NCBI GenBank assembly: GCA_030428565.1
Contig: JAUIDR010000010.1
Location: 1-64,000, forward strand
Direction of reading: 5' to 3'
Length of the DNA: 64,000 nt
Source of the DNA: Alphaproteobacteria bacterium
GTDB lineage: Bacteria > Pseudomonadota > Alphaproteobacteria > UBA7985 > JAUIBT01
Shown here: positions 1 to 64,000 of the stretch, one piece after another
How positions within the stretch are numbered: position 1 is the first letter of the stretch
Layout of the letters: each line of letters begins with the position of its first letter
Notes under the pieces: model-generated
What the model was told of the DNA's origin: nothing
Seen by the model: the letters and a program-made list of their open reading frames with translations, nothing else
The model's database searches: none
Position numbers and translations under genes: made by a program

Positions 1-667
1 TGCCTGCCGGCGCATCTGGCGTCCGAGCCAAAACCAAATGAATGATGTTCTCGGACATGTCATGCTCACCATAGGTGATGAAGATTTTCTGTCCTTTAAT
101 GCGGTAATGATCGCCTTCACGCACGGCTTGGGTGCGCAAGCTGGCAAGGTCTGTACCCGCTTGCGGCTCGGTCAGGTTCATAGTGCCTGTCCAGCGGCCT
201 TCGATTAGAGCCGGCAGATAGCGGGCCTTCTGAGTATCCGATCCCACCGCTTCCAGCGCATCAATCACACCCTGGCTCAGCAAAGGGCACAGCGCGAGCG
301 ACATATTGGCGGCCTGCCACATCTCGCTGACCGCCGTCGATAGGGTGCGCGGCAATCCTTGACCGCCAAAGTCGGGATCGGCGGCCAGACCGATCCAGCC
401 CCCCTCTGCCAGAGCATCGTGGGCTTCCTTGAAGCCCTTTGGCGTCTGCACCTGGCCATTGCCAATATGCTTGGAATGTTCCAAATGGCCCGAATAATTG
501 ACCGAAGACAAGGAGTCCTGACATACTTTTGCCGACTCGCTCAAAATCGAGTCGACCAGCGTTTCATCCAGCGCATCAAAGCCAGGGCAAGCCATAAGAT
601 CGCCGCCACCAACCAGGTGTTGCAGCGTAAATCGCATGTCATCAAGTGGCGCTTCGTACAGAGGCAT
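1..667 (-). CDS. Acyl-CoA dehydrogenase, DmdC/FadE-like (partial, N-terminal 222 residues)
   Basis: This flavoprotein family oxidises the alpha-beta bond of acyl-CoA thioesters, using FAD and passing electrons to ETF. The reverse strand reads from an ATG at 667 without a stop to the window edge. The protein begins MPLYEAPLDDM, as in long acyl-CoA dehydrogenases of the DmdC (methylthiopropionyl-CoA dehydrogenase) group. Around residues 165-170 lies NLTEPQAGTDL, the substrate/FAD-loop motif, and about 25 residues later comes KIFITYGEHDMSENI, also typical of that group. A GGAAAC stretch precedes the start. The C-terminal half lies outside the window, so substrate specificity cannot be judged. 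It is divergent from the multidomain gene to its right. Confidence 0.88.
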   Translation of the reverse strand, partial: MPLYEAPLDDMRFTLQHLVGGGDLMACPGFDALDETLVDSILSESAKVCQDSLSSVNYSGHLEHSKHIGNGQVQTPKGFKEAHDALAEGGWIGLAADPDFGGQGLPRTLSTAVSEMWQAANMSLALCPLLSQGVIDALEAVGSDTQKARYLPALIEGRWTGTMNLTEPQAGTDLASLRTQAVREGDHYRIKGQKIFITYGEHDMSENIIHLVLARTPDAPAG

Positions 668-1097
668 GGTCGGCGGTTTCCTGTAAATTTGTTTCGAGTT
701 TTTGGCAGATTAGCACAGCGCATTTACGGCCCAAACGCCCTCCAGGCCGGGTCTTTCCCCCTGACCTGTAGAAAGCGACGATTGCAGCCCGCTTTACCTT
801 AAGGGAAAGGCTATCACCCATGCGTCGTTTTCAGCAAGCGGCATTTCGCCCACCTCATGCGCATCTTTACAATGGGGAAGACTCTAACGCCCTAGCCGTC
901 GCGCCGGATTCCTTCCTTACCGTAGCGAGCCGTTGTTCGCGTCAAATCGCCGAATTTCGTGATTACTCCTACCTAAAAATGCAATCCTCGTTAGGCCAGC
1001 TATGCGCTGATCGCATAGCTACCACGCAGGGCTTGCTTCAAGCCGCCTAGGCGTGCATGCCGAATGCCTGGTTCACTTGATGTGGTACGCCGACGGT
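668..1097. other. Intergenic region between divergent genes, with a 9-bp hairpin
   Basis: About 430 bases separate the divergent acyl-CoA dehydrogenase and multidomain genes, so both promoters should lie here. I see no convincing small gene. A reading frame at 820-1050 has no recognisable family, a low-complexity composition and no ribosome binding site. A perfect 9-bp inverted repeat lies at 998-1020 and is listed separately. Confidence 0.5.
998..1020. promoter_or_regulatory. Perfect 9-bp inverted repeat upstream of the multidomain gene
   Basis: AGCTATGCG at 998-1006 is matched by CGCATAGCT at 1012-1020 around a 5-base centre. It lies about 80 bases before the chosen start of the multidomain gene. 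It could be an operator or an RNA hairpin in the leader. No U-tract follows, so it is not an intrinsic terminator. The function is an inference from position only. Confidence 0.4.
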
Positions 1098-3713
1098 ATG
1101 ACCTATAAGAGCCCCAAGCAGGCTGTTGATGCCATGATTGCCATGGTCGAACAGTCGCTCCCAAGCGGCCTTGATGACCTTGATCTTACGAGCGCAGCGC
1201 GCCTGCTTAGCGAGCAGGCCACTTTGCGCCGCTTCCAGCCTGGCGAGACGCTGGTTCAGAACTTTGCAGCTGGGTCGTGGATCTATCTTTTGATGGATGG
1301 CAGCATCTCGTTTTGGAGCAACGGACGCGCTGAGCGCGAGCTGATAACGACCAACGCGGCTTGGACCCCGTTTGGCTGGTCGGCGCTGCGTTCACCGTCG
1401 CGGTATTTCAGCCACGTCACCAGTGAGAGCGATGGCCAGGTTCTGGCGCTAGCCATCGAGGACATTCAGCAACTCAGTCTTTCGCAGCCCCTGGCCAGCA
1501 TTGCCGTGCTGTCCTGGTGGTTCTCGCGCGCCTTGCCGCTGATTATGCAGACCCGCGCCGATCCACCGGCAAAGACTGCGGAAATGAGCCAATTGGCCCG
1601 TTTGGTGGAAGCGGAGCCACACATCGCCAGCCCCGAAGCTGACATTCCCAAAATTGCCGATGTTTTGGAACGATCACCGGTGCTTGGCGGCGTGGCACGA
1701 ACGACGTTGGAAATGCTGGCGCGCACCGCCAGCGCCGTCCAAATCGCTGGCGGCGACTTCGTATGCCGTCAAGGCCACAAGAGCCCTGGCCTAGCCATCT
1801 TGGTCTGGGGGCAGATTAATCTTAAATATCAACCCAGTGACAACCCAAACCAACAGCGCGAACGCATAATTACACGTCCGGGCTCTTTGGTCTCCTGGGT
1901 AGGCCTGGAGGGACAAACCGTCCCCAGTATCCATGATGCGCAGGCCTCGCGCGACAGCCTGTTGTTGGTGCTGACCCCCAAGCAGCTCTCCCAATTGAGC
2001 CAATCGCACCCCTATTTGGTCGAGACCATCTATCACAAACAGTTCTGGATGCTGGGGCGGTCGTTGCGGTCGGCGCGCGCACTGAAGCAGGTCGAGAACT
2101 CGCGCTCGGGCATTGAAGTCTTGCAAGCGCTGATCGACGACAATCGCTTGAACTTGCACCCCTCGTCGCAGCTGTTTGCGATCGAAGCCATGCTACAGCA
2201 CACCGCAACGCGGCCTGTCGCCTTTGATTTGCTCAATCGTTTGCCTGACCATGGTTCTGATTTGGAAAAGGGTATCGCAACCTTGGCGCTGGATACCCTG
2301 CGCAATCTGGAGCTAGAGACCAGCTTGGCTTCGGCTCTGGCACTGACCTGCCCCGATCCCAGCCGCCTCAAGTCACCCAGCTTGGCCCGCCGCACTCACC
2401 ACGCTGAAGCCATGGAGCAGGCCCTGGATTTTAGCGGATTCCATATCTCGGGCCTGGAAAACCTGCCGGACAGCCCCAACTGCTTGTTCATTTATAACAG
2501 CCTGCCGGGCCGCGAAATCACCCAGTTGGCCAACGGCCAGCAACTGGACCTGTGCGCCGAATTTATCTCTGCCAAGATCGCCTACCCCAAATATGGCACG
2601 CCTTGCACCTGGATCGCGCGCCCGTCGTCGCAATCAGCCAGCGCGGCCATTCTGGGCACCATAGCACCGCCGCAAGCCTCGCTGCAGGCGGATGACTTCT
2701 TGCAGCTCACCGAAGACGCACTTTCCGCTGGCAGCCCTTTGATGATCGCCCCGGAAGGCGAAGATGATCGCGAATGGCACGACCAGAGCACCGCCAGTTC
2801 GCCCGGCCCCTTGCGCGCCGGTGCCTTTGCCTTGGCTCAAGCTTTGGCCTCCAAGCCAATTATCGTCCCAATCGCCTTGGCCAATTTCGATGAAGATCCC
2901 GCTGACAAAGTGCTGTCAGCAACAATCCAGCGCCCCATTGCGCATGCAGATCTACCCGATATGCAAGATCGTGCGGCGGCCAAGGATTTCTTGGCCGAGC
3001 TGCGCAAGCGCTTCAAAGGCTGGGTGGCTCAGGCGCGCGAGCAAGCCGCCGCGCCCGCGCCGCAAAACTCAGCTAACGTCTGGACCAATCGCCACGTGGT
3101 TGGCACCCTAGAGCGGGAGTTCCAAGCGGACGTTTTGCAGGCCGAACAAAGCTTCCACGCCGCACGCGAGCCGCAGGGCGAAATCATGCTCTACGGCTCT
3201 TCTAGCCTGCGCTTTTGGGAGACCGCAGAAGCCGACCTTGGACATGCGCCCTTGTTCAATCTGGCTTTTGGCGGCTCGACCCTGCCCGCTTGCAGCCATT
3301 ACCTGGATCGACTTGTAACGCCCCTGGCGCCGCGCGGCATGATTTTCTATTGCGGCGATAATGACCTCAGTCGCCATGGCGATCCTCTGCGCGTTGTGCG
3401 CCACTTCAATCGCTTCGCCGACCGTTTGGCAGAGCGTTTGCCGCAGTGTCGCTGCCTGCTGGTGTCCATAAAGCCCAGTCCACTTCGCACCCATTTGATG
3501 GACGCAATTCAAGTCGCCAATCAGGGCATGGCCGATGCCGTCGCCAAGCGCGCAAATTGGCGCTTTATTTCGGTCTATGACGCGATGTTGGATGATGAGG
3601 GCAGCCCGCGGGCGGAGCTGTTCGTCGATGACCGCTTGCACCTATCGCCAGCGGGCTATGCCATTTGGGCAGGTAAGCTAAGGCCCCAGTTGGACTGGCT
3701 GCGCGGGATGTAG
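1098..3713 (+). CDS. Multidomain protein: cNMP-binding-like domains, acyltransferase-like domain, SGNH hydrolase
   Basis: With the ATG at 1098 the protein has 871 residues. Residues ~35-125 and ~200-300 resemble cyclic-nucleotide-binding (CRP-type) beta-barrels, for example FQPGETLVQN and ILVWGQINLKY. Residues ~440-640 resemble a PlsC-type acyltransferase: block III reads MIAPEGEDD, followed by LRAGAFALA and PIIVPIALA. The HX4D catalytic motif is not visible at its expected place, where NSLPGREIT stands. Residues ~695-870 form an SGNH/GDSL hydrolase with YGSSSLRFW (Ser), NLAFGGS (Gly), CGDND (Asn) and DDRLH (Asp-His). No signal peptide or membrane segment is seen, so it is probably cytoplasmic. 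The upstream in-frame GTG at 1053 and ATG at 1080 are possible starts; none has a strong ribosome site. The biological role is unknown. Confidence 0.75.
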   Translation: MTYKSPKQAVDAMIAMVEQSLPSGLDDLDLTSAARLLSEQATLRRFQPGETLVQNFAAGSWIYLLMDGSISFWSNGRAERELITTNAAWTPFGWSALRSPSRYFSHVTSESDGQVLALAIEDIQQLSLSQPLASIAVLSWWFSRALPLIMQTRADPPAKTAEMSQLARLVEAEPHIASPEADIPKIADVLERSPVLGGVARTTLEMLARTASAVQIAGGDFVCRQGHKSPGLAILVWGQINLKYQPSDNPNQQRERIITRPGSLVSWVGLEGQTVPSIHDAQASRDSLLLVLTPKQLSQLSQSHPYLVETIYHKQFWMLGRSLRSARALKQVENSRSGIEVLQALIDDNRLNLHPSSQLFAIEAMLQHTATRPVAFDLLNRLPDHGSDLEKGIATLALDTLRNLELETSLASALALTCPDPSRLKSPSLARRTHHAEAMEQALDFSGFHISGLENLPDSPNCLFIYNSLPGREITQLANGQQLDLCAEFISAKIAYPKYGTPCTWIARPSSQSASAAILGTIAPPQASLQADDFLQLTEDALSAGSPLMIAPEGEDDREWHDQSTASSPGPLRAGAFALAQALASKPIIVPIALANFDEDPADKVLSATIQRPIAHADLPDMQDRAAAKDFLAELRKRFKGWVAQAREQAAAPAPQNSANVWTNRHVVGTLEREFQADVLQAEQSFHAAREPQGEIMLYGSSSLRFWETAEADLGHAPLFNLAFGGSTLPACSHYLDRLVTPLAPRGMIFYCGDNDLSRHGDPLRVVRHFNRFADRLAERLPQCRCLLVSIKPSPLRTHLMDAIQVANQGMADAVAKRANWRFISVYDAMLDDEGSPRAELFVDDRLHLSPAGYAIWAGKLRPQLDWLRGM

Positions 3714-3727
3714 AAGTATCGCGGCCA

Positions 3728-3751
3728 GGGCCCCGCCGGCGCGCCGGCCCC
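3728..3751. terminator. Possible bidirectional hairpin between convergent genes
   Basis: A 14-bp perfect palindrome, GCCGGCGCGCCGGC at 3735-3748, lies in the 44-base gap between two convergent genes and is flanked by GGGCC and CCCCG runs. A strong stem here could stop transcription from either side. There is no T-tract, so an intrinsic terminator in the strict sense is not supported. Confidence 0.35.
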
Positions 3752-3757
3752 GAAACG

Positions 3758-5005
3758 TCAGCGGTGGCCGCGCAGCACCGGCCATATCGCCAAAAGCAAG
3801 ACCAGCAGGCAAAAGCTGACGAGCGCGACAGCAAAACTACCCGGTCCGCCGTCGGACAGGCTGTTCACCAAGGCCGCCATGCAAGAGCCACCGGTTGTGG
3901 TTGCCACGCCAAAGAAGGCTGCCGTCAGTCCGATTTGATCGCCGTGCGGGTCCAAAACCAGCGCCGTTGCGTTGGTGTAGACCACTAGATAGAGCGAAAA
4001 GAACACCTGCGTCAGGGCAACCAGCATGATCAGCCCGAACAGGCCCGCAGCTGTCAGCGCACCAAAGCTGGCAGTGCAGACAAAACTGAGCGCCGCCCCC
4101 AGGACACAGGCGCGAACCGAACCAAATCGCCGAATGACGCGCGCATTCATGGCCTGCCCTAGGACAATGACGCTGCCCGATGCGGACAAGATAAGGGTGA
4201 GCGCCAACCGTGAAATGCCAAGCTGATTTAGGTAGAGGTTGGGCAGGTTCGACAACATCAAAGGTAAGGTCGCTGCCACAACCGTTGCCAATAACAAATA
4301 ATGCCTTGATTGGCGGTGCGCTAAGATTTTGCCAACGCCGCCAAGCAAGTATTCAGCGGTCAGCGGGCGGCTCTTAAGGCGCGTCTCTGGCAAAACGAAG
4401 ACCACGAGCAGCAAAGCGAGCAGGCAATAACCCGTGGTGACAAACAGCGTCGCCCGCCACCCAAAAGCGCCGCCGACCGACCAGCCCAAGATGGGTGCCA
4501 GGACCGGCGCAGCGGCAAAGAAGCTGGATGAAATTGAGATCGCCCAGCCAAGCTCGCGACCCTGGAAGCAATCGCGTAGGATCGCACGCCCCAGTAAGAA
4601 GCCGCTCGCGCCGCCAACACCTTGCACCACCCGTAATGCTAGCAAGCTGCCAAGGCTGGGTGCGAAAGCTGCCAGCAAGCTGGCGATCGCATAGAGCGCA
4701 ATGCCTGCGATGAGTGCGGGTCTGCGGCCATAGCGATCCGAAAATGGCCCCCAAATGAAATGCCCAAGACCAAGGCCGATAAAAAAGAAAGGGACCACTT
4801 GGCGGACCGCCGCTGGTGCTTGGCCAAAATCTGCTGCGATGGCGTTGAGATTGGGAAGCAGCATGTCGACCGTCATAGGCGGCACCATGATCAACAGCCC
4901 GGCCAGCGCCAACAGAACTATCTTGGGAATTGGCCACGACCAGTCGGTCGCCATCGCCGCAGGGGCCTGTTTTTGAGATGCGTCGTCGGCTGGGTCGTGG
5001 GTCAC
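3758..5005 (-). CDS. MFS multidrug exporter, Bcr/CflA (DHA1) family
   Basis: This inner-membrane drug:proton antiporter-type protein has 415 residues and about 12 hydrophobic segments. MFS motif A is seen at residues 86-95 (GPFSDRYGRR), between the second and third membrane segments. The stretch VVQGVGGASGFLLGRAILRD, about 30 residues later, is typical of the Bcr/CflA group, whose known members export bicyclomycin, chloramphenicol or other small compounds. The substrate here is unknown. It is a single gene converging on the multidomain gene, and a hairpin lies just past its stop. Confidence 0.88.
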   Translation of the reverse strand: MTHDPADDASQKQAPAAMATDWSWPIPKIVLLALAGLLIMVPPMTVDMLLPNLNAIAADFGQAPAAVRQVVPFFFIGLGLGHFIWGPFSDRYGRRPALIAGIALYAIASLLAAFAPSLGSLLALRVVQGVGGASGFLLGRAILRDCFQGRELGWAISISSSFFAAAPVLAPILGWSVGGAFGWRATLFVTTGYCLLALLLVVFVLPETRLKSRPLTAEYLLGGVGKILAHRQSRHYLLLATVVAATLPLMLSNLPNLYLNQLGISRLALTLILSASGSVIVLGQAMNARVIRRFGSVRACVLGAALSFVCTASFGALTAAGLFGLIMLVALTQVFFSLYLVVYTNATALVLDPHGDQIGLTAAFFGVATTTGGSCMAALVNSLSDGGPGSFAVALVSFCLLVLLLAIWPVLRGHR

Positions 5006-5337
5006 AGGGCTATCCTAAATATTCGATCTGGCGAAGCCGCGAAGCTCTGTTGGTCAAGCCTCAATCGGACATGAGCGTGGCAATTGGAGCGTGCGAGGAT
5101 TGGTCCACCATGCGGTGGCCGGTTCAGGCGATGCGTCAGGTTTTATGGGGCGGCCACTTGGGCTATACACTTGGCCTACACACTGGGGCCATGCACTGAG
5201 GCTATGCAGTGGCCTTGGAACCTTCAGCCCGCAAAATAAAGACAAAAAGAGCCCGCCTTGCAAACCTACCTAGCATAAATTTATGTAACGTGTGAAGTTT
5301 TTATAATCTGCGCAATGTTCTTGCAGGTACGGTTGCG
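5006..5337. other. Intergenic region with imperfect 13-bp tandem repeats
   Basis: These 332 bases lie upstream of the Bcr/CflA gene and downstream of the Coq10-like gene (both on the minus strand). They should hold the transporter promoter. I see no gene. Short frames crossing it have no family resemblance. The tandem repeat at 5155-5219 is listed separately. The last 100 bases are AT-rich. Confidence 0.5.
5155..5219. repeat. Imperfect 13-bp tandem repeat, about five copies
   Basis: Successive 13-base units begin CACTTGGGCTATA (5155), CACTTGGCCTACA (5168), CACTGGGGCCATG (5181) and CACTGAGGCTATG (5194), with a decayed partial copy CAGTGGCCTTGG from 5207. The period is exactly 13 in the four full copies. 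It does not overlap a credible gene. The same period recurs in other spacers of this window. Confidence 0.8.
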
Positions 5338-5814
5338 CTAGACCTGCGCCGCGACACCCGCTGACGTCTTGCCGTCTTGAGCGGACCCGTACAGGCGATG
5401 CGCCCGCTCTTCAAAGGCCGCCACCAGGCGCCGCTGTGCTGTCATGAAAAGCGGTTCAACCACCGCGCTCAGCACGCGAGACTTAAAGCTAAACTCAACC
5501 TTGAAATCGATAATACAGCCGCTCGCCGTCGGCTCGAATCGCCAATGATTTTCCAAGTGAGAAAACGGCCCACGGACCAGCTTGCTCTCAATGGTCAGCG
5601 ACTGCGGGTCGCTCACCACACGCGAACGAAACGACTCGCGTATACCCTTGAAGCCCAAAATCAAGTCGGCTTCCATCTCTTGTGCTGACAGGCGCTTGAC
5701 CCGCGCGCCGACACACCAAGGCAGGAATTTTGGGTAATCTTCCACGCGCTCAACCAGCTCAAACAGCTGCTGTGCGGTGTAAGGGGATGGGCGTCTTTCG
5801 GCATGGTGTGGCAT
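5338..5814 (-). CDS. Coenzyme Q-binding START-domain protein (Coq10/RatA family)
   Basis: The 158-residue protein is a single polyketide-cyclase/START domain. It begins MPHHAERR-PYTAQQLFELV and continues VEDYPKFLPWCVGARV, the signature of the Coq10/RatA family. Family members bind ubiquinone and support respiration (Coq10); the E. coli member RatA was described as a ribosome-binding toxin. In alphaproteobacteria the Coq10-like role is the usual assignment. The start matches the family N-terminus well, although no strong ribosome site is visible. The last 15 residues are not part of the fold. It has no operon partner here. Confidence 0.85.
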   Translation of the reverse strand: MPHHAERRPSPYTAQQLFELVERVEDYPKFLPWCVGARVKRLSAQEMEADLILGFKGIRESFRSRVVSDPQSLTIESKLVRGPFSHLENHWRFEPTASGCIIDFKVEFSFKSRVLSAVVEPLFMTAQRRLVAAFEERAHRLYGSAQDGKTSAGVAAQV

Positions 5815-6028
5815 AGGATCTAGAGCTAATGCTTGTTTCTAAGCCGCTCAAGGGGCTAGCAGGGCGCTATGCGGTCGCATCTAGTGGCAACCGCCTAGCC
5901 ATGGCGCGCTTGCACTACTAAAAAATGCAGGACCGCCTTATACCGACGAGTAATTGCGCTCAATCCGTCTTGCTCAGCGCTAGCAACTATCTGTATTTTG
6001 TAATCCTTCAAATTAAGCAGGTACCAAC

Positions 6029-7915
6029 ATGGTTCAGAAGCCAGCCTTTCAGATCAAGTCTATCCAAGCGCTGCCTGGCCACATGTTCGGCTGCCGTCAG
6101 CACCTAGTGCGGATTAAGGCCCAAGTGGACAATGGGGCCAAAGACGCCGCGCTAATGACCGCGCTCTACCAGCGTTTGCGCACTCAACTGCCGCCCTGCC
6201 CAGTTGCCGACCTGGATCTAACCGCTCTGAACGCGCACGCCGGGGTAGCCAGCCTTGAAATCTTTGCCGCCCTGCTGGCTGCCATGCAGGAGAACGGCGG
6301 CGGGCCTGCGCTCGAGCTGCCAGTCATTGAGGCCTCATTGAGCGCTTTGCAGGAAACCAGCGAGGTGACGCTCTACGCGCCGACTTCCATCCCGTTGCTG
6401 GCAGAACAAGCGGCGCGCTGGCTCGTTGGCATGGTCGAGGCTTACGCCAAGCCCGATCAACGCGCCAAGCTGGACGCCGCCAACGACGAGCAGCTCCAAA
6501 GCCTGCTCGAAAAGGCAAGCAAGCAGATCGACGCCGGTGTCTCCTTCAATGCGAATGCACGGCGCATGGTCCGCGCGGCTTACCACGAAGATATGCCGTA
6601 CCTCATTCTACCAGGCAGAGTCCTGCAATTGGGCTACGGCGGCGGAGCCCGCCTATTCCGCGGTTCGGTCAGCGATCAAGCCCCCTCGATTGGACTAGCC
6701 ATGGCCCGCGACAAACGCGCGGCCAACCACCTGCTGCAGGTTGCTGGCTTTCCCGTGCCCGAACAGCACCGCGTCACCAGCCTTAAGCAAGCCGAGGCCC
6801 TGGCGCGAAAGATGGGCTACCCGGTGGTTATCAAGGCTGGAGACCTGGACGGCGGCAAGGGCGTATTTGCCAACATCAAAGATCGCACTGCGCTAGAGGC
6901 TGCCTACCTTCGTACCAGCGCCTTGACCTCGCTGGTCCTGTTGGAAAAGCACATCGCGGGCCACGATGCCCGGGTCACGGTCTTCAACGGCGAGATTGAC
7001 GGCGTATTCCCGCGACGCCCCGCGCAAGTCGTGGGTAATGGCCGTTCCAGCATTCGCGAACTAATCGCAGACTATAACGATGATCCTCTCCGTGGGCGGC
7101 AGGTCTATCATCCCCTCGCCACAGTGGAGCTCGACGAGGTGTTGCTTGAGTTCATCGCGCAATCGGGATTTTCGCTCGACAGTGTTCCTGAAGCCGGACA
7201 AACGGTTGTGCTGCGCAGCAATGCAAACCTTAGTACGGGCGGCATAAGAATCGTCTATGAAGGTGAGCTTCACCCTGAAGTGAAAGCAACCTGCATCCGT
7301 GCCGCTGCCCTATTCGGCATCGACATTTGTGGCGTCGACCTGCTGTGCGATGATCTTACACGCCCCCTAAGCGAGCAAGGTGGCGTCATCTGTGAGATTA
7401 ACGGCGGGCCCCAGATTGGTCTGACCGGCTCACAACACGTCAATCGCAAGATCTTTGAGACCTACCTTCCGAACGGGTTTAGCAAGGTGGGTCTGTGGCT
7501 GTCGGACGAGCCCTGCAAGTTCAAGCCTCAGCCAAAGAAGAACCCGCTGCAAGACCAACTTGAAGCGCGCCCACTTAGCAACCTATATGATCGCAACTAC
7601 GCCTGGCCGCTAACTTATAATTGGCAAGACAACTTCTTTGAGCAAGGCCTACCAACAGACCGCCTGCACGCCCTCGCCATCCCTGCCGAGAGCCAGAATT
7701 TCGACCGGATCGAACGGCAGCTCAGGTTCGTGGCTGGTTTCCTGCGAGGGCCTGTCTTGGTCGAAGGTCAACATCCGCTTGCAAAGGAAATCGCCGTTCT
7801 TTGCCCCAGCTTACAAGGCGCCGATGGCCAGCCGTTGCAGTGCAGGCTGTTGGATGAGGACCGCGATTTGAAGAAAGTATTCGCAAAGCATCTGCCCTCA
7901 CCGATCAGCCGCTAG
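6029..7915 (+). CDS. Cyanophycin-synthetase-like ATP-grasp protein lacking a Mur-ligase domain
   Basis: The 628-residue protein resembles the N-terminal two thirds of cyanophycin synthetase CphA. The N-domain ends with VLQLGYGGGARLFRGS (about 198-213), followed by an ATP-grasp domain at about 225-480. The ATP-grasp shows ARDKRAANHLL and FPVPEQ, a phosphate loop GDLDGGKGV, NANLSTGG, FGIDICGVDLL and the metal-binding EINGGPQ. CphA would continue with a Mur-ligase domain carrying GTNGKT. Here residues 485-628 contain no P-loop and resemble nothing I recognise. The protein should form an amide or peptide bond at ATP cost, but substrate and product are unknown. A glutathione-synthetase-like ligase is an alternative. 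The gene stands alone; the ATG at 6029 has only a weak upstream purine run. Confidence 0.7.
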   Translation: MVQKPAFQIKSIQALPGHMFGCRQHLVRIKAQVDNGAKDAALMTALYQRLRTQLPPCPVADLDLTALNAHAGVASLEIFAALLAAMQENGGGPALELPVIEASLSALQETSEVTLYAPTSIPLLAEQAARWLVGMVEAYAKPDQRAKLDAANDEQLQSLLEKASKQIDAGVSFNANARRMVRAAYHEDMPYLILPGRVLQLGYGGGARLFRGSVSDQAPSIGLAMARDKRAANHLLQVAGFPVPEQHRVTSLKQAEALARKMGYPVVIKAGDLDGGKGVFANIKDRTALEAAYLRTSALTSLVLLEKHIAGHDARVTVFNGEIDGVFPRRPAQVVGNGRSSIRELIADYNDDPLRGRQVYHPLATVELDEVLLEFIAQSGFSLDSVPEAGQTVVLRSNANLSTGGIRIVYEGELHPEVKATCIRAAALFGIDICGVDLLCDDLTRPLSEQGGVICEINGGPQIGLTGSQHVNRKIFETYLPNGFSKVGLWLSDEPCKFKPQPKKNPLQDQLEARPLSNLYDRNYAWPLTYNWQDNFFEQGLPTDRLHALAIPAESQNFDRIERQLRFVAGFLRGPVLVEGQHPLAKEIAVLCPSLQGADGQPLQCRLLDEDRDLKKVFAKHLPSPISR

Positions 7916-7994
7916 AGCATAGCCCGAGCACTGGTCCTTGATTGCGCTCGTAAGACTGGCGCGCGCATTTGCGGACAAATCGAGGAGAAGGAGC

Positions 7995-8069
7995 GTGACG
8001 AGCGACTTCCATTCGGCGAAACTCGCTCCAGAACCGCCCACGAGGTCGGACCCTTCAACATGGATTTGA
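7995..8069 (+). CDS. Possible 24-residue leader peptide ahead of the PaiB-like gene
   Basis: A GTG at 7995 opens a 24-codon frame ending in TGA at 8067-8069, one base before the PaiB-like ATG at 8071. A strong ribosome binding site (GAGGAGAAGGAG) lies just upstream, while the PaiB-like gene has only a weak one of its own. The peptide MTSDFHSAKLAPEPP... has no recognised family. Translational coupling is an inference; it may be chance. Confidence 0.3.
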   Translation: MTSDFHSAKLAPEPPTRSDPSTWI

Positions 8070-8070
8070 C

Positions 8071-8730
8071 ATGCACCCCAATTCTTTGTTTCGTCGGCCA
8101 GAAGACCCACAAAACCCAGCCAAAGCAGGTCAGCGCGGCTTTGGCATCCTAGCGGTCAATGCGATAGATCAGGCGAGCGCCCCGCTGCTTAGCCATATCC
8201 CATTTGTACTAGAGCCAGGCACGCCGCATGTCCTGGCGCATTTGGTCCGCAGCAACCCTATTGCCCGCGCGATAAAAAACGGGCCTTTGCCCGCTGTTTT
8301 GGCTGTCAGTCTTGGTGATTGTTATGTCTCCCCCGATTGGTACGAAGCTGCGGATCAGGTGCCGACCTGGAATTATCGCTCGGTCCACCTGCGCGGCCAA
8401 CTGGAGCTGCGCCCGCAAGCAGAGCTGCTTGAGATTCTCGCCAAGACCAGCGCCGAATTCGAAGCGCGCTTGGCACCTAAACCCGCGTGGACACTAGACA
8501 AGATGAGCGACAAGGCCTTGGCGGGCTTGCTGAAGGCTATTGTCCCCGTGCGCCTTGGCATTGAGAGCAGCGATGCCACAGAAAAACTGAGCCAGAACAA
8601 AGGCGAAGCGGACGTCAACGGGGTCATCACCGCTCTGGGCGCGCAAACATACGCCAGCGAGGAAGAAGCCGGCGCCGCAGCCGCTATTCATCAAGCCATG
8701 CAAGCGCTTGTGCGCAGGCAAACAGACTGA
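8071..8730 (+). CDS. FMN-binding PaiB-family protein
   Basis: The 219-residue protein has the PaiB fold, a split-barrel FMN-binding domain. Family landmarks are the SHIPFVL and HVLAHLVRSNP stretches near residues 48-68, YVSPDWY and VPTWNYRSVHLRG near 95-115, and the C-terminal motif KLSQNKGEADVNGV. B. subtilis PaiB was described as a negative regulator of sporulation and degradative enzymes; whether this homologue regulates transcription or is a flavin enzyme is not shown. The ATG follows immediately after the small upstream frame. It is a single gene, slightly longer than the Bacillus protein. Confidence 0.85.
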   Translation: MHPNSLFRRPEDPQNPAKAGQRGFGILAVNAIDQASAPLLSHIPFVLEPGTPHVLAHLVRSNPIARAIKNGPLPAVLAVSLGDCYVSPDWYEAADQVPTWNYRSVHLRGQLELRPQAELLEILAKTSAEFEARLAPKPAWTLDKMSDKALAGLLKAIVPVRLGIESSDATEKLSQNKGEADVNGVITALGAQTYASEEEAGAAAAIHQAMQALVRRQTD

Positions 8731-8751
8731 ACCGCCGCCCAGCGCGCCTAC

Positions 8752-8913
8752 TCAATCGTTTTCACGCCTTCGGGCCGCCTCTTCTTCTTCCAAATAGGGG
8801 TGAGCGTTGTCGCTGTTTGCGCTGCGATTAGCGCGAGCGGTCTTGTCCACCACTAAGCCCACCAAGACAAGAATCACGATCAGGACGACCAAAAAACCGA
8901 TGACGTAGAGCAT
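8752..8913 (-). CDS. Small single-pass membrane protein, 53 residues
   Basis: An ATG at 8913 preceded by a good ribosome site (GGAGGG, six bases upstream) opens a 53-codon frame ending TGA at 8752. Residues 2-22 are strongly hydrophobic ([20 protein letters not shown]). They are followed by a charged tail ending [12 protein letters not shown], so the protein probably has one N-terminal membrane anchor with a cytoplasmic acidic/basic tail. I do not recognise a family. It converges with the PaiB-like gene, with a 21-base gap. The ribosome site and clear membrane segment make it likely to be real. Confidence 0.65.
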
Positions 8914-9248
8914 GTCAAACCCTCCGAAAATGCCTGAGCAGCCGTCAGAGCCACTCTATTTCACAGACTTTACATCATTTTGACGACGCGCGCTTTGTGC
9001 CAATTGTGTTTTCGGCGCGAAACCGCTATTCAGAGCCTGCCGCGCGCGTGGGGCGACACAAAGGCCCATCTGTATCGACAAGGCCTCAGCTTTCGGATCA
9101 ACAACCCGGATGCCAAGGCTGTTGGGTATCTGGCCTGAAGCTTTTTCGTTCACCGGTACTTCGACCCGTCGTACCAGGACTTATTGGCGCTCCTTCTACG
9201 CCGCGCAGCCAACAAACCCCATCCACCAAGCCAACGGAGGGCTGCCCT
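8914..9248. other. Intergenic leader of acnA
   Basis: These 335 bases lie between the divergent small membrane protein gene and acnA, and should hold both promoters. The acnA frame stays open upstream to 8997, but the translation of that part has no aconitase similarity. I see no RNA motif or gene. The last five bases of the strong ribosome binding site, GGAGG, are at 9236-9240. Confidence 0.45.
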
Positions 9249-11912
9249 TTGACCGATGCGCTCAAGACCAAATCGACCCTAAATGTCGATGGCAAAGAAT
9301 ACGATTATTACTCTATTAAAGAGGCAGAAAAGAGCGTCGGCGACGTGACTCGCCTGCCCTACTCCCTCAAGGTCTTGATGGAGAACCTGCTGCGTTGGGA
9401 AGACGGCGCTATCGTCAATACCGATGATGTAAAGGCGCTGGCCGACTGGCAAAAAGAACAGAAAATGGCGCGCGAGATCGCCTATCGCCCCGCACGCGTT
9501 CTGATGCAAGATTTCACAGGCGTCCCTGCCGTGGTTGACCTAGCGGCCATGCGCGACGCCATGGCGAGCCTGGAAGCTGACCCCACGAAGGTCAACCCAC
9601 TCAGCCCCGTTGATCTGGTAATCGACCACTCGGTGATGATTGACCATTTCGGCGATGACAAAGCATTCGATGCCAACGTAAAGCGTGAATTCGAACGCAA
9701 CCAAGAGCGCTATGAGTTCTTGCGTTGGGGATCGGGTGCCTTCACTAACTTCCGCGTTGTTCCTCCCGGCACCGGTATCTGCCACCAGGTGAACACCGAA
9801 TACCTGGCTCAGACCATCTGGACCAAAGAGGAAGATGGCCGCACAGTCGCCTATCCCGATACACTGGTTGGTACCGACTCGCACACAACCATGGTCAACG
9901 GCTTGGCCGTTCTGGGCTGGGGCGTTGGCGGTATCGAGGCTGAAGCTTCCATGCTGGGCCAGCCTGTTTCCATGCTGATCCCTGAAGTTGTTGGTTTAAA
10001 GCTGACTGGCAAGCTGAAGGAAGGCACCACGACGACCGACCTGGCGCTGACCGTCACCCAGATGCTGCGCGCCAAGGGCGTTGTCGGCAAGTTCGTCGAA
10101 TTCTTTGGCTCGGGCCTGAACGACCTGCCGCTGACCGATCGTGCGACCATCTCTAACATGGCACCCGAATACGGCGCGACCTGTGGCTTCTTCCCGATCG
10201 ATGAAGAGACCTGCCGCTACCTGCGCTTTACCGGCCGTGATGAAGCGCGTGTCCGCCTAGTCGAAGAATACGCTAAGGCGCAAGGCATGTGGCGCGATTC
10301 TAACAGCCCCGACCCCGTCTTCACAGACGTTCTGGAGCTGGATTTGGCAACCGTCGAGCCCTCTTTGGCAGGCCCCAAGCGCCCGCAAGACCGGGTGGTG
10401 CTGTCGAACGCCGCGCAGGAATACAAAGAGCTGATGGTTCAAGAGAAGGTTGACGCCAATCAGACCGTCGATGCGGGCAACTTCGAAATGAAGAACGGCA
10501 ACGTGGTGATTGCCTCGATTACTTCTTGTACCAACACCTCTAACCCACAGGTTCTGGTCGCCGCCGGTTTGGTTGCCAAAAAGGCGCACGAGCTGGGATT
10601 GAAGACCAAGCCTTGGGTCAAGACCTCGCTCGCGCCTGGCTCTCAGGTTGTGACCGATTACCTGGAAAAAGCAGGCCTGCAGGATCACCTGGACGCGCTG
10701 GGCTTTGACCTGGTCGGCTATGGCTGTACCACTTGTATCGGTAACTCCGGCCCGCTGCCGGATGCCGTGACCAAGGCTGTCGCTGACAACAACATGCACG
10801 TCACGTCTGTGCTGTCGGGCAACCGTAACTTTGAAGGCCGTGTTCACCCCTTGGTGCGCGCCAACTACCTGGCATCACCGCCGCTGGTGGTGGCCTACGC
10901 TCTGTTGGGTACCATGGTTGAAGACATTACGACTGTGCCCCTGGGCCAAGACAAAGACGGCAACGATGTCTACCTGAAAGACATCTGGCCCTCTAACGCC
11001 GAAGTCCAGGCGACGGTTGATCAATGCCTGACACCTGAAATGTTCCGCGAGCGCTATGCAGACGTGTTCAAAGGCACCGAAGACTGGCAGAAGATCCCCG
11101 AGAGTGGTGGCCTGTCTTACGACTGGAACGACGGCTCTACTTACGTTCAAAATCCGCCCTACTTCCAGGGCATGACCATGGACGTCGGCGGCTTTGATGA
11201 TATCGAAGGCGCACGGCCGCTGTTGATGCTGGACGATTCCATTACCACCGACCACATCTCACCCGCCGGTGCGATCAAGCGCGATGCGCCTGCCGGTCTG
11301 TGGCTCATGGAGCGTCAGGTTCTGCCTCAGGACTTCAACTCCTACGGCGCCCGCCGCGGCAACCATGAAATCATGATGCGCGGCACCTTTGCCAACATCC
11401 GTATCAAGAATAAGATGCTGGACGGCGTTGAAGGTGGCTACACCAAGCACATGCCAAGCGGTGAACAAATGGATGTCTACAGTGCGTCCATGAAGTACCA
11501 AGACGAAGGCACGCCGCTGGTGGTCATCGCGGGCAAAGAGTACGGCACCGGCTCATCGCGTGACTGGGCTGCCAAGGGCACGCGCCTGTTGGGTGTTAAG
11601 GCTGTGATCGCGCAGTCGTTCGAGCGTATTCACCGTTCGAACCTGGTCGGCATGGGTGTTCTGCCTTTGCAGTTCCCTGAAGGCGTCACCAAGGAGAGCT
11701 TGGGCCTGGACGGATCTGAGACCTTCAGCCTGACAGGTCTGTCGGCTGGCATTCAAGCGCGCATGCAAGTGCCGCTGACAATCACCCGCGCTGACGGCAG
11801 CAGCGAGACCGTCAATCTGTTGTGCCGTATCGACACCGCGAACGAGGTCGAATACTACCGCAACGGTGGCATTCTGCACTATGTGTTGCGCAACATGGCA
11901 AAAGCTGCCTAA
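9249..11912 (+). CDS. acnA: Aconitate hydratase A
   Basis: Aconitase interconverts citrate and isocitrate through a [4Fe-4S] cluster in the TCA cycle. The TTG at 9249 is chosen because GGAGG sits eight bases upstream and the following residues, [18 protein letters not shown], start the usual AcnA N-terminus. This gives 887 residues, the family length (E. coli AcnA has 891). Cluster cysteines are visible in [11 protein letters not shown] and in [13 protein letters not shown]. The C-terminal swivel domain has the substrate-binding [12 protein letters not shown]. The frame is open for a further 84 codons upstream, without similarity. The following genes are on the other strand. Confidence 0.96.
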
Positions 11913-11965
11913 GCAACCAGCTAGCCGGTAGCCTTCAATTAGGAGGCTGCCAGTCTGGCAGACAA

Positions 11966-12006
11966 AACAAAGCGCCGCCCGGCATTCCAGGTGGCGCTTA
12001 TTTTGT
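11966..12006 (+). terminator. Probable weak terminator after acnA
   Basis: AAGCGCC at 11970-11976 pairs with GGCGCTT at 11993-11999 and is followed by ATTTTGT. A second small hairpin, CTGCCAG-T-CTGGCAG, lies just upstream at 11947-11961. The T-tract is short, so termination may be partial. Confidence 0.5.
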
Positions 12007-12040
12007 GGCGCGGAGCCTACGATGCCATAACTCAGCCTCC

Positions 12041-12080
12041 GGACCTAAGCCTCGGTCCCTGGACTTAAGCCTCAGTCCAG
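12041..12080. repeat. 20-bp tandem duplication spanning the stop of a VOC gene
   Basis: GGACCTAAGCCTCGGTCCCT at 12041-12060 is followed at once by GGACTTAAGCCTCAGTCCAG at 12061-12080, with four mismatches. The minus-strand VOC gene ends inside the second copy (stop at 12065-12067). Confidence 0.75.
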
Positions 12081-12433
12081 ATCGCCAGCTCATAGCCGTT
12101 GGGATCGCAAAAGTGAAAGCGGCGCCCGCCTGGAAAATCGAAGGTCTCGCGCGACAATCGCCCGCCGAACTGAGCGATTGCGGCCAAGACCGCGACGCGG
12201 CTGGCCTCCAGATCATGGCTCCACAGCACCACTAAAGGACCGCCAATCTGCGGCTCCTGTCCTGCTTCCAACAGTTGGAAGCCCCCTTTCAAACTGCCCG
12301 AATTGAACTCGCAATAGCCGGGCCCATAATCGGTATAGCTCCAGCTAAACGCGGCTTCATAAAAGCCCTTGCTGCGCGCCATATCGCGAACGTGAAACTC
12401 GATATAATCGATGCCGTTGTTCTTCCGGTCCAT
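12065..12433 (-). CDS. VOC-superfamily (glyoxalase/bleomycin-resistance fold) protein
   Basis: This 122-residue protein is a single vicinal-oxygen-chelate domain. It opens with IDYIEFHVRDMARSKGFYEAAF, the usual first beta-alpha unit, and ends FHFCDPNGYELAIW, the usual last strand with a metal-ligand glutamate. Family members are small metalloenzymes or binding proteins, and the substrate cannot be read. AGGAG precedes the ATG. It begins nine bases past the stop of the small membrane gene upstream, so the two are probably cotranscribed. Confidence 0.85.
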   Translation of the reverse strand: MDRKNNGIDYIEFHVRDMARSKGFYEAAFSWSYTDYGPGYCEFNSGSLKGGFQLLEAGQEPQIGGPLVVLWSHDLEASRVAVLAAIAQFGGRLSRETFDFPGGRRFHFCDPNGYELAIWTEA

Positions 12434-12442
12434 GGTGGCTCC

Positions 12443-12859
12443 TTAGTCTTGCAATGTCGGATTGGCCCGGGTCAAGGCCGAGGTATCGCCGGTACAGCCG
12501 GTTGAAAACATCCAATCGAAGGCCTCACGCCGCCACAGCGCCACGGCACCCTTCGAGCGCATGCGCGCCGCAAAATCCGGGTCATCAGCATAGACCGTCC
12601 ACAAGCGCCCCGCCACACCATCACCGATCAAAAGGCCGCCTTGGCTCAAGATCCGCGTCAGGGCTTCGTCGGGCTCAAGACCACGAGCGAACAGCACCAG
12701 CATGCGTCCGGGCGGCGGATCAAAACGTAATCCGAACGCCAGTAAGCCACCCATAACCAGGCTCCACCCCAGCACCACCACCGCCAAAAAGCTCAAGGCA
12801 AAACGGTTCGGGTTGAAAGGTGCCGGGCCATTGTTTTGGGGTGCCTTCGCGGGCTTCAT
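12443..12859 (-). CDS. Hypothetical membrane-anchored protein, 138 residues
   Basis: I do not recognise a family. Residues ~20-45 form one hydrophobic segment (FALSFLAVVVLGWSLVMGGLLA). They are followed by a soluble C-terminal part of about 90 residues with two cysteines near the end (FSTGCTGD has one). The topology suggests an inner-membrane anchor. Its start lies 17 bases past the stop of the MFS gene and its stop nine bases before the VOC gene, so the three form a minus-strand unit. Confidence 0.6.
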   Translation of the reverse strand: MKPAKAPQNNGPAPFNPNRFALSFLAVVVLGWSLVMGGLLAFGLRFDPPPGRMLVLFARGLEPDEALTRILSQGGLLIGDGVAGRLWTVYADDPDFAARMRSKGAVALWRREAFDWMFSTGCTGDTSALTRANPTLQD

Positions 12860-12876
12860 GTCTCAGCCGTTCTCGG

Positions 12877-14109
12877 CTAGGCGGGCTTGGCGCTAAGGCG
12901 CGCTAGCGGGCGTTGATCTATGGGCAGGTGAACAACAACCGCGGCCGCATTGACCCAAATGCAGACCCACCACATGGTCTCGATTGAGCCGCCCGCCTGC
13001 TCGATCCACGACGCCATCATCAAGCTGACGAACGACCCGAGCTGGTGGCTCAAGAAGACCAAGCCATAGAGCGTTGCCATATACTTCATGCCAAAGACTT
13101 GCCCGATGATGCCATTGGTCAGCGGTACGGTTGACAGCCATAGCAGGCCCATAAAGGCGCCGAAAATCAAGATGTTGAGCCCGGTTGGCGGCGCATAGAG
13201 CAACCAGAGAACCCCAAGGATGCGACCAAAATAGATAGCCGACAAAGCCAGCTTTTTTGAAAAGCGCGCACCGATCAGACCGGCCGCGTAGGCACCGACA
13301 ACATTAAACAAGCCAATCATTGCGATCGAAAAACTGGCCGTCGATGCGGACAATCCGGACTCGACGACGTGTTGCGGCAAGTAGACCGTGACGAAGGAGA
13401 GCAAGAATCCACAAGCAAAAAAGCCGATGGTCAGCAGCACGAAACCGCGATGTGTCAAGGCTTCGCCGAGGGCCTGCATGAAGCTCTGGTCGCTCGCGGC
13501 GTTGGCGGCCTGGCGAGCATCGGCCTCGCCCGATCCCCCGCGCAGGACCAAAGACAGCGGTAAAATTGATAGAACGATCAGCGCCAAAATCTGTAGCGCA
13601 ACGACCCAACCGAATTCAGCGATCATGGTCTGCGCAGCCGGCACCACCAAGAACTGCCCCATCGAGCCCGCCGCCGTGGCGATGCCCATGGCCCAAGAGC
13701 GATGTTCTGGTGCTACCAAGCGCGCGAAGGCCGCCATGACCAGACCGAACGAGGTGCCCGCAATCGCCGTGCCCATCAAAAAGCCAGCCGATAGGTGCAA
13801 TAGCCAAGGGCCGCCATCAATCGTCATCAAAAACAAGGAAGCGGCATAGATGATGCCCCCCACGAATAAGACCCGCCAAGAACCAAAGCGGTCGGCAAAG
13901 GCGCCCGCGACCGGCTGCATGACACCCCACAGCAGGTTTTGAATGGCGATGGCCATGGGAAAGACCAAGGGCGCCAATCCAAAGCCAGTGTCTGTATCCG
14001 TCACAAGCGTCTTGAACAGCCCCATGGAAGAGCGCGCGCCAAACGACAGCATGGCAATCAAACAGCCCGCGACCAACACCAGGCCCAGGCTCTTGTTGAA
14101 ACGACTCAT
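12877..14109 (-). CDS. MFS transporter
   Basis: The 410-residue protein has about 12 hydrophobic segments. A motif-A-like loop, AFADRFGSWR at residues 70-79, lies between segments 2 and 3. The N-terminal part (SFGARSSMGLF) resembles the monocarboxylate/oxalate-formate branch of the superfamily rather than the drug exporters. Its place directly after puuB on the same strand suggests import of a compound related to polyamine breakdown, but this is inference. AAGGAAAT precedes the start by a few bases. Confidence 0.85.
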   Translation of the reverse strand: MSRFNKSLGLVLVAGCLIAMLSFGARSSMGLFKTLVTDTDTGFGLAPLVFPMAIAIQNLLWGVMQPVAGAFADRFGSWRVLFVGGIIYAASLFLMTIDGGPWLLHLSAGFLMGTAIAGTSFGLVMAAFARLVAPEHRSWAMGIATAAGSMGQFLVVPAAQTMIAEFGWVVALQILALIVLSILPLSLVLRGGSGEADARQAANAASDQSFMQALGEALTHRGFVLLTIGFFACGFLLSFVTVYLPQHVVESGLSASTASFSIAMIGLFNVVGAYAAGLIGARFSKKLALSAIYFGRILGVLWLLYAPPTGLNILIFGAFMGLLWLSTVPLTNGIIGQVFGMKYMATLYGLVFLSHQLGSFVSLMMASWIEQAGGSIETMWWVCIWVNAAAVVVHLPIDQRPLARLSAKPA

Positions 14110-14185
14110 GCGAAGATTTCCTTATTACGGGCGACGCAATGGCCAACAGCGTTAGCAGCGCACCACAGATTTTAGTGTGAGAGAA

Positions 14186-15451
14186 TTAGGGCAGCATGTC
14201 CTGAAGTCGGTAGTACAGCATGCCCAGCACCTGCAAAGGCATACGCAGCGCCTTACCACCGGGAAAAGCTTTGTGCGGCAAGGCTGCGAACAGATCAAAA
14301 CCAGCTTGCTCGCCAAGCACCGCCTGCGTCAAGACCTTACCGACCTGGCCGGTCAGTGCCAAGCCTTGCCCCGAAAAGCCCTGCGCAAACAAGACCCCGT
14401 CGGCGGTCCGCCCAACATGGGGGGTCCGCTCTAGGGTAATGGCGACGTGACCGCCCCAAGCATGGTCGATGCGCACCCCTCTTAGCTGGGGATAGACGTG
14501 CTCCATACGCGGCCGCACCGAAGCGGCAATATCAACGGGAATGCGCCCGTTGTAGTTTGAACGCCCGCCAAATAGCATGCGATTGTCTGCTGTCAGATGG
14601 TAGTAGTTGAGGATATTATAGCTCTCATCGACACACGCCCGTCCTGGCGTCAGCGTATGGGCGAGGTCGTCCGCCAATGGCTCGGTCGCCACAATCAGCG
14701 TTGCGACCGGTAAGATATGCTGCTCCTGACGCGGCAGCAGGCCCGTGGCATAGGCGTTGTTGGCAACGATCGTATGGCGGGCGCTCACCTGCCCACCGTC
14801 ACAGCGCAGTCGATGCCCTTGCCCGCCGCGCTCAATCGCCCTTACCGGAGAACCTTCAAAGATACGCACACCCAAACGTTCGGCTTCGCGGGCCAGGCCA
14901 AGGGTGTACTTTAGCGGGTGAAGGTGGCCGCCGGTGGGGTCAAACAGCCCCCCTTTGTAGACCGGCGAGCCCACATAATCTTGCACCTGCTCACGCACGA
15001 CCATGAGGGTGCCGCCGTAGCCCAGCGCTTCCAGTTCTTCATGGTAGTCCGCAAGCTCGCGCATGTGGCTGTTCTTGCCTGCCGACATAAAGTAACCCGG
15101 CTGCCAGTCACACGCGATTCCAAGACTGTTGCGCCGATGGTGCAACAAATCGATGGCATCGCACGCCATGCGCCAAAGGCCGCGTTGACCGTCTTCATCG
15201 ACGCCGAAATCTTCTGGCGAGACCGCGAATCCAGGGCAAAGCAGACCGCCATTGCGCCCGCTGGCCCCGAAACCGATATATTCGGCCTCCAACAGGGCAA
15301 CGCTGAGCCCCGCGCTCGCGGCCTCCAGCGCCGCCGACAGTCCGGTCAAACCGCCGCCGACGACCGCCAGATCGACGCTTTCGTCACCGGTCAGGGCCGG
15401 TTTTGGGCTCCGCGGGTCAACGCTGGCCCAATAGTAGCTGTTGTCTTGCAT
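14186..15451 (-). CDS. puuB: FAD-dependent oxidoreductase, gamma-glutamylputrescine oxidase-like
   Basis: This is a DAO-type flavoprotein. In the Puu pathway PuuB oxidises gamma-glutamyl-putrescine to the aldehyde, releasing ammonia and peroxide. The ATG at 15451 is chosen because AAAGG precedes it and the start MQDNSYYWAS is characteristic of the family; this gives 421 residues. The dinucleotide-binding motif VVGGGLTGLSAA is at about 30-41, followed by FGASGRNGG, another DAO/PuuB landmark. The glutamine-synthetase homologue encoded divergently supports the pathway assignment. Other amine or amino-acid oxidases of this family are possible. Confidence 0.8.
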   Translation of the reverse strand: MQDNSYYWASVDPRSPKPALTGDESVDLAVVGGGLTGLSAALEAASAGLSVALLEAEYIGFGASGRNGGLLCPGFAVSPEDFGVDEDGQRGLWRMACDAIDLLHHRRNSLGIACDWQPGYFMSAGKNSHMRELADYHEELEALGYGGTLMVVREQVQDYVGSPVYKGGLFDPTGGHLHPLKYTLGLAREAERLGVRIFEGSPVRAIERGGQGHRLRCDGGQVSARHTIVANNAYATGLLPRQEQHILPVATLIVATEPLADDLAHTLTPGRACVDESYNILNYYHLTADNRMLFGGRSNYNGRIPVDIAASVRPRMEHVYPQLRGVRIDHAWGGHVAITLERTPHVGRTADGVLFAQGFSGQGLALTGQVGKVLTQAVLGEQAGFDLFAALPHKAFPGGKALRMPLQVLGMLYYRLQDMLP

Positions 15452-15521
15452 GCTAGCCTTTGAATTTTGCTGGGATGCCTCTATGGTCCGCATAACTTAT
15501 AAACCATCGCACGCAAAGACC

Positions 15522-16883
15522 ATGGCTCAAATTTCGAGCATCCAAGACTTATCCAACTGGATGCACGCAAACCACATTGAAGATGTGGAATGCATTACCG
15601 CCGACATGAACGGGGTTCCCCGCGGCAAGATCATTCCCGCCGACCGCTTTTTGAAAATGGTCGAGACCGGGCGCGACTTGCGCATGCCCGAAATCATCTA
15701 TGCCATGACCATCACAGGCGACTACCCTGAAGAAGATATCGCCACCGACCCGCGCGTCATCGACATCAACTTGGTACCGGACTTGTCTACCACCCGTCTG
15801 GTGCCCTGGTACGATGAGCCCACAGCGCAGGTCATTTGCGACGCGGTCTACGTCGGCGGTAATCCGGTTGCCATCTCTCCGCGCCAAGTGCTGAAGTCCG
15901 TCATTCAGCAGTACAAAGATCGGGGCCTGACCCCCGTCGTTGCGCCCGAGCTGGAATTCTATCTGGTCGATAAGAACCTGGACCCCGATCAGCCGTTGCA
16001 GCCGCCGATTGGCCGCTCGGGCCGTCGAGCCACCGCCAAGGCAGGCTATGGGATCGAGGCCGCCAACGAATACGATCCGATTATTGAGGACATCTATGAA
16101 TGGGCAGACGCGCAAGAACTGCGCGTCGACACGTTGAGCCACGAGAGTGGCACGGCGCAGATGGAGATCAATTTCAGTCACGGCGACCCCTTGGGCCGCG
16201 CCGATCAAGTCATGTTGTTTAAGCGCACCGTGCGAGAAGCCGCACTGAAGCACAATATCTACGCAACATTCATGGCCAAACCTCTGGAAGATCAGCCGGG
16301 ATCGTCGCTGCACCTGCACGTTTCGATCATGGACGCGCAAGGCAACAATATCTTTGCTAGCGAAGGCGGCAAGTTTTCACCCGCCTTTTTGAATTTCATC
16401 GGCGGGCTACAGACCTACATGGCCGCCGCCATGCCCTTGCTGGCCCCCAACGTGAATTCTTATCGCCGTTTCCGCAAGTTTTTGGATGCGCCCATTAACA
16501 CGCACTGGTCACGTGACAATCGCACAGTGGGACTGCGTGTACCGGTATCTGAACCGCAAGCAACCCGCGTTGAAAACCGGGTAGCAGGTGCGGATGCCAA
16601 CCCCTATCTGGCGATCGCAGCGACCTTGGCTTGTGGCCTTTTGGGGCTGACTGAACAGATTGAGGCTCAACCCGCATTCGACGGCGACGCCTACAACAAG
16701 GCCCACACCTTGCCGCGCACCCTCTATGATGCGCTTTGGCGTTTCAACCAGGCCCAGAGCCTGCACGCCGTCTTGGGTGAGCCCTTTATCGTGGCGGTTA
16801 ATCAAGTAAAAGAAACCGAGCTGGACCACTATCAAGGCGTGGTGTCGAGCTGGGAACGCGAATATCTCTTGCTCAACGTTTAA
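15522..16883 (+). CDS. puuA: Gamma-glutamylputrescine synthetase-like glutamine synthetase homologue
   Basis: This glutamine-synthetase-fold ligase has 453 residues and would join glutamate to putrescine or another amine at the cost of ATP. Landmarks are VVAPELEFYLV (metal-binding Glu), SLHLHVS, and NSYRRFRKFLDAP, followed by the active-site stretch WSRDNRTVGLRVP. The chosen ATG at 15522 starts MAQISSIQDL; an alternative ATG at 15483 would add 13 residues and would fit GGGATG-type spacing poorly. It is divergent from puuB, with a shared promoter region of about 70 bases. Related GlnA-type enzymes for other amines cannot be excluded. Confidence 0.8.
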   Translation: MAQISSIQDLSNWMHANHIEDVECITADMNGVPRGKIIPADRFLKMVETGRDLRMPEIIYAMTITGDYPEEDIATDPRVIDINLVPDLSTTRLVPWYDEPTAQVICDAVYVGGNPVAISPRQVLKSVIQQYKDRGLTPVVAPELEFYLVDKNLDPDQPLQPPIGRSGRRATAKAGYGIEAANEYDPIIEDIYEWADAQELRVDTLSHESGTAQMEINFSHGDPLGRADQVMLFKRTVREAALKHNIYATFMAKPLEDQPGSSLHLHVSIMDAQGNNIFASEGGKFSPAFLNFIGGLQTYMAAAMPLLAPNVNSYRRFRKFLDAPINTHWSRDNRTVGLRVPVSEPQATRVENRVAGADANPYLAIAATLACGLLGLTEQIEAQPAFDGDAYNKAHTLPRTLYDALWRFNQAQSLHAVLGEPFIVAVNQVKETELDHYQGVVSSWEREYLLLNV

Positions 16884-16946
16884 AATTGTAAAGCCACAGT
16901 ATCCGGCCGCTCGTGCCGTGCTGTGCGCCCTGCTGCAGAGGACACC

Positions 16947-17216
16947 ATGACCCAAACCAACTCGCCCCAAACCACCCTGCCTGAGGACATCCAGGCTATG
17001 AGCTTTGAAGAAGCGATGGAGGAGTTGCGCCGCATCGTCGATAGCATGGAACGCGGCGATGCCAAACTAGACCAGGCTATCGCAGCCTACGAACGCGGCG
17101 CTCATTTGCGCGCGCACTGTGAAGCCAAATTGAAGGATGCCAAGATGAAAATCGAGCAAATTTCGCTGGGCTCTGACGGTACGCCGCGTCTTGAGTCCTT
17201 GGACCCTGAGGAGTAG
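16947..17216 (+). CDS. xseB: Exodeoxyribonuclease VII small subunit
   Basis: This 89-residue protein is the small subunit of exonuclease VII, which degrades single-stranded DNA from either end with XseA. The conserved core MSFEEAMEELRRIVDSMERG is followed by a second helix, LDQAIAAYERGAHLRAHC, as in the family. The start is at 16947 because AGAGGA lies a few bases upstream; the in-frame codon at 16923 adds nothing conserved. It is followed after three bases by ispA, in the alphaproteobacterial order xseB-ispA-dxs. Confidence 0.93.
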   Translation: MTQTNSPQTTLPEDIQAMSFEEAMEELRRIVDSMERGDAKLDQAIAAYERGAHLRAHCEAKLKDAKMKIEQISLGSDGTPRLESLDPEE

Positions 17217-17219
17217 GCC

Positions 17220-18179
17220 GTGGTGCCCGCGATAGAGCCACAACCCCCGCAGTCTCTTGCCGATGCATCCGCTGAGCCGACCACTGCCCAAGACACCTTT
17301 AAAGTGGCAATGGCTGACGGGCTGGAACGCATCAACCAAGCCTTGGCAGACTTATGCCCCGACGAAGGCCTGACCGAAGATCGTTTGCCCGGCGCCATGC
17401 GCTATGCCTTAACGGGCGGCGGCAAGCGCGTGCGCGGTCTGCTAGCGCTTGAGACCGCGAAGGCTTATGGCGTGAATGCAAACCGCGCCCTGCAAGTTGC
17501 ATGTGCAATAGAAGCCTTACACGCCTATTCTTTGGTCCACGACGACCTGCCGGCAATGGACAATTCCGACACCCGGCGCGGCCGTCCTACTTTGCACGTC
17601 CAGCACGATGAAGCCACGGCGGTTTTGGCTGGGGATGCGCTGCAAGCCTTGGCTTTTCAATTGCTCGCGGACCCAGCGACAGCGCCGCAGGGCGAAGTGC
17701 GCGCCGAATTGTGCTTGGGCCTAGCGCAAGCCAGCGGCTATCAAGGCATGTGCGGCGGGCAAATGCTGGATATGATCGCAGAGAGCGAGCCGGGATTTGA
17801 TCGCCTCACCACACGCCGCTTGCAAGCGCGTAAGACCGGCGCCTTGATTGCCTTTGCGGTCGAGTCCGGTGCTATTTTGGGGCAAGCAAGCCCTGAAGAC
17901 CGCCAGGCGCTGCGCAAATATGCCGACCGCCTGGGGCTCTGCTTTCAAATCACCGATGATTTGCTGGACGCGCGCGCCGATGCTTCGACGCTGGGCAAAC
18001 CCACCGGCCAGGACGCCGCCAAGGGCAAGGCCACCTTCATAACGCACTACGGCCTAGAGGGGGCCCAGTCCAAGGCGCAAGACCTTGCGCGCGAAGCCAA
18101 ACTCTGCCTTGCACCGCTAGCCATCGAATCTCATTTTTTGTTGCACATGGCTGACTTTGTTTTTGAGCGCGACTACTAG
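17220..18179 (+). CDS. ispA: Farnesyl diphosphate synthase (polyprenyl synthetase)
   Basis: The enzyme condenses isopentenyl diphosphate with dimethylallyl and geranyl diphosphates to give farnesyl diphosphate, the precursor of quinone tails and undecaprenyl carriers. The 319-residue protein has the first aspartate-rich motif DDLPAMD at 108-114 and the second, DDLLD, at 246-250. GGGKRVRGLL lies at about 67-76. The start is a GTG three bases after the xseB stop; GAGGAG just before the xseB stop serves as ribosome site. The first 25 residues are variable and not conserved. Confidence 0.93.
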   Translation: MVPAIEPQPPQSLADASAEPTTAQDTFKVAMADGLERINQALADLCPDEGLTEDRLPGAMRYALTGGGKRVRGLLALETAKAYGVNANRALQVACAIEALHAYSLVHDDLPAMDNSDTRRGRPTLHVQHDEATAVLAGDALQALAFQLLADPATAPQGEVRAELCLGLAQASGYQGMCGGQMLDMIAESEPGFDRLTTRRLQARKTGALIAFAVESGAILGQASPEDRQALRKYADRLGLCFQITDDLLDARADASTLGKPTGQDAAKGKATFITHYGLEGAQSKAQDLAREAKLCLAPLAIESHFLLHMADFVFERDY

Positions 18180-18329
18180 TAGACTTGTCAAAACGCGAAA
18201 TGACGGCGTGACTTTTGTCGCTAGGGCTGGCACACCCGCAGCCTGCCCTTGCCCGCGCTGACCTGTCTGCCTCGCGTTTCGTCCGTGCTGGATCCGTCCG
18301 CCTATCACCGCCACCTTTAGGAGTGCTTC

Positions 18330-20306
18330 GTGAGCCTTCCTGTCGTCAGCCCGCCCGTCACGCCCATATTGGACGGGATCAAATCGCCCGCCGATCTGCG
18401 CGAGCTGGAAGAATCGCAGCTGCCTGACCTGGCCACCGAACTGCGAGCCGAGATGTTGGACGCCGTTTCGGTGACTGGGGGCCATTTGGGCTCTAGCCTC
18501 GGCGTGGTCGAGCTGACTTTGGCGCTGCATTACGTTTTTGACACCCCGCACGACCGTTTGATTTGGGACGTTGGCCACCAAGCCTACCCCCACAAGATCC
18601 TGACGGAGCGACGCGAACGCATTCGCAGCTTGCGCAAGCAAGGCGGCTTGTCGGGTTTTGTAAAGCGCTCTGAAAGCGAATACGACCCCTTCGGCACTGC
18701 ACACAGCTCGACCTCGATTTCAGCCGCGCACGGTATGGCGGTCGCCTCGACCTTGGCCGGAATTGAGCGCAACGCTATTGCGGTTATCGGCGATGGTGCC
18801 ATGTCGGCGGGCATGGCCTACGAAGCCATGAACAATGCCGGTGCCAGCAAGAACAAAGAGCGCCTCATTGTCATCTTGAACGATAACGACATGTCGATTG
18901 CCCCACCGGTGGGCGCGGTCTCTAACCACCTATCGCGAATTGTCTCTGGCAAGTCCTACCGCTCCTTGCGCGGCCTGGGAAAATCCATCGCCTCGGTCTT
19001 GCCGCCCCGTTTGGAAGAAGCGCTGCGCAAAACTGAAGAATACGCGCGCGGCTGGTGGACCGGCGGCACCCTGTTTGAGGAGCTGGGTTTCTACTACGTC
19101 GGGCCCGTAGACGGCCACAACCTCCGCCACTTGCTGCCGATCTTGCGCAATGTGCGCGACGGCGAAGAACAAGGCCCCTATCTGATCCACCTGGTGACGC
19201 AAAAAGGAAAAGGCTACCCCTTTGCCGAAGAAGCACCCGACAAACTACATGGCGTGTCGAAGTTTGATGTCATCACGGGCCGCCAGATCAAAGCCAAGTC
19301 GAACGCGCCAGCCTATACATCGGTGTTTTCCTCTGCCCTGATCGACCAGGCAGAACAAGACGAGAAGATCGTCGCCATTACCGCGGCCATGCCCTCAGGC
19401 ACCGGATTATCCGCATTTGCCGACCGCTTCGCCGAACGCACGTTTGACGTAGGCATCGCTGAACAGCACGCTGTGACCTTTGCTGCCGGTATGGCGTGCG
19501 AGGGCTACAAGCCCTTCGTCTGCATCTATTCCACCTTCTTGCAGCGCGGTTATGACCAAATCGTCCACGACGTGGCCATTCAAAACCTGCCGGTGCGCTT
19601 TGTTCTGGATCGTGCAGGCTATGTTGGCGCCGACGGCCAGACCCATCACGGCGCCTTTGATCTCTCCTACCTGGGCTGTCTGCCAGGCATGGTCATTATG
19701 ACCCCGTCCGACGAGGCGGAACTCAAGCACATGGTGGCCACTCAGGCCGCCTATGACGCCGGTCCCTCTGCGCTACGCTACCCGCGCGGCGAAGGTGTGG
19801 GCGTTGAGCTGCCCGCCCACCCCAAAGTCCTTGCCATCGGCAAAGGGCGCATCATCAAGCAAGGCCATCAGCTAGCGCTGCTGTCGATCGGCACGCGCTT
19901 GCACCCCTGCCTAAAAGCCGCCGAGCAGCTCAATGCACAGGGTTGGAGCGTGACCGTCGCCGACGCCCGCTTCGCAAAGCCGGTCGACAAGGATTTGATC
20001 CTGCAATTGGCCAGCCAGCACAGCGCGCTCATTACGATCGAAGAAAACAGCATTGGTGGTTTTGCAGCGCAAGTAATGACGGTGCTAACCGACAATGACG
20101 CCTTTGCCTCTGGCCTGAAAATGCGCGCCCTGACCATGCCAGATGCCTTTGTCGACCACGCGAGCCAAGACGCGCAAAACGCCCAGGCGGGCATCGACGA
20201 AGCTGCTATCGTCAAGACCGCGTTGGGACTGCTGGCTCAGTGTCAGGACGAAAAGACCGCAACCGTCGCCGATCGACTGCCAGACCATGGCACAGCGGCT
20301 GGATAA
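18330..20306 (+). CDS. dxs: 1-deoxy-D-xylulose-5-phosphate synthase
   Basis: This thiamine-diphosphate enzyme joins pyruvate and glyceraldehyde 3-phosphate, the first step of the MEP isoprenoid pathway. The 658-residue protein has the N-terminal [13 protein letters not shown] with active-site His51 and the ThDP motif GDGAMSAG at 154-161. The transketolase part has [15 protein letters not shown]. The GTG start at 18330 has AGGAG about nine bases upstream. It overlaps the tlyA start by 20 bases and follows ispA, so the precursor and prenyl-chain steps are genetically linked. Confidence 0.96.
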
Positions 20307-21051
20307 GGGGCTGGTCGAGCGCGGCCTCGTCGCCTCGCGCTCGCGGGCTCAGGATCTCATCAAACAAGGCCGTATCATGCTGGACGGCGTTGGCCTGACC
20401 AAAGCCACCGTCAAACTCAGCGATGACGACTGGCCGCGCCTGGTCATCGACGACCACCCTTGGGTCTCGCGCGCTGGGCTGAAGTTGGCCGGTGCGTTCG
20501 AACGGTGGCCACAGCTAGCGACCGTCATTCAAGACCGCGCGGGGCTCGACCTTGGAGCCTCGACTGGTGGCTTCACACAGGTGCTGCTTGCCAACGGCGC
20601 TGCCAAGGTCGTCTCGATTGATGTCGGTCGTGATCAGTTGCACACCAGCTTGCGCGCCGATGCCCGCGTGACCAGCCTTGAAAACCTCAATTGCCGGGCG
20701 CTAACACGCGATCAAATCCCCGACAATCTGGCTCTTATTGTCTGCGATCTGTCATTCATCTCACTGACCATGGCCCTGCCGCCAGCCTTGGCAATGGCAC
20801 CCGAGGGCTGCCACCTCCTGGCGCTGATAAAGCCCCAATTCGAAGCAGGCCGCGAGCGGTTGGGCAAGGGCGGTGTGGTGCGTGATCCGCAAGTCGTCGC
20901 GGATGTTCAACGGGAGATTTGCGGTTGGTTGAAGGCGCAAGGCTGGCCCATTCAAGCCACCGCGCCCAGCCCGATCCTGGGCCCGGACGGCAACGAAGAA
21001 ATTCTTTGTTGGGCCTGCAAGAAGACATCCGGGGACGAGCCTTCGCTATAA
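20287..21051 (+). CDS. tlyA: TlyA-type rRNA 2'-O-methyltransferase
   Basis: TlyA is an S4-domain methyltransferase that 2'-O-methylates ribosomal RNA cytidines; some homologues were earlier described as hemolysins. With the ATG at 20287 it has 254 residues, the family length. An S4 RNA-binding domain covers about residues 3-62 ([21 protein letters not shown], split here for length), then [11 protein letters not shown] (88-97) is the SAM-binding motif and [10 protein letters not shown] is the catalytic loop. The start lies inside the end of dxs, indicating translational coupling. Confidence 0.92.
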
Positions 21052-21150
21052 ATTCGCCGCAACCCACAACCAGCGCTTGGCCCCGTCAAAATCCGCGAGT
21101 ACAACCTAAAGGCATGGCCCACAGAACGGCGATAACTCGGAGGATCAAAC

Positions 21151-22794
21151 ATGGCAGACAGCGCACAAACTTCTCGATTTGGTCACTATGACTATATCAT
21201 CGTTGGGGCCGGTTCCGCTGGCTGCGTGCTTGCCAATCGTTTGACCGAAGATCCGGATATCCGCGTGCTGCTGTTGGAAGCGGGCGGCAAAGACGACTAT
21301 TTCTGGATTCACATGCCGGTCGGTTATTTCAAAACCATGAATAACCCCCGCACCGACTGGTGCTTTAAGACCGTTGAAGAGCCCGGCCTGAACGGTCGCG
21401 CCATTGGCTATCCACGCGGCAAGACGCTGGGCGGCTGCTCGTCGATCAACGGCCACATCTATATGCGCGGACAAGCCCATGATTACGATACTTGGGCGCA
21501 ACTGGGTAACGTGGGCTGGAGCTGGAACGATGTCCTGCCCTATTTCCTACGCTCGGAAGACCAAGAAAACGGCGAGTCAGATCTACACGCCAAGGGCGGG
21601 CCGCTGGCCGTAACCAACATGCGTACAAGCATGAAACTGTTGGACAAAGTGGCCGAAGCCGCCCAGCAAGCGGGCATCCCCTACAAGGCGGATTTCAACG
21701 ACGGTGACAACGAAGGCGTCAACTATTTCCAGGTCACGCAAAAGAACGGGCTACGCTGGTCGGCGGCCAGGGCCTTCTTGCACCCCGTCAAGCACCGCCC
21801 CAATTTGCACCTAGTCACCAAGGCACAAGTCGAACGGCTTGTCATTGAGCAAGGCCGCGTGGCGGGTCTTGAGCTGCGCGTAGACGGCGGTGAATTGGAG
21901 ACCGTTCGCAGCAATATTGAAGTGGTCTTGAGCGCCGGTGCCATTGGTTCGCCGCACATCTTGATGCGATCGGGCATCGGCCCTGGTCAGCACCTGCAAG
22001 CCAACGGCATTACCCCCCTGCACGAGCTGCCAGGGGTCGGCCAGAACCTGCAAGACCATTTGCAAATCCGTACCATCTTTAAAATCTCTGGCCTTCCAAG
22101 CCTCAACCAGCGGGTCAACAACCCCATCACACGCTATCTTATGGGCCTGCAATGGGCGCTGACCCGACGCGGCCCTTTGACCATGGGCGCGAGCCAAATG
22201 GGCGTCTTTACGCGCTCGGACCCGTCGCGCGCGACCGCCAACCTGGAATACCATCTGCAGCCCCTATCGACTGACAAGCTGGGCGACCCTTTGCACAAGT
22301 TCCCGGCATTCACCGCCTCGTTCTGTAACTTGCGCCCAACGTCGCGCGGCAGCGTTAGCGTCGACGGTCCTAACGCCAATACCGCGCCGCTGATCGCGCC
22401 CAACTATCTGTCCACGTCCGACGATCAACGTGTGGCAATTGATGGCTTCCGACTCACCCGTCATATCGTGGGGCAGCCCGCGCTTGAGCCCTATGCGCCC
22501 GAAGAAGTCGCCCCTGGGGCAGCCGTGCAGAGCGATGAGGAGCTGATACGCGCCGCAGGTGATTTGGGCACCACAATTTTCCACCCTGTCGGCACGTGCA
22601 AAATGGGCAGCGATGCTATGGCCGTCGTTGATAATCGGCTGCGGTTACAGGGCCTGGCGGGCCTTCGCATCGTTGATGCCTCGGTGATGCCCAACATCAC
22701 TTCGGGCAACACCAACGCGCCCAGCATTATGATCGGCGAAAAAGGGGCCGATCTTATCAAAGAAGACCGGCACCTAAGCAGTCAAGCCGCCTAA
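21151..22794 (+). CDS. GMC-family FAD oxidoreductase, choline dehydrogenase-like
   Basis: The 547-residue enzyme belongs to the glucose-methanol-choline family, which oxidises alcohols with FAD. VGAGSAGCVLANRL at about 18-31 binds the ADP of FAD. PRGKTLGGCSSING is the second family signature, and a C-terminal HPVGTCKMG with GNTNAPSIM supplies the active-site His and Asn. CGGAGG lies eight bases before the ATG. Choline dehydrogenase BetA is the closest remembered relative, but no betaine-aldehyde dehydrogenase or BetI regulator is adjacent, so the substrate is left open. Confidence 0.85.
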   Translation: MADSAQTSRFGHYDYIIVGAGSAGCVLANRLTEDPDIRVLLLEAGGKDDYFWIHMPVGYFKTMNNPRTDWCFKTVEEPGLNGRAIGYPRGKTLGGCSSINGHIYMRGQAHDYDTWAQLGNVGWSWNDVLPYFLRSEDQENGESDLHAKGGPLAVTNMRTSMKLLDKVAEAAQQAGIPYKADFNDGDNEGVNYFQVTQKNGLRWSAARAFLHPVKHRPNLHLVTKAQVERLVIEQGRVAGLELRVDGGELETVRSNIEVVLSAGAIGSPHILMRSGIGPGQHLQANGITPLHELPGVGQNLQDHLQIRTIFKISGLPSLNQRVNNPITRYLMGLQWALTRRGPLTMGASQMGVFTRSDPSRATANLEYHLQPLSTDKLGDPLHKFPAFTASFCNLRPTSRGSVSVDGPNANTAPLIAPNYLSTSDDQRVAIDGFRLTRHIVGQPALEPYAPEEVAPGAAVQSDEELIRAAGDLGTTIFHPVGTCKMGSDAMAVVDNRLRLQGLAGLRIVDASVMPNITSGNTNAPSIMIGEKGADLIKEDRHLSSQAA

Positions 22795-22798
22795 CGGC

Positions 22799-24241
22799 CT
22801 AGATCAGCTTTCGCGCGCATTCGACAATCACCGCAAATGCCGTGTCTTTGTCCTGCTCTTCCATCTCGAACTGCCCCGCTTGAAAGCGAATGACGGTCCG
22901 CCCGTCTAGCTTAGTCTGGGTCAGGTAGATCCGCCCGTCATCGTTGATGGCGTTGACCAGCGCCAAGTTGAGCGCGTCGGCCGCCTCACCATCCAAGGCC
23001 TGCCCTTCCACACCCTGCTCTTTGGGCATATAGCGAAAGCTAAACAGAGACAAAATGGGGTCCGAGCTGATCTCAAAATCGGGCAGCGCGCGCAGTTTTT
23101 CGGCTAGGTCGCGCGACCAAGCGACATGGTTACGGATACGACCGCGCAAGTCTTCCAGACCGTGCGCGCGCAACAAGAACCAGAGCTTCAACGCGCGAAA
23201 ACGACGACCCAAGGGCACAGACCACTCCGAATAGTTGACAATGCCCTCCTTGCCGTGGGTCTTGAGATATTCGGGTTGAATGCCCAGCGTCTCGACCAAC
23301 AGCTGCGGTGAGCGCACGAATTGCACCGCGCAATCAAACTGCGCGCCCAGCCACTTGTGCGGATTGAAGACCATCGAGTCCACGCCTTCCACACCTCGCC
23401 ACAAAGATCGGAACTCGGGGCAGATCATGGCGCTACCCGCCCAAGCGGCATCCAAATGGGTCAACAGGCCCTCGCGCTTGGCCAAGGCAACCACCTCAGC
23501 TACCTGATCGCTGGCCCCAATCGAGGTGCCGCCGACGCAAATGATAATACCCGCAGGCACGTGCCCGGCGGCGCGATCGGCCGCGATGGCAGCTTCAAGC
23601 GCCGCAACATCCATGCTGCGCAGCGGGCCATATGTTGGTATCTTGACCAGATTATCCTGCCCCAAGCCAGCGACCCACATGGCCTTGTCAATCGACGAGT
23701 GCACTTGGTCCGAACAGTAGACTCGCAGTTGCGGACCGCCCGCCAAGCCTGCTTGGTTAGCCGTCATGCCGCTTGCCTTGCTGCGCATCATCAAAATGGC
23801 CGCCAAGGTAGCCGATGAAGCGGAGTCCTGAATGACGCCGCTAAAATCTTCACTGAGCCCCAAGGCCTCACGCAACCAGACCATCATAGCGGTCTCTAGC
23901 TCGGTCGCGGCGGGCGAGGTCTGCCACAGCATGCACTGCGCGGCGAGCGCTGCGGTCAGCTGCTCTGCCAAGACCGAAACGGGCGCGGCGTTTGCCGGAA
24001 AATAGGCAAAAAATCGCGGGTGCTGCCAGTGGGTCATGTTGGGGACGATGAGCTGCTCAAAGTCATCCAAAATAGCCTGCATGGGCTCGGGCGATTCTGG
24101 CGCATGCTCCGGGATTTGCGCCAGCACACTGCCGGGCTCTACGTGCGGGCGAACCGGGCGCTGGCGCAAGCTGGCGTGATAGCCCTTTGTCCATTCAACG
24201 GCCCGTTTGGCCCAGCTTTCAAAGGCATCCCAGCTTAGCAT
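22799..24241 (-). CDS. Group II PLP-dependent decarboxylase, aromatic-amino-acid decarboxylase-like
   Basis: The 480-residue protein is a fold-type I PLP enzyme. FNPHKWLG carries the Schiff-base lysine (Lys296), THLDAAWAG the PLP-pyridine aspartate (Asp264), and SDQVHSSIDKA the histidine (His181) that stacks on the cofactor. The N-terminal TKGYHASLRQRPVRPHVEPG and HPRFFAYFPANA match aromatic-L-amino-acid and related decarboxylases. The product would be an amine. The substrate (tyrosine, tryptophan, phenylalanine or another) cannot be read. It converges on the GMC gene with a four-base gap. Confidence 0.85.
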   Translation of the reverse strand: MLSWDAFESWAKRAVEWTKGYHASLRQRPVRPHVEPGSVLAQIPEHAPESPEPMQAILDDFEQLIVPNMTHWQHPRFFAYFPANAAPVSVLAEQLTAALAAQCMLWQTSPAATELETAMMVWLREALGLSEDFSGVIQDSASSATLAAILMMRSKASGMTANQAGLAGGPQLRVYCSDQVHSSIDKAMWVAGLGQDNLVKIPTYGPLRSMDVAALEAAIAADRAAGHVPAGIIICVGGTSIGASDQVAEVVALAKREGLLTHLDAAWAGSAMICPEFRSLWRGVEGVDSMVFNPHKWLGAQFDCAVQFVRSPQLLVETLGIQPEYLKTHGKEGIVNYSEWSVPLGRRFRALKLWFLLRAHGLEDLRGRIRNHVAWSRDLAEKLRALPDFEISSDPILSLFSFRYMPKEQGVEGQALDGEAADALNLALVNAINDDGRIYLTQTKLDGRTVIRFQAGQFEMEEQDKDTAFAVIVECARKLI

Positions 24242-24389
24242 AGTGGCTCCCCGACATCGCTTGTTTAGTTTAAGTTGACGGGAGCCTAGTCGCTAGAAAC
24301 GCGCAACTCAAGCGCGCAAGCTCTGGATTTGCGGTCCACAAGGCACTAGGTCTTTGCAAGCCTTGCCTATCCGCTCTGAAGCTAACGCC

Positions 24390-24866
24390 GTGCCCAAGTT
24401 CCACCACAGCTACACCCTCAGCAATTTGGACCAACTTTCCCGCCTGGCCAAGCGTCTTGCGAGCCAACTTCGCGTCGGCGATACCTTGCTGTTAGACGGG
24501 GATTTGGGCGCGGGGAAAACGACCTTCATCAAAGCGCTATGCCAAGCGCTCGGTAGTCCGGATGAGGTCACCAGCCCTACCTATACAATCGCCCAACTCT
24601 ATACGAGCCCGCTGGGGCCGCTGGTACATATCGATGCTTACCGCTTGAACAACCCGGGCGAGGTCTGGGATCTGGGTTATGACGAACAGATGGAAAGCGG
24701 TCTGACCTTTATCGAGTGGGGCCATCGCGTTGGCGAGGTCTTTCCAGACGCCTTGCAGCTTCGCCTGGACATTACGGGCGAGAATGAGCGCAGCTTAGAA
24801 TTTGTTGCGAACTCACGAGAATGGCACAGCCGCCTGGCGGCAATGGCAGAGATGGCCGCGCCATGA
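24390..24866 (+). CDS. tsaE: tRNA t6A synthesis ATPase TsaE
   Basis: TsaE is the P-loop ATPase that drives turnover of the TsaB-TsaD complex in tRNA threonylcarbamoyl-adenosine synthesis. The Walker A motif GDLGAGKTT is near residues 38-46 of the chosen frame. Downstream come SPTYTIAQLY, HIDAYRL and FIEWGHRV, all family landmarks. A GTG at 24390 gives 158 residues, close to the E. coli length; a TTG at 24354 would add 12 residues, and neither has a clear ribosome site. It overlaps tsaB by four bases (ATGA). Confidence 0.93.
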   Translation: MPKFHHSYTLSNLDQLSRLAKRLASQLRVGDTLLLDGDLGAGKTTFIKALCQALGSPDEVTSPTYTIAQLYTSPLGPLVHIDAYRLNNPGEVWDLGYDEQMESGLTFIEWGHRVGEVFPDALQLRLDITGENERSLEFVANSREWHSRLAAMAEMAAP

Positions 24867-25534
24867 AACTGGTCATTCAAACGTCCAGCGGCCAAGCGCT
24901 TTTGTGTTTGCTTGCGGAAAATAGCCTTGTGGCCCGCCAGCCCGACCTTGGAAAGGAAGGCCCCCGCATTCAAGAGCGTGACCTTGCGAGCCTGACCCGA
25001 GATCTGCTTGCAACGGCGGGTGTCACGATGGCTGATATCAGCGGATTGGCTGTCGATGTCGGGCCTGGTCGCTTGGCAGCAACGCGCATGGCCGTTGCCT
25101 TCGTCAATGCGCTTTCGTTCGCACGCAACCTGCCCCTGCAAGCGCTGCCCGCATTTGACTTGCTAGCACAGGAAGCGGCCCGCCGTGGCGCCACAAACGC
25201 CCTGATCCTGCGCAAGGCCTCGGGCAAGCGCTTCTATTACGCAAAGACAAGCCACGGCGACTGCGTTTCGCAAGGCATGTGCCGCAGCGACGCTCTGCCC
25301 GACCTACTAAACCGCCTAGATAGCGGAGCGGCCCTCATTAGCGACTTCGACTTGCCCGCTCAGGGATTTGAGGCCTGGACAGGCGACACCGCAACAGGCC
25401 AACATCTATGGCTCAAGCACGCTGAGCCCGAGACCTTGATACCCCTGCTGGCGACGTGGCCCGATTGGCAACCCGGCGCAACGCCCTTCCCCGTGCCCTT
25501 GACCGAGCAAGCCTTCAGCCAGAGCCTGGAATAA
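24863..25534 (+). CDS. tsaB: tRNA t6A synthesis scaffold TsaB
   Basis: TsaB is an inactive TsaD paralogue that holds TsaD and TsaE together. The 223-residue protein has the actin-like N-domain (MKLVIQTSSGQALLCL) and the motif VDVGPGRLAATRMAVAF, where classical TsaB has a GPGSFTGLR stretch; the middle of that motif is divergent here. The start ATG overlaps the tsaE stop. The C-terminal 90 residues are poorly conserved, and the identification leans partly on its position between tsaE and tsaC. Confidence 0.88.
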   Translation: MKLVIQTSSGQALLCLLAENSLVARQPDLGKEGPRIQERDLASLTRDLLATAGVTMADISGLAVDVGPGRLAATRMAVAFVNALSFARNLPLQALPAFDLLAQEAARRGATNALILRKASGKRFYYAKTSHGDCVSQGMCRSDALPDLLNRLDSGAALISDFDLPAQGFEAWTGDTATGQHLWLKHAEPETLIPLLATWPDWQPGATPFPVPLTEQAFSQSLE

Positions 25535-25559
25535 GCCGCCATTCAAGCGAGGACCAACC

Positions 25560-26162
25560 ATGACTGCCCCCGCCTTTCACGAAATAGCCGATCAGATCAA
25601 AGCGGGCGCTGTAGCGCTGGTACCCACCGATACCGTCTACGGCCTGGCGGTCTCGCCCGAGCATCCGCAGAGCATCCAGCGGCTCTATCGCCTCAAGCGA
25701 CGGGCGGTTAGCAAGAACCTGCCCATCATGGTCGCGAGCCGCGAGCAGCTTGAAGAGCTGGGCGCTGACCTGAATGCCGCAGCGCTGCGCATGCTGGACT
25801 CGCGCTATATTCCGGGGCCGGTCAGCCTGGTACTGTCCCTTCAGACCAAAAAGACGCCGAACTGGTTGCGCTATCGCGATGAGATCGCGGTTCGTATTCC
25901 CAACGATAATTTCATGTTGAAACTACTGCGTCTTACCGGCCCCTTGCTGGTGACATCGGCCAATCGCAGCGGCCAGGCAACGCCCGCATCGGCCCAACAG
26001 GCGGCCGAACAGCTCGAAGGCGCGCCCGATTTGATTGTCGATTTGGGGCAACGCAAGCTTGTGCCCTCGACGCTGGTCAATTGCCGCGTCATGCCGCCAA
26101 AAATAGAGCGGGTCGGCGCGGTGAGTACGGAGGAAATCGAAAGGCATCTCTATGGCCGCTGA
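25560..26162 (+). CDS. tsaC: L-threonylcarbamoyladenylate synthase
   Basis: This YrdC/Sua5-type enzyme makes threonylcarbamoyl-AMP from threonine, bicarbonate and ATP, the donor in t6A synthesis. Residues 17-30 read AVALVPTDTVYGLA, the signature nucleotide-binding start of the family. The core continues RLYRLKRRAVSKNLPIMV and GPVSLVL, and TSANRSGQ near residue 138 is the family SANxSG motif. The 200-residue length matches the short, YrdC-only form. It is 25 bases after tsaB and overlaps the tsaD start by 11 bases. Confidence 0.93.
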   Translation: MTAPAFHEIADQIKAGAVALVPTDTVYGLAVSPEHPQSIQRLYRLKRRAVSKNLPIMVASREQLEELGADLNAAALRMLDSRYIPGPVSLVLSLQTKKTPNWLRYRDEIAVRIPNDNFMLKLLRLTGPLLVTSANRSGQATPASAQQAAEQLEGAPDLIVDLGQRKLVPSTLVNCRVMPPKIERVGAVSTEEIERHLYGR

Positions 26163-27234
26163 GGCTCTGAAACCCTTGAACCGACCCAACCCGGACAAAT
26201 CCAACCCGGACGAACCAAACACAAACCGGCCGCGCTACATTCTTGGTATCGAGACATCGTGCGATGACACTTCCCTTGCGCTGGTCACGGCGAAAGGCAT
26301 CGTGCACGAGATTGAAACGGTTTCCCAGTTTGATATCCACGCAGGCTATGGGGGCATCTATCCAGAGTTGGCCTCGCGCGCTCACGTCGCAGCCATCTTG
26401 CCCGCCTTGCAGGCGGTGTTAGATCACTCGCAGGTGAGCCTGGAGCAGATTGAGGCCATCGCCGTCACGCGCGGTCCGGGTCTAATCGGAGCGCTTTTGG
26501 TCGGCGTCAACACCGCGACCGCGCTGGGGTTGGCTTGGGATAAGCCCGTTCTGGGCGTCAATCATTTACGCGGCCACCTTCGCAGCGCTGAGCTAGACGG
26601 CCACAAGGTCAACTATCCGGCGGTGGTGTTGCTGGTCTCAGGCGGTCACAGCCTCATCGCCCACATGCGTTCACCTGACGATATGCAGCTGTTGGGTCAA
26701 ACGCGCGACGATTCTGTCGGTGAAGCTTTCGATAAAGTGGCGCGCATGCTGGGACTTGGCTTTCCTGGCGGCCCCATTGTCGACCAACTAGCCGCCGAGG
26801 GGCAGGACACTATGGACTTCCCCCGCCCCATGCTGCACGCGGGCTACGAGTTCTCCTTTTCGGGCCTCAAGTCGGCGGTCCGGCGCGCGATTGAACTCGA
26901 TCCGGCGCTATCGCGACCTGATGCTTGCGCTTCTTTTGCAGCGGCGTGCTTTGATGTTCTCATCAAGAAATGCGAGCGCGCCTTGAACGAGACCCAAGCC
27001 AAGAGCCTGGTGGTGGTCGGTGGCGTTGCCGCCAGCCGCCCGCTGCGCGCGCGCATGCAAGAACTGACCGACCGCTTGGGCGTTAGCCTCAATCTGCCGC
27101 CGGCCCAGTGGGCACCGGATAATGGCGCCATGATCGCGCTGGCAGGCTGGGATCTGTGGCGCACAAAAAATGGGAGCCTGGATGACCAAGCTCCCATTGT
27201 TGCCAATCCCAGCCTTCCGCTGGCTCAGCTCTAG
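26152..27234 (+). CDS. tsaD: tRNA N6-adenosine threonylcarbamoyltransferase
   Basis: TsaD transfers the threonylcarbamoyl group to A37 of ANN-decoding tRNAs. The family begins at ILGIETSCDDTS (residues 30-41). The metal site histidines are in NHLRGH (His138, His142); most homologues I recall read HLEGH, so the central Glu-to-Arg change is notable. The C-terminal part shows VVVGGVAAS and WAPDNGAMIA. The first 28 residues are an added tail containing two in-frame copies of a 15-base repeat (NPDKS/NPDEP). Its 3' end also holds the ald terminator on the opposite strand. Confidence 0.93.
   Translation: MAAEALKPLNRPNPDKSNPDEPNTNRPRYILGIETSCDDTSLALVTAKGIVHEIETVSQFDIHAGYGGIYPELASRAHVAAILPALQAVLDHSQVSLEQIEAIAVTRGPGLIGALLVGVNTATALGLAWDKPVLGVNHLRGHLRSAELDGHKVNYPAVVLLVSGGHSLIAHMRSPDDMQLLGQTRDDSVGEAFDKVARMLGLGFPGGPIVDQLAAEGQDTMDFPRPMLHAGYEFSFSGLKSAVRRAIELDPALSRPDACASFAAACFDVLIKKCERALNETQAKSLVVVGGVAASRPLRARMQELTDRLGVSLNLPPAQWAPDNGAMIALAGWDLWRTKNGSLDDQAPIVANPSLPLAQL
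26186..26215. repeat. 15-bp tandem duplication in the tsaD N-terminus
   Basis: CCAACCCGGACAAAT at 26186-26200 is followed by CCAACCCGGACGAAC at 26201-26215, with two mismatches. The unit is a multiple of three, so it encodes two similar pentapeptides and keeps the frame. Confidence 0.75.
27165..27198 (-). terminator. Intrinsic terminator for ald, inside the tsaD coding sequence
   Basis: On the minus strand AATGGGAGC and GCTCCCATT (27190-27198 and 27169-27177) form a perfect 9-bp stem around a 12-base loop, followed by six U residues (27170 down to 27165). It lies about 130 bases past the ald stop. It is wholly within the last 25 codons of tsaD, so it does double duty as coding sequence. Confidence 0.75.
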
Positions 27235-27273
27235 GCCCTGCCACTCTTGTGGCGCGGGGTCATGCCACCCACG

Positions 27274-27299
27274 CGGCTCGCTTTTGCGGCTCGCTTTTG
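27274..27299. repeat. 13-bp tandem duplication between tsaD and ald
   Basis: CGGCTCGCTTTTG at 27274-27286 is repeated exactly at 27287-27299. It sits in the 93-base spacer between convergent genes. Confidence 0.8.
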
Positions 27300-27327
27300 C
27301 AGCTCAGGGCCAAGCCAATGGCGAAGC

Positions 27328-28443
27328 TTAAGCGAGCGCGGTTGCTACCGGCACGTACTCTAGGTTCTGCGCTTCAGCAACGGGCTTGTTGGTGATCTTG
27401 CCCTGCCAAACGTTGAGGCCTTCAGCCAAGTGCGCATCGTCCTTCAGTGCTTGCTTCCAGCCCTTGTCAGCCAGGGCCAAGCCTTGACGCAAAGTTGCGT
27501 TATTCAGCGCGTAGGTCGAAGTGCGCGCAACGCCGCCGGGCATGTTGGCAACGCAGTAGTGAACAACACCGTCGACTTCATAAGTCGGCTCAGCGTGGGT
27601 CGTCGCTTTTGAGGTCTCAAAACAACCGCCCTGGTCAATGGCAACGTCCACCAAAACCGCGCCAGGCAGCATGGTTGACAGCATATCACGGCTGACCAAC
27701 TTCGGCGCAGCCGCACCCGGGATCAAAACCGCGCCGACGACCAGATCTGCACTGGCGACTTCCTCGGCGATCGTCGCACGGTTTGAGTACAACAGGTTAC
27801 AGCGGTCGCCATAGTTGCGGTCCAGGCGCTCCAGCGTATTGGCGTTGGTGTCCAGGACGGAGACGATAGCGCGCGAACCCAGAGCGATTTGCAGCGCGTT
27901 TTCGCCGACGACACCGCCGCCGATGATTACGATTTTTGCAGGCGCAACGCCCGGTACGCCGCCCAACAGGACTCCGCGACCCCCGTGGGCTTTTTCCAGA
28001 GCCGAGGCACCGGCTTGGATCGACATACGGCCGGCAACCTGACTCATAGGCTTGAGCAAGGGCAAGCCGCCGGTGGCATCGGTTACGGTCTCGTAGGCGA
28101 TACAAGTCGCGCCACTTGCGATCAGCTCGTTAGTCTGGGGAACATCGGGTGCCAAGTGCAGGTAAGTGTACAGCAAATGACGCTCGGTCAGCATGGCGCG
28201 CTCGGAAGCCTGGGGCTCCTTAACCTTGACGATCATTTCGGCCGTTTCAAAAACAGCAGCAGCGTTGGGCAGGATTTGCGCACCCACCGCTTCATAGGCC
28301 TCATCATCTGCGCCGATGCCAATACCGGCATTGGTCTCAACAACGACTTGGTGGCCGTGGGCAATGTATTCTGCAGCCGCCTCAGGGGTCAGGCCGACAC
28401 GGTATTCGTGGTTTTTTATTTCCTTAGGGACGCCGACAATCAT
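27328..28443 (-). CDS. ald: Alanine dehydrogenase
   Basis: The enzyme interconverts L-alanine and pyruvate plus ammonia with NAD. The 371-residue protein starts [20 protein letters not shown], the family opening. It carries [10 protein letters not shown], with the substrate-binding lysine, and YTYLHLAPD, with the catalytic histidine. The NAD-binding [18 protein letters not shown] is in the central Rossmann domain, and the C-terminal part has [20 protein letters not shown]. It is divergent from an Lrp-family gene with a palindromic site between them, suggesting control by that regulator. Its terminator lies inside tsaD. Confidence 0.95.
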
Positions 28444-28511
28444 TCTGTTTCCTTTCGCATGGCTAGCGGTATCGATTGATGGCAGCCTAGCCGAACACGG
28501 CTAAGAAAGGG

Positions 28512-28568
28512 TTCGAATTTCATCGACAAACAGGGTCAATTATTGAATGATATTCGAATTATTGACCC
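28512..28568. promoter_or_regulatory. Palindromic Lrp-type operator between ald and its regulator
   Basis: GGGTCAAT at 28533-28540 is matched by ATTGACCC at 28561-28568, with partial symmetry extending inward. The self-symmetric TTCGAATT occurs at 28512-28519 and 28553-28560, about four helical turns apart. Repeated palindromes on one helix face fit binding by an octameric Lrp-family protein. No binding data are available. Confidence 0.55.
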
Positions 28569-28585
28569 TTTTGATGAATGAACCC

Positions 28586-29044
28586 ATGCATAATCTGGAC
28601 AAGTTAGACCGTGCCATCCTAAAGGCTCTGCAAGCCGATTGCCGCTTGTCCATGGTTGAATTGGGCAGCAAGGTCGGTCTGTCGGCGTCGGCCTGTCACC
28701 GACGCATCAAAATCATGGAAGAAGCGGGTATCATCCGCGGCTATGGCGCCAAATTAGATGCAGACGCCATGGGGCAAGCGATGGCCTTCGTTCTTGAAGT
28801 CTCTTTGAATACGCAAAGCCACGAAGCGATGCGAGCTTTCGAGTCCAAGCTGGCCCTGATTCCAGAAGTGCTGGAGGCCGATCTAATGACCGGCCCCTCG
28901 GACTATGTATTGCGGGTCGCCGCTAAAGACACCGTCGCTTTTGAAAAGGTGCACGCAAGAGTGCGCGAAGCCCCCCACGTTCAACGTATCGAGACCAAAA
29001 TGGTGCTGCGCCACGTCAAGCCTTGGTCGGGCATTCGTGTCTAA
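28586..29044 (+). CDS. Lrp/AsnC-family transcriptional regulator
   Basis: With the ATG at 28586 the protein has 152 residues. An N-terminal winged helix-turn-helix (LDKLDRAILKALQADCRLSM, then VELGSKVGLSASACHRRIKIM) is followed by the RAM ligand-binding domain (residues ~70-145) with VLEADLMTGPSDYVLRV, the typical effector-pocket segment. Alternative in-frame ATGs at 28574 and 28547 exist; the latter lies inside the palindromic site and is unlikely. Divergence from ald suggests that it senses alanine or another amino acid and controls ald, as AldR-like proteins do elsewhere. Confidence 0.88.
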   Translation: MHNLDKLDRAILKALQADCRLSMVELGSKVGLSASACHRRIKIMEEAGIIRGYGAKLDADAMGQAMAFVLEVSLNTQSHEAMRAFESKLALIPEVLEADLMTGPSDYVLRVAAKDTVAFEKVHARVREAPHVQRIETKMVLRHVKPWSGIRV

Positions 29045-29047
29045 CGG

Positions 29048-29752
29048 TCAGAGCGCCAAACGACCACCGGGCTCCAATACCGCCGCGCGTTCCGATTGTT
29101 CGCCCAATGCCTCGACGAAGGCATCGGCGTTGGGGTCCAGCAACCCAAACGTGCCGTAGTGACAGGGGATGATGGTCTTGAAATCAAAGTAACGGCGGCA
29201 AGCTAGCCCGGCTACGGCGCCCCCCATGGTGAAGCGATCACCGACCGGCACAATGCCGACGTCGGGCGCGTGTAGCTCATTGATCAGCGCCATATCACTG
29301 AAGATATCCGTATCACCCATGTGATAGACGGTTGGTCCGCTGGCGGGCTTGAATATTAAGCCGTTGCAATTGCCCAGCGCGTGCGAATTGCCTTGGTCGT
29401 CCTGCGTGGCCGAGGAGTGATCGGCGCGCACAAAGGTCATGCTAAAATCGCTATGACGCAGCGTGCCGCCGGTATTGCCCGGATCAACTTTCGCCACGCC
29501 CTGCCCTTCCAGCCAAGAGCAAAGATCAGCGTTCCCTAGTACCGGTATATCCAAGGCTTGCGCGATTTCGACCGCATTGCCGATATGGTCGGAATGGCCG
29601 TGGGTCAGGGCTATGTGGGTAATACCTGCAATGGCGGCGTTGAAATCTTGGCCCTCAAAGCGCGGATTTCCCTTAAGAAAAGGGTCGATCAAAACATGCG
29701 ATTCCTCAAGGTCTAGTCGAAAGGCCGAATGCCCGAACCATGTCAATTTCAT
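29048..29752 (-). CDS. Metallo-beta-lactamase-fold hydrolase, UPF0173 family
   Basis: The 234-residue protein starts MKLTWFGHSAFRLD and contains HGHSDH at 51-56, the metal-binding signature of this fold. HMGDTDIF and IIPCHYGTFGLL near the C-terminus give further metal ligands. Relatives include the UlaG-type lactonases and uncharacterised UPF0173 hydrolases; the substrate is unknown. AGGAAG lies five bases before the ATG at 29752. The longer upstream reading frame has no similarity. It converges with the Lrp-family gene with a three-base gap. Confidence 0.88.
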   Translation of the reverse strand: MKLTWFGHSAFRLDLEESHVLIDPFLKGNPRFEGQDFNAAIAGITHIALTHGHSDHIGNAVEIAQALDIPVLGNADLCSWLEGQGVAKVDPGNTGGTLRHSDFSMTFVRADHSSATQDDQGNSHALGNCNGLIFKPASGPTVYHMGDTDIFSDMALINELHAPDVGIVPVGDRFTMGGAVAGLACRRYFDFKTIIPCHYGTFGLLDPNADAFVEALGEQSERAAVLEPGGRLAL

Positions 29753-29954
29753 TACTGCTTCCTGTGGTTGCTGGTGTTCGTCGGTAGATTGGCCTCTATT
29801 AAGCCGCGCCGTCGCGATGAAGGCAAGCCCGCTCTCGTAGTGCTGCGTCTGGCCGACAAGCCTTCGCACCAGACATAAGCAACAAGCTACATTGGTAATT
29901 GACAGGTCGACAAATCCGCACCAGCCTACCGGTCCAGCAAACAAGGAATACCAC

Positions 29955-31268
29955 ATGCTGACGGAGCTTCTCAAACAGGCCGTAGAGCAGAGGCGCGACG
30001 AGTTGATTGCCTTGACCCAAGAGCTGATTCGGGTGCCGACCATCAATCCTCCGGGTGATTGCTATTTGGACCTCTGCCAACGGCTAGGCGACCGCTTAGA
30101 AAGTCGTGGCTTTATGGTCGAGCTCGTACGCGCCGAAGGCGCGCTGGCGGACAGCGCTGCCCATCCGCGTTGGAACTTGGTCGCGCGTTTCCAAGGTCAG
30201 GAGCCGGGCGATTGCTTGCATTTTAACTCGCACCACGATGTGGTCGAGACAGGGCACGGTTGGACCAAGGATCCTTTTGGCGGCGAGCTAAAAGACGGAC
30301 GCATCTATGGCCGCGGCGCTTGCGATATGAAAGGCGGCCTTGCAGCCTCCGTCATCGCTGCCGAGGCCCTGATTGCGACGGTTGAGGACAGCGGACAAGC
30401 CTTTAGGGGAAGCATAGAAATTTCTGCGACCGCTGATGAAGAAAGCGGTGGCTATGGCGGGGTCGCCTACCTGGCCGAGCAAGGCTACTTTTCGCCCGAT
30501 CGCGTTCAACACGTCATCATCCCCGAACCGCTCAACAAGGATCGTATCTGCCTTGGCCATCGCGGCGTCTGGTGGGCTGAAATTGAGACCAAGGGGCGCA
30601 TCGCCCATGGCTCCATGCCCTTTTTGGGCACCTGCGCAGTCCGCCACATGGGCGCGGTCTTGGCAGAGATCGAGACCCACTTGCTGCCGCTGCTTGCCAG
30701 CAAATCAACAGCCATGCCGGTGGTCCCCGAAAGTGCCAAGCAGTCGACGCTCAACATCAACTCCATCCACGGCGGCGAAGCTGAGCCTGAAGAAGGCTAT
30801 ACCGGCTTTCCCTCACCTTGCGTGCCCGACCGCTGTCGCATCATCATTGATCGGCGCTTTTTGATCGAGGAAAGCCTGGAGGAGGTCAAAGCCGAGATCT
30901 CTGCACTGATGGAGCGCGTGCGGGTCCAGCGCCCCGACTTCGAATACGAAATTAAGCCGCTGCACGAAGTCCAGCCCAGCATGACTCCACAAGACGCGCC
31001 GGTAGTTGAGGCGGTGGCCGACGCCATACAACAGGTCATGGGCCTGGAGCCCGCTTTTGTGGTTTCGCCGGGGACATACGATCAAAAACACATTGACCGC
31101 ATCGGAAAGCTAAAGAACTGTATCGCCTACGGTCCTGGCATTCTTGAACTCGCCCACCAACCCGATGAATGGGTGGGCGTCGATGATATGGTCCAATCCG
31201 CACAGGTCATGGCTATCGCTGCGGCCCAGCTTCTGGGGCTCGACCCTGAGCCCCCTTCGTCTTTGTAA
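29955..31268 (+). CDS. M20-family zinc peptidase (ArgE/DapE type)
   Basis: The 437-residue protein is an M20 metallohydrolase that cleaves an acyl-amino acid or small peptide. Metal ligands are His93/His94-Asp95 (NSHHDVVE), Asp124 in RGACDMKGG and the general-base pair Glu162-Glu163 in ATADEESGG. A dimerisation lid domain occupies about 215-330 (ETKGRIAHGSMP). AAGGA precedes the ATG by eight bases. It stands 13 bases upstream of a complete peptide ABC transporter on the same strand, which suggests hydrolysis of imported peptides or acyl amino acids. Confidence 0.88.
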   Translation: MLTELLKQAVEQRRDELIALTQELIRVPTINPPGDCYLDLCQRLGDRLESRGFMVELVRAEGALADSAAHPRWNLVARFQGQEPGDCLHFNSHHDVVETGHGWTKDPFGGELKDGRIYGRGACDMKGGLAASVIAAEALIATVEDSGQAFRGSIEISATADEESGGYGGVAYLAEQGYFSPDRVQHVIIPEPLNKDRICLGHRGVWWAEIETKGRIAHGSMPFLGTCAVRHMGAVLAEIETHLLPLLASKSTAMPVVPESAKQSTLNINSIHGGEAEPEEGYTGFPSPCVPDRCRIIIDRRFLIEESLEEVKAEISALMERVRVQRPDFEYEIKPLHEVQPSMTPQDAPVVEAVADAIQQVMGLEPAFVVSPGTYDQKHIDRIGKLKNCIAYGPGILELAHQPDEWVGVDDMVQSAQVMAIAAAQLLGLDPEPPSSL

Positions 31269-31281
31269 CAGGAGAGGTTTC

Positions 31282-32778
31282 ATGAGACGCATATTTGCCC
31301 TTCAATTTCCGACGCGGACCCTGGCCGCAAGCTTGATGCTCGCGGGCGCAAGCTTGGGTATGGCGCAGGCCCAGACCTCCGCGACCATCGGTATGCAGCT
31401 GGAGCCGCCGCACCTCGACCCCACAGCAGGCGCAGCCGCCGCCATCGACGAAGTTGTCTACGCCAATGTTTTTGAAGGGCTGACACGCTACCGTTCCGAC
31501 GGCTCGGTCGCGCCCGCGCTGGCCGAGAGCTGGGACATCTCGGACGATGGCCTGACCTACACCTTTCATCTTCACGCTGGCGTCACCTTCCACGACGGCA
31601 GCGCGCTCAACGCCGAAGATGTCAAGTTCAGCTTAGATCGCGCCCGTGCGGAAGACTCGACCAACGCACAAAAAGCGCTGTTCGCCGGTATTGAAGCGGT
31701 CGAGGCCGTGGATGACACCACCGTCAAAGTAACTTTGTCGGCTCCAGACGGCGCTTTTGTCACCAAAATGGCCTGGGGAGATGCGGTCATTTTGGCGCCC
31801 GAGAGCGTCGAGCAAGCCGCGACCGCACCCGTTGGCAGTGGCCCATTCAAGTTTGACCGCTGGGTACGTGGTGATCGCGTCGAGCTGGTACGCAACCCCG
31901 ACTACTGGGGCGACGCCGTCGCTCTGGAGAGCGCCACTTTCAAGTTCATTTCTGACCCCAACGCCGCCTTTGCAGCGGTCATGGCAGGCGATATTGATGC
32001 CTTCCCGGGCTACCCCGCGCCTGAGACCCTGGCCGCCTTTGAAGCCGATCCGCGCTTTGACGTTGTCGTGGGCTCGACCGAGGGCGAGACCATCTTGTCT
32101 ACCAACAACAAGGCCGAAGCCCTGTCCGATGTGCGGGTGCGCGAAGCCATCGCTCATGCCATCAACCGCCAAGAGATTATCGACGGCGCCATGTTCGGCT
32201 TTGGTACGCCGATCGGCACCCATTTTGCGCCGCACAATCCCGATTACGTCGATCTAACCGGCCAATCCAACTATGATCCTGAGCGCTCAAAAGAGCTGTT
32301 GAAAGCCGCGGGCTACGAGAATGGTCTCACGCTGACCTTGAAGCTGCCGCCACCGTCTTATGCCCGTCGTGGCGGTGAGATCGTCGCGGCACAACTGCGC
32401 GCGGTCGGCATTGAGACCGAGATCTCAAACCTAGAATGGGCGCAGTGGTTGGAACAGGTCTTCCGCGGTAAGGACTTTGATTTGACCATCGTCTCTCACA
32501 CCGAGCCCATGGATATCAACATCTACGCCCGCCCGGGATATTACTTCCAGTACGACAAGGCCGAATTCCAAGACCTGATGAAGGCCTTGGATGTCGAAGC
32601 TGATCCCGCCAAGCGCAGCGCCTTGCTCAAGCAGGCTCAAAAGATGATCGCCGACGACTATGTTAACGGCTATCTGTTCCAGCTTGCCCGAGCTGGTGTT
32701 GTAAATGCCAAATTGAAAGGACTCTGGCAGAACGCGCCCACGCAGGCCAACGATCTGACCGCGGTGCATTGGCAGTAA
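31282..32778 (+). CDS. Peptide ABC transporter substrate-binding protein (family 5)
   Basis: This 498-residue periplasmic protein captures the substrate and delivers it to the permeases encoded next. The N-terminus MRRIFALQFPTRTLAAS with a hydrophobic core and AQA before the mature start is a Sec signal peptide (cut near residue 31). The mature part opens ATIGMQLEPPHLDPT and has ESWDISDDGLTYTFHL and VRNPDYWGD, all typical of DppA/OppA-type proteins. GGAGAGG is seven bases before the ATG. The substrate is probably a short peptide or related compound but cannot be read. Confidence 0.92.
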   Translation: MRRIFALQFPTRTLAASLMLAGASLGMAQAQTSATIGMQLEPPHLDPTAGAAAAIDEVVYANVFEGLTRYRSDGSVAPALAESWDISDDGLTYTFHLHAGVTFHDGSALNAEDVKFSLDRARAEDSTNAQKALFAGIEAVEAVDDTTVKVTLSAPDGAFVTKMAWGDAVILAPESVEQAATAPVGSGPFKFDRWVRGDRVELVRNPDYWGDAVALESATFKFISDPNAAFAAVMAGDIDAFPGYPAPETLAAFEADPRFDVVVGSTEGETILSTNNKAEALSDVRVREAIAHAINRQEIIDGAMFGFGTPIGTHFAPHNPDYVDLTGQSNYDPERSKELLKAAGYENGLTLTLKLPPPSYARRGGEIVAAQLRAVGIETEISNLEWAQWLEQVFRGKDFDLTIVSHTEPMDINIYARPGYYFQYDKAEFQDLMKALDVEADPAKRSALLKQAQKMIADDYVNGYLFQLARAGVVNAKLKGLWQNAPTQANDLTAVHWQ

Positions 32779-32996
32779 GGAACCGACACGTTGGGCGTCT
32801 ACCCCTGTAGGCGCCCCGCGCCGTTGCACAAGGGGCCTGACCATCAGCCCCGTTTTATGGGCCCTCCCCCCTGACTTTTTTGGAGCAGCGGCGCCAACTT
32901 TTTTCGACCTGTGCCCGGGGCTCGCACGCGGTGCCCCTGCTCGTAGTTTGCGCTAGTCGCAACAACCGCCAAACGACCTTCGGGAACTTCACCTTC

Positions 32997-33941
32997 ATGC
33001 TGGCTTTCCTAACCGCCCGCCTCTTGACGATGATCGCCAGCTTGTTGGTCGCGAGCTTGGTGATTTTCATCATGTTGGACCTGGTTCCAGGCGATCCGGC
33101 CAGCCTCATGCTGGGGCTAAACGCTACGCCCGAAGCGCTCGCGGCCTTGCGTGAGCAACTGGGCTTGGACGGGCCTTGGCCGCAACGATACCTAGCCTGG
33201 ATCGCGGGCCTGTTGCGGGGCGATTTTGGCCTGTCCTATACCTACCGCGTCCCCGTTAGCGGCCTGATAATCGAACGTCTGGCGATCTCATTGCCGCTAG
33301 CGCTCTACGCGCTGGGTCTGACGGTCGTCATTGCCTTTCCGGTTGGAATGATCGCAGCCGCCACACGCCGTTCCTGGGGCGATGTCAGCATTATGGGGTT
33401 GACCCAGCTCGGCATCGCCATGCCGAATTTCTGGTTTGCGATCCAACTGCAGGTTCTGTTTGCGCTGGTGCTGCGCTGGCTGCCAGCCGGCAGCTTTCCC
33501 GGCTGGCAAGATGGGCTCTGGCCCGCCCTCACCGCGCTGACCTTGCCGGCCATTGCTCTGGCGCTACCACAAGCTTCTATCTTGGCTCGGGTCATGCGAT
33601 CCAGCGTCCTTGAGACCCTACACCAAGACTATATGCGCAGCGCCCGCGCCAAAGGGCTCAGCGCCGCAGGAGCCTTGGTCAAGCACGGCTTGCGCAATGC
33701 GCTCATTCCCGTGCTGACAATTCTTGGCCTACAGTTCGCTTTTCTGCTGGCCGGGGCCATCATCATTGAGAACGTCTTCTACCTGTCCGGCCTGGGCAAC
33801 TTGGTGTTCAAAGCCATCAGCCAGCGCGATCTAATCGTCGTGCGCTCCTGCGTCATGGTGTTGGTATTTGCGGTTATCGCCGTCAACACTCTGGTTGACC
33901 TGACCTATGGCCTGGTCGATCCCAGGCTAAGGAAGCACTGA
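32997..33941 (+). CDS. Peptide ABC transporter permease, DppB type
   Basis: The 314-residue inner-membrane protein has about six hydrophobic segments. It starts MLAFLTARLLTMIASLLVAS, then LDLVPGDPASLMLG, the opening of DppB/OppB permeases. The EAA loop that touches the ATPase reads DYMRSARAKGLSAAG near residue 215. The in-frame codons back to 32880 have no similarity, so the ATG at 32997 is used. A 218-base gap follows the binding-protein gene. It is one base from the partner permease. Confidence 0.92.
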   Translation: MLAFLTARLLTMIASLLVASLVIFIMLDLVPGDPASLMLGLNATPEALAALREQLGLDGPWPQRYLAWIAGLLRGDFGLSYTYRVPVSGLIIERLAISLPLALYALGLTVVIAFPVGMIAAATRRSWGDVSIMGLTQLGIAMPNFWFAIQLQVLFALVLRWLPAGSFPGWQDGLWPALTALTLPAIALALPQASILARVMRSSVLETLHQDYMRSARAKGLSAAGALVKHGLRNALIPVLTILGLQFAFLLAGAIIIENVFYLSGLGNLVFKAISQRDLIVVRSCVMVLVFAVIAVNTLVDLTYGLVDPRLRKH

Positions 33942-33942
33942 C

Positions 33943-34785
33943 ATGATGCCCGTCCGCTCTCGCCGCCGCCAAATACCACTCGCGCTAGTCTTAGGCCTGG
34001 CGCTGACCAGCTTGTTTGTTGTCTTGGCGCTCGTTTCGTTCATTTGGACACCCTATGACGTGACCAAGCTGGATGTCGCCAATCGGATGCAACTGCCCAG
34101 CGCCGCGCACTGGCTGGGCACCGACAATATCGGGCGCGATATCTTGGCAATGATTATGGTCGGCACGCGGACTTCGATCGCTGTCGCCCTGGTCGCGGTT
34201 GGCGTCGGCGTGGGGCTCGGCCTGCCGCTGGGGCTGCTTGCGGCCAGTCGCCACGGGTCTTTGCTGGATGAAGCGATCATGCGCAGCAACGACCTTGTGT
34301 TCGCCTTTCCCTCGCTGGTCATCGCCATATTGATAACCGCCGCCTTTGGTCCCAGCGCCTTTAACGCCATTCTGGCCATTGGCATTTTCAACATTCCTGT
34401 TTTTGCGCGGCTATCGCGTAGTGCGGCGCTCAGCCTGTGGCAGCTCGACTACCTGCGCTTTGCCCAGACTGCGGGCAAAGGGGTCGCGCGCATCTCTCTT
34501 GAGCATATCTTGCCCAATATTCTCAATATCTTGATCGTACAAATGACCATCCAATTTTCGCTCGGTATCCTGGCGGAATCCGGCCTTTCTTACATCGGCC
34601 TTGGCGTGCAACCGCCAACGCCCAGCCTGGGGCGTATGCTGGCCGACAACCGAACCCTGACCGCCCTGGCCCCACACCTGACGCTGATTCCGGGCATGGC
34701 TATCGTGCTCATTGTGCTGGGTCTCAACCTGTTGGGCGACGGTCTGCGCGACCTCACCGACCCGAAATTGGCGCGACAACGATGA
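33943..34785 (+). CDS. Peptide ABC transporter permease, DppC type
   Basis: This 280-residue second permease has an N-terminal membrane segment (LALVLGLALTSLFVVLALV) and HWLGTDNIGRDILAMIMVGTR, the signature of DppC/OppC proteins. Its EAA loop reads DYLRFAQTAGKGVARISL, near residue 170. It pairs with the preceding permease to form the channel. It starts just after the partner stop (TGACATG) and its stop overlaps the ATPase start, so the two are translated together. Confidence 0.92.
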   Translation: MMPVRSRRRQIPLALVLGLALTSLFVVLALVSFIWTPYDVTKLDVANRMQLPSAAHWLGTDNIGRDILAMIMVGTRTSIAVALVAVGVGVGLGLPLGLLAASRHGSLLDEAIMRSNDLVFAFPSLVIAILITAAFGPSAFNAILAIGIFNIPVFARLSRSAALSLWQLDYLRFAQTAGKGVARISLEHILPNILNILIVQMTIQFSLGILAESGLSYIGLGVQPPTPSLGRMLADNRTLTALAPHLTLIPGMAIVLIVLGLNLLGDGLRDLTDPKLARQR

Positions 34786-36392
34786 GCCTGCTTGACTTCC
34801 AAGGCCTTGAGGTCGCCATTCGCGGCCAGACCATCTTGCGGCCCCTAAACTTTCAAATCCAGCCCGGTGAGATCTACGGCCTGGTAGGCGAGTCCGGTTC
34901 CGGCAAATCCATGACCGCGCTCGCCGCCATGGGGCTTTTGCCCAACGGCAGCCAGACCCGCGGCAAAATTGAGCTAGAGGGGCAAGACCTGTTGGCTCTA
35001 CCCGAGCGCCGCATGCGCAACCTGCGCGGCAAAGCGCTGGGCATGATCTTTCAAGAACCGATGACCGCGCTCAATCCTGTGCAGCCCGTCGGCCAACAAG
35101 TGGCCGAGACTTTATTGGTACACGGGGTCTCATCCAAGCGTGAAGCTATGGATCGCGCGGGCGACCGCTTAGAGCGCGTTGGACTGGCGGGCGACAAGAC
35201 CGGTCTTGCGCGCTTTCCGCACGAACTATCGGGCGGCCAACGCCAGCGTGTCTGTATCGCTATGGCCATCGCGCTCAGGCCTAAGCTGCTGATCGCCGAC
35301 GAACCGACAACAGCCCTGGATGTTTCAACCCAGGCCCAAATCTTGGAGTTGCTCAAGGAGTTGGTTGAGGACGAGGGCATGGCGCTCATGCTCATTACCC
35401 ACGACTTGGCGGTCGTGGCCCAAATGGCGCAGCGCGTCGCGGTGATGAACCAGGGTGAAATCGTTGAACAAGGCCGTACCGAAGATGTCTTTTGTCAACA
35501 AAGCCACCCCTATACGCGCCGGCTTTTTGCCGCCTCGACCCACAAACCGGCCCGTGCGGCCAAGGTGGAAGAGCGGCCTGTCCTGGCGGTTGAAGGCCTG
35601 TCGCACGCCTACCCCAAAACGCGGCCGCATCCTTTCGCGCCGCGGCCCAGCTTTCAAGCGGTTGACGCGATCAGCTTCCAATTGCGGCAGGGCGAGAGCC
35701 TGGGATTGGTTGGTGAATCTGGCTGCGGGAAATCGACGCTCAGTCGTTTGATTTTGGGCCTAGAGCCCCGACAACAGGGCAATTTGAGCCTTGACGATCA
35801 AAGCCTAGCCCCCGGCGAAGCGCTCGGTCGTCGATTGCGGCGTTCGCTACAGGTCGTTTTCCAAGACCCCGCGGGCTCCTTCAACCCGCGCCACCGCGTC
35901 GAACGCATCGTAGCCGAGCCTTTTCACTTGCTAGATAAGAGGCCCAGCGATTGGCGAGCACGGGTCGAAAAAGCCCTGCTAGCGGTTGGCCTGTCCGCAG
36001 AGGACCGACACAAATTTCCGCACGAATTTTCTGGAGGGCAGCGCCAACGGATCGCCATTGCGCGCGCCTTGATCATTCGTCCTAAAATCATCGTGTTGGA
36101 CGAGGCAGTCTCGGCGCTTGATGTCTCGATACGCGCCACGATTTTGGATTTGCTCGCCGACTTGCAGCGCGAATACGGCCTAGCCTATCTGTTCATTTCC
36201 CACGATCTTAGCGTGGTAGAGGCGATCGCTGACCGGGTCATGGTGATGCGCGCGGGCCAGATTGTTGAGCACGGCCCGACGGCTGACGTCATGGGCAATC
36301 CTCAACATCCCTACACCCGCGCGCTTTTGGCCGCGGTGCCGCGCATCCCCGACCATCTACGCCCGCCAGCGCAAACTGAGCAGAGCAGCTAG
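34782..36392 (+). CDS. Fused peptide ABC transporter ATPase (DppD-DppF type)
   Basis: Two nucleotide-binding domains are joined in one 536-residue chain. The first has Walker A GESGSGKS at 36-43, signature LSGGQRQR and Walker B LLIADEPTTALD. The second begins near residue 265 with Walker A GESGCGKS, FSGGQRQR and VLDEAVSALD. Such fusions replace separate DppD and DppF proteins and power the same importer. A short DppD-type linker (SHPYTRRLFAA) separates the halves, and a similar one ends the second. The ATG overlaps the permease stop by four bases. Confidence 0.94.
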   Translation: MSLLDFQGLEVAIRGQTILRPLNFQIQPGEIYGLVGESGSGKSMTALAAMGLLPNGSQTRGKIELEGQDLLALPERRMRNLRGKALGMIFQEPMTALNPVQPVGQQVAETLLVHGVSSKREAMDRAGDRLERVGLAGDKTGLARFPHELSGGQRQRVCIAMAIALRPKLLIADEPTTALDVSTQAQILELLKELVEDEGMALMLITHDLAVVAQMAQRVAVMNQGEIVEQGRTEDVFCQQSHPYTRRLFAASTHKPARAAKVEERPVLAVEGLSHAYPKTRPHPFAPRPSFQAVDAISFQLRQGESLGLVGESGCGKSTLSRLILGLEPRQQGNLSLDDQSLAPGEALGRRLRRSLQVVFQDPAGSFNPRHRVERIVAEPFHLLDKRPSDWRARVEKALLAVGLSAEDRHKFPHEFSGGQRQRIAIARALIIRPKIIVLDEAVSALDVSIRATILDLLADLQREYGLAYLFISHDLSVVEAIADRVMVMRAGQIVEHGPTADVMGNPQHPYTRALLAAVPRIPDHLRPPAQTEQSS

Positions 36393-36412
36393 CGCTCGGC
36401 AAGGCCTTGGCC

Positions 36413-36829
36413 TCACCAGTGGCCGACGTTTTCCATGGATGCCCAAGGCTCTTGTTTTGGCAATGGCTCGCCCTTTTGCAGCAATTCGATTGACTGCTTG
36501 TCTGGGGTGCGCACAAAAGCCATACGGCCGTCGCGCGGCGGTCTGTTGATGACCACGCCGTTTGCTTGCAGGTGCGCACAAAGCGCGTAGATGTCGTCGA
36601 CCTCGTAGGCCAGGTGGCCGAAGTGACGCGCTTCACCCAACTCTTCGGGCTCGTAGTTGTAGGTCAGTTCAACCGCGGTCTCCTCGCCGCCCGGCGGTGC
36701 CACAAATACCAGCGTATAACCGTATTCAGGGCGGTCGTGGCGGCTGGTCTCGCGAAAGCCCAAAAGCTCAAAGAACTTGATGCTGGCTTCCAAATCGCTG
36801 ACGCGCAGCATGGTGTGCAGGTATTTCAT
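36413..36829 (-). CDS. gloA: Lactoylglutathione lyase-like VOC protein
   Basis: The 138-residue protein has the glyoxalase I fold in a single VOC repeat. It opens MKYLHTMLRVSDLEASIKFF and has LGFRETSRHD, VELTYNY and FGHLAYEVDDI, the segments carrying the metal ligands (His5, Glu, His, Glu). The enzyme would isomerise the glutathione-methylglyoxal hemithioacetal. The last 20 residues are a variable tail. It converges with the ABC transporter operon. Assignment to glyoxalase I rather than another VOC enzyme is likely but not certain. Confidence 0.83.
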   Translation of the reverse strand: MKYLHTMLRVSDLEASIKFFELLGFRETSRHDRPEYGYTLVFVAPPGGEETAVELTYNYEPEELGEARHFGHLAYEVDDIYALCAHLQANGVVINRPPRDGRMAFVRTPDKQSIELLQKGEPLPKQEPWASMENVGHW

Positions 36830-36979
36830 GAAACAACTCTTTGCAAATGGAAACAGCCATCAAGCTAGCCGATGCGCAAGGGCGCGAAAAGCTCGTTCCG
36901 GTCTTCAAGCTGCCACCATATGGAATGGCGGCCACCCGCCACCAGATGCAATCTCCGCCGCCCCTAGCTTCGCTCCATC

Positions 36980-37014
36980 AAAAAACCCCAGCAAGGTTGC
37001 GGCCTCGCTAGGGT
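36980..37014 (-). terminator. Intrinsic terminator of the biotin-carboxylase gene
   Basis: On the minus strand a 12-bp stem (37014-37003 with 36996-36985, two G-U pairs) and a 6-base loop are followed by five to six U residues at 36985-36980. It lies 27 bases past the stop of the biotin-carboxylase gene. Confidence 0.8.
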
Positions 37015-37041
37015 CTGCCTTGGGATCGCTTGACGCTGGGT

Positions 37042-38985
37042 CTAGCTGTCGGTTTCAAATTCGATAATGACCTGATCAACCTGCAAGCTATCGCCAACAC
37101 CCGCCTTGATCGCTGCCACGGTCGCCGACTTTTCTGCGCGCAGGATGTTTTCCATCTTCATGGCTTCCATACGGCACAACTCTTGACCAGCTTGCACCTC
37201 TTGGCCTTCCTTGACGGCCAGTGACACCAACAAGCCCGGCATGGGAGCCAGCAGCACTTTCGAGCTGTCCAGTCCAACTTTTTCAGGCATGTGCTCCCAA
37301 AGCTCGGCTTCGCGCGGATTGAGGACCACCAGGCTCATCACTTTGCCCGCATGGCTCAAAGTCCACGTCACACCGTCCTTCGCGATTTGGAAGGTCTTGG
37401 GCTGACCGTCTAAGGTCATGCGCAAGCGCATTTGACCCGGCCGCCAGTCAAAGCTGACCTCTCGCGTCGAGCGCATGATATCCAAGGTCTTGGCGCCTTC
37501 GCTGTCACATTGAACAGAAAACGCATAGGTCGTCTGGCCCTCAGCCGCGGCCCAAGCGCCTTCACCCAGTTGAGCCACCACAGCCAGCGCGGCCAAAAAG
37601 GCATCGGGCGTTTCAGGCACCAGATGATCGGTGTTAAAGCCGTCGGGGTATTCTTCAGCGATAAAGTTCGTTGAAAGATTGCCCTCGACAAAGCGCGGGT
37701 GCTGCATGATCTGGCTCAAAAACGCGCCGTTGTGATTGACGCCAGTGACCAAGTAGTCATCCAGCGCGCCAACCATAGCATCAATCGCCGCATTACGATC
37801 CGCGCCATAGGTCACAAGCTTGGCGATCATGGGATCGTAGTGCATGGAGACCTCATCGCCCTCGCGCACGCCGGAATCGACGCGAACCTGCTCGTTCTCT
37901 TCGGGCTCTTGATAGTCAGACAGCAGACCGATAGACGGCAAGAAGCCGCGCAGCGGGTCTTCGGCATACAGGCGACACTCCATGGCCCAGCCGTTTAGTT
38001 TTACCTGCTCTTGGCTCAGGCTGAGCTTTTCACCGGCTGCTACACGAATCATCTGCTCGACCAGATCCAGGCCCGTGATCTTTTCGGTAACGGGGTGCTC
38101 CACCTGCAAACGGGTGTTCATTTCCAGGAAATAGAAATTGCGGTCCTTATCGACGATGAACTCCACCGTACCCGCCGAACAATAATCGACAGCCTTTGCC
38201 AGAGCGACCGATTGCTCGCCCATCGCTTTGCGGGTGGTTTCATCCAAAAACGGGCTGGGCGCCTCTTCTACGACCTTTTGGTGACGGCGCTGGATCGAAC
38301 ATTCGCGCTCCCCCAGATAGAGACAGGTGCCGTGCTTATCGGCCAAGATTTGAATTTCGATGTGGCGCGGCTGCTCGATAAACTTCTCAATAAAGATACG
38401 GTCATCACCGAATGAGGAGCTGGCTTCGTTCTTGGCGCTTGAAAAGGCGTCGTGCACTTCCGCCGATGAATAAGCAACGCGCATGCCTTTGCCGCCGCCG
38501 CCCGCAGAGGCTTTGATCATCACAGGATAGCCGATCTCTTCTGAGATACGCACGGCGTGGTCGCCGTCGTCGATCAAGCCCATATAGCCAGGCACGGTTG
38601 AAACGCCCGCTTCAGCGGCCAGCTTCTTAGAGGTGATTTTGTCACCCATGGCCTCAATCGCGCCCTTAGGCGGGCCGATGAAAGCGATACCAGCATCGTC
38701 CAAGGCTTGCGCAAAGCTGGAGTTTTCTGACACAAAACCAAAACCGGGATGCACCGCCTGTGCGCCGGACTGCTTGCAGACTTCGATCAGTTTGTCGATT
38801 TTCAAGTAAGACTCGGAGGAAGCCGCGCCGCCGATCAGATAGGCTTCGTCGGCCATTTGTACGTGCTTGGAGCCCGCATCCGCACTGGAATAGACCGCAA
38901 CGCATTTAATCCCCATCGCTTGCGCGGTTTTGATGATACGGCAAGCAATCTCGCCCCGGTTTGCGATCAGAATTTTGTCAAACAT
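37042..38985 (-). CDS. pccA: Biotin-dependent acyl-CoA carboxylase alpha subunit (propionyl-CoA carboxylase type)
   Basis: This subunit joins biotin carboxylase and biotin carrier in one 647-residue chain; with a beta subunit it would carboxylate propionyl-CoA or a related acyl-CoA. The N-terminus MFDKILIANRGEIACRI, the ATP-grasp glycine loop KASAGGGGKGMRV and EMNTRLQVEHPVTE are biotin carboxylase landmarks. The carrier domain ends the protein with EAMKMEN, the biotinylated lysine being Lys610. The beta subunit is not within this window. 3-methylcrotonyl- or acetyl-CoA carboxylase alpha chains look alike. A terminator follows. Confidence 0.87.
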   Translation of the reverse strand: MFDKILIANRGEIACRIIKTAQAMGIKCVAVYSSADAGSKHVQMADEAYLIGGAASSESYLKIDKLIEVCKQSGAQAVHPGFGFVSENSSFAQALDDAGIAFIGPPKGAIEAMGDKITSKKLAAEAGVSTVPGYMGLIDDGDHAVRISEEIGYPVMIKASAGGGGKGMRVAYSSAEVHDAFSSAKNEASSSFGDDRIFIEKFIEQPRHIEIQILADKHGTCLYLGERECSIQRRHQKVVEEAPSPFLDETTRKAMGEQSVALAKAVDYCSAGTVEFIVDKDRNFYFLEMNTRLQVEHPVTEKITGLDLVEQMIRVAAGEKLSLSQEQVKLNGWAMECRLYAEDPLRGFLPSIGLLSDYQEPEENEQVRVDSGVREGDEVSMHYDPMIAKLVTYGADRNAAIDAMVGALDDYLVTGVNHNGAFLSQIMQHPRFVEGNLSTNFIAEEYPDGFNTDHLVPETPDAFLAALAVVAQLGEGAWAAAEGQTTYAFSVQCDSEGAKTLDIMRSTREVSFDWRPGQMRLRMTLDGQPKTFQIAKDGVTWTLSHAGKVMSLVVLNPREAELWEHMPEKVGLDSSKVLLAPMPGLLVSLAVKEGQEVQAGQELCRMEAMKMENILRAEKSATVAAIKAGVGDSLQVDQVIIEFETDS

Positions 38986-39050
38986 GTTTCACTCATTTAT
39001 ATGCAAGGTCAAAGCGGTGTGCAGCCGCGGTACGACAGCAGGTTTAGTTT

Positions 39051-39731
39051 ATGAGACTTTGGTCATACCTTAGTAGCCAGATTGATGACAACGCCTTTTC
39101 GACCTGGTGGGCCAGCATGTTTGGCACTAGTGAAAAAAACAAGATGGCGACTTTTACAATGGCGATCATCGCGTTGAGCGCCAAACTGGCCAAAGCCGAT
39201 GGACGGGTGACACGGGACGAGGTCGCAGCCTTCAAGCGCTTGTTTAATATCGAGCCCGAAGACGAAGCCAAAGTTGGCCGCCTTTTCAATTTGGCGCGCA
39301 CCGATACGGCGGGCTATGAGAGCTATGCAAAGCAGATTGGCCGCCAATTCGCACAAGAACCAGAGGTTCTGCGCGATATTTTAACGGGCCTGCTGGTCAT
39401 CGCACAGGCCGACGGGCAGATTGACCGCTCTGAACATGACTTCCTGGCGACCGTCGCAGACTCCTTTGGCATCTCTGATGCTGAGTTTCAAAGCCTCGCC
39501 TCCGCGCACGGCGACAGCCACTCCTTTGATCCCTATGCCGTGTTGGGCCTTGAGCCCTCGGCCTCCTCAAAAGAAATTCGCACCGCTTATATAGAGATGG
39601 TCAAACGCTACCATCCCGATGTCTGGGCCCGCGATTGCGGTATGGATCAAAATTGCCGCCAAATCGCAGAAGAGCGCAGCGCGCTCATCAACCAGGCTTA
39701 TGAGATGTTGAAGGCTACGCCCGCGCCCTGA
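39051..39731 (+). CDS. djlA: TerB-DnaJ fusion co-chaperone, DjlA-like
   Basis: The 226-residue protein has a TerB-like helical domain (residues ~30-150, with KADGRVTRDEVAAF and QADGQIDRSEHDFL) and a C-terminal J domain (157-226). The J domain carries YHPDVW with the essential HPD at 188-190. Proteins like this stimulate DnaK ATPase. E. coli DjlA has an N-terminal membrane segment; here I see none, so it may be soluble. It is divergent from pccA and lies just ahead of the RNase P RNA gene. Confidence 0.85.
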   Translation: MRLWSYLSSQIDDNAFSTWWASMFGTSEKNKMATFTMAIIALSAKLAKADGRVTRDEVAAFKRLFNIEPEDEAKVGRLFNLARTDTAGYESYAKQIGRQFAQEPEVLRDILTGLLVIAQADGQIDRSEHDFLATVADSFGISDAEFQSLASAHGDSHSFDPYAVLGLEPSASSKEIRTAYIEMVKRYHPDVWARDCGMDQNCRQIAEERSALINQAYEMLKATPAP

Positions 39732-39805
39732 CTCGATGCGGGGCGGTTGGCCGCTGGTGTCGGATTTGCCTGGACAGCGGCCGACGCAGCGCTTACCTGC
39801 AGTCT

Positions 39806-40224
<419 letters not shown>

Positions 40225-40331
40225 TCTTGCAATTTGCGATTCACCTAGAAGGCGAAATGACACACAAATTGCGACACCTTTAACGATAAGACTCTACCGT
40301 TTTTGGCCGTTTTTTCGAGTCGATCTCAAAG

Positions 40332-40340
40332 TTATCCACA
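40332..40340 (+). promoter_or_regulatory. DnaA-box-like sequence
   Basis: TTATCCACA matches the strict DnaA-box consensus TTATNCACA exactly. A second identical copy is 220 bases further on. The rest of the region is AT-rich. Binding by DnaA is not shown. Confidence 0.5.
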
Positions 40341-40551
40341 TATCCGTACAAGAATTGCACACATAAGCGCTCATACTTTGCCGCATAGCTGACACGCATG
40401 TGAAGCGGGGCAAGCAAGCCTTGATACAAACGTTACACAAGTCTTTCAACCCAAGGTAAGCGAACTAAGTTGGAACACTTTTTGCGGCACTTTTTTTTAC
40501 GATCCCGTGAGGCTTCTAGTGACCCTCGCTTTTTGCACATTTTTTGCAGAT

Positions 40552-40560
40552 TTATCCACA
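40552..40560 (+). promoter_or_regulatory. Second DnaA-box-like sequence
   Basis: TTATCCACA is present again, in the same direction as the copy at 40332. It is immediately followed by the hairpin at 40563-40582. The two copies lie upstream of the first dcw gene. Confidence 0.5.
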
Positions 40561-40562
40561 AG

Positions 40563-40582
40563 ACCCACTAGATGTAGTGGGT
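40563..40582. promoter_or_regulatory. Perfect 8-bp hairpin upstream of rsmH
   Basis: ACCCACTA at 40563-40570 pairs with TAGTGGGT at 40575-40582 around the tetraloop GATG. No T-run follows, so it is not a terminator; it is a possible operator or leader structure. It abuts the second DnaA-box-like sequence. Confidence 0.45.
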
Positions 40583-40785
40583 GCGAGCCTGAGAATCGGA
40601 ATGTTCTCCCCAGGGCTTGATGACATTTTTTTCTTCGTCGCTCGGCCAGAAAGAGCGATATCTAATTTCACCAGCCGGCGCTGAGGCGCAATCAAGGCAA
40701 GGCCCGCTCCTCATTGAGTGGCAATCCATTTCAAAGCTTTCGCGTTCGTCGCGATGGCATTTCGCATTTTTAGAGGTTCATTCTT

Positions 40786-40938
40786 GTGACCCAGGCTCGT
40801 TCCATTTCAGAGCAGCGCAGCGACGCCGCCCAGACCCAGGCGGTCTGGCAGTGGCGCCAAGCCTGCAACGAGCGGGCCGCAAACCACACCACAGGCACCC
40901 GCGCGACATCATGGCAGACTGAAGGGGAGCGCGCATGA
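40786..40938 (+). CDS. Possible 50-residue ORF translationally coupled to rsmH
   Basis: A GTG at 40786 opens a 50-codon frame whose TGA (40936-40938) overlaps the rsmH ATG at 40935 in ATGA form. GAGG lies about nine bases upstream of the GTG. The peptide (MTQARSISEQ at the start, ending WQTEGERA) is polar, with no family I recognise. It occupies the place of mraZ but shows no MraZ motif. It may be a small gene or chance. Confidence 0.3.
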   Translation: MTQARSISEQRSDAAQTQAVWQWRQACNERAANHTTGTRATSWQTEGERA

Positions 40939-41993
40939 TGGTCTCCGCCGCTTCCCACCAAACGGGTGCTAGCACTCCCTCACCCGCCACCAGCCAAGCG
41001 CCAAAGCACGCCAAGGGTTCGCATGAACCGGTCATGTTGAAAGAGGTCTTGGCGTGCTTGGCACCGCAAGATGGTGAGACTTATGTCGACTGCACTTTTG
41101 GCGCCGGCGGCTATAGCAAAGCCATCCTTGCCAGCGCCGATTGCCAGGTAATTGGCATTGACCAAGATCCCAACGCTATAGCCGCTGGAAAGACGCTGGC
41201 CCAGACGCCAGAATTTTCAGGGCTGCGCCTCGTTGAAGGTAATTTCAAAGACTTAGACACGCTGATTGCGCCACAGACCGTTGACGGTGTGGTGTTTGAT
41301 CTGGGCGTTTCATCTATGCAGCTTGACCAGGCTGAGCGCGGATTTTCGTTTCGCTTCGACGGCCCGCTGGACATGCGTATGAGCCAGTCCGGCCCCTCGG
41401 CTGCTGATCTGGTCAACACGGCCGAAGAAGAAGATTTAGCCAACATCATTTATCAATTTGGGGAAGAGCGTCGCTCGCGCGCGGTGGCCAGAGCCATCGT
41501 CGCCGCTAGAGCCAAAGCCCCCATTACCCGAACATCAGAGCTGGCAGATATTGTCCGTTCTGTTGTCCGCAGATCGCCGTCCGGGGGAATTGATCCCGCT
41601 ACACGGACATTTCAAGGTCTGCGTGTTTACCTCAACGCCGAACTTGGGGCGCTTGAAAGCGGATTACTCGCAGCAGAGCGTATTTTAAACCCGGGTGGGC
41701 GCCTGGTGGTCGTGAGCTTTCACTCTTTAGAAGACCGCCTTGTCAAAACCTTTTTAAAATCGAGGTCTGGACGTACTGGCTCCGGTCAGTCGCGTTATTT
41801 TCCAGATTCAAACCTTTCTGCTCAACGCCAGCCGACTTTCTCGGCACCGAGCGGGCGCTCTCTCAAGCCTCGGCCTGAGGAGGGAAATTTTAACCCTCGC
41901 GCCCGTTCAGCTCGCCTTCGGTTCGCTTTTCGAACCGAGGTGCCGGCGTGGGAGGATCAAGATGCGGGGCTGGCCCCAAGGCTTGATCGATGA
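40935..41993 (+). CDS. rsmH: 16S rRNA (cytosine-1402-N4)-methyltransferase
   Basis: RsmH (MraW) methylates N4 of C1402 in 16S rRNA, the first dcw gene here. The 352-residue protein starts its conserved core at HEPVMLKEVLACL (residue ~30). It has the SAM-binding DCTFGAGGYSKAIL, FDLGVSSMQLDQAERGFSF and the C-terminal VVVSFHSLEDRLVK. The first 28 residues are variable. The start is the first of two adjacent ATGs with GGGGAG upstream; the second at 40938 is equally possible. It is followed by a weak terminator-like hairpin. Confidence 0.95.
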   Translation: MMVSAASHQTGASTPSPATSQAPKHAKGSHEPVMLKEVLACLAPQDGETYVDCTFGAGGYSKAILASADCQVIGIDQDPNAIAAGKTLAQTPEFSGLRLVEGNFKDLDTLIAPQTVDGVVFDLGVSSMQLDQAERGFSFRFDGPLDMRMSQSGPSAADLVNTAEEEDLANIIYQFGEERRSRAVARAIVAARAKAPITRTSELADIVRSVVRRSPSGGIDPATRTFQGLRVYLNAELGALESGLLAAERILNPGGRLVVVSFHSLEDRLVKTFLKSRSGRTGSGQSRYFPDSNLSAQRQPTFSAPSGRSLKPRPEEGNFNPRARSARLRFAFRTEVPAWEDQDAGLAPRLDR

Positions 41994-42009
41994 AAGGGAT
42001 TATTTGAGC

Positions 42010-42027
42010 TGCCCTCTGGGCATTTTT
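42010..42027 (+). terminator. Short terminator-like hairpin between rsmH and ftsL
   Basis: TGCCC-TCT-GGGCA at 42010-42022 forms a 5-bp stem with a 3-base loop and is followed by five T residues. It is weak and may attenuate rather than stop transcription into ftsL. Confidence 0.4.
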
Positions 42028-42123
42028 ATCAGGAATACATATATACAACAGTAATTTAGAACGTTTTTTTCAAGCTTGGTCAGAACCAATTTCATCTGGC
42101 CACAACACGACACGATTTGAGCT

Positions 42124-42576
42124 ATGGTGCGTATTTCGATTCTCGTTTGGGTCGCCGTTTCGGTTGGCCTAACCGTTGGGCTATTTAAAATTAAGTACTC
42201 CGTTCAGCAAATTGGCGCAGACATCACGCAGGCCAATAGGCGTATCGCCCTGCTGCAAGAAGAGTACGAGGTGCTGGAAGCTGAATGGCAGCACCAGAAC
42301 CGTCCAGAGCGTCTGGAACGGCTCGCAAAGGCCTACCTCGATATCAAATCCGACCGCGGGACGCTGGTTACCAGCTTGCGCGGACTGCCTGAGCGTGCCC
42401 AAAACGCCGATATTGCCCCTGCAGCCCAAGCGCCGGGCTTCAATTCCGCGCCGCAAAAGCTCGTCGAACAATTTCAGGCGCGTGAACCCATGCTGTTGGA
42501 TGGCCTTGACGGCGGAGCCAACGCGCACGTGTCGGACGATCCGCTGTCCGACCTGATTTCCGGCTTGGAGGACTAA
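42124..42576 (+). CDS. ftsL: Cell division protein FtsL
   Basis: FtsL is a bitopic inner-membrane protein of the divisome core that binds FtsB and FtsQ. The 150-residue protein has one membrane segment (residues ~4-22, ISILVWVAVSVGLTVGLF), followed by a coiled coil (IGADITQANRRIALLQEEYEVLEAEW, split here in reading as residues ~30-57) and a polar tail. Sequence identity in this family is low; the call rests on topology and on its place between rsmH and ftsI. The C-terminal tail after residue 80 is unusually long. Confidence 0.88.
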   Translation: MVRISILVWVAVSVGLTVGLFKIKYSVQQIGADITQANRRIALLQEEYEVLEAEWQHQNRPERLERLAKAYLDIKSDRGTLVTSLRGLPERAQNADIAPAAQAPGFNSAPQKLVEQFQAREPMLLDGLDGGANAHVSDDPLSDLISGLED

Positions 42577-42579
42577 GGC

Positions 42580-44418
42580 ATGTCTAGCTTTTCTCCACGC
42601 ATGTCCGGTCGCGCGCAGCATTTCACCAGCCCCGCTTTGGCTTCACGCTTGGACCCAGGCTACCACCGCAGTGCGCCAGCGCCCCACGACTACATGGCTG
42701 ACGCCCAAATCGAAGCCCAGCAGGCCACCGCTGCAGCAGCTTCACCAGCCCCGACATCCGGCTTCTTGAACAATGACTTACGCATTGGCCGCGGCCGCCT
42801 TATGCTCTTGGCCCTGCTGTTCATGCTCGGGTATTTGGCGATCGGCGCACGTTTGGTATGGCTGACCGGGCTGGACGGCCCTCAGGTCGCCAGCGTCGGC
42901 CAGACGCCCGCCGCGCCGGTTCACAAACGCGCCGATATTTTGGACCGCAATGGTGCGGTTCTTGCCAAGACCCTCTATCGCCCGGCCCTGGTCGCGCACC
43001 CGCGCAAAATCCGCGATGTCGATGAAGCCTTCAGCGCCATCATGCAGGTGGTGCCGGACCTGAACCCGACCAATTTGCTGGAGCGCTTGTCGAACACCGA
43101 TCGGGTCGAAGTGCAGATCAAACGCAACTTGACCCCCAGCCAAGTTAAGCAGCTGAACAGCAAGGGAATTATCGGCCTATACTATCCTAAGCTGCCCAGC
43201 CGCCACTACCCCAACGGCGATCTGTTTTCTCACCCTGTCGGCTATACGGATATCGACACCAAGGGCTTAGCAGGCATGGAGTACATCTTCGAAGGTCAAC
43301 TGAGCGACCTGGCCAAGACCGTCAAGACCAGTTTGGACGTGGGTCTGCAATACATCGTTAAGTCCGAACTTGAAACGCAAATGGAGGCGTTTCAGGCCAA
43401 ACGCGCTGCAGCCGTCCTGATGGACGTTAACAGTGGCGAGGTTCTGTCGATGGTTTCTCTGCCCAGCTTTGATCCCGCCGACCCCACCGCTTCAAGCCGG
43501 ACCGCACGCCGCAACAGCGTGACCCAGGGTGCCATTGAGCTGGGCTCGACCTTCAAGCTGTTCACAATTGCGGCCGCGCTGGACCGCGGGGCCATTACCA
43601 CACGTGATACCTTCGATGTTAGCAAGCCGCTGCACGTAGTAGATCGTGTGATTAATGACTATCACCGCTACACCGGCCGGATGGACGCCAAGCATATCTT
43701 GCAGGAATCCTCTAATATTGGCGCTGCACAAATCGGCCTGCAGTTGGGCGGTGATCAGCTGCGCAGCTTCCTGGATGACTTGGGCATGCTGTCTATTTCA
43801 CAGGTCGAGGTGCCGGAAATCGACACCCCGCAGTTCCCCGCCCGCATGACCGATGTCAGCACCGCCACAGTCTCCTATGGCCATGGCATCGCGGTCTCGC
43901 CCCTGCACGTCGCCGCAGGTGTGGCGGCTCTGGCCAACGGCGGCATTCGCGTCGAACCAACCTTGTTGAAGGCCAGCGAGCCCAGCACGCGCCCCATGGG
44001 GCCACGCGTGCTCAGCCAAGAAACTTCGCACATTATGTTGGATTTCATGCGCAGCATCGTCGCTAGCGGTACAGGCAAGAAAGCGCGCGTAGAGTCGGTC
44101 GCTATCGGTGGCAAAACGGGTACGGCCGACAAGTACGGCAGCGATGAGGTTGTGTCTTCCTTCGTTTCTGTTTTTCCGATCGATAACCCGAAATACGTGC
44201 TCTATGTCGTATTCGACGAGCCGAAAGGCCGCGCGGATACCTTTAATTTTGCGACAGGCGGCTGGGTCGCAGCGCCCGTCACCTGCCGAATTATCAACCG
44301 TTTGATTTCACCCTTGGGCATAATGCCGGTTCGTAATACTGATGATATGTGGCAAATGATGCAGAAGACTGCAGACAGCCAAGATCCTATCAGTAACGAG
44401 CCAGCATCATGCAACTAA
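42580..44418 (+). CDS. ftsI: Septal peptidoglycan transpeptidase FtsI (PBP3)
   Basis: FtsI cross-links peptidoglycan at the division septum. The 612-residue class B penicillin-binding protein has a cytoplasmic tail of about 70 residues, a membrane segment (~73-92) and a periplasmic pedestal. The transpeptidase domain has SxxK at Ser323-Lys326 (GSTFKLF), SSN at 377-379 and KTG at 512-514. The stop overlaps the murE start. The cytoplasmic tail is longer than in E. coli and rich in Ala, Pro and Gln. Confidence 0.95.
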   Translation: MSSFSPRMSGRAQHFTSPALASRLDPGYHRSAPAPHDYMADAQIEAQQATAAAASPAPTSGFLNNDLRIGRGRLMLLALLFMLGYLAIGARLVWLTGLDGPQVASVGQTPAAPVHKRADILDRNGAVLAKTLYRPALVAHPRKIRDVDEAFSAIMQVVPDLNPTNLLERLSNTDRVEVQIKRNLTPSQVKQLNSKGIIGLYYPKLPSRHYPNGDLFSHPVGYTDIDTKGLAGMEYIFEGQLSDLAKTVKTSLDVGLQYIVKSELETQMEAFQAKRAAAVLMDVNSGEVLSMVSLPSFDPADPTASSRTARRNSVTQGAIELGSTFKLFTIAAALDRGAITTRDTFDVSKPLHVVDRVINDYHRYTGRMDAKHILQESSNIGAAQIGLQLGGDQLRSFLDDLGMLSISQVEVPEIDTPQFPARMTDVSTATVSYGHGIAVSPLHVAAGVAALANGGIRVEPTLLKASEPSTRPMGPRVLSQETSHIMLDFMRSIVASGTGKKARVESVAIGGKTGTADKYGSDEVVSSFVSVFPIDNPKYVLYVVFDEPKGRADTFNFATGGWVAAPVTCRIINRLISPLGIMPVRNTDDMWQMMQKTADSQDPISNEPASCN

Positions 44419-45878
44419 GCGACCTGATTTCCATCGCGGGCCTATCGAACCTTGAGACACAAGGCACAGATGCGCCCGGCCATGATATCACCGGCATTGA
44501 GATTGACTCGCGCGCCGTCAAGCCCGGAGCCCTATTTTGTGGCCTGCCGGGTAGCCAAGTCGACGGCTCACGCTTTGCACAGGCAGCGGCCGAAGCCGGT
44601 GCCTTGGCCGTCCTGGTCAGCCAAGGCGCTAGCCTGCCCGCGGGACTTGAACAGCAGGTCGCCATCATCCGCAGCCCCGAACCGCGCCGAGCGACCGCAC
44701 AGCTTGCCGCCAGCTTTTATCGTCCCCAGCCAAGCGTCAACCTGGCGGTTACGGGAACCAACGGCAAGACGTCCGTCGCCGATTTTACGCGCCAAATGCT
44801 GAGCTCGCTCGGGCGCAATGCGGTCTCGGTTGGTACGTTGGGCCTTCAACCTGAAGGGCTCGCCAGCCTGCCCCCTCTGACCACCCCCGATGTGGTCTCA
44901 CTGCACAAAGCCCTGCAGGCCGCCTCATTGGCTGACTATGACGCGCTGGTCATTGAAGCATCGAGCCATGGTCTGGACCAACGCCGCCTTGATGCACTGA
45001 GCTTTCAAGCCGCCGCTTTTACCAACATTAGCCGCGATCATCTGGATTATCACGCGGACATGGAAGACTACTTCCTCGCCAAAGCGCGCTTATTTACCGA
45101 TCTGCTCGCGGGCGACGGGATCGCGGTCTTGAATGCTGATATTCCCGAGTTCCCTCGCCTTAAGGGCATGGTGGACCGGCATTTGAGCTTTGGCAGCAAG
45201 GCGCAAGACATCAAGTTGTTTGAGCAGCACGCGACCCCACAAGGCCAACACCTTGAAATTGCCATGGCAGGGCAACTATTGAAACTGGATCTGCCCCTGA
45301 TCGGCGCTTTTCAAGCGACCAACGTTCTGGCCTCAATTGGCTTACTCTACGCCATCGGCATCTCACCGGACGAGCTTCAAGCAGCCGCGAGCGACTTAAA
45401 GGGTGTGCCAGGACGGATGGAGACGGTCGTCGTTGAGGACGCTCCGACCAACGTTTTGGTTGACTATGCCCATACCGCCGACGCCCTTGAAACGGTTCTG
45501 AAGGCCGCGCGACCGCACGCCAAGGGGCGTCTGATTACCATCTTTGGCGCCGGTGGCGATCGCGACAAAGGCAAGCGGCCTCTGATGGGCCAAGCCGCCT
45601 TCGCCTATTCGGATCTGGCCATCGTGACCGACGACAACCCGCGCAGCGAAGATCCCGCCATCATTCGCCAAGAAGTCTTGGCCGGTATGGGTGAAAACGC
45701 CGTCGAAGTCGGCGATCGCGCCGAAGCCATCGCCTTTGCCATCCAGCAGGCCGGACCCGATGATTTGGTGGTGATAGCAGGAAAAGGTCACGAACAGGGC
45801 CAGACTATCGGTTCAGAAATTTTGCCTTTCAGCGATACGGAGGTCGCGCGGCAAGCACTTGAAAACAGCCGCAAATAG
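44409..45878 (+). CDS. murE: UDP-MurNAc-tripeptide synthetase (meso-diaminopimelate ligase)
   Basis: MurE adds meso-diaminopimelate to UDP-MurNAc-L-Ala-D-Glu. The 489-residue Mur ligase has the P-loop GTNGKT at 116-121. The DAP-specific motif DNPR is at 409-412 (in place of the lysine-type motif of Gram-positive enzymes), as expected for a Gram-negative. IEASSHGLDQ and FTNISRDHLDYH are other family landmarks. It overlaps ftsI by ten bases. murF, usually next in order, is absent from this cluster. Confidence 0.96.
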   Translation: MQLSDLISIAGLSNLETQGTDAPGHDITGIEIDSRAVKPGALFCGLPGSQVDGSRFAQAAAEAGALAVLVSQGASLPAGLEQQVAIIRSPEPRRATAQLAASFYRPQPSVNLAVTGTNGKTSVADFTRQMLSSLGRNAVSVGTLGLQPEGLASLPPLTTPDVVSLHKALQAASLADYDALVIEASSHGLDQRRLDALSFQAAAFTNISRDHLDYHADMEDYFLAKARLFTDLLAGDGIAVLNADIPEFPRLKGMVDRHLSFGSKAQDIKLFEQHATPQGQHLEIAMAGQLLKLDLPLIGAFQATNVLASIGLLYAIGISPDELQAAASDLKGVPGRMETVVVEDAPTNVLVDYAHTADALETVLKAARPHAKGRLITIFGAGGDRDKGKRPLMGQAAFAYSDLAIVTDDNPRSEDPAIIRQEVLAGMGENAVEVGDRAEAIAFAIQQAGPDDLVVIAGKGHEQGQTIGSEILPFSDTEVARQALENSRK

Positions 45879-46063
45879 ACCAAGCCCGCGCCGCTGCGTG
45901 TCGCGAAGTCGGCGCGAACTCGGCGCAGGAGCGAAGTGATTCAAAGAATTGCGGGATTGCCTTTAGCCGCCAGGATTGCTAGGCGAGAGCGCGAATACAC
46001 AAAAAAGCTCTCTCTTTAGCGATCAAACGCCAGCCCAGTTTTCGCGGCGGCCAATGGGGTAAA
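45879..46063. other. murE-mraY spacer, where murF is usually found
   Basis: These 185 bases hold no gene. Most proteobacterial dcw clusters have murF here. A 6-bp inverted repeat, GAGAGC (45985-45990) with GCTCTC (46007-46012), lies just before mraY, and imperfect GCGAAGTCGGCGCG-type repeats occupy 45903-45938. No remnant of a MurF frame could be recognised by eye. Confidence 0.5.
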
Positions 46064-47152
46064 ATGCTTCCGTTTTTGTTCACGCCCTGGGCGGACTCAC
46101 ACGCCTTTTTCAACCTATTCGTCTACATTTCATTTAGAGCTGGCGGCGCCTTGATGACCGCGCTCTTGATCTGTTTTTTGGTCGGGGAGCCGATCATCAA
46201 GTGGCTCAAATCGCGCCAGGGCAGCGGTCAGCCGATCCGTGAAGACGGCCCCGAGAGCCATTTATTGACCAAACAGGGCACCCCTACGATGGGAGGCTCA
46301 ATGATCCTATTGTCCTTGGGTATTGCGACCCTGCTGTGGGCCGACCTTACCGAGGACTATATTTGGTGTGTTCTGATCGTCGTCGTTGGCTTTGGCCTGT
46401 TGGGTTTCGTCGATGACTATCGCAAGCTGGTCAAGCGCAGCTCGGACGGGCTCAGCAGTCGGCAAAAGCTGCTGTGGCAGAGCGTGATTGCTCTGTTTGC
46501 ATCAATCATGATCATGATGAACACCCAAGACGACATGGCGTCCCTGCTGACCTTTCCGGTTTTCAAGGATTTAGCGTTCGATTTGGGATATTTTTACGCG
46601 CTGTTCGCTGCCTTTGTCATCGTGGGTTCCAGCAATGCGGTCAACCTGACCGATGGCCTTGATGGTCTGGCTATCGTGCCAATCATGATTGCAACGATTT
46701 CCTTTGCCATCATCGCCTATATCGTCGGGCGCACCGATTTCACCACCTATTTGCAGCTCTACCACGTCAAGGGCGCTGCCGAGCTTGCCATCGTTTGCTC
46801 TGCGATCGTCGGCGCTGGCATGGGCTTCTTGTGGTTTAACGCCCCGCCTGCCAAGGTCTTTATGGGGGATACCGGCTCGCTATCCTTGGGCGGCGCTATC
46901 GGCACCATCGCGGTTATCACCAAGCACGAGCTGGTCATGATTATCATCGGCGGGCTGTTTGTGGTTGAGGCCCTGTCTGTCATTATTCAGGTCACGTCAT
47001 ACAAACTGACCGGTAAGCGAGTCTTCTTGATGGCGCCGATCCACCACCATTTTGAAAAGCTGGGCTGGAAAGAGCCGACGATCGTCATTCGTTTCTGGAT
47101 CATTGCCGCCGTACTCGCCCTGCTGGGGTTGGCGACGCTAAAGATCCGCTAG
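46064..47152 (+). CDS. mraY: Phospho-N-acetylmuramoyl-pentapeptide transferase
   Basis: MraY transfers phospho-MurNAc-pentapeptide to undecaprenyl phosphate, making lipid I at the inner membrane. The 362-residue protein has about ten hydrophobic segments. The catalytic motifs are TPTMGG near residue 68, FVDDYRK near 126, and [10 protein letters not shown] near 190, with HHHFE near 330. No strong ribosome site precedes the ATG, but the N-terminus ([13 protein letters not shown]) aligns with homologues. Confidence 0.96.
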
Positions 47153-47177
47153 GCTTAACAGACAGAGCGCCGCGCTT

Positions 47178-48599
47178 ATGAACCAGGCCCCGCCGCCGCC
47201 TTCTGTCCAGACCGTGGACCTATTTGACGGTCAAAAGGTTGCTGTTTTGGGGCTGGGCCGCTCGGGCCATACTGCTGCCTTGGCCCTACATCAAGGCGGC
47301 GCCGATGTCATGGCTTGGGACGACGGCGCGCGCCCCGATAACCCGCCCTACCCGCTGGTAGACCTCAACACCGCCGACCTGAACGGCGTCGCTGCTTTGG
47401 TCATGTCGCCCGGCATTCCCTGGAGCCACCCAAAGCCCAATCCGGTCGCCCGGCGCGCCCAAGAAGCGGGGATACCCCTGATTTGCGATGTCGAGCTGTT
47501 GGTGCGCGCCAATCCGCAAGCGCGCTTTATTGGCATTACCGGAACCAACGGCAAATCGACCTGCACAGCTTTGACCGCGCACCTGTTGGCCTCTGCGGGT
47601 TGCGACATAGCAATGGGTGGAAATATCGGTGTCCCCGCGCTCGCAATGCCGGTCCTGCCCGACGGCGGAATCTATGTTTTGGAGCTGTCCTCGTATCAAC
47701 TAGAACTCATGCACACTCCGGCACTCGACGCGGCGCTGTTGCTCAACATTAGCCCCGACCACCTCGAGCGTCACGGCGGTATGGCGGGCTACATTGATGC
47801 CAAAATGAGGATTTTCGAGCGATTGTTGGCGCCGCAAGGCACCGCGCTATTGGGGCTCGATGATGCCAACACGCGGAGCTTGACCGGGCGGCTTTCGCGC
47901 CTGTGCCCCGTTTCGGGTCAAAGCCTGTTGCAACGCGGCTTTTGCGTCCAAGGCGGTACGCTTTACGAAAACGAAGTAGCGGTAGCGGACCTGTCTTCTG
48001 CGCCGAGCCTGCCGGGCGCGCACAACGGTCAGAACGCAGCCGGTGCCTTCGGCCTTTGCCGCGCGCTGGGCCTGCCCGCGTCGACCATCGCCTCCCAGTT
48101 TGAGAGCTTCCCCGGGCTTGTGCATCGCCAAGAGCGCGTGACCGAAGTTGGCGGGCTAAGCATCATCAACGATTCCAAAGCCACCAACGCCGAAGCCAGC
48201 CAGCACGCGCTCCGCGCTTTTCCCAACATTTTCTGGATCCTAGGCGGCCAGCCCAAGGACGAAGGCATCGCGCCCTTGCTGGACGATTTAGACCAAGTGC
48301 GCGCCGCCTACACAATTGGCCAAGCCGCAGCCGAATTTACGGCTCAATTATCGCCCATCTTACCGACCCAGACGCTAGAGACGCTTGAACAAGCTGTGCC
48401 TCTGGCCCTCAAGCAGGCCCAAGATTGGATGCAAGACCACCGCGAGGAACCAGCCACCGTGCTGCTGTCTCCCGCATGCGCTTCATTCGATCAGTTCGCC
48501 TCCTTCGAGGTCCGAGGCCAGGCCTTCAAGGATCTGGTTTTTGAAGCACTGGGTACACAGCCTCAAAAGGCGGTGATCGCTCAAGCTGCTGTTTTATAG
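47178..48599 (+). CDS. murD: UDP-MurNAc-L-alanine:D-glutamate ligase
   Basis: MurD adds D-glutamate to UDP-MurNAc-L-alanine. The 473-residue protein has an N-terminal Rossmann domain (KVAVLGLGRSGHTAA), the ATP P-loop GTNGKST at 122-128, LELSSYQLE, and SPDHLERHGG. Family C-terminal residues are seen in LSPACASFDQF. The start follows mraY by 25 bases. It is 20-30 residues longer than the E. coli protein because of its N- and C-terminal tails. Confidence 0.95.
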   Translation: MNQAPPPPSVQTVDLFDGQKVAVLGLGRSGHTAALALHQGGADVMAWDDGARPDNPPYPLVDLNTADLNGVAALVMSPGIPWSHPKPNPVARRAQEAGIPLICDVELLVRANPQARFIGITGTNGKSTCTALTAHLLASAGCDIAMGGNIGVPALAMPVLPDGGIYVLELSSYQLELMHTPALDAALLLNISPDHLERHGGMAGYIDAKMRIFERLLAPQGTALLGLDDANTRSLTGRLSRLCPVSGQSLLQRGFCVQGGTLYENEVAVADLSSAPSLPGAHNGQNAAGAFGLCRALGLPASTIASQFESFPGLVHRQERVTEVGGLSIINDSKATNAEASQHALRAFPNIFWILGGQPKDEGIAPLLDDLDQVRAAYTIGQAAAEFTAQLSPILPTQTLETLEQAVPLALKQAQDWMQDHREEPATVLLSPACASFDQFASFEVRGQAFKDLVFEALGTQPQKAVIAQAAVL

Positions 48600-48639
48600 A
48601 TTTTCCAGGCGCCCTCGCCGTATTTAAGAGGTTTGAGCC

Positions 48640-49770
48640 ATGTTTTCTTCGGTCTCCCGAGCCGATGATTCCGTCCTTGGTCGCTGGTGGTGGTCGGTAG
48701 ATCGCACCACCCTATTGCTGGTCTGCTTATTGATCGTCATTGGACTGTTCATGTCGATCACCGCTTCACCCGCGGTCACGCAGCACACCTCCAAGGGCAT
48801 GTTCACCTTCGTGCAAAAACACATTCTGTTTTTGCCGCTGTCCATCGGCCTGTTGCTGTCCATTTCGGTTATGAACGTGCGATCGGTGCGCCTGTTGGCT
48901 TTTTTCGCCATGGCCGTCAGCTTGGGCCTCCTGGTGGCGGTGCTGTTGGTTGGAACCGAGCTAAACGGCTCGCGTCGTTGGATCGACTTTGGCCTCTTCA
49001 CCCTGCAACCGACCGAACTGGCCAAGCCCGCCTTTGCCGTGGTCTCTGCGTGGCTCCTCTCGCGCCAAAGAAGCCACCCCGAGACCCGCGGTGCCTTGGT
49101 AGCCTTTGGCCTCTATGCGGGGATCATGGTGCTGTTGCTCCTCCAAACCGACCTCAGCCAGTCGGGCCTTTTAACCACGATTTTCTTTGCGCAGCTCTTC
49201 TTACTGGGAGTCTCGCTTTGGTGGTTTGTGGTGCTGATTCCGGCCGGCCTCGGCGTCGCGGGCCTGGCCTACCTTACCGTTCCTTACGTCTACCAGCGTG
49301 TAAACGGCTTCTTTTGGGGCGGTGCAGATGACAAGTACCAGGTTGTGCAGTCCATCTCGGCTTTCCGAAACGGCAATTGGTTCGGTCGCGGCCCCGGTGA
49401 AGGCATCCAAAAAGTGGCACTGCCCGACGCTCATACTGACTTCATCCTGGCCGTTGTCGGCGAGGAGTTCGGCCTGTTTGCATGTTTGGTCGTGGTCTGT
49501 ATCATGTTGATTATCATCATGCGCGGTGTCTTTCGGGCCTCCTATGCCCGCAGCCTGTTCATTTTGCTGGCCATCGGCGGGCTTTTGACCCAATTCGGCA
49601 CCCAAGCCTTCATCAATATGTCCAGCACGTTGGGCATGATGATCCCCACCGGCATGACCTTGCCGTTCATCTCCTACGGCGGTTCGTCGCTGATTGGCAT
49701 GGGTTTGACGGTCGGCTTTTTGCTGGCACTGAGCCGACGCGGGGCTTGGGAGAACGACAACCGGCACTAA
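48640..49770 (+). CDS. ftsW: Septal peptidoglycan glycosyltransferase FtsW
   Basis: FtsW is the SEDS-family polymerase that works with FtsI at the septum. The 376-residue protein has about ten membrane segments. SEDS landmarks are NGSRRWIDFGLFTLQPTELAK (split in reading around residues 108-127), PDAHTDFILAVVGEEFG and GMTLPFISYGGSS near the C-terminus. The aspartate in the DFIL loop is probably the catalytic one. The gene lies between murD and murG as usual. Confidence 0.95.
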   Translation: MFSSVSRADDSVLGRWWWSVDRTTLLLVCLLIVIGLFMSITASPAVTQHTSKGMFTFVQKHILFLPLSIGLLLSISVMNVRSVRLLAFFAMAVSLGLLVAVLLVGTELNGSRRWIDFGLFTLQPTELAKPAFAVVSAWLLSRQRSHPETRGALVAFGLYAGIMVLLLLQTDLSQSGLLTTIFFAQLFLLGVSLWWFVVLIPAGLGVAGLAYLTVPYVYQRVNGFFWGGADDKYQVVQSISAFRNGNWFGRGPGEGIQKVALPDAHTDFILAVVGEEFGLFACLVVVCIMLIIIMRGVFRASYARSLFILLAIGGLLTQFGTQAFINMSSTLGMMIPTGMTLPFISYGGSSLIGMGLTVGFLLALSRRGAWENDNRH

Positions 49771-49850
49771 TTGGGCACCAAGACGTCACAGGACTTGCAA
49801 GCGATTTCCACTAGCCAGCATGCAAGCACATCCCCTAAGTTGGCAGGACA

Positions 49851-49884
49851 AAGCGATGGTGCGCACCAGGCCAGGCCATCGCTT
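49851..49884. promoter_or_regulatory. Perfect 9-bp hairpin upstream of murG
   Basis: AAGCGATGG at 49851-49859 pairs with CCATCGCTT at 49876-49884 around a 16-base loop. It is in the 136-base spacer between ftsW and murG, about 20 bases before the murG start. No T-run follows. It may be a leader structure or an RNA-processing site. Confidence 0.45.
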
Positions 49885-49906
49885 GTGCGCCCCTTACTGA
49901 GACACC

Positions 49907-51064
49907 GTGACCATCGCTCCGCATGACTTGTCGCCCCGCATGACTTCCGCCGCAAACGAGCCCCGCCCCACCGCTTCAACTGCGCCCCTTATTGCATTGG
50001 CATCTGGGGGCACAGGCGGCCATTTATTCCCTGCTTTTGCGCTGGCCGAAGAATTGCAGCGGCGCGGCTACGCATCGGTGCTGCTGACCGACGAGCGCGG
50101 CTTAGCCTTTGGACAAGAATACGATTTCGTACCCCGGCACCAGGTGCCATCGATGGGCTTGTTTCGCACGGGCCGCCTGCAGCAGCTTAAAGGCTTGCTT
50201 GCGATGGGGCGCGGCTATCTAAAAGGCCGTGGCTTGCTCAAGCGTCTGCGCCCTCAGGCAGTGGTTGGCTTTGGGGGCTATGCCAGCGCGCCCAGCGTCT
50301 TGGCCGCCCAACACAGCGGTGTTCCGACCCTGATACACGAGCAAAATTCGGTCTTCGGGCGCGCCAATCGCTTGTTGGCTCGCCGCGCGCGCTTGGCCTG
50401 TACCTCCTTCCAACCGACTTATGGCCTGGAAGGTTTTTCACCAGAGCGCTTGCGCCACGTCTCTAACCCGGTTCGCGATCAGTTCAAAGGCCTGCCATCC
50501 TATCAACCCGCCCAACCCAGCCAAGCTTTCAAAGTATTGATCTATGGCGGCAGCCAGGGCGCGCGCTATTTCACCGAATTCATGCCACAGGTCATGGCCG
50601 CCCTGAGCCCCGCTGAGCGCAGCCGCTTTGAGCTCGTGCAACAGGCCCGGCCCGAAGACGTCACAGAGCTGGCAACGGCATATGACGAATTGGGTGTCGA
50701 GGCCAAGGTCGCCAGCTTCTTTGACGACATGGCGGGTCTATATGAACAGGCGCACTTGGTCATTTGCCGCTCGGGCGCCTCTAGTGTTGCCGAGTTGGCC
50801 ACTGTCGGCCGCCCCGCAATCTTTGTCCCCCTGCCAACAGCTGTTGACGATCAGCAAACCCTCAACGCGCGCGCCTTGGTCGATCATGGGGGTGCTTGGC
50901 TCTGGGAACAGCGCGATAACGACCCCGCCGAGCGGGCGCGCCAGCTCAAGGACTTGCTGACAGATCCCTTGACTTTGGCCCAGGTGGCCGCCAAAGCAAG
51001 AGCGCAATCACACGCCAATGCAGCAAGCAATCTGGCCGACGCCGTAATTAGCGTGACGAGCTAG
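49907..51064 (+). CDS. murG: UDP-GlcNAc:lipid I N-acetylglucosaminyltransferase
   Basis: MurG makes lipid II at the cytoplasmic face. The 385-residue protein has the N-domain glycine motif GGTGGH at 34-39 and the C-domain GGSQGAR and SGASSVAELAT, which bind UDP-GlcNAc. HEQNS follows in the middle of the N-domain. The GTG at 49907 gives a 30-residue variable lead; an ATG at 49940 is an alternative. Neither has a clear ribosome site. Confidence 0.95.
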   Translation: MTIAPHDLSPRMTSAANEPRPTASTAPLIALASGGTGGHLFPAFALAEELQRRGYASVLLTDERGLAFGQEYDFVPRHQVPSMGLFRTGRLQQLKGLLAMGRGYLKGRGLLKRLRPQAVVGFGGYASAPSVLAAQHSGVPTLIHEQNSVFGRANRLLARRARLACTSFQPTYGLEGFSPERLRHVSNPVRDQFKGLPSYQPAQPSQAFKVLIYGGSQGARYFTEFMPQVMAALSPAERSRFELVQQARPEDVTELATAYDELGVEAKVASFFDDMAGLYEQAHLVICRSGASSVAELATVGRPAIFVPLPTAVDDQQTLNARALVDHGGAWLWEQRDNDPAERARQLKDLLTDPLTLAQVAAKARAQSHANAASNLADAVISVTS

Positions 51065-51121
51065 CCCTCGCGCACCCAAAGGCTCAAAACAATCAACGAA
51101 ACTCAAGTATCAAGCGATCTC

Positions 51122-52543
51122 ATGACCCAGCTCAACCAAGACATCGGCGTTTTCCACTTCGTAGGCATTGGCGGCATCGGCATGTCGGGCATCGCGGAAA
51201 TCTTGCACCATCAAGGCTTTAAGGTGCAGGGCAGCGATATGAACTTTAACCCCAACGTCAAACGCCTGCAGGACATGGGCATCCACGTTGATATTGGCCA
51301 TCGCGAAGAAAATGCTGACAATGCAGCGGTCGTCATCATTTCGTCGGCCGTCAAAGCAGATAACCCAGAAGTCACACTGGCGCGCAGGAAGCACATCCCT
51401 GTCATTCGCCGCGCTGAAATGCTGGCGGAGGTCATGCGCCTCAAGCAGTCAATCGCCATCGGCGGAACGCATGGCAAGACCACCACCACGACCATGGTCG
51501 CCACCATGCTGGAAGCGGGCGAGCTGGACCCCACCGTTATCAATGGCGGTATCATCAATCAATACGGCACCAACGCCAAGATCGGTTCGGGCGCCTGGCT
51601 GGTGGCCGAAGCCGACGAGAGCGATGGTTCATTTACCCGCCTGCCCGCTGCGATCGCTGTTGTGACCAACATCGACCCCGAACACATGGACCACTACGAG
51701 ACCGAGGAGCGCCTTTATCGCGCCTTCGATCGTTTCGTCGCGCAGGTGCCTTTTTACGGCTTTGCGGTCATTTGCATAGACGATCCCAAGTGCCAAGAGC
51801 TGATCGCGCGCACCCAAGACAAGCGCCTCGTCACCTACGGCTTTTCTCCGCAAGCCGACGTGCGCGGCATGCGCCTTAAGCAAGAGGGTGACAGCATGTG
51901 CTTTGAAGTGCGGGTTGACCGCCGCGGCCAGAGCCCCCGCCACATCGACAAATTGCACCTGCCGGTTCTGGGCGAGCACAACGTCTCGAACTGTCTTTCA
52001 GCCATCGCAATCGGCGTAGAGCTTGGCATGACCGACGCGCAGATCCGCAAAGGCGTCGCTGATTTTTCTGGCGTCAAGCGTCGCTTTACTCTGACCGGCG
52101 AAGCGCGCGGCGTGCGCGTCATCGACGACTACGGCCATCACCCGCGCGAGATCAAGGCGGTACTGAAGACCGCGCGTCAGAGCGTGGGCGACCACAAGGT
52201 CATAGCGATCATGCAGCCGCACCGCTATTCACGTCTGGACCATCTGTTTGACGAATTCTCCACCTGCTTTAACGACGCTGATCATGTCCTGATTGCCGAT
52301 GTCTATGCGGCAGGTGAGAACGAGATTGAAGACCGCAACAAAGAAGCCTTGGTCGAGGCCATCGCCTCGCGGGGGCACCGTTGGGCGCGCACCCTGGACG
52401 ACCCTGAGCAACTGGCGAGCATTGTCGGGCCGCTGGTCGAAAACGGTGATATCGTGGTCTGCCTGGGCGCAGGCAGCATCACCCAATGGGCGCACAAACT
52501 GCCCGCTGAGCTGGACGGCCAAACCGACAGCCCAAATAACTAA
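51122..52543 (+). CDS. murC: UDP-MurNAc:L-alanine ligase
   Basis: MurC adds L-alanine to UDP-MurNAc. The 473-residue protein opens HFVGIGGIGMSGIAEIL, with the P-loop GTHGKTTTT at 115-123. EADESDGSF, VVTNIDPEHMDHY and DDYGHHPREI are the family landmarks. The stop codon falls within the first copy of a 16-bp tandem repeat, so its last residues N-N are encoded next to that array. Confidence 0.96.
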   Translation: MTQLNQDIGVFHFVGIGGIGMSGIAEILHHQGFKVQGSDMNFNPNVKRLQDMGIHVDIGHREENADNAAVVIISSAVKADNPEVTLARRKHIPVIRRAEMLAEVMRLKQSIAIGGTHGKTTTTTMVATMLEAGELDPTVINGGIINQYGTNAKIGSGAWLVAEADESDGSFTRLPAAIAVVTNIDPEHMDHYETEERLYRAFDRFVAQVPFYGFAVICIDDPKCQELIARTQDKRLVTYGFSPQADVRGMRLKQEGDSMCFEVRVDRRGQSPRHIDKLHLPVLGEHNVSNCLSAIAIGVELGMTDAQIRKGVADFSGVKRRFTLTGEARGVRVIDDYGHHPREIKAVLKTARQSVGDHKVIAIMQPHRYSRLDHLFDEFSTCFNDADHVLIADVYAAGENEIEDRNKEALVEAIASRGHRWARTLDDPEQLASIVGPLVENGDIVVCLGAGSITQWAHKLPAELDGQTDSPNN

Positions 52544-52632
52544 GACCCAAAAAAACTAAGACCCCAAAAAACTAAGGCCCAAAAAAACTAAGGCCCAAAA
52601 AAACTAAGGCCCAAAAAACTAAGGCTCAGAAA
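52539..52632. repeat. 16-bp tandem repeat, six copies, between murC and murB
   Basis: ACTAAG(A/G)CCC followed by an A run recurs at 52539, 52555, 52571, 52587, 52603 and 52618, so the period is 16 for five steps and 15 at the last. The first copy supplies the murC stop and the last changes into GCTCAGAAAAGG, which forms the murB ribosome site. All copies are separated only by their A runs, so there are no spacers as in CRISPR. Confidence 0.92.
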
Positions 52633-52644
52633 AGGACTTCCCGC

Positions 52645-53547
52645 ATGGCCCTGATTGAGACGCTGCCCCCGGTACGCGGTCAACTGATCGAACAAGCCCG
52701 TTTGTCTGACCGCTCTTGGTTTGGGGTCGGCGGCCCGGCGGATGTCTTGTTCTTGCCGGAAGACGCTCAAGACCTGCAAGATTTCCTTGCCGCCCTACCG
52801 GCAGAGGTACCGGTCATGGTCCTGGGTCGCGGCTCCAACATGCTGATTCGAGATGGCGGTGTTCGCGGCGTTGTAATCAAGCTGGAAGGGCCGGGATTTG
52901 AGGCGATCCACGTCGATGAAAATCGCATTACCGCGGGCGCGGGCGCCGCAGATTTGTCGGTTGCTATTGCCGCGCGCAAAGCCGGCATCGACGGCATGAC
53001 CTTTCTTGTGGGCGTCCCCGGCACCATCGGCGGCGCGCTGCGCATGAATGCGGGCATCGGTCCGGGCAAGGAAATGCGCAACGCATTGGTCGCCGCCACC
53101 GCTGTCAGCCGCCAAGGCGAAAAACGGCGTTTTACGCTGGACGAACTAAACTACAGCTACCGCCATTGCGGCCTTGGCCCTGAATGGATCTTTGTTGAAG
53201 CTGAACTTCAAGGCCCATTTGGCGATAAAGAAGCCATCGCTGCTGCCATGAAGCACCACCAAGAATACCGACGCCAAAATCAGCCCATCAACAAAAAGAC
53301 CGGCGGTTCAACTTTCAAGAACCCAGAGGGCCACTCGGCCTGGCGCTTGATCGACGAAGCGGGTGGTCGCGGCTATCGTGTCGGCGGCGCCAGCATGTCT
53401 GAGCTGCATTGCAACTTTATGATCAATGACGGCAGTGCCACCGCCGCAGACCTCGAAACGCTTGGCGAAACCATGCGTAGCAAGGTCAAAGAGGCTAGCG
53501 GAATAGACTTGCAGTGGGAGATCAAGCGCATCGGCGAGACCGCCTGA
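52645..53547 (+). CDS. murB: UDP-N-acetylenolpyruvoylglucosamine reductase
   Basis: MurB is the FAD enzyme that reduces enolpyruvyl-UDP-GlcNAc to UDP-MurNAc. The 300-residue protein has the FAD motif SWFGVGGPADVLF near residue 29, VLGRGSNMLIRDGG, and VPGTIGGALRMNAG. The catalytic serine lies in GGSTFKNPEG, near residue 222. AAAAGGA at the end of the tandem repeat serves as ribosome site. It follows murC after the repeat array. Confidence 0.96.
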   Translation: MALIETLPPVRGQLIEQARLSDRSWFGVGGPADVLFLPEDAQDLQDFLAALPAEVPVMVLGRGSNMLIRDGGVRGVVIKLEGPGFEAIHVDENRITAGAGAADLSVAIAARKAGIDGMTFLVGVPGTIGGALRMNAGIGPGKEMRNALVAATAVSRQGEKRRFTLDELNYSYRHCGLGPEWIFVEAELQGPFGDKEAIAAAMKHHQEYRRQNQPINKKTGGSTFKNPEGHSAWRLIDEAGGRGYRVGGASMSELHCNFMINDGSATAADLETLGETMRSKVKEASGIDLQWEIKRIGETA

Positions 53548-53761
53548 CGCGCTTAACGGCCCCCAAGCGCGCCTGTGATCGGCTTTAAACGCCTCGGCGC
53601 AATCGGAAGGCGCAATCTGAAGGCGCAATCTGAAGGCGCAACCTTAAAGCGACTCAAGAATGCTGATTTCGCGTCGCAAAGCTGCCTCAAGTCACTGGCA
53701 CACCATCTTAAGTCGCGTAGCCCCATTTTAAGCGCGCAGAGATAAGTGATTTGAAATTTCT
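53548..53761. other. murB-ftsQ spacer, where ddlB is usually found
   Basis: These 214 bases hold no gene. D-alanine:D-alanine ligase (ddlB) commonly lies here in proteobacterial clusters. The stretch contains a four-copy 13-bp tandem repeat (53596-53647) and no recognisable Ddl remnant. CTTAAGTCG-like and TTTTAAGCGCG stretches follow before ftsQ. Confidence 0.5.
53596..53647. repeat. 13-bp tandem repeat, four copies
   Basis: GGCGCAATCGGAA (53596), GGCGCAATCTGAA (53609), GGCGCAATCTGAA (53622) and GGCGCAACCTTAA (53635) follow one another directly, each 13 bases. The two middle copies are identical. Confidence 0.9.
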
Positions 53762-54715
53762 ATGCCTCGTTTGATCGACATTTTCCCCGAACACGATTTC
53801 GAACAACAAGCCGCACCACCGCAAGGTCAGCCAGCCGAGGGGCAGCATCAGAGCCAAAGTGTTGGCGGGGCCAGCGCTGGTGCCACGCTGACGTCGCGCA
53901 GCATCGCTTCCTTTAAGAAACACCCCACCATCCTGACGACCGTATTGGGATTTTGCGCCTTCTTGCTGATTGTCTTGGTGGTCCTAGTGGCATGGTACAT
54001 CAATTCAGGCCGCCTAGATGTAATGGCCGTGCGCCTGAGCGACTTGGGACACCGCATCAGCGCGCAGGTCGGTATCAAGCTCGTCGAGATCGACATACGC
54101 GGCAACGAACGTACCCAAGTTGAAGATATTCAGTCCTTGCTTGATATTCATAGCGACCAATCGCTGTTGTCTCTTAAGCCGGGCATTTTGGAATCGCACC
54201 TGGAAGCCAATTTGCCTTGGGTCGAGACCGCCAGGGTAGAGCGCTCATTCCCGCAAAAATTGATCATCAATATCAATGAGAAAATCCCAGCGGCGATCTG
54301 GAAACGCGACCAAGAATTCGTCTTGATTGATCGCAATGGAACCACAATTGAGGGGGCCCCGGTCGATAAATATGCCAATTTGATCCTTATGGATGGTGAC
54401 ATGGTTCCTGAACAAGCGCCGACATTTTTCAGCGCGCTGGATCAAGAGCCGGACCTCAAGCCTTTGGTCCAGGCCGCCGTCCTTATTTCTGGGCGTCGCT
54501 GGGACATTCGCTTGGGCAGTTACATCACGGCCAAGTTGCCCGACAACGACCTTGCTGGCGCGATCAGCAGGCTCGCGCGGACCGACGAAGCCCACGACCT
54601 GTTGTCCAAGGATGTGCATATTATTGATCTGCGCTTGGACGATCGGATGATTTTGAGGCTCCGCGAGGCTGAAGCATCGCGGGTCCTCCTCGACCGCAAG
54701 GGTTCAGCGGCCTGA
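53762..54715 (+). CDS. ftsQ: Cell division protein FtsQ
   Basis: FtsQ is a bitopic divisome protein linking early and late division proteins. The 317-residue protein has a Gln/Pro-rich cytoplasmic tail of about 55 residues, a membrane segment (~60-82, FCAFLLIVLVVLVAWYI) and a POTRA domain (~105-175, VEIDIRGNERTQVEDI), followed by the beta domain with IPAAIWKRD. The start follows the murB spacer. Its stop overlaps the first arm of a 9-bp inverted repeat. Confidence 0.93.
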   Translation: MPRLIDIFPEHDFEQQAAPPQGQPAEGQHQSQSVGGASAGATLTSRSIASFKKHPTILTTVLGFCAFLLIVLVVLVAWYINSGRLDVMAVRLSDLGHRISAQVGIKLVEIDIRGNERTQVEDIQSLLDIHSDQSLLSLKPGILESHLEANLPWVETARVERSFPQKLIININEKIPAAIWKRDQEFVLIDRNGTTIEGAPVDKYANLILMDGDMVPEQAPTFFSALDQEPDLKPLVQAAVLISGRRWDIRLGSYITAKLPDNDLAGAISRLARTDEAHDLLSKDVHIIDLRLDDRMILRLREAEASRVLLDRKGSAA

Positions 54716-54781
54716 ATGAACCCCGCTCCCGTTTTGGGGGTGTATCGATTACCGGGCTTTTGCTCGGAACATGGGTTCATT
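54715..54781. promoter_or_regulatory. 9-bp inverted repeat framing the ftsQ-ftsA leader
   Basis: AATGAACCC at 54715-54723 pairs with GGGTTCATT at 54773-54781. The first arm begins at the last base of the ftsQ stop. Between the arms are smaller complementary runs (CCCGTTTTGGG and CCGGGCTTTTGCTCGG). The whole would make a structured leader in the ftsA message. Confidence 0.45.
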
Positions 54782-54837
54782 GAGGTCTGGTCGGCACACC
54801 AACGAGCAGCCTCTAAAACGTATTTTGGAAGTTGATC

Positions 54838-56145
54838 GTGGCGCCTATTTCGATGCCCAACGCCCTTTCTGTATCCAGCCCGCGCACGGTCGCAGCTCTG
54901 GATATCGGCTCGTCCCGCATTACCTGCATGATCGCCGAGATCAGCGACACCGGTGCTATGGAAGTCATCGGCATCGGCACCTATCGCGCCAAAGGCATCC
55001 GCGCGGGCCAAATCGTCGATATGGACCTGGTCCGCTACTGCGTCTTGCAAGCCGTCAGCGCCGCCGAAAAGAGCGCTGAAATGCAGATAAAAGAAGTCCA
55101 CGTTAGCCTGTCGTCTAGCCAGGTACGCTCGACGCTGTTACCGGTCGAAATGCCACTGCGTGGTGAGACCATCGAAGCGCGCCATATCCAACAACTGACC
55201 GCTTTCGCCCGCAAGGCGGTCTTGGGTCAGTCCCCGCAAAGCAAGGTCGAAGTCAGCAGCCCGTCGCTGCATGTCATGCACACAATTCCCTTGGAGTTCG
55301 TCGTAGATGGCGAAGGCGGTATCAGTGATCCCTGCGGCATGGTGGGCGCCACTCTGGGCACGCCTTGCCACGTCATCAGCACCAGCTTGTCGTCCTTCAC
55401 CAATCTGGCCCGCTGCTTGGAAAACTGCCACCTGGTCATGCGCAGCGCCTCGATTGCCTCGCTGGCCTCTGCCCACGCCTGCCTGACCGACGACGAGCGG
55501 GAATTGGGTACGACCCTAATCGATATTGGTGGCGGCACGACCAGCATCGTTGTCTATAGCGGCGATAAGCCCTGTTATACCGAAGTCCTGCCGATCGGCG
55601 GACGCAGCATCACTAGCGATATTGCCAACGTCCTGCCGACCACCTTGCTGCACGCCGAACGCCTAAAGCTCTCCTTTGGCCGTGCTTTTATTCAGCCCGG
55701 TGACGAGCGCAGTATCATTGAAGCGCCGACATCGGCCGACCGTCAGACCGCCGAGCAGCGCAAGATTTCGGTCAGCTTTCTCAATCAAATCATTCAAGCC
55801 CGCGTCGAAGAGATTTTCGAGATGGTGGCCCAGCGCCTGGAAAACCCGCAGATCGCCCGTTACGCCGGACGCCGCGTGGTGTTGACCGGCGGCGGCGCCT
55901 TGCTGCCGGGCATCAAAGATGAAGCCTGCCGCGTGTTGCAGAAGGAAGTGCGCATCGGTCGCCCCTTCAACATGGGCGGCATCCTGGAGAGCGCAGGCCC
56001 CGAATGGGCCACCGCCGCAGGTCTGTTGAAAGCGGGCCTTCCCAAACATCGCACACCCAAGGCCCCACCCCTGGCCGAACCCGTCATTGACCAGCCCGGC
56101 GCCCGCTCGGCCTGGCACCCCATAAGAAAGCTGTTTGGCATCTAA
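54838..56145 (+). CDS. ftsA: Cell division protein FtsA
   Basis: FtsA is the actin-like protein that tethers FtsZ filaments to the membrane. The GTG at 54838 has GGAAG six bases upstream, giving 435 residues; the ATG at 54853 is an alternative. The N-terminal VAALDIGSSRITCMIAEI is the phosphate-1 motif of actin-like ATPases. TLIDIGGGTTSIVVY and VVLTGGGALLPGI are the phosphate-2 and adenosine motifs. The last residues, HPIRKLFGI, form a membrane-targeting helix. It is 52 bases before ftsZ. Confidence 0.95.
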   Translation: MAPISMPNALSVSSPRTVAALDIGSSRITCMIAEISDTGAMEVIGIGTYRAKGIRAGQIVDMDLVRYCVLQAVSAAEKSAEMQIKEVHVSLSSSQVRSTLLPVEMPLRGETIEARHIQQLTAFARKAVLGQSPQSKVEVSSPSLHVMHTIPLEFVVDGEGGISDPCGMVGATLGTPCHVISTSLSSFTNLARCLENCHLVMRSASIASLASAHACLTDDERELGTTLIDIGGGTTSIVVYSGDKPCYTEVLPIGGRSITSDIANVLPTTLLHAERLKLSFGRAFIQPGDERSIIEAPTSADRQTAEQRKISVSFLNQIIQARVEEIFEMVAQRLENPQIARYAGRRVVLTGGGALLPGIKDEACRVLQKEVRIGRPFNMGGILESAGPEWATAAGLLKAGLPKHRTPKAPPLAEPVIDQPGARSAWHPIRKLFGI

Positions 56146-56197
56146 TTTTAAGCCAACGCCCATTTAAGCCCGGATCCTTTCCTTAAGGAGATTTCAC

Positions 56198-58384
56198 ATG
56201 AGCCTTTCCGTCTCGCTGCCACCAGAACAAGCCTCTTTCCGCCCGCGCATCGTGGTGCTGGGCGTTGGGGGTGCGGGCGGTAACGCCGTCCACAACATGA
56301 TCCGCTCTCAATTGGAGGGCGTCGAATTCATGCTGGCAAACACCGACGCGCAGGCCATGCAATTGGTGCCCTGTGATCACCGCATCCAGCTAGGACGCCA
56401 ACTGACCGCAGGATTGGGCGCGGGCGCCGACCCCAACGTAGGCCACAAAGCCGCCGAGGAGAGCGCCGAGGACATCGCAGCCGCCCTGTCTGGCACTCAT
56501 ATGGTCTTTATTACCGCTGGAATGGGCGGCGGCACCGGTACCGGCGCCGCACCCGTCATTGCCAATATCGCGCGCCAGATGGGTATTTTGACCGTTGGCG
56601 TCGTCACGAAGCCTTTTGATTTCGAGGGCCAGCGTCGCCAACGCCTGGCTGAAGAAGGCATAGAGCAGATGGCCAAGCACGTTGATACGCTGTTGGTCAT
56701 TCCTAACCAAAACCTGTTCCGCGTCGCCAACGATCAGACTACCTTCGCCGATGCCTTCCGCATGGCTGATGAAATTCTGTATACCGGCGTTCGTTCCATT
56801 TCGGATCTGATGACCCGACCTGGCCTGGTTAACTTGGATTTCGCGGACGTGCGTTCGCTGATGACCGTGGCAGGCAAGGCCATGTTGGGCTCGGGCGAAG
56901 CCAGCGGTGAGAGCCGCGCGATTGAGGCCGCAGAAGCTGCGATCTTCAATCCGCTGCTGGATGATGTGTCCATTAACGGTGCCAACGGCGCACTGATCAA
57001 CGTGGCCGGTGGCTCTGATATGTCCTTGTTTGAGGTCGCGACTGCCGCAACGCGCATCAAGGACGTGCTGGCTCCGGACGCAAACGTGGTCTTCGGCACC
57101 TCTCAGTCCAGCGAATTGGACGGCAAAATCCGCGTGTCCTTGGTTGCCACAGGCATCCAAGAGCAGAGCGCCCAGGTGTCCAAGCCAGAATCTGATGTTT
57201 TTGAGCCCTTTATGGCGTCGGGCCCTCGCATTGCTTCGCTCAATCCCCAGTCGCCAAGCACAACCGAAGCGCCTTCGCAGCGACCCAGCATCGGCCAAGA
57301 GTCGCCCGTTTTGCAACCTCAGCCCGAGAGCGCGACCGACACGACACAACCCCAACTAGCCAGTGCGGAAGAATTGGGCCTCATGCCCAACCCTTTTGGT
57401 GGCCAGGCCGTGAGCAAGAAAGAGCCTGTTGCGAGCTCCGCGCAGCGCTCTTCGGCGCCCGCTGCCTACGTCTATGATATGGACGATGAGCAAGACGACG
57501 ATGACTTGATGAACCTGCCAGGCATGGGTCCGCAGCCCAGCTTGCCTGAAGAATACGAGCCCGTTGCGGTGGGTCAGACCCACGGCGCTGACGACTATAA
57601 CTTCTACGAGCATAACGCGCCCTACCCGGTCGAAGCCAACCAGCCCGAGCTGCCGCCAGCCGCTGCATCAGCGCCGCAGGCTTCCTATGGCAACGATGGC
57701 TGGGGCCAGCCGAGCCAAAACCAGGGCGCGCCCGTGAACCTGCACAGCCGCCAAGACCAGTCTGGCCACGCGCCGCGGCGCGCGCAATCACAAAACCGCC
57801 GACCCGCGCCCGTACAAGCAGCGGTCCCTACGGCTGATCAACAGCACGGCTACGCCAACGCATCTCAACAACCGGAAGGTTATTGGGGCCAACCCGACGT
57901 TGGCCAGCCGGAAATCGACGAGCAAGCCGCGGAGGCCTGGGCGCCAAGCTATCACGCCGACGTCGCGCCCGATCAACCCAACCCGCTGCGCCAGCACACC
58001 CAAGCAGAACAACCCCAGTACGAAGATCGCCCACAAGCACAACAACCAGCACCGCAACAGCGCGGGCGTGGCGGTCTGGGCGGTTTTGCCTCTCGCTTGC
58101 TACCTTTTGGCGGGAGCCAGCCCGGGGGCCAGTCCGGGGGTCAACCACAATCGGCGCAACGTCCGGCTCCATACGCCGGTGCAACCATGGGTCGTCCCGG
58201 CAGCGCGCCCGGCCACCATCCGGCACAACCGCAATTTGGCCACCAGCCCAACGCGCCCACCCCAGCCCCGCAGCAGCGCCAACCGGAAGCCTGGCCAGAG
58301 CTGGTGGTAGACAACAACGACCTGTCCCGCATGGACGAGGAGTTGATCGACATTCCCGCTTTCCTTCGCCGCCAAGCCAACTAG
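56198..58384 (+). CDS. ftsZ: Cell division GTPase FtsZ, with a very long C-terminal linker
   Basis: FtsZ is the tubulin homologue that forms the division ring. The 728-residue chain has a normal GTPase core to about residue 325, with [11 protein letters not shown], the GTP motif GGGTGTG at 110-116 and [11 protein letters not shown]. It is followed by roughly 375 residues rich in Gln, Pro, Ala and Ser that are probably disordered. The chain ends with the conserved tail [14 protein letters not shown], the docking peptide for FtsA and other partners. AAGGAGA precedes the ATG. Alphaproteobacterial FtsZ proteins are often long, but most that I recall are 500-600 residues. Confidence 0.95.
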
Positions 58385-58465
58385 GCCGCGGCGTAAGGGT
58401 CCGTCTCCTGCTTACAGGAGCGCTCTGATGCACTGCCAAAAGCAGCCTTTCAGGGCACAACTTAT

Positions 58466-58491
58466 AGGGAGGCTTCGGCCTCCCTTTTTTT
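58466..58491 (+). terminator. Strong intrinsic terminator after ftsZ
   Basis: AGGGAGGC-TTCG-GCCTCCCT (58466-58485) forms an 8-bp stem capped by a stable TTCG tetraloop and is followed by seven T residues from 58485. It ends the dcw transcription unit 80 bases past ftsZ. Confidence 0.92.
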
Positions 58492-58682
58492 GTTCTTTAT
58501 CAGAGGTCAGCTGCCGCAATGTCGCCCCGATTCTGCCTCGCTTGCTTGGTCACTGGCCGACCATTTGCAGATCGCAAGTCCAAGATGGAGCCTTGATTTC
58601 ACGCGCATCAATTTTTGAAAAGCCGCAGCATTATTGACGCTGCCCGCTTTCGATGGCGCGTACCGTTCGATTTATTTCAGAG

Positions 58683-58700
58683 CCGTAACATACCGTAACA
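58683..58700. promoter_or_regulatory. Direct repeat CCGTAACA upstream of lpxC
   Basis: CCGTAACA at 58683-58690 recurs at 58693-58700, with starts ten bases apart (one helical turn). Such head-to-tail pairs are typical of OmpR/PhoB-type response regulators. No specific regulator is assigned; the site is about 130 bases before the lpxC start. Confidence 0.45.
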
Positions 58701-58832
58701 ATGATTGATTCGTTGGCCACATTTCCGCCCCCTATAAGGAAGCTCTAAGACACATCTGGCGACTACAAATCAGAGTGTTACCACGCTCCAGCCGGGGCCG
58801 TTCAATCATCGAGTGAGCGATACGAGGGGATT

Positions 58833-59846
58833 ATGGTATCAGATCAGAAGAACGCAGACACGCAGCCATTGGTGATGCAGCAAACGCTCGCCTCAGAGGT
58901 GAGCTGCATGGGCGTTGGTTTGCATTCCGGCGCTCAGGTTACCCTGACCTTGCAGCCTGCCCCCGCCAATTCAGGCATTGTCTTTGTTCGCAACGATCTT
59001 GAAGAAGGCGCGAACGAAATTCTCGCCGACTACCGCAGCGTTTGTGACACCCTGCTTTGTACAAAGATTTCAAATGATCACGGCGCCAGCGTTGGCACCA
59101 TTGAACACTTGATGGCCGCACTAAGCGCCATGGGCGTGGACAATGTCCGCATTGAGATCAACGGTCCTGAAGTTCCGATCATGGACGGCAGCTCAGCGCC
59201 CTTCGTGTTCTTGATCGAGTCCGTAGGCCTGCAAACTCAAGACCAGCCACGTCGCTTCATTAAAGTTCTGAAGCCAGTCAGCTTAGAGCATGAGGGTAAG
59301 ACCGTCAGCCTGGCACCCGCAGATGACTTTATCATTGATTTTTCTATAGAATTTGCCAGCGAAGCCATTGGCCATCAGCAAATCAAATTTGATGTCAGCG
59401 CTTCTGGTTTCAAGAACCGCTATAGCAAGGCGCGCACTTTTGGTTTCCTGCAAGAAGTCGAATACCTGCGCAGCAAGGGCCTGGCGCGCGGCGGCAGCTT
59501 GGACAATGCCGTCGTGGTTGATGGCGATCGCGTATTGAACGAGACCGGCCTACGCTACTCCGACGAATTTGTCCGTCATAAGGTCTTAGATGCCGTTGGC
59601 GATCTCTACTTGGCGGGCGCTCGCTTGCTGGGCTGCTTTACCGCTCACAAGGCGGGTCATCAGCTCAACAATATGATCCTGCACGATCTGCTGGCCGATG
59701 AAAGCGCTTGGTGCTGGACAACCCAGGCCGCCGAAACCCGCGATGTTTCTAACGTCATTGCTTTTCCCTCAAGCCGCACGCGCCCTTCAGCGACCAACAT
59801 GGGTGGCGAGCGCGTTTCATTGGCGGTGGCCAGCCCGGCTGAATAA
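58833..59846 (+). CDS. lpxC: UDP-3-O-acyl-GlcNAc deacetylase
   Basis: LpxC is the zinc enzyme of the committed step of lipid A synthesis, so this organism makes an LPS-type outer membrane. The 337-residue protein starts QQTLASEVSCMGVGLHSG, the family opening. GTIEHLMAAL carries a zinc-binding histidine, PIMDGSSAPF is also conserved, and HKAGHQLNN supplies the catalytic histidine. GAGGGGA is two bases before the ATG. The C-terminal 30 residues are variable. Confidence 0.96.
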   Translation: MVSDQKNADTQPLVMQQTLASEVSCMGVGLHSGAQVTLTLQPAPANSGIVFVRNDLEEGANEILADYRSVCDTLLCTKISNDHGASVGTIEHLMAALSAMGVDNVRIEINGPEVPIMDGSSAPFVFLIESVGLQTQDQPRRFIKVLKPVSLEHEGKTVSLAPADDFIIDFSIEFASEAIGHQQIKFDVSASGFKNRYSKARTFGFLQEVEYLRSKGLARGGSLDNAVVVDGDRVLNETGLRYSDEFVRHKVLDAVGDLYLAGARLLGCFTAHKAGHQLNNMILHDLLADESAWCWTTQAAETRDVSNVIAFPSSRTRPSATNMGGERVSLAVASPAE

Positions 59847-59903
59847 GCCGAAGCTGAAGCCTCACCGACAAGTGCGGCGAGCATTTCTAAAACCAACTAG
59901 ACC

Positions 59904-59945
59904 AGACCCAAGCGCGGCCACCAGCTCCTGCTTGGGTTTTGTTTT
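59904..59945 (+). terminator. Intrinsic terminator after lpxC
   Basis: CCCAAGC at 59907-59913 pairs with GCTTGGG at 59930-59936, and TTTTGTTTTGG follows. The 16-base centre (GCGGCCACCAGCTCCT) may pair further. Confidence 0.8.
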
Positions 59946-59998
59946 GGCCGCTAAAAAGGCCGAGCGTTACATGCGAATGTCGGTGAGCGCTCCAGTCG

Positions 59999-60028
59999 CT
60001 GGACTTAGACAAACTGGACTTAGAACAA
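59999..60028. repeat. 15-bp tandem duplication
   Basis: CTGGACTTAGACAAA (59999) is followed directly by CTGGACTTAGAACAA (60014), differing only in the last four bases. Confidence 0.75.
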
Positions 60029-60251
60029 GCGGCTAAGCTCGGACCGCCGCTACCGCGAAAAACAAACAATCAAACCCCGCCTCGGTTCCAAGCTTGCGCG
60101 CGCGCCAAGCAAAGGCCTCCCTTGTGGCCCTCACATATCAGGGGCCAAAATGTGACTTGTCCCCAATAACATTCTGCATGCTCGCTTGCTTGCAGGGCTT
60201 GCAGGTTCTATTTATAGGCCATCGAATTCATGATCGGATATTGTTGACGCC

Positions 60252-61064
60252 ATGTTGCGTGCCGCGCCTTTGATTTTCTTGCTTTTGTTCGGATTGCTGT
60301 CCGGCTGCGGCGACCGCACAGTTGCCGAGATTCTGGGCACCGACGCCAAGCCCAAAGATATCGAAGCCATGTCCGCTGAAGAGATCTACCAAAAAGCCCA
60401 ACGTAAGGCACGATTGGGCGACGGCGAGGCTGCCGCTGAGCTCTACTTAGAAATAGAGCGCCTACACCCCTACTCCGCTTTGGCGCGTGACGCGCAGTTG
60501 TTAGCAGCCAAGCAGTTCTATGACTTTGGATCCTATGACGAAGCAGAGAACGCAGCCGATCGCTTTATTCAGCTCCACCCCAGTGACGAGCGCATCGCCT
60601 ACGCCTACTACATCAAAAGCCTGTCGCTGTTCGACCAGATCGCTGAGACTGACCGTGACCAGGCCAAGACCCTGCGCGCCAAAGAGGCCCTGCAAGACCT
60701 GATGAACCGCTTCCCGCGCACCAAATACGGCCTCGATGCAGCGATCAAGCTGGACTTGGTGAACGAGCAGCTCGCGGGCAAAGAAATGGAAGTGGCGCGC
60801 TTTTACCACAAGCGCGACCGTCTGCTGGCGGCGGCCAATCGCTATCGCGTCGTGGTGGAGGATTATGACACCACCAGCCACGTTGAAGAGGCCTTGCACC
60901 GCTTGGTCGAGGTCTATCTGGCTCTGGGTTTGAAAGCCGAGGCCTCACGCGCGGCTGAAATACTGGGGCACAATTATCCCAGCAGCCGCTGGTACGCCAA
61001 GACTTACCGCCTAATGAACGGCGACTCCAAGCGCTCAGACAAGCGCAAATTCTTCTTTTTCTAA
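60252..61064 (+). CDS. bamD: Outer-membrane assembly lipoprotein BamD
   Basis: BamD is the essential lipoprotein partner of BamA in inserting beta-barrel proteins. The 270-residue protein has a lipoprotein signal peptide ending LLSGC (Cys19). Five tetratricopeptide-like repeats follow, for example AEEIYQKAQRKARLGDGEAA and YSALARDAQLLAAKQFYDFG. The C-terminal 15 residues are basic and end KFFFF. No ribosome site is obvious. The lpxC-bamD-recN order is typical of alphaproteobacteria. Confidence 0.93.
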   Translation: MLRAAPLIFLLLFGLLSGCGDRTVAEILGTDAKPKDIEAMSAEEIYQKAQRKARLGDGEAAAELYLEIERLHPYSALARDAQLLAAKQFYDFGSYDEAENAADRFIQLHPSDERIAYAYYIKSLSLFDQIAETDRDQAKTLRAKEALQDLMNRFPRTKYGLDAAIKLDLVNEQLAGKEMEVARFYHKRDRLLAAANRYRVVVEDYDTTSHVEEALHRLVEVYLALGLKAEASRAAEILGHNYPSSRWYAKTYRLMNGDSKRSDKRKFFFF

Positions 61065-61104
61065 TCGCGCCCACTGAGCCAATTCTAGGGTAGATCGCCA
61101 CGCT

Positions 61105-62772
61105 ATGCTCTTGCGCCTCGTCATCAAAGATGTGGTCATTATCAACCACTTGGAGCTAGATTTCAGTGCGGGCCTCTCCACTTTGACCGGGGAGACCGGC
61201 GCCGGCAAATCGATCCTGCTGGATAGCTTGCAATTGGCCTTGGGCGGGCGGGCCGATACCGGCCTTATTCGCAGCGGCCAGCAACAAGCCAGCGTAACGG
61301 CGGTCTTCCACCCCCGCGGCCTCAGCGAACAGCTTGATGCCCTGGGCCTGGTGCCCGACGACGACGATGAGCTGCGCTTGCGGCGCGTACTTAACGCTGA
61401 CGGTAAGTCGCGCGCCTATATCAACGATACTCCCGTTTCGGCGCGCGTCCTGCGCGATTTGGGCAATGAATTGGTCGAAATACAAGGTCAGTTCGAACAG
61501 CATGGTTTGTTAGCCCCTAGTCGTCATCGCTCCGTACTGGACAGCTTTGCGCGCCTTCAACCTTTGGCTTCGACCGTCGCCAAGGCCTACGAAGAGTGGC
61601 AAGACGGCGCGCAGCGACTGGCCGATGAACAGGCCAAATTGGAAAAAGACCGCCAAGAACAAGATTACCTTGAGCACGTCGCCAAAGAGTTGGCCGATGC
61701 AGCCCCCAAAGAAGGCGAACACGACGAGCTAGCCGAGCAGCGCCAACGCCTGCAGCACGCTGAAAAGTTGGCCGAATACCTGCAAGAAGCACTCAACATT
61801 CTTCAAGCCGACGTTGGGGTCGAACGGCTCATCCACCAGGCCCTGAGGGTCTTGGGGCGATCGCCCGACCTGTTGCAGCGCCAAATCGAGCCAAGCTTGG
61901 CAGCCTTAGAGCGAGCCGCCGATCTGATCGCCGATGCGCTTGGCCAAATCGAAATGCTGGCGAGCGAGCAAAACGGCGATCCTTATGAACTAGAGCGCGT
62001 GGCAGAGCGCCTGTTTTTGCTCAAAGACCTGGCGCGAAAGCACGATTGTGACCCTAATACCCTGCCCGAGATTCAAGCTCGTTTGGAAGACCAACTTGGC
62101 GCCATCGAGCAAGCCGATGAAACGCTACAGCGCCTCAGTCTGGAAGTGGCCGACCTCAAGCAGCGCTATGACGATTTGGCCGACCAGCTGAGCGAAAAAC
62201 GGCGCAAGGCCGCGGCGAAGCTGGATCGCGCGATTACCAATGAACTGGCCCCTCTCAAGCTGGAGCGCGCCAAGGTCGAGACCCGCATTCAACCCTTGGA
62301 GCCGGCGCATTGGGGGCCGCAAGGCAAGGAAGGGGTGCAATTCCTGGTCGCAATGAACCAAGGCGAAGCCCTAGGGCCCATCGGCAAAGTCGCCTCGGGC
62401 GGTGAGCTGTCACGCTTTTTATTGGCGCTTAAAGTGGTGTTGGCGGCCGTTAATCCGGTGCCAACGCTGGTGTTCGATGAGGTGGACTCCGGCCTGGGCG
62501 GAGCCACCGCCGACGCTGTCGGCGAGCGGTTGGACCGCTTGGCCCAACACTTGCAACTGCTGACCATCACCCATTCGCCGCAAGTTGCTGCGCGCGCACG
62601 CACGCATTACCACGTCGCCAAAGCCAGCAAGAAGGGCAAGACCGAGACCCAGGTACGCCACTTGAGCGACGACCAACGCGTCGAGGAGATCGCGCGTATG
62701 CTGTCGGGTTCAAAGATCACCGAAGAAGCGCGCGCGGCGGCTCATGCATTGCTCGAAGCGTCGGCCGCTTAG
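61105..62772 (+). CDS. recN: DNA repair protein RecN
   Basis: RecN is an SMC-like ATPase that helps repair double-strand breaks. The 555-residue protein has Walker A GETGAGKS at 29-36, and two coiled-coil arms between about residues 170 and 390. The C-terminal ABC half has GGELSRFLLALK (signature) and LVFDEVDSGLGG (Walker B). ITHSPQVAARA is the following switch segment. It starts 40 bases past bamD. No SOS box is evident. Confidence 0.95.
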   Translation: MLLRLVIKDVVIINHLELDFSAGLSTLTGETGAGKSILLDSLQLALGGRADTGLIRSGQQQASVTAVFHPRGLSEQLDALGLVPDDDDELRLRRVLNADGKSRAYINDTPVSARVLRDLGNELVEIQGQFEQHGLLAPSRHRSVLDSFARLQPLASTVAKAYEEWQDGAQRLADEQAKLEKDRQEQDYLEHVAKELADAAPKEGEHDELAEQRQRLQHAEKLAEYLQEALNILQADVGVERLIHQALRVLGRSPDLLQRQIEPSLAALERAADLIADALGQIEMLASEQNGDPYELERVAERLFLLKDLARKHDCDPNTLPEIQARLEDQLGAIEQADETLQRLSLEVADLKQRYDDLADQLSEKRRKAAAKLDRAITNELAPLKLERAKVETRIQPLEPAHWGPQGKEGVQFLVAMNQGEALGPIGKVASGGELSRFLLALKVVLAAVNPVPTLVFDEVDSGLGGATADAVGERLDRLAQHLQLLTITHSPQVAARARTHYHVAKASKKGKTETQVRHLSDDQRVEEIARMLSGSKITEEARAAAHALLEASAA

Positions 62773-62800
62773 GCTGGGCCGGCCATCATCAGCGCGTGTC

Positions 62801-64000
<1,200 letters not shown>

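Follow-up and report, generated by a model that had tools for sequence, protein, structure and literature searches.

A soluble protein family joining cNMP-fold sensors, an LPLAT-like domain and an SGNH hydrolase, with a probable acyltransferase pseudoenzyme in one alphaproteobacterial genus

Enzymes of the neuropathy target esterase (PNPLA6) type carry cNMP-fold domains ahead of a serine lysophospholipase. The family described here resembles them by plan; their esterase, however, is patatin-like rather than SGNH, and they have no LPLAT domain. The acyltransferase part is most like PlsC, the 1-acyl-glycerol-3-phosphate acyltransferase (PF01553, TIGR00530, 5KYM), with which it shares the PEG motif of block III, a C-terminal VP motif and, in the relatives of the protein under study, the Asn-His of block I. 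Unlike PlsC, the family chain is soluble and carries sensors and an esterase as well, the Asp of the HX4D motif is displaced by about 13 residues throughout the family, and the genus studied here is without the His, the Asp, an Arg and a nearby segment. The C-terminal part shares blocks I, II, III and V with the SGNH/GDSL_2 proteins (PF13472; lysophospholipase L1-like and sialate O-acetylesterase-like), whose stand-alone forms are common in both bacterial classes concerned; the fused domains differ in forming a clade of their own at the end of a sensor-acyltransferase chain. Acyltransferases are linked to SGNH domains, as here, in the OatA-type (AT3-SGNH) and PatA/PatB O-acetyltransferases (PMC9558356). 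Those systems are AT3 or MBOAT membrane proteins with extracytoplasmic SGNH domains, whereas the present family has an LPLAT-type domain and no membrane stretch. All of the parts belong to known domain families, and their order is in no family model or paper that was found.

The gene lies in a 64,000-nucleotide stretch of alphaproteobacterial DNA, the whole of which is called the window:

1098..3713, + strand: whole gene, of no named family (open reading frame, with full-length homologues of 82% and 71% identity in both other genomes of the same genus)

The open reading frame begins with an ATG at 1098 and its stop codon ends at 3713, so that 1098-3710 (+) encodes 871 amino acids. The start codon agrees with an alignment in which the two homologues from the genus begin at the same residue. 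A Pfam search by domains gave cNMP, acyltransferase and GDSL matches. From the N-terminus, the chain runs through two domains of cNMP fold, then a helical segment and a PlsC/LPLAT-like domain, and ends in an SGNH/GDSL hydrolase. Hydropathy analysis (Kyte-Doolittle, 19-residue window) reached a maximum mean of only 1.65 and indicated no transmembrane stretch, and the 871-residue protein therefore fits a soluble type. The initial annotation, which had proposed a single soluble chain of about 871 residues with these domains, was thus right as to the reading frame, the domain list and its order. Predicted models from three sequences had a pLDDT of 37 for the whole chain and 35 for residues 425-655 and were not used; the putative LPLAT fold and the places of Ser468 and Cys486 given below were read from the sequence.

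The N-terminal half of the chain is made up as follows:

1098..1547, + strand: cNMP-fold domain 1, about residues 1-150 (PF00027, 22.1 bits alone; cassette alignment)
1668..2027, + strand: cNMP-fold domain 2, about residues 191-310, with a degenerate cassette (PF00027, 28.5 bits)
2028..2387, + strand: helical segment, about residues 311-430 (no Pfam match)

The CRP-type sensor stretches noted at the outset are borne out by cNMP_binding (PF00027), which matches two stretches of the whole protein (E 3.1e-11, 43.5 bits against a cut-off of 27.5). Taken alone, domain 1 falls below this cut-off (E 1.5e-4) and domain 2 exceeds it; domain 1 of one homologue, L025, barely exceeds it at 27.8 bits. The domain 1 cassette, FGWSALRSPSRY (residues 92-103), keeps Arg102 and has Trp94 in place of the ribose-binding Glu. 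This position is Trp, Ile or Val in 60 of the 60 relatives having the region, and the cassette Glu for the ribose 2'-OH is absent from every member aligned, the window protein included. Arg102-Tyr103 is invariant in the same 60 relatives, with the spacing to Arg102 one residue shorter than canonical. By inspection of the alignment the cassette of domain 2 is degenerate, and no conserved equivalent of the phosphate-binding Arg was seen there. Because domain 1 is without the ribose-binding Glu, cyclic nucleotides are unlikely ligands of the sensor domains. Ligand sensing as originally worded, read from the fold only, is not supported; the Glu is missing from all aligned members.

In NCBIfam, the best match of the sensor part is the family 2B encapsulin insertion domain (NF041163), far below its cut-off. 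It is cNMP-fold domain 2 that resembles this insertion domain. The HK97 shell domain is absent from the window protein; an encapsulin shell is ruled out, as the match spans the cNMP-fold insertion only. The cNMP-fold domain of family 2B encapsulins was reported in 2025 not to bind cyclic nucleotides (PMC12407261). Given this non-binding neighbour, the missing Glu of domain 1 and the degenerate cassette of domain 2, a different small ligand, or none, is to be expected for the sensor domains. The helical segment that follows them is the most conserved part of the protein within the genus, with the lowest dN/dS among the domains in each genome pair.

At the other end of the chain, the SGNH site is complete and conserved:

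3153..3710, + strand: SGNH/GDSL_2 hydrolase domain, about residues 686-871 (PF13472, 59.7 bits isolated)
3198..3200, + strand: Ser701, block I nucleophile, in YGSSS (invariant in 57/57 SGNH-bearing relatives)
3354..3365, + strand: Gly753-Asp754-Asn755-Asp756, block III (Asn755 in 56/57 relatives)
3630..3641, + strand: Asp845-Arg846-Leu847-His848, block V Asp/His (Asp845 and His848 in 57/57 relatives)

In the whole protein, Lipase_GDSL_2 (PF13472) matches residues 712-856 (E 5.9e-15). Each of blocks I, II, III and V has its residues in place (Ser701, Gly726, Asn755, Asp845 and His848), which places the domain in the SGNH family, and Gly726 is shared by 52 of the 57 SGNH-bearing relatives. The full catalytic set that had been claimed for the protein is confirmed, its Ser, Asp and His being conserved in every such relative. 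With these three residues kept, the site is intact and activity is expected. Structures solved for relatives of the domain (PDB 7PZG, 6NJC) carry the annotations lysophospholipase L1 and sialate O-acetylesterase.

The domain between the sensors and the hydrolase differs from its relatives at the positions expected for catalysis:

2388..3062, + strand: PlsC/LPLAT-like domain, about residues 431-655, probably catalytically dead (PF01553, 24.1 bits isolated)
2496..2501, + strand: Asn467-Ser468, at the position of the LPLAT block I Asn-His (alignment)
2553..2555, + strand: Cys486, at the position of an invariant Asp (alignment)
2610..2612, + strand: Trp505, at the position of an invariant Arg (alignment)
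2748..2768, + strand: LPLAT block III, APEGEDD, residues 551-557 (alignment)

The Acyltransferase profile PF01553 (cut-off 23 bits) matches residues 528-594 only, which is the C-terminal half of the profile, at 21.9 bits in the whole protein and 24.1 in the isolated domain. Three relatives, all without SGNH (P0003, from L009, and L024 and L027), score 34-39 bits, above the cut-off, with most of the profile covered. The family profile also aligned with Thermotoga PlsC (5KYM), weakly (E 0.007) and with the Asn-His aligned.

Residue conservation was counted, in the numbering of the window protein, over 61 family members aligned from outside its genus. Asn467-His468, Asp486 and Arg505 are invariant in 61/61 of these relatives, and the PEG of block III (Pro552, Glu553, Gly554) is invariant in the whole family, the 61 included. 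All three genomes of the window's genus have Ser468, Cys486 and Trp505 instead of the His, Asp and Arg; block I of the window protein reads YNSL, and about 18 residues are deleted after about residue 514 in the genus. Ser468 is identical in three independent genomes, and a sequencing error is thereby ruled out. The PlsC-like block III of the initial annotation (APEGEDD) is real, but the catalytic His of block I is missing, which had gone unreported. An HX4D motif is not found in either group: the window protein has Ser468 and Cys486, and in the relatives the Asp lies 18 residues beyond the His, from which the pair is inferred to be an expanded HX4D motif, HX17D. A housekeeping PlsC is ruled out as the identity of the protein, since housekeeping acyl transfer is covered by three further PF01553 genes of the genome, all of them canonical.

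With the His, Asp and Arg replaced and some 18 residues gone, the acyltransferase domain of the window's genus is probably a pseudoenzyme. Active acyl transfer is unlikely in the genus, given the absence of residues invariant in all 61 relatives; binding of an acyl donor or acceptor by the putative LPLAT domain is possible. Within the genus, dN/dS of this domain is 0.07-0.18, much as in the rest of the protein; all domains are under purifying selection, with 0.03-0.21 per structured domain. Residue losses in a domain still under such selection point to a pseudoenzyme that has been retained and not to one in decay. It could also be supposed that the domain is still active through a rearranged site, with Ser468 or a nearby residue in place of the His. 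Ser468, Cys486 and block III are indeed invariant within the genus, and the domain is under selection. However, the His, Asp, Arg and about 18 residues have all been lost together, and to our knowledge all characterised LPLATs use His as the general base, which makes a still-active domain very unlikely. Because the branch leading to the window clade is very long (2.94 changes per site in the tree), the clade could have gained a different chemistry rather than lost one.

The chain is not confined to this genus. The window's genome has a single copy, with no further one, and among 58 other relatives (8 of the same order) no full-length homologue was found, one of them having only a stand-alone SGNH relative. 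In profile searches, a second and distant alphaproteobacterial genus with genomes of 1.0-1.6 Mb was found to carry the same four-part chain: it is present in 50 of 150 genomes sampled in that order, all 50 carriers fall in one genus, and most matches are full length, a few being cut by contig ends. In a genus of another class, it was found in 8 species and then by profile search in 50/50 genomes, and so belongs to the core genes of one genus at least. By inspection, leuS, lptE and holA lie upstream of the gene there, and this gene order suggests Gammaproteobacteria. Carriage comes to about 100 other genomes in partial samples, all within one phylum.

The combination is not peculiar to this protein: a conserved family carries it, in three or more genera belonging to two classes. 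A chimera, an assembly error and a unique combination are all ruled out by its presence in three genomes of the genus and in two other genera. The same architecture in many annotated proteins had been named in advance as a refuting outcome, and this holds only in part: homologues are many, but no curated model for the four-part architecture was found in Pfam or NCBIfam, and no paper on it in the literature searched. In this sense the family is conserved yet undescribed. When placed in a tree with 25 stand-alone SGNH proteins, the fused SGNH domains group together as one clade (support 100/98), and one fusion is enough to explain the fused forms.

Two single cases were also observed. One genome of the other-class genus has a second copy (L098) with 51% identity to the type found in the small alphaproteobacterial genomes and about 31% to the type of its own genus; being nearer to the former, it was likely acquired by horizontal transfer. 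In another locus (L099, 153-1094 and 1027-2766, - strand) the gene consists of two open reading frames, of 580 and 314 amino acids, split inside the LPLAT domain by a frameshift or a true fission.

Within the window's genus, the sole constant neighbour is a divergent upstream gene, present in all three genomes:

Window 2-667, - strand: acyl-CoA dehydrogenase, cut by the contig end
L002 7826-9607: acyl-CoA dehydrogenase
L003 7811-9778: acyl-CoA dehydrogenase

The gap between this gene and that of the 871-residue protein is about 300-430 bp, and a link of the protein with acyl-CoA metabolism is possible. The downstream genes vary within the genus, and no conserved operon hinting at a substrate was seen across the lineages compared. 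An acyltransferase-3 gene (PF01757) adjoins the dehydrogenase at L002 6295-7770 (-) and L003 6322-7671 (-); the window's contig stops short of it. Elsewhere in the window, 6029-7912 (+) encodes a 628-residue protein with weak ATP-grasp matches only, resembling the cyanophycin synthetase or RimK superfamily. A bacterial RNase P class A RNA at 39810-40224 (+) is the sole Rfam match in the window, and no tRNA genes were found within it.

The three relatives without SGNH form one clade in the tree, and each has an esterase gene of another family near by:

L083 7937-8956: AXE1-family gene near an SGNH-less cNMP-LPLAT gene
L084 11906-12853: AXE1-family gene near an SGNH-less cNMP-LPLAT gene
L009 3481-4473: AXE1-family gene near an SGNH-less cNMP-LPLAT gene

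The AXE1 gene (PF05448) adjoins the cNMP-LPLAT gene in two loci, tail to tail in genome G399 and divergently in G193, and is one gene off in the third (G402), where a PhoD-like gene separates the two. None of these three genomes has another AXE1 gene, and the seven SGNH-fused genomes tested have none at all. As the three proteins are one clade, this proximity may go back to one linkage event, kept through later divergence and rearrangement. Even so, the pattern argues for an LPLAT domain that works with an esterase of changeable family, and suggests that the esterase step is required and exchangeable.

These patterns bear on what the chain might do where both enzymes are present. One reading is an acyl relay, in which the SGNH domain, as a transferase and not a hydrolase, passes to an acceptor the acyl group that the LPLAT domain has loaded or positioned. 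In the OatA and PatB systems the last transfer falls to an SGNH domain that is fused to or paired with an acyltransferase (PMC9558356), and in the present family the LPLAT and SGNH domains are kept together, both intact, in 57 fused members. However, the donors in OatA-type systems are membrane proteins (AT3 or MBOAT) and their SGNH domains are extracytoplasmic, whereas the present chain is soluble and without a membrane stretch. The window's genus also keeps its SGNH although the LPLAT residues are gone, and the three SGNH-less relatives have the unrelated AXE1 family near by; a relay is therefore distinctly unlikely.

Another reading is a sensor-switched cycle, in which the LPLAT domain of the intact relatives would put an acyl chain on a lysophospholipid or other lipid and the SGNH domain would take one off the same lipid, the window's genus retaining the removal half only. 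It accords with the conservation of both active sites in the relatives and with the constant presence of an esterase, either fused to the LPLAT domain or encoded near by. One substrate shared by both domains is, however, assumed, and AXE1-family enzymes are known mainly as short-chain deacetylases. Such a cycle is rather unlikely.

The reading given somewhat better than even chances starts from a bifunctional sensor-acyltransferase-esterase. From it the window's genus would have derived an SGNH esterase under ligand control, in which the acyltransferase domain is dead but still serves in binding or scaffolding. The ancestral chain would have joined, in a single fusion, two cNMP-fold sensors to an LPLAT domain through a helical coupling segment, with an SGNH domain at the C-terminus, giving soluble enzymes of acyl esters. 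Since both enzymes look intact in most members, the chain there may, under the control of its sensors, attach an acyl group and remove it again, or else relay it. In the window's genus the acyltransferase has lost its His and Asp, one conserved Arg and the nearby segment, and the protein would work as an SGNH esterase that may be lysophospholipase-like or short-chain-esterase-like. A small ligand, probably not a cyclic nucleotide, would bind the sensor domains and control the esterase, and the dead domain would persist for substrate binding or as a scaffold. In a bolder form, the LPLAT domain and an esterase would depend on each other, though the esterase could be exchanged, a fused SGNH for a neighbouring AXE1, and the pseudoenzyme of the genus would bind the acyl substrate and thereby control the esterase. 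This form is possible, if doubtful.

The family sets intact acyltransferase domains beside dead ones within one architecture, a comparison provided by nature, and offers another in which esterase families are exchanged beside the same sensor-acyltransferase protein. Both allow the mutual effects of acyltransferase and esterase, and the ligand of the sensors, to be asked about directly. If the two enzymes are indeed obligate partners, the family would represent a new kind of regulated enzyme for the turnover of lipids or acyl groups, answering to a ligand other than a cyclic nucleotide.
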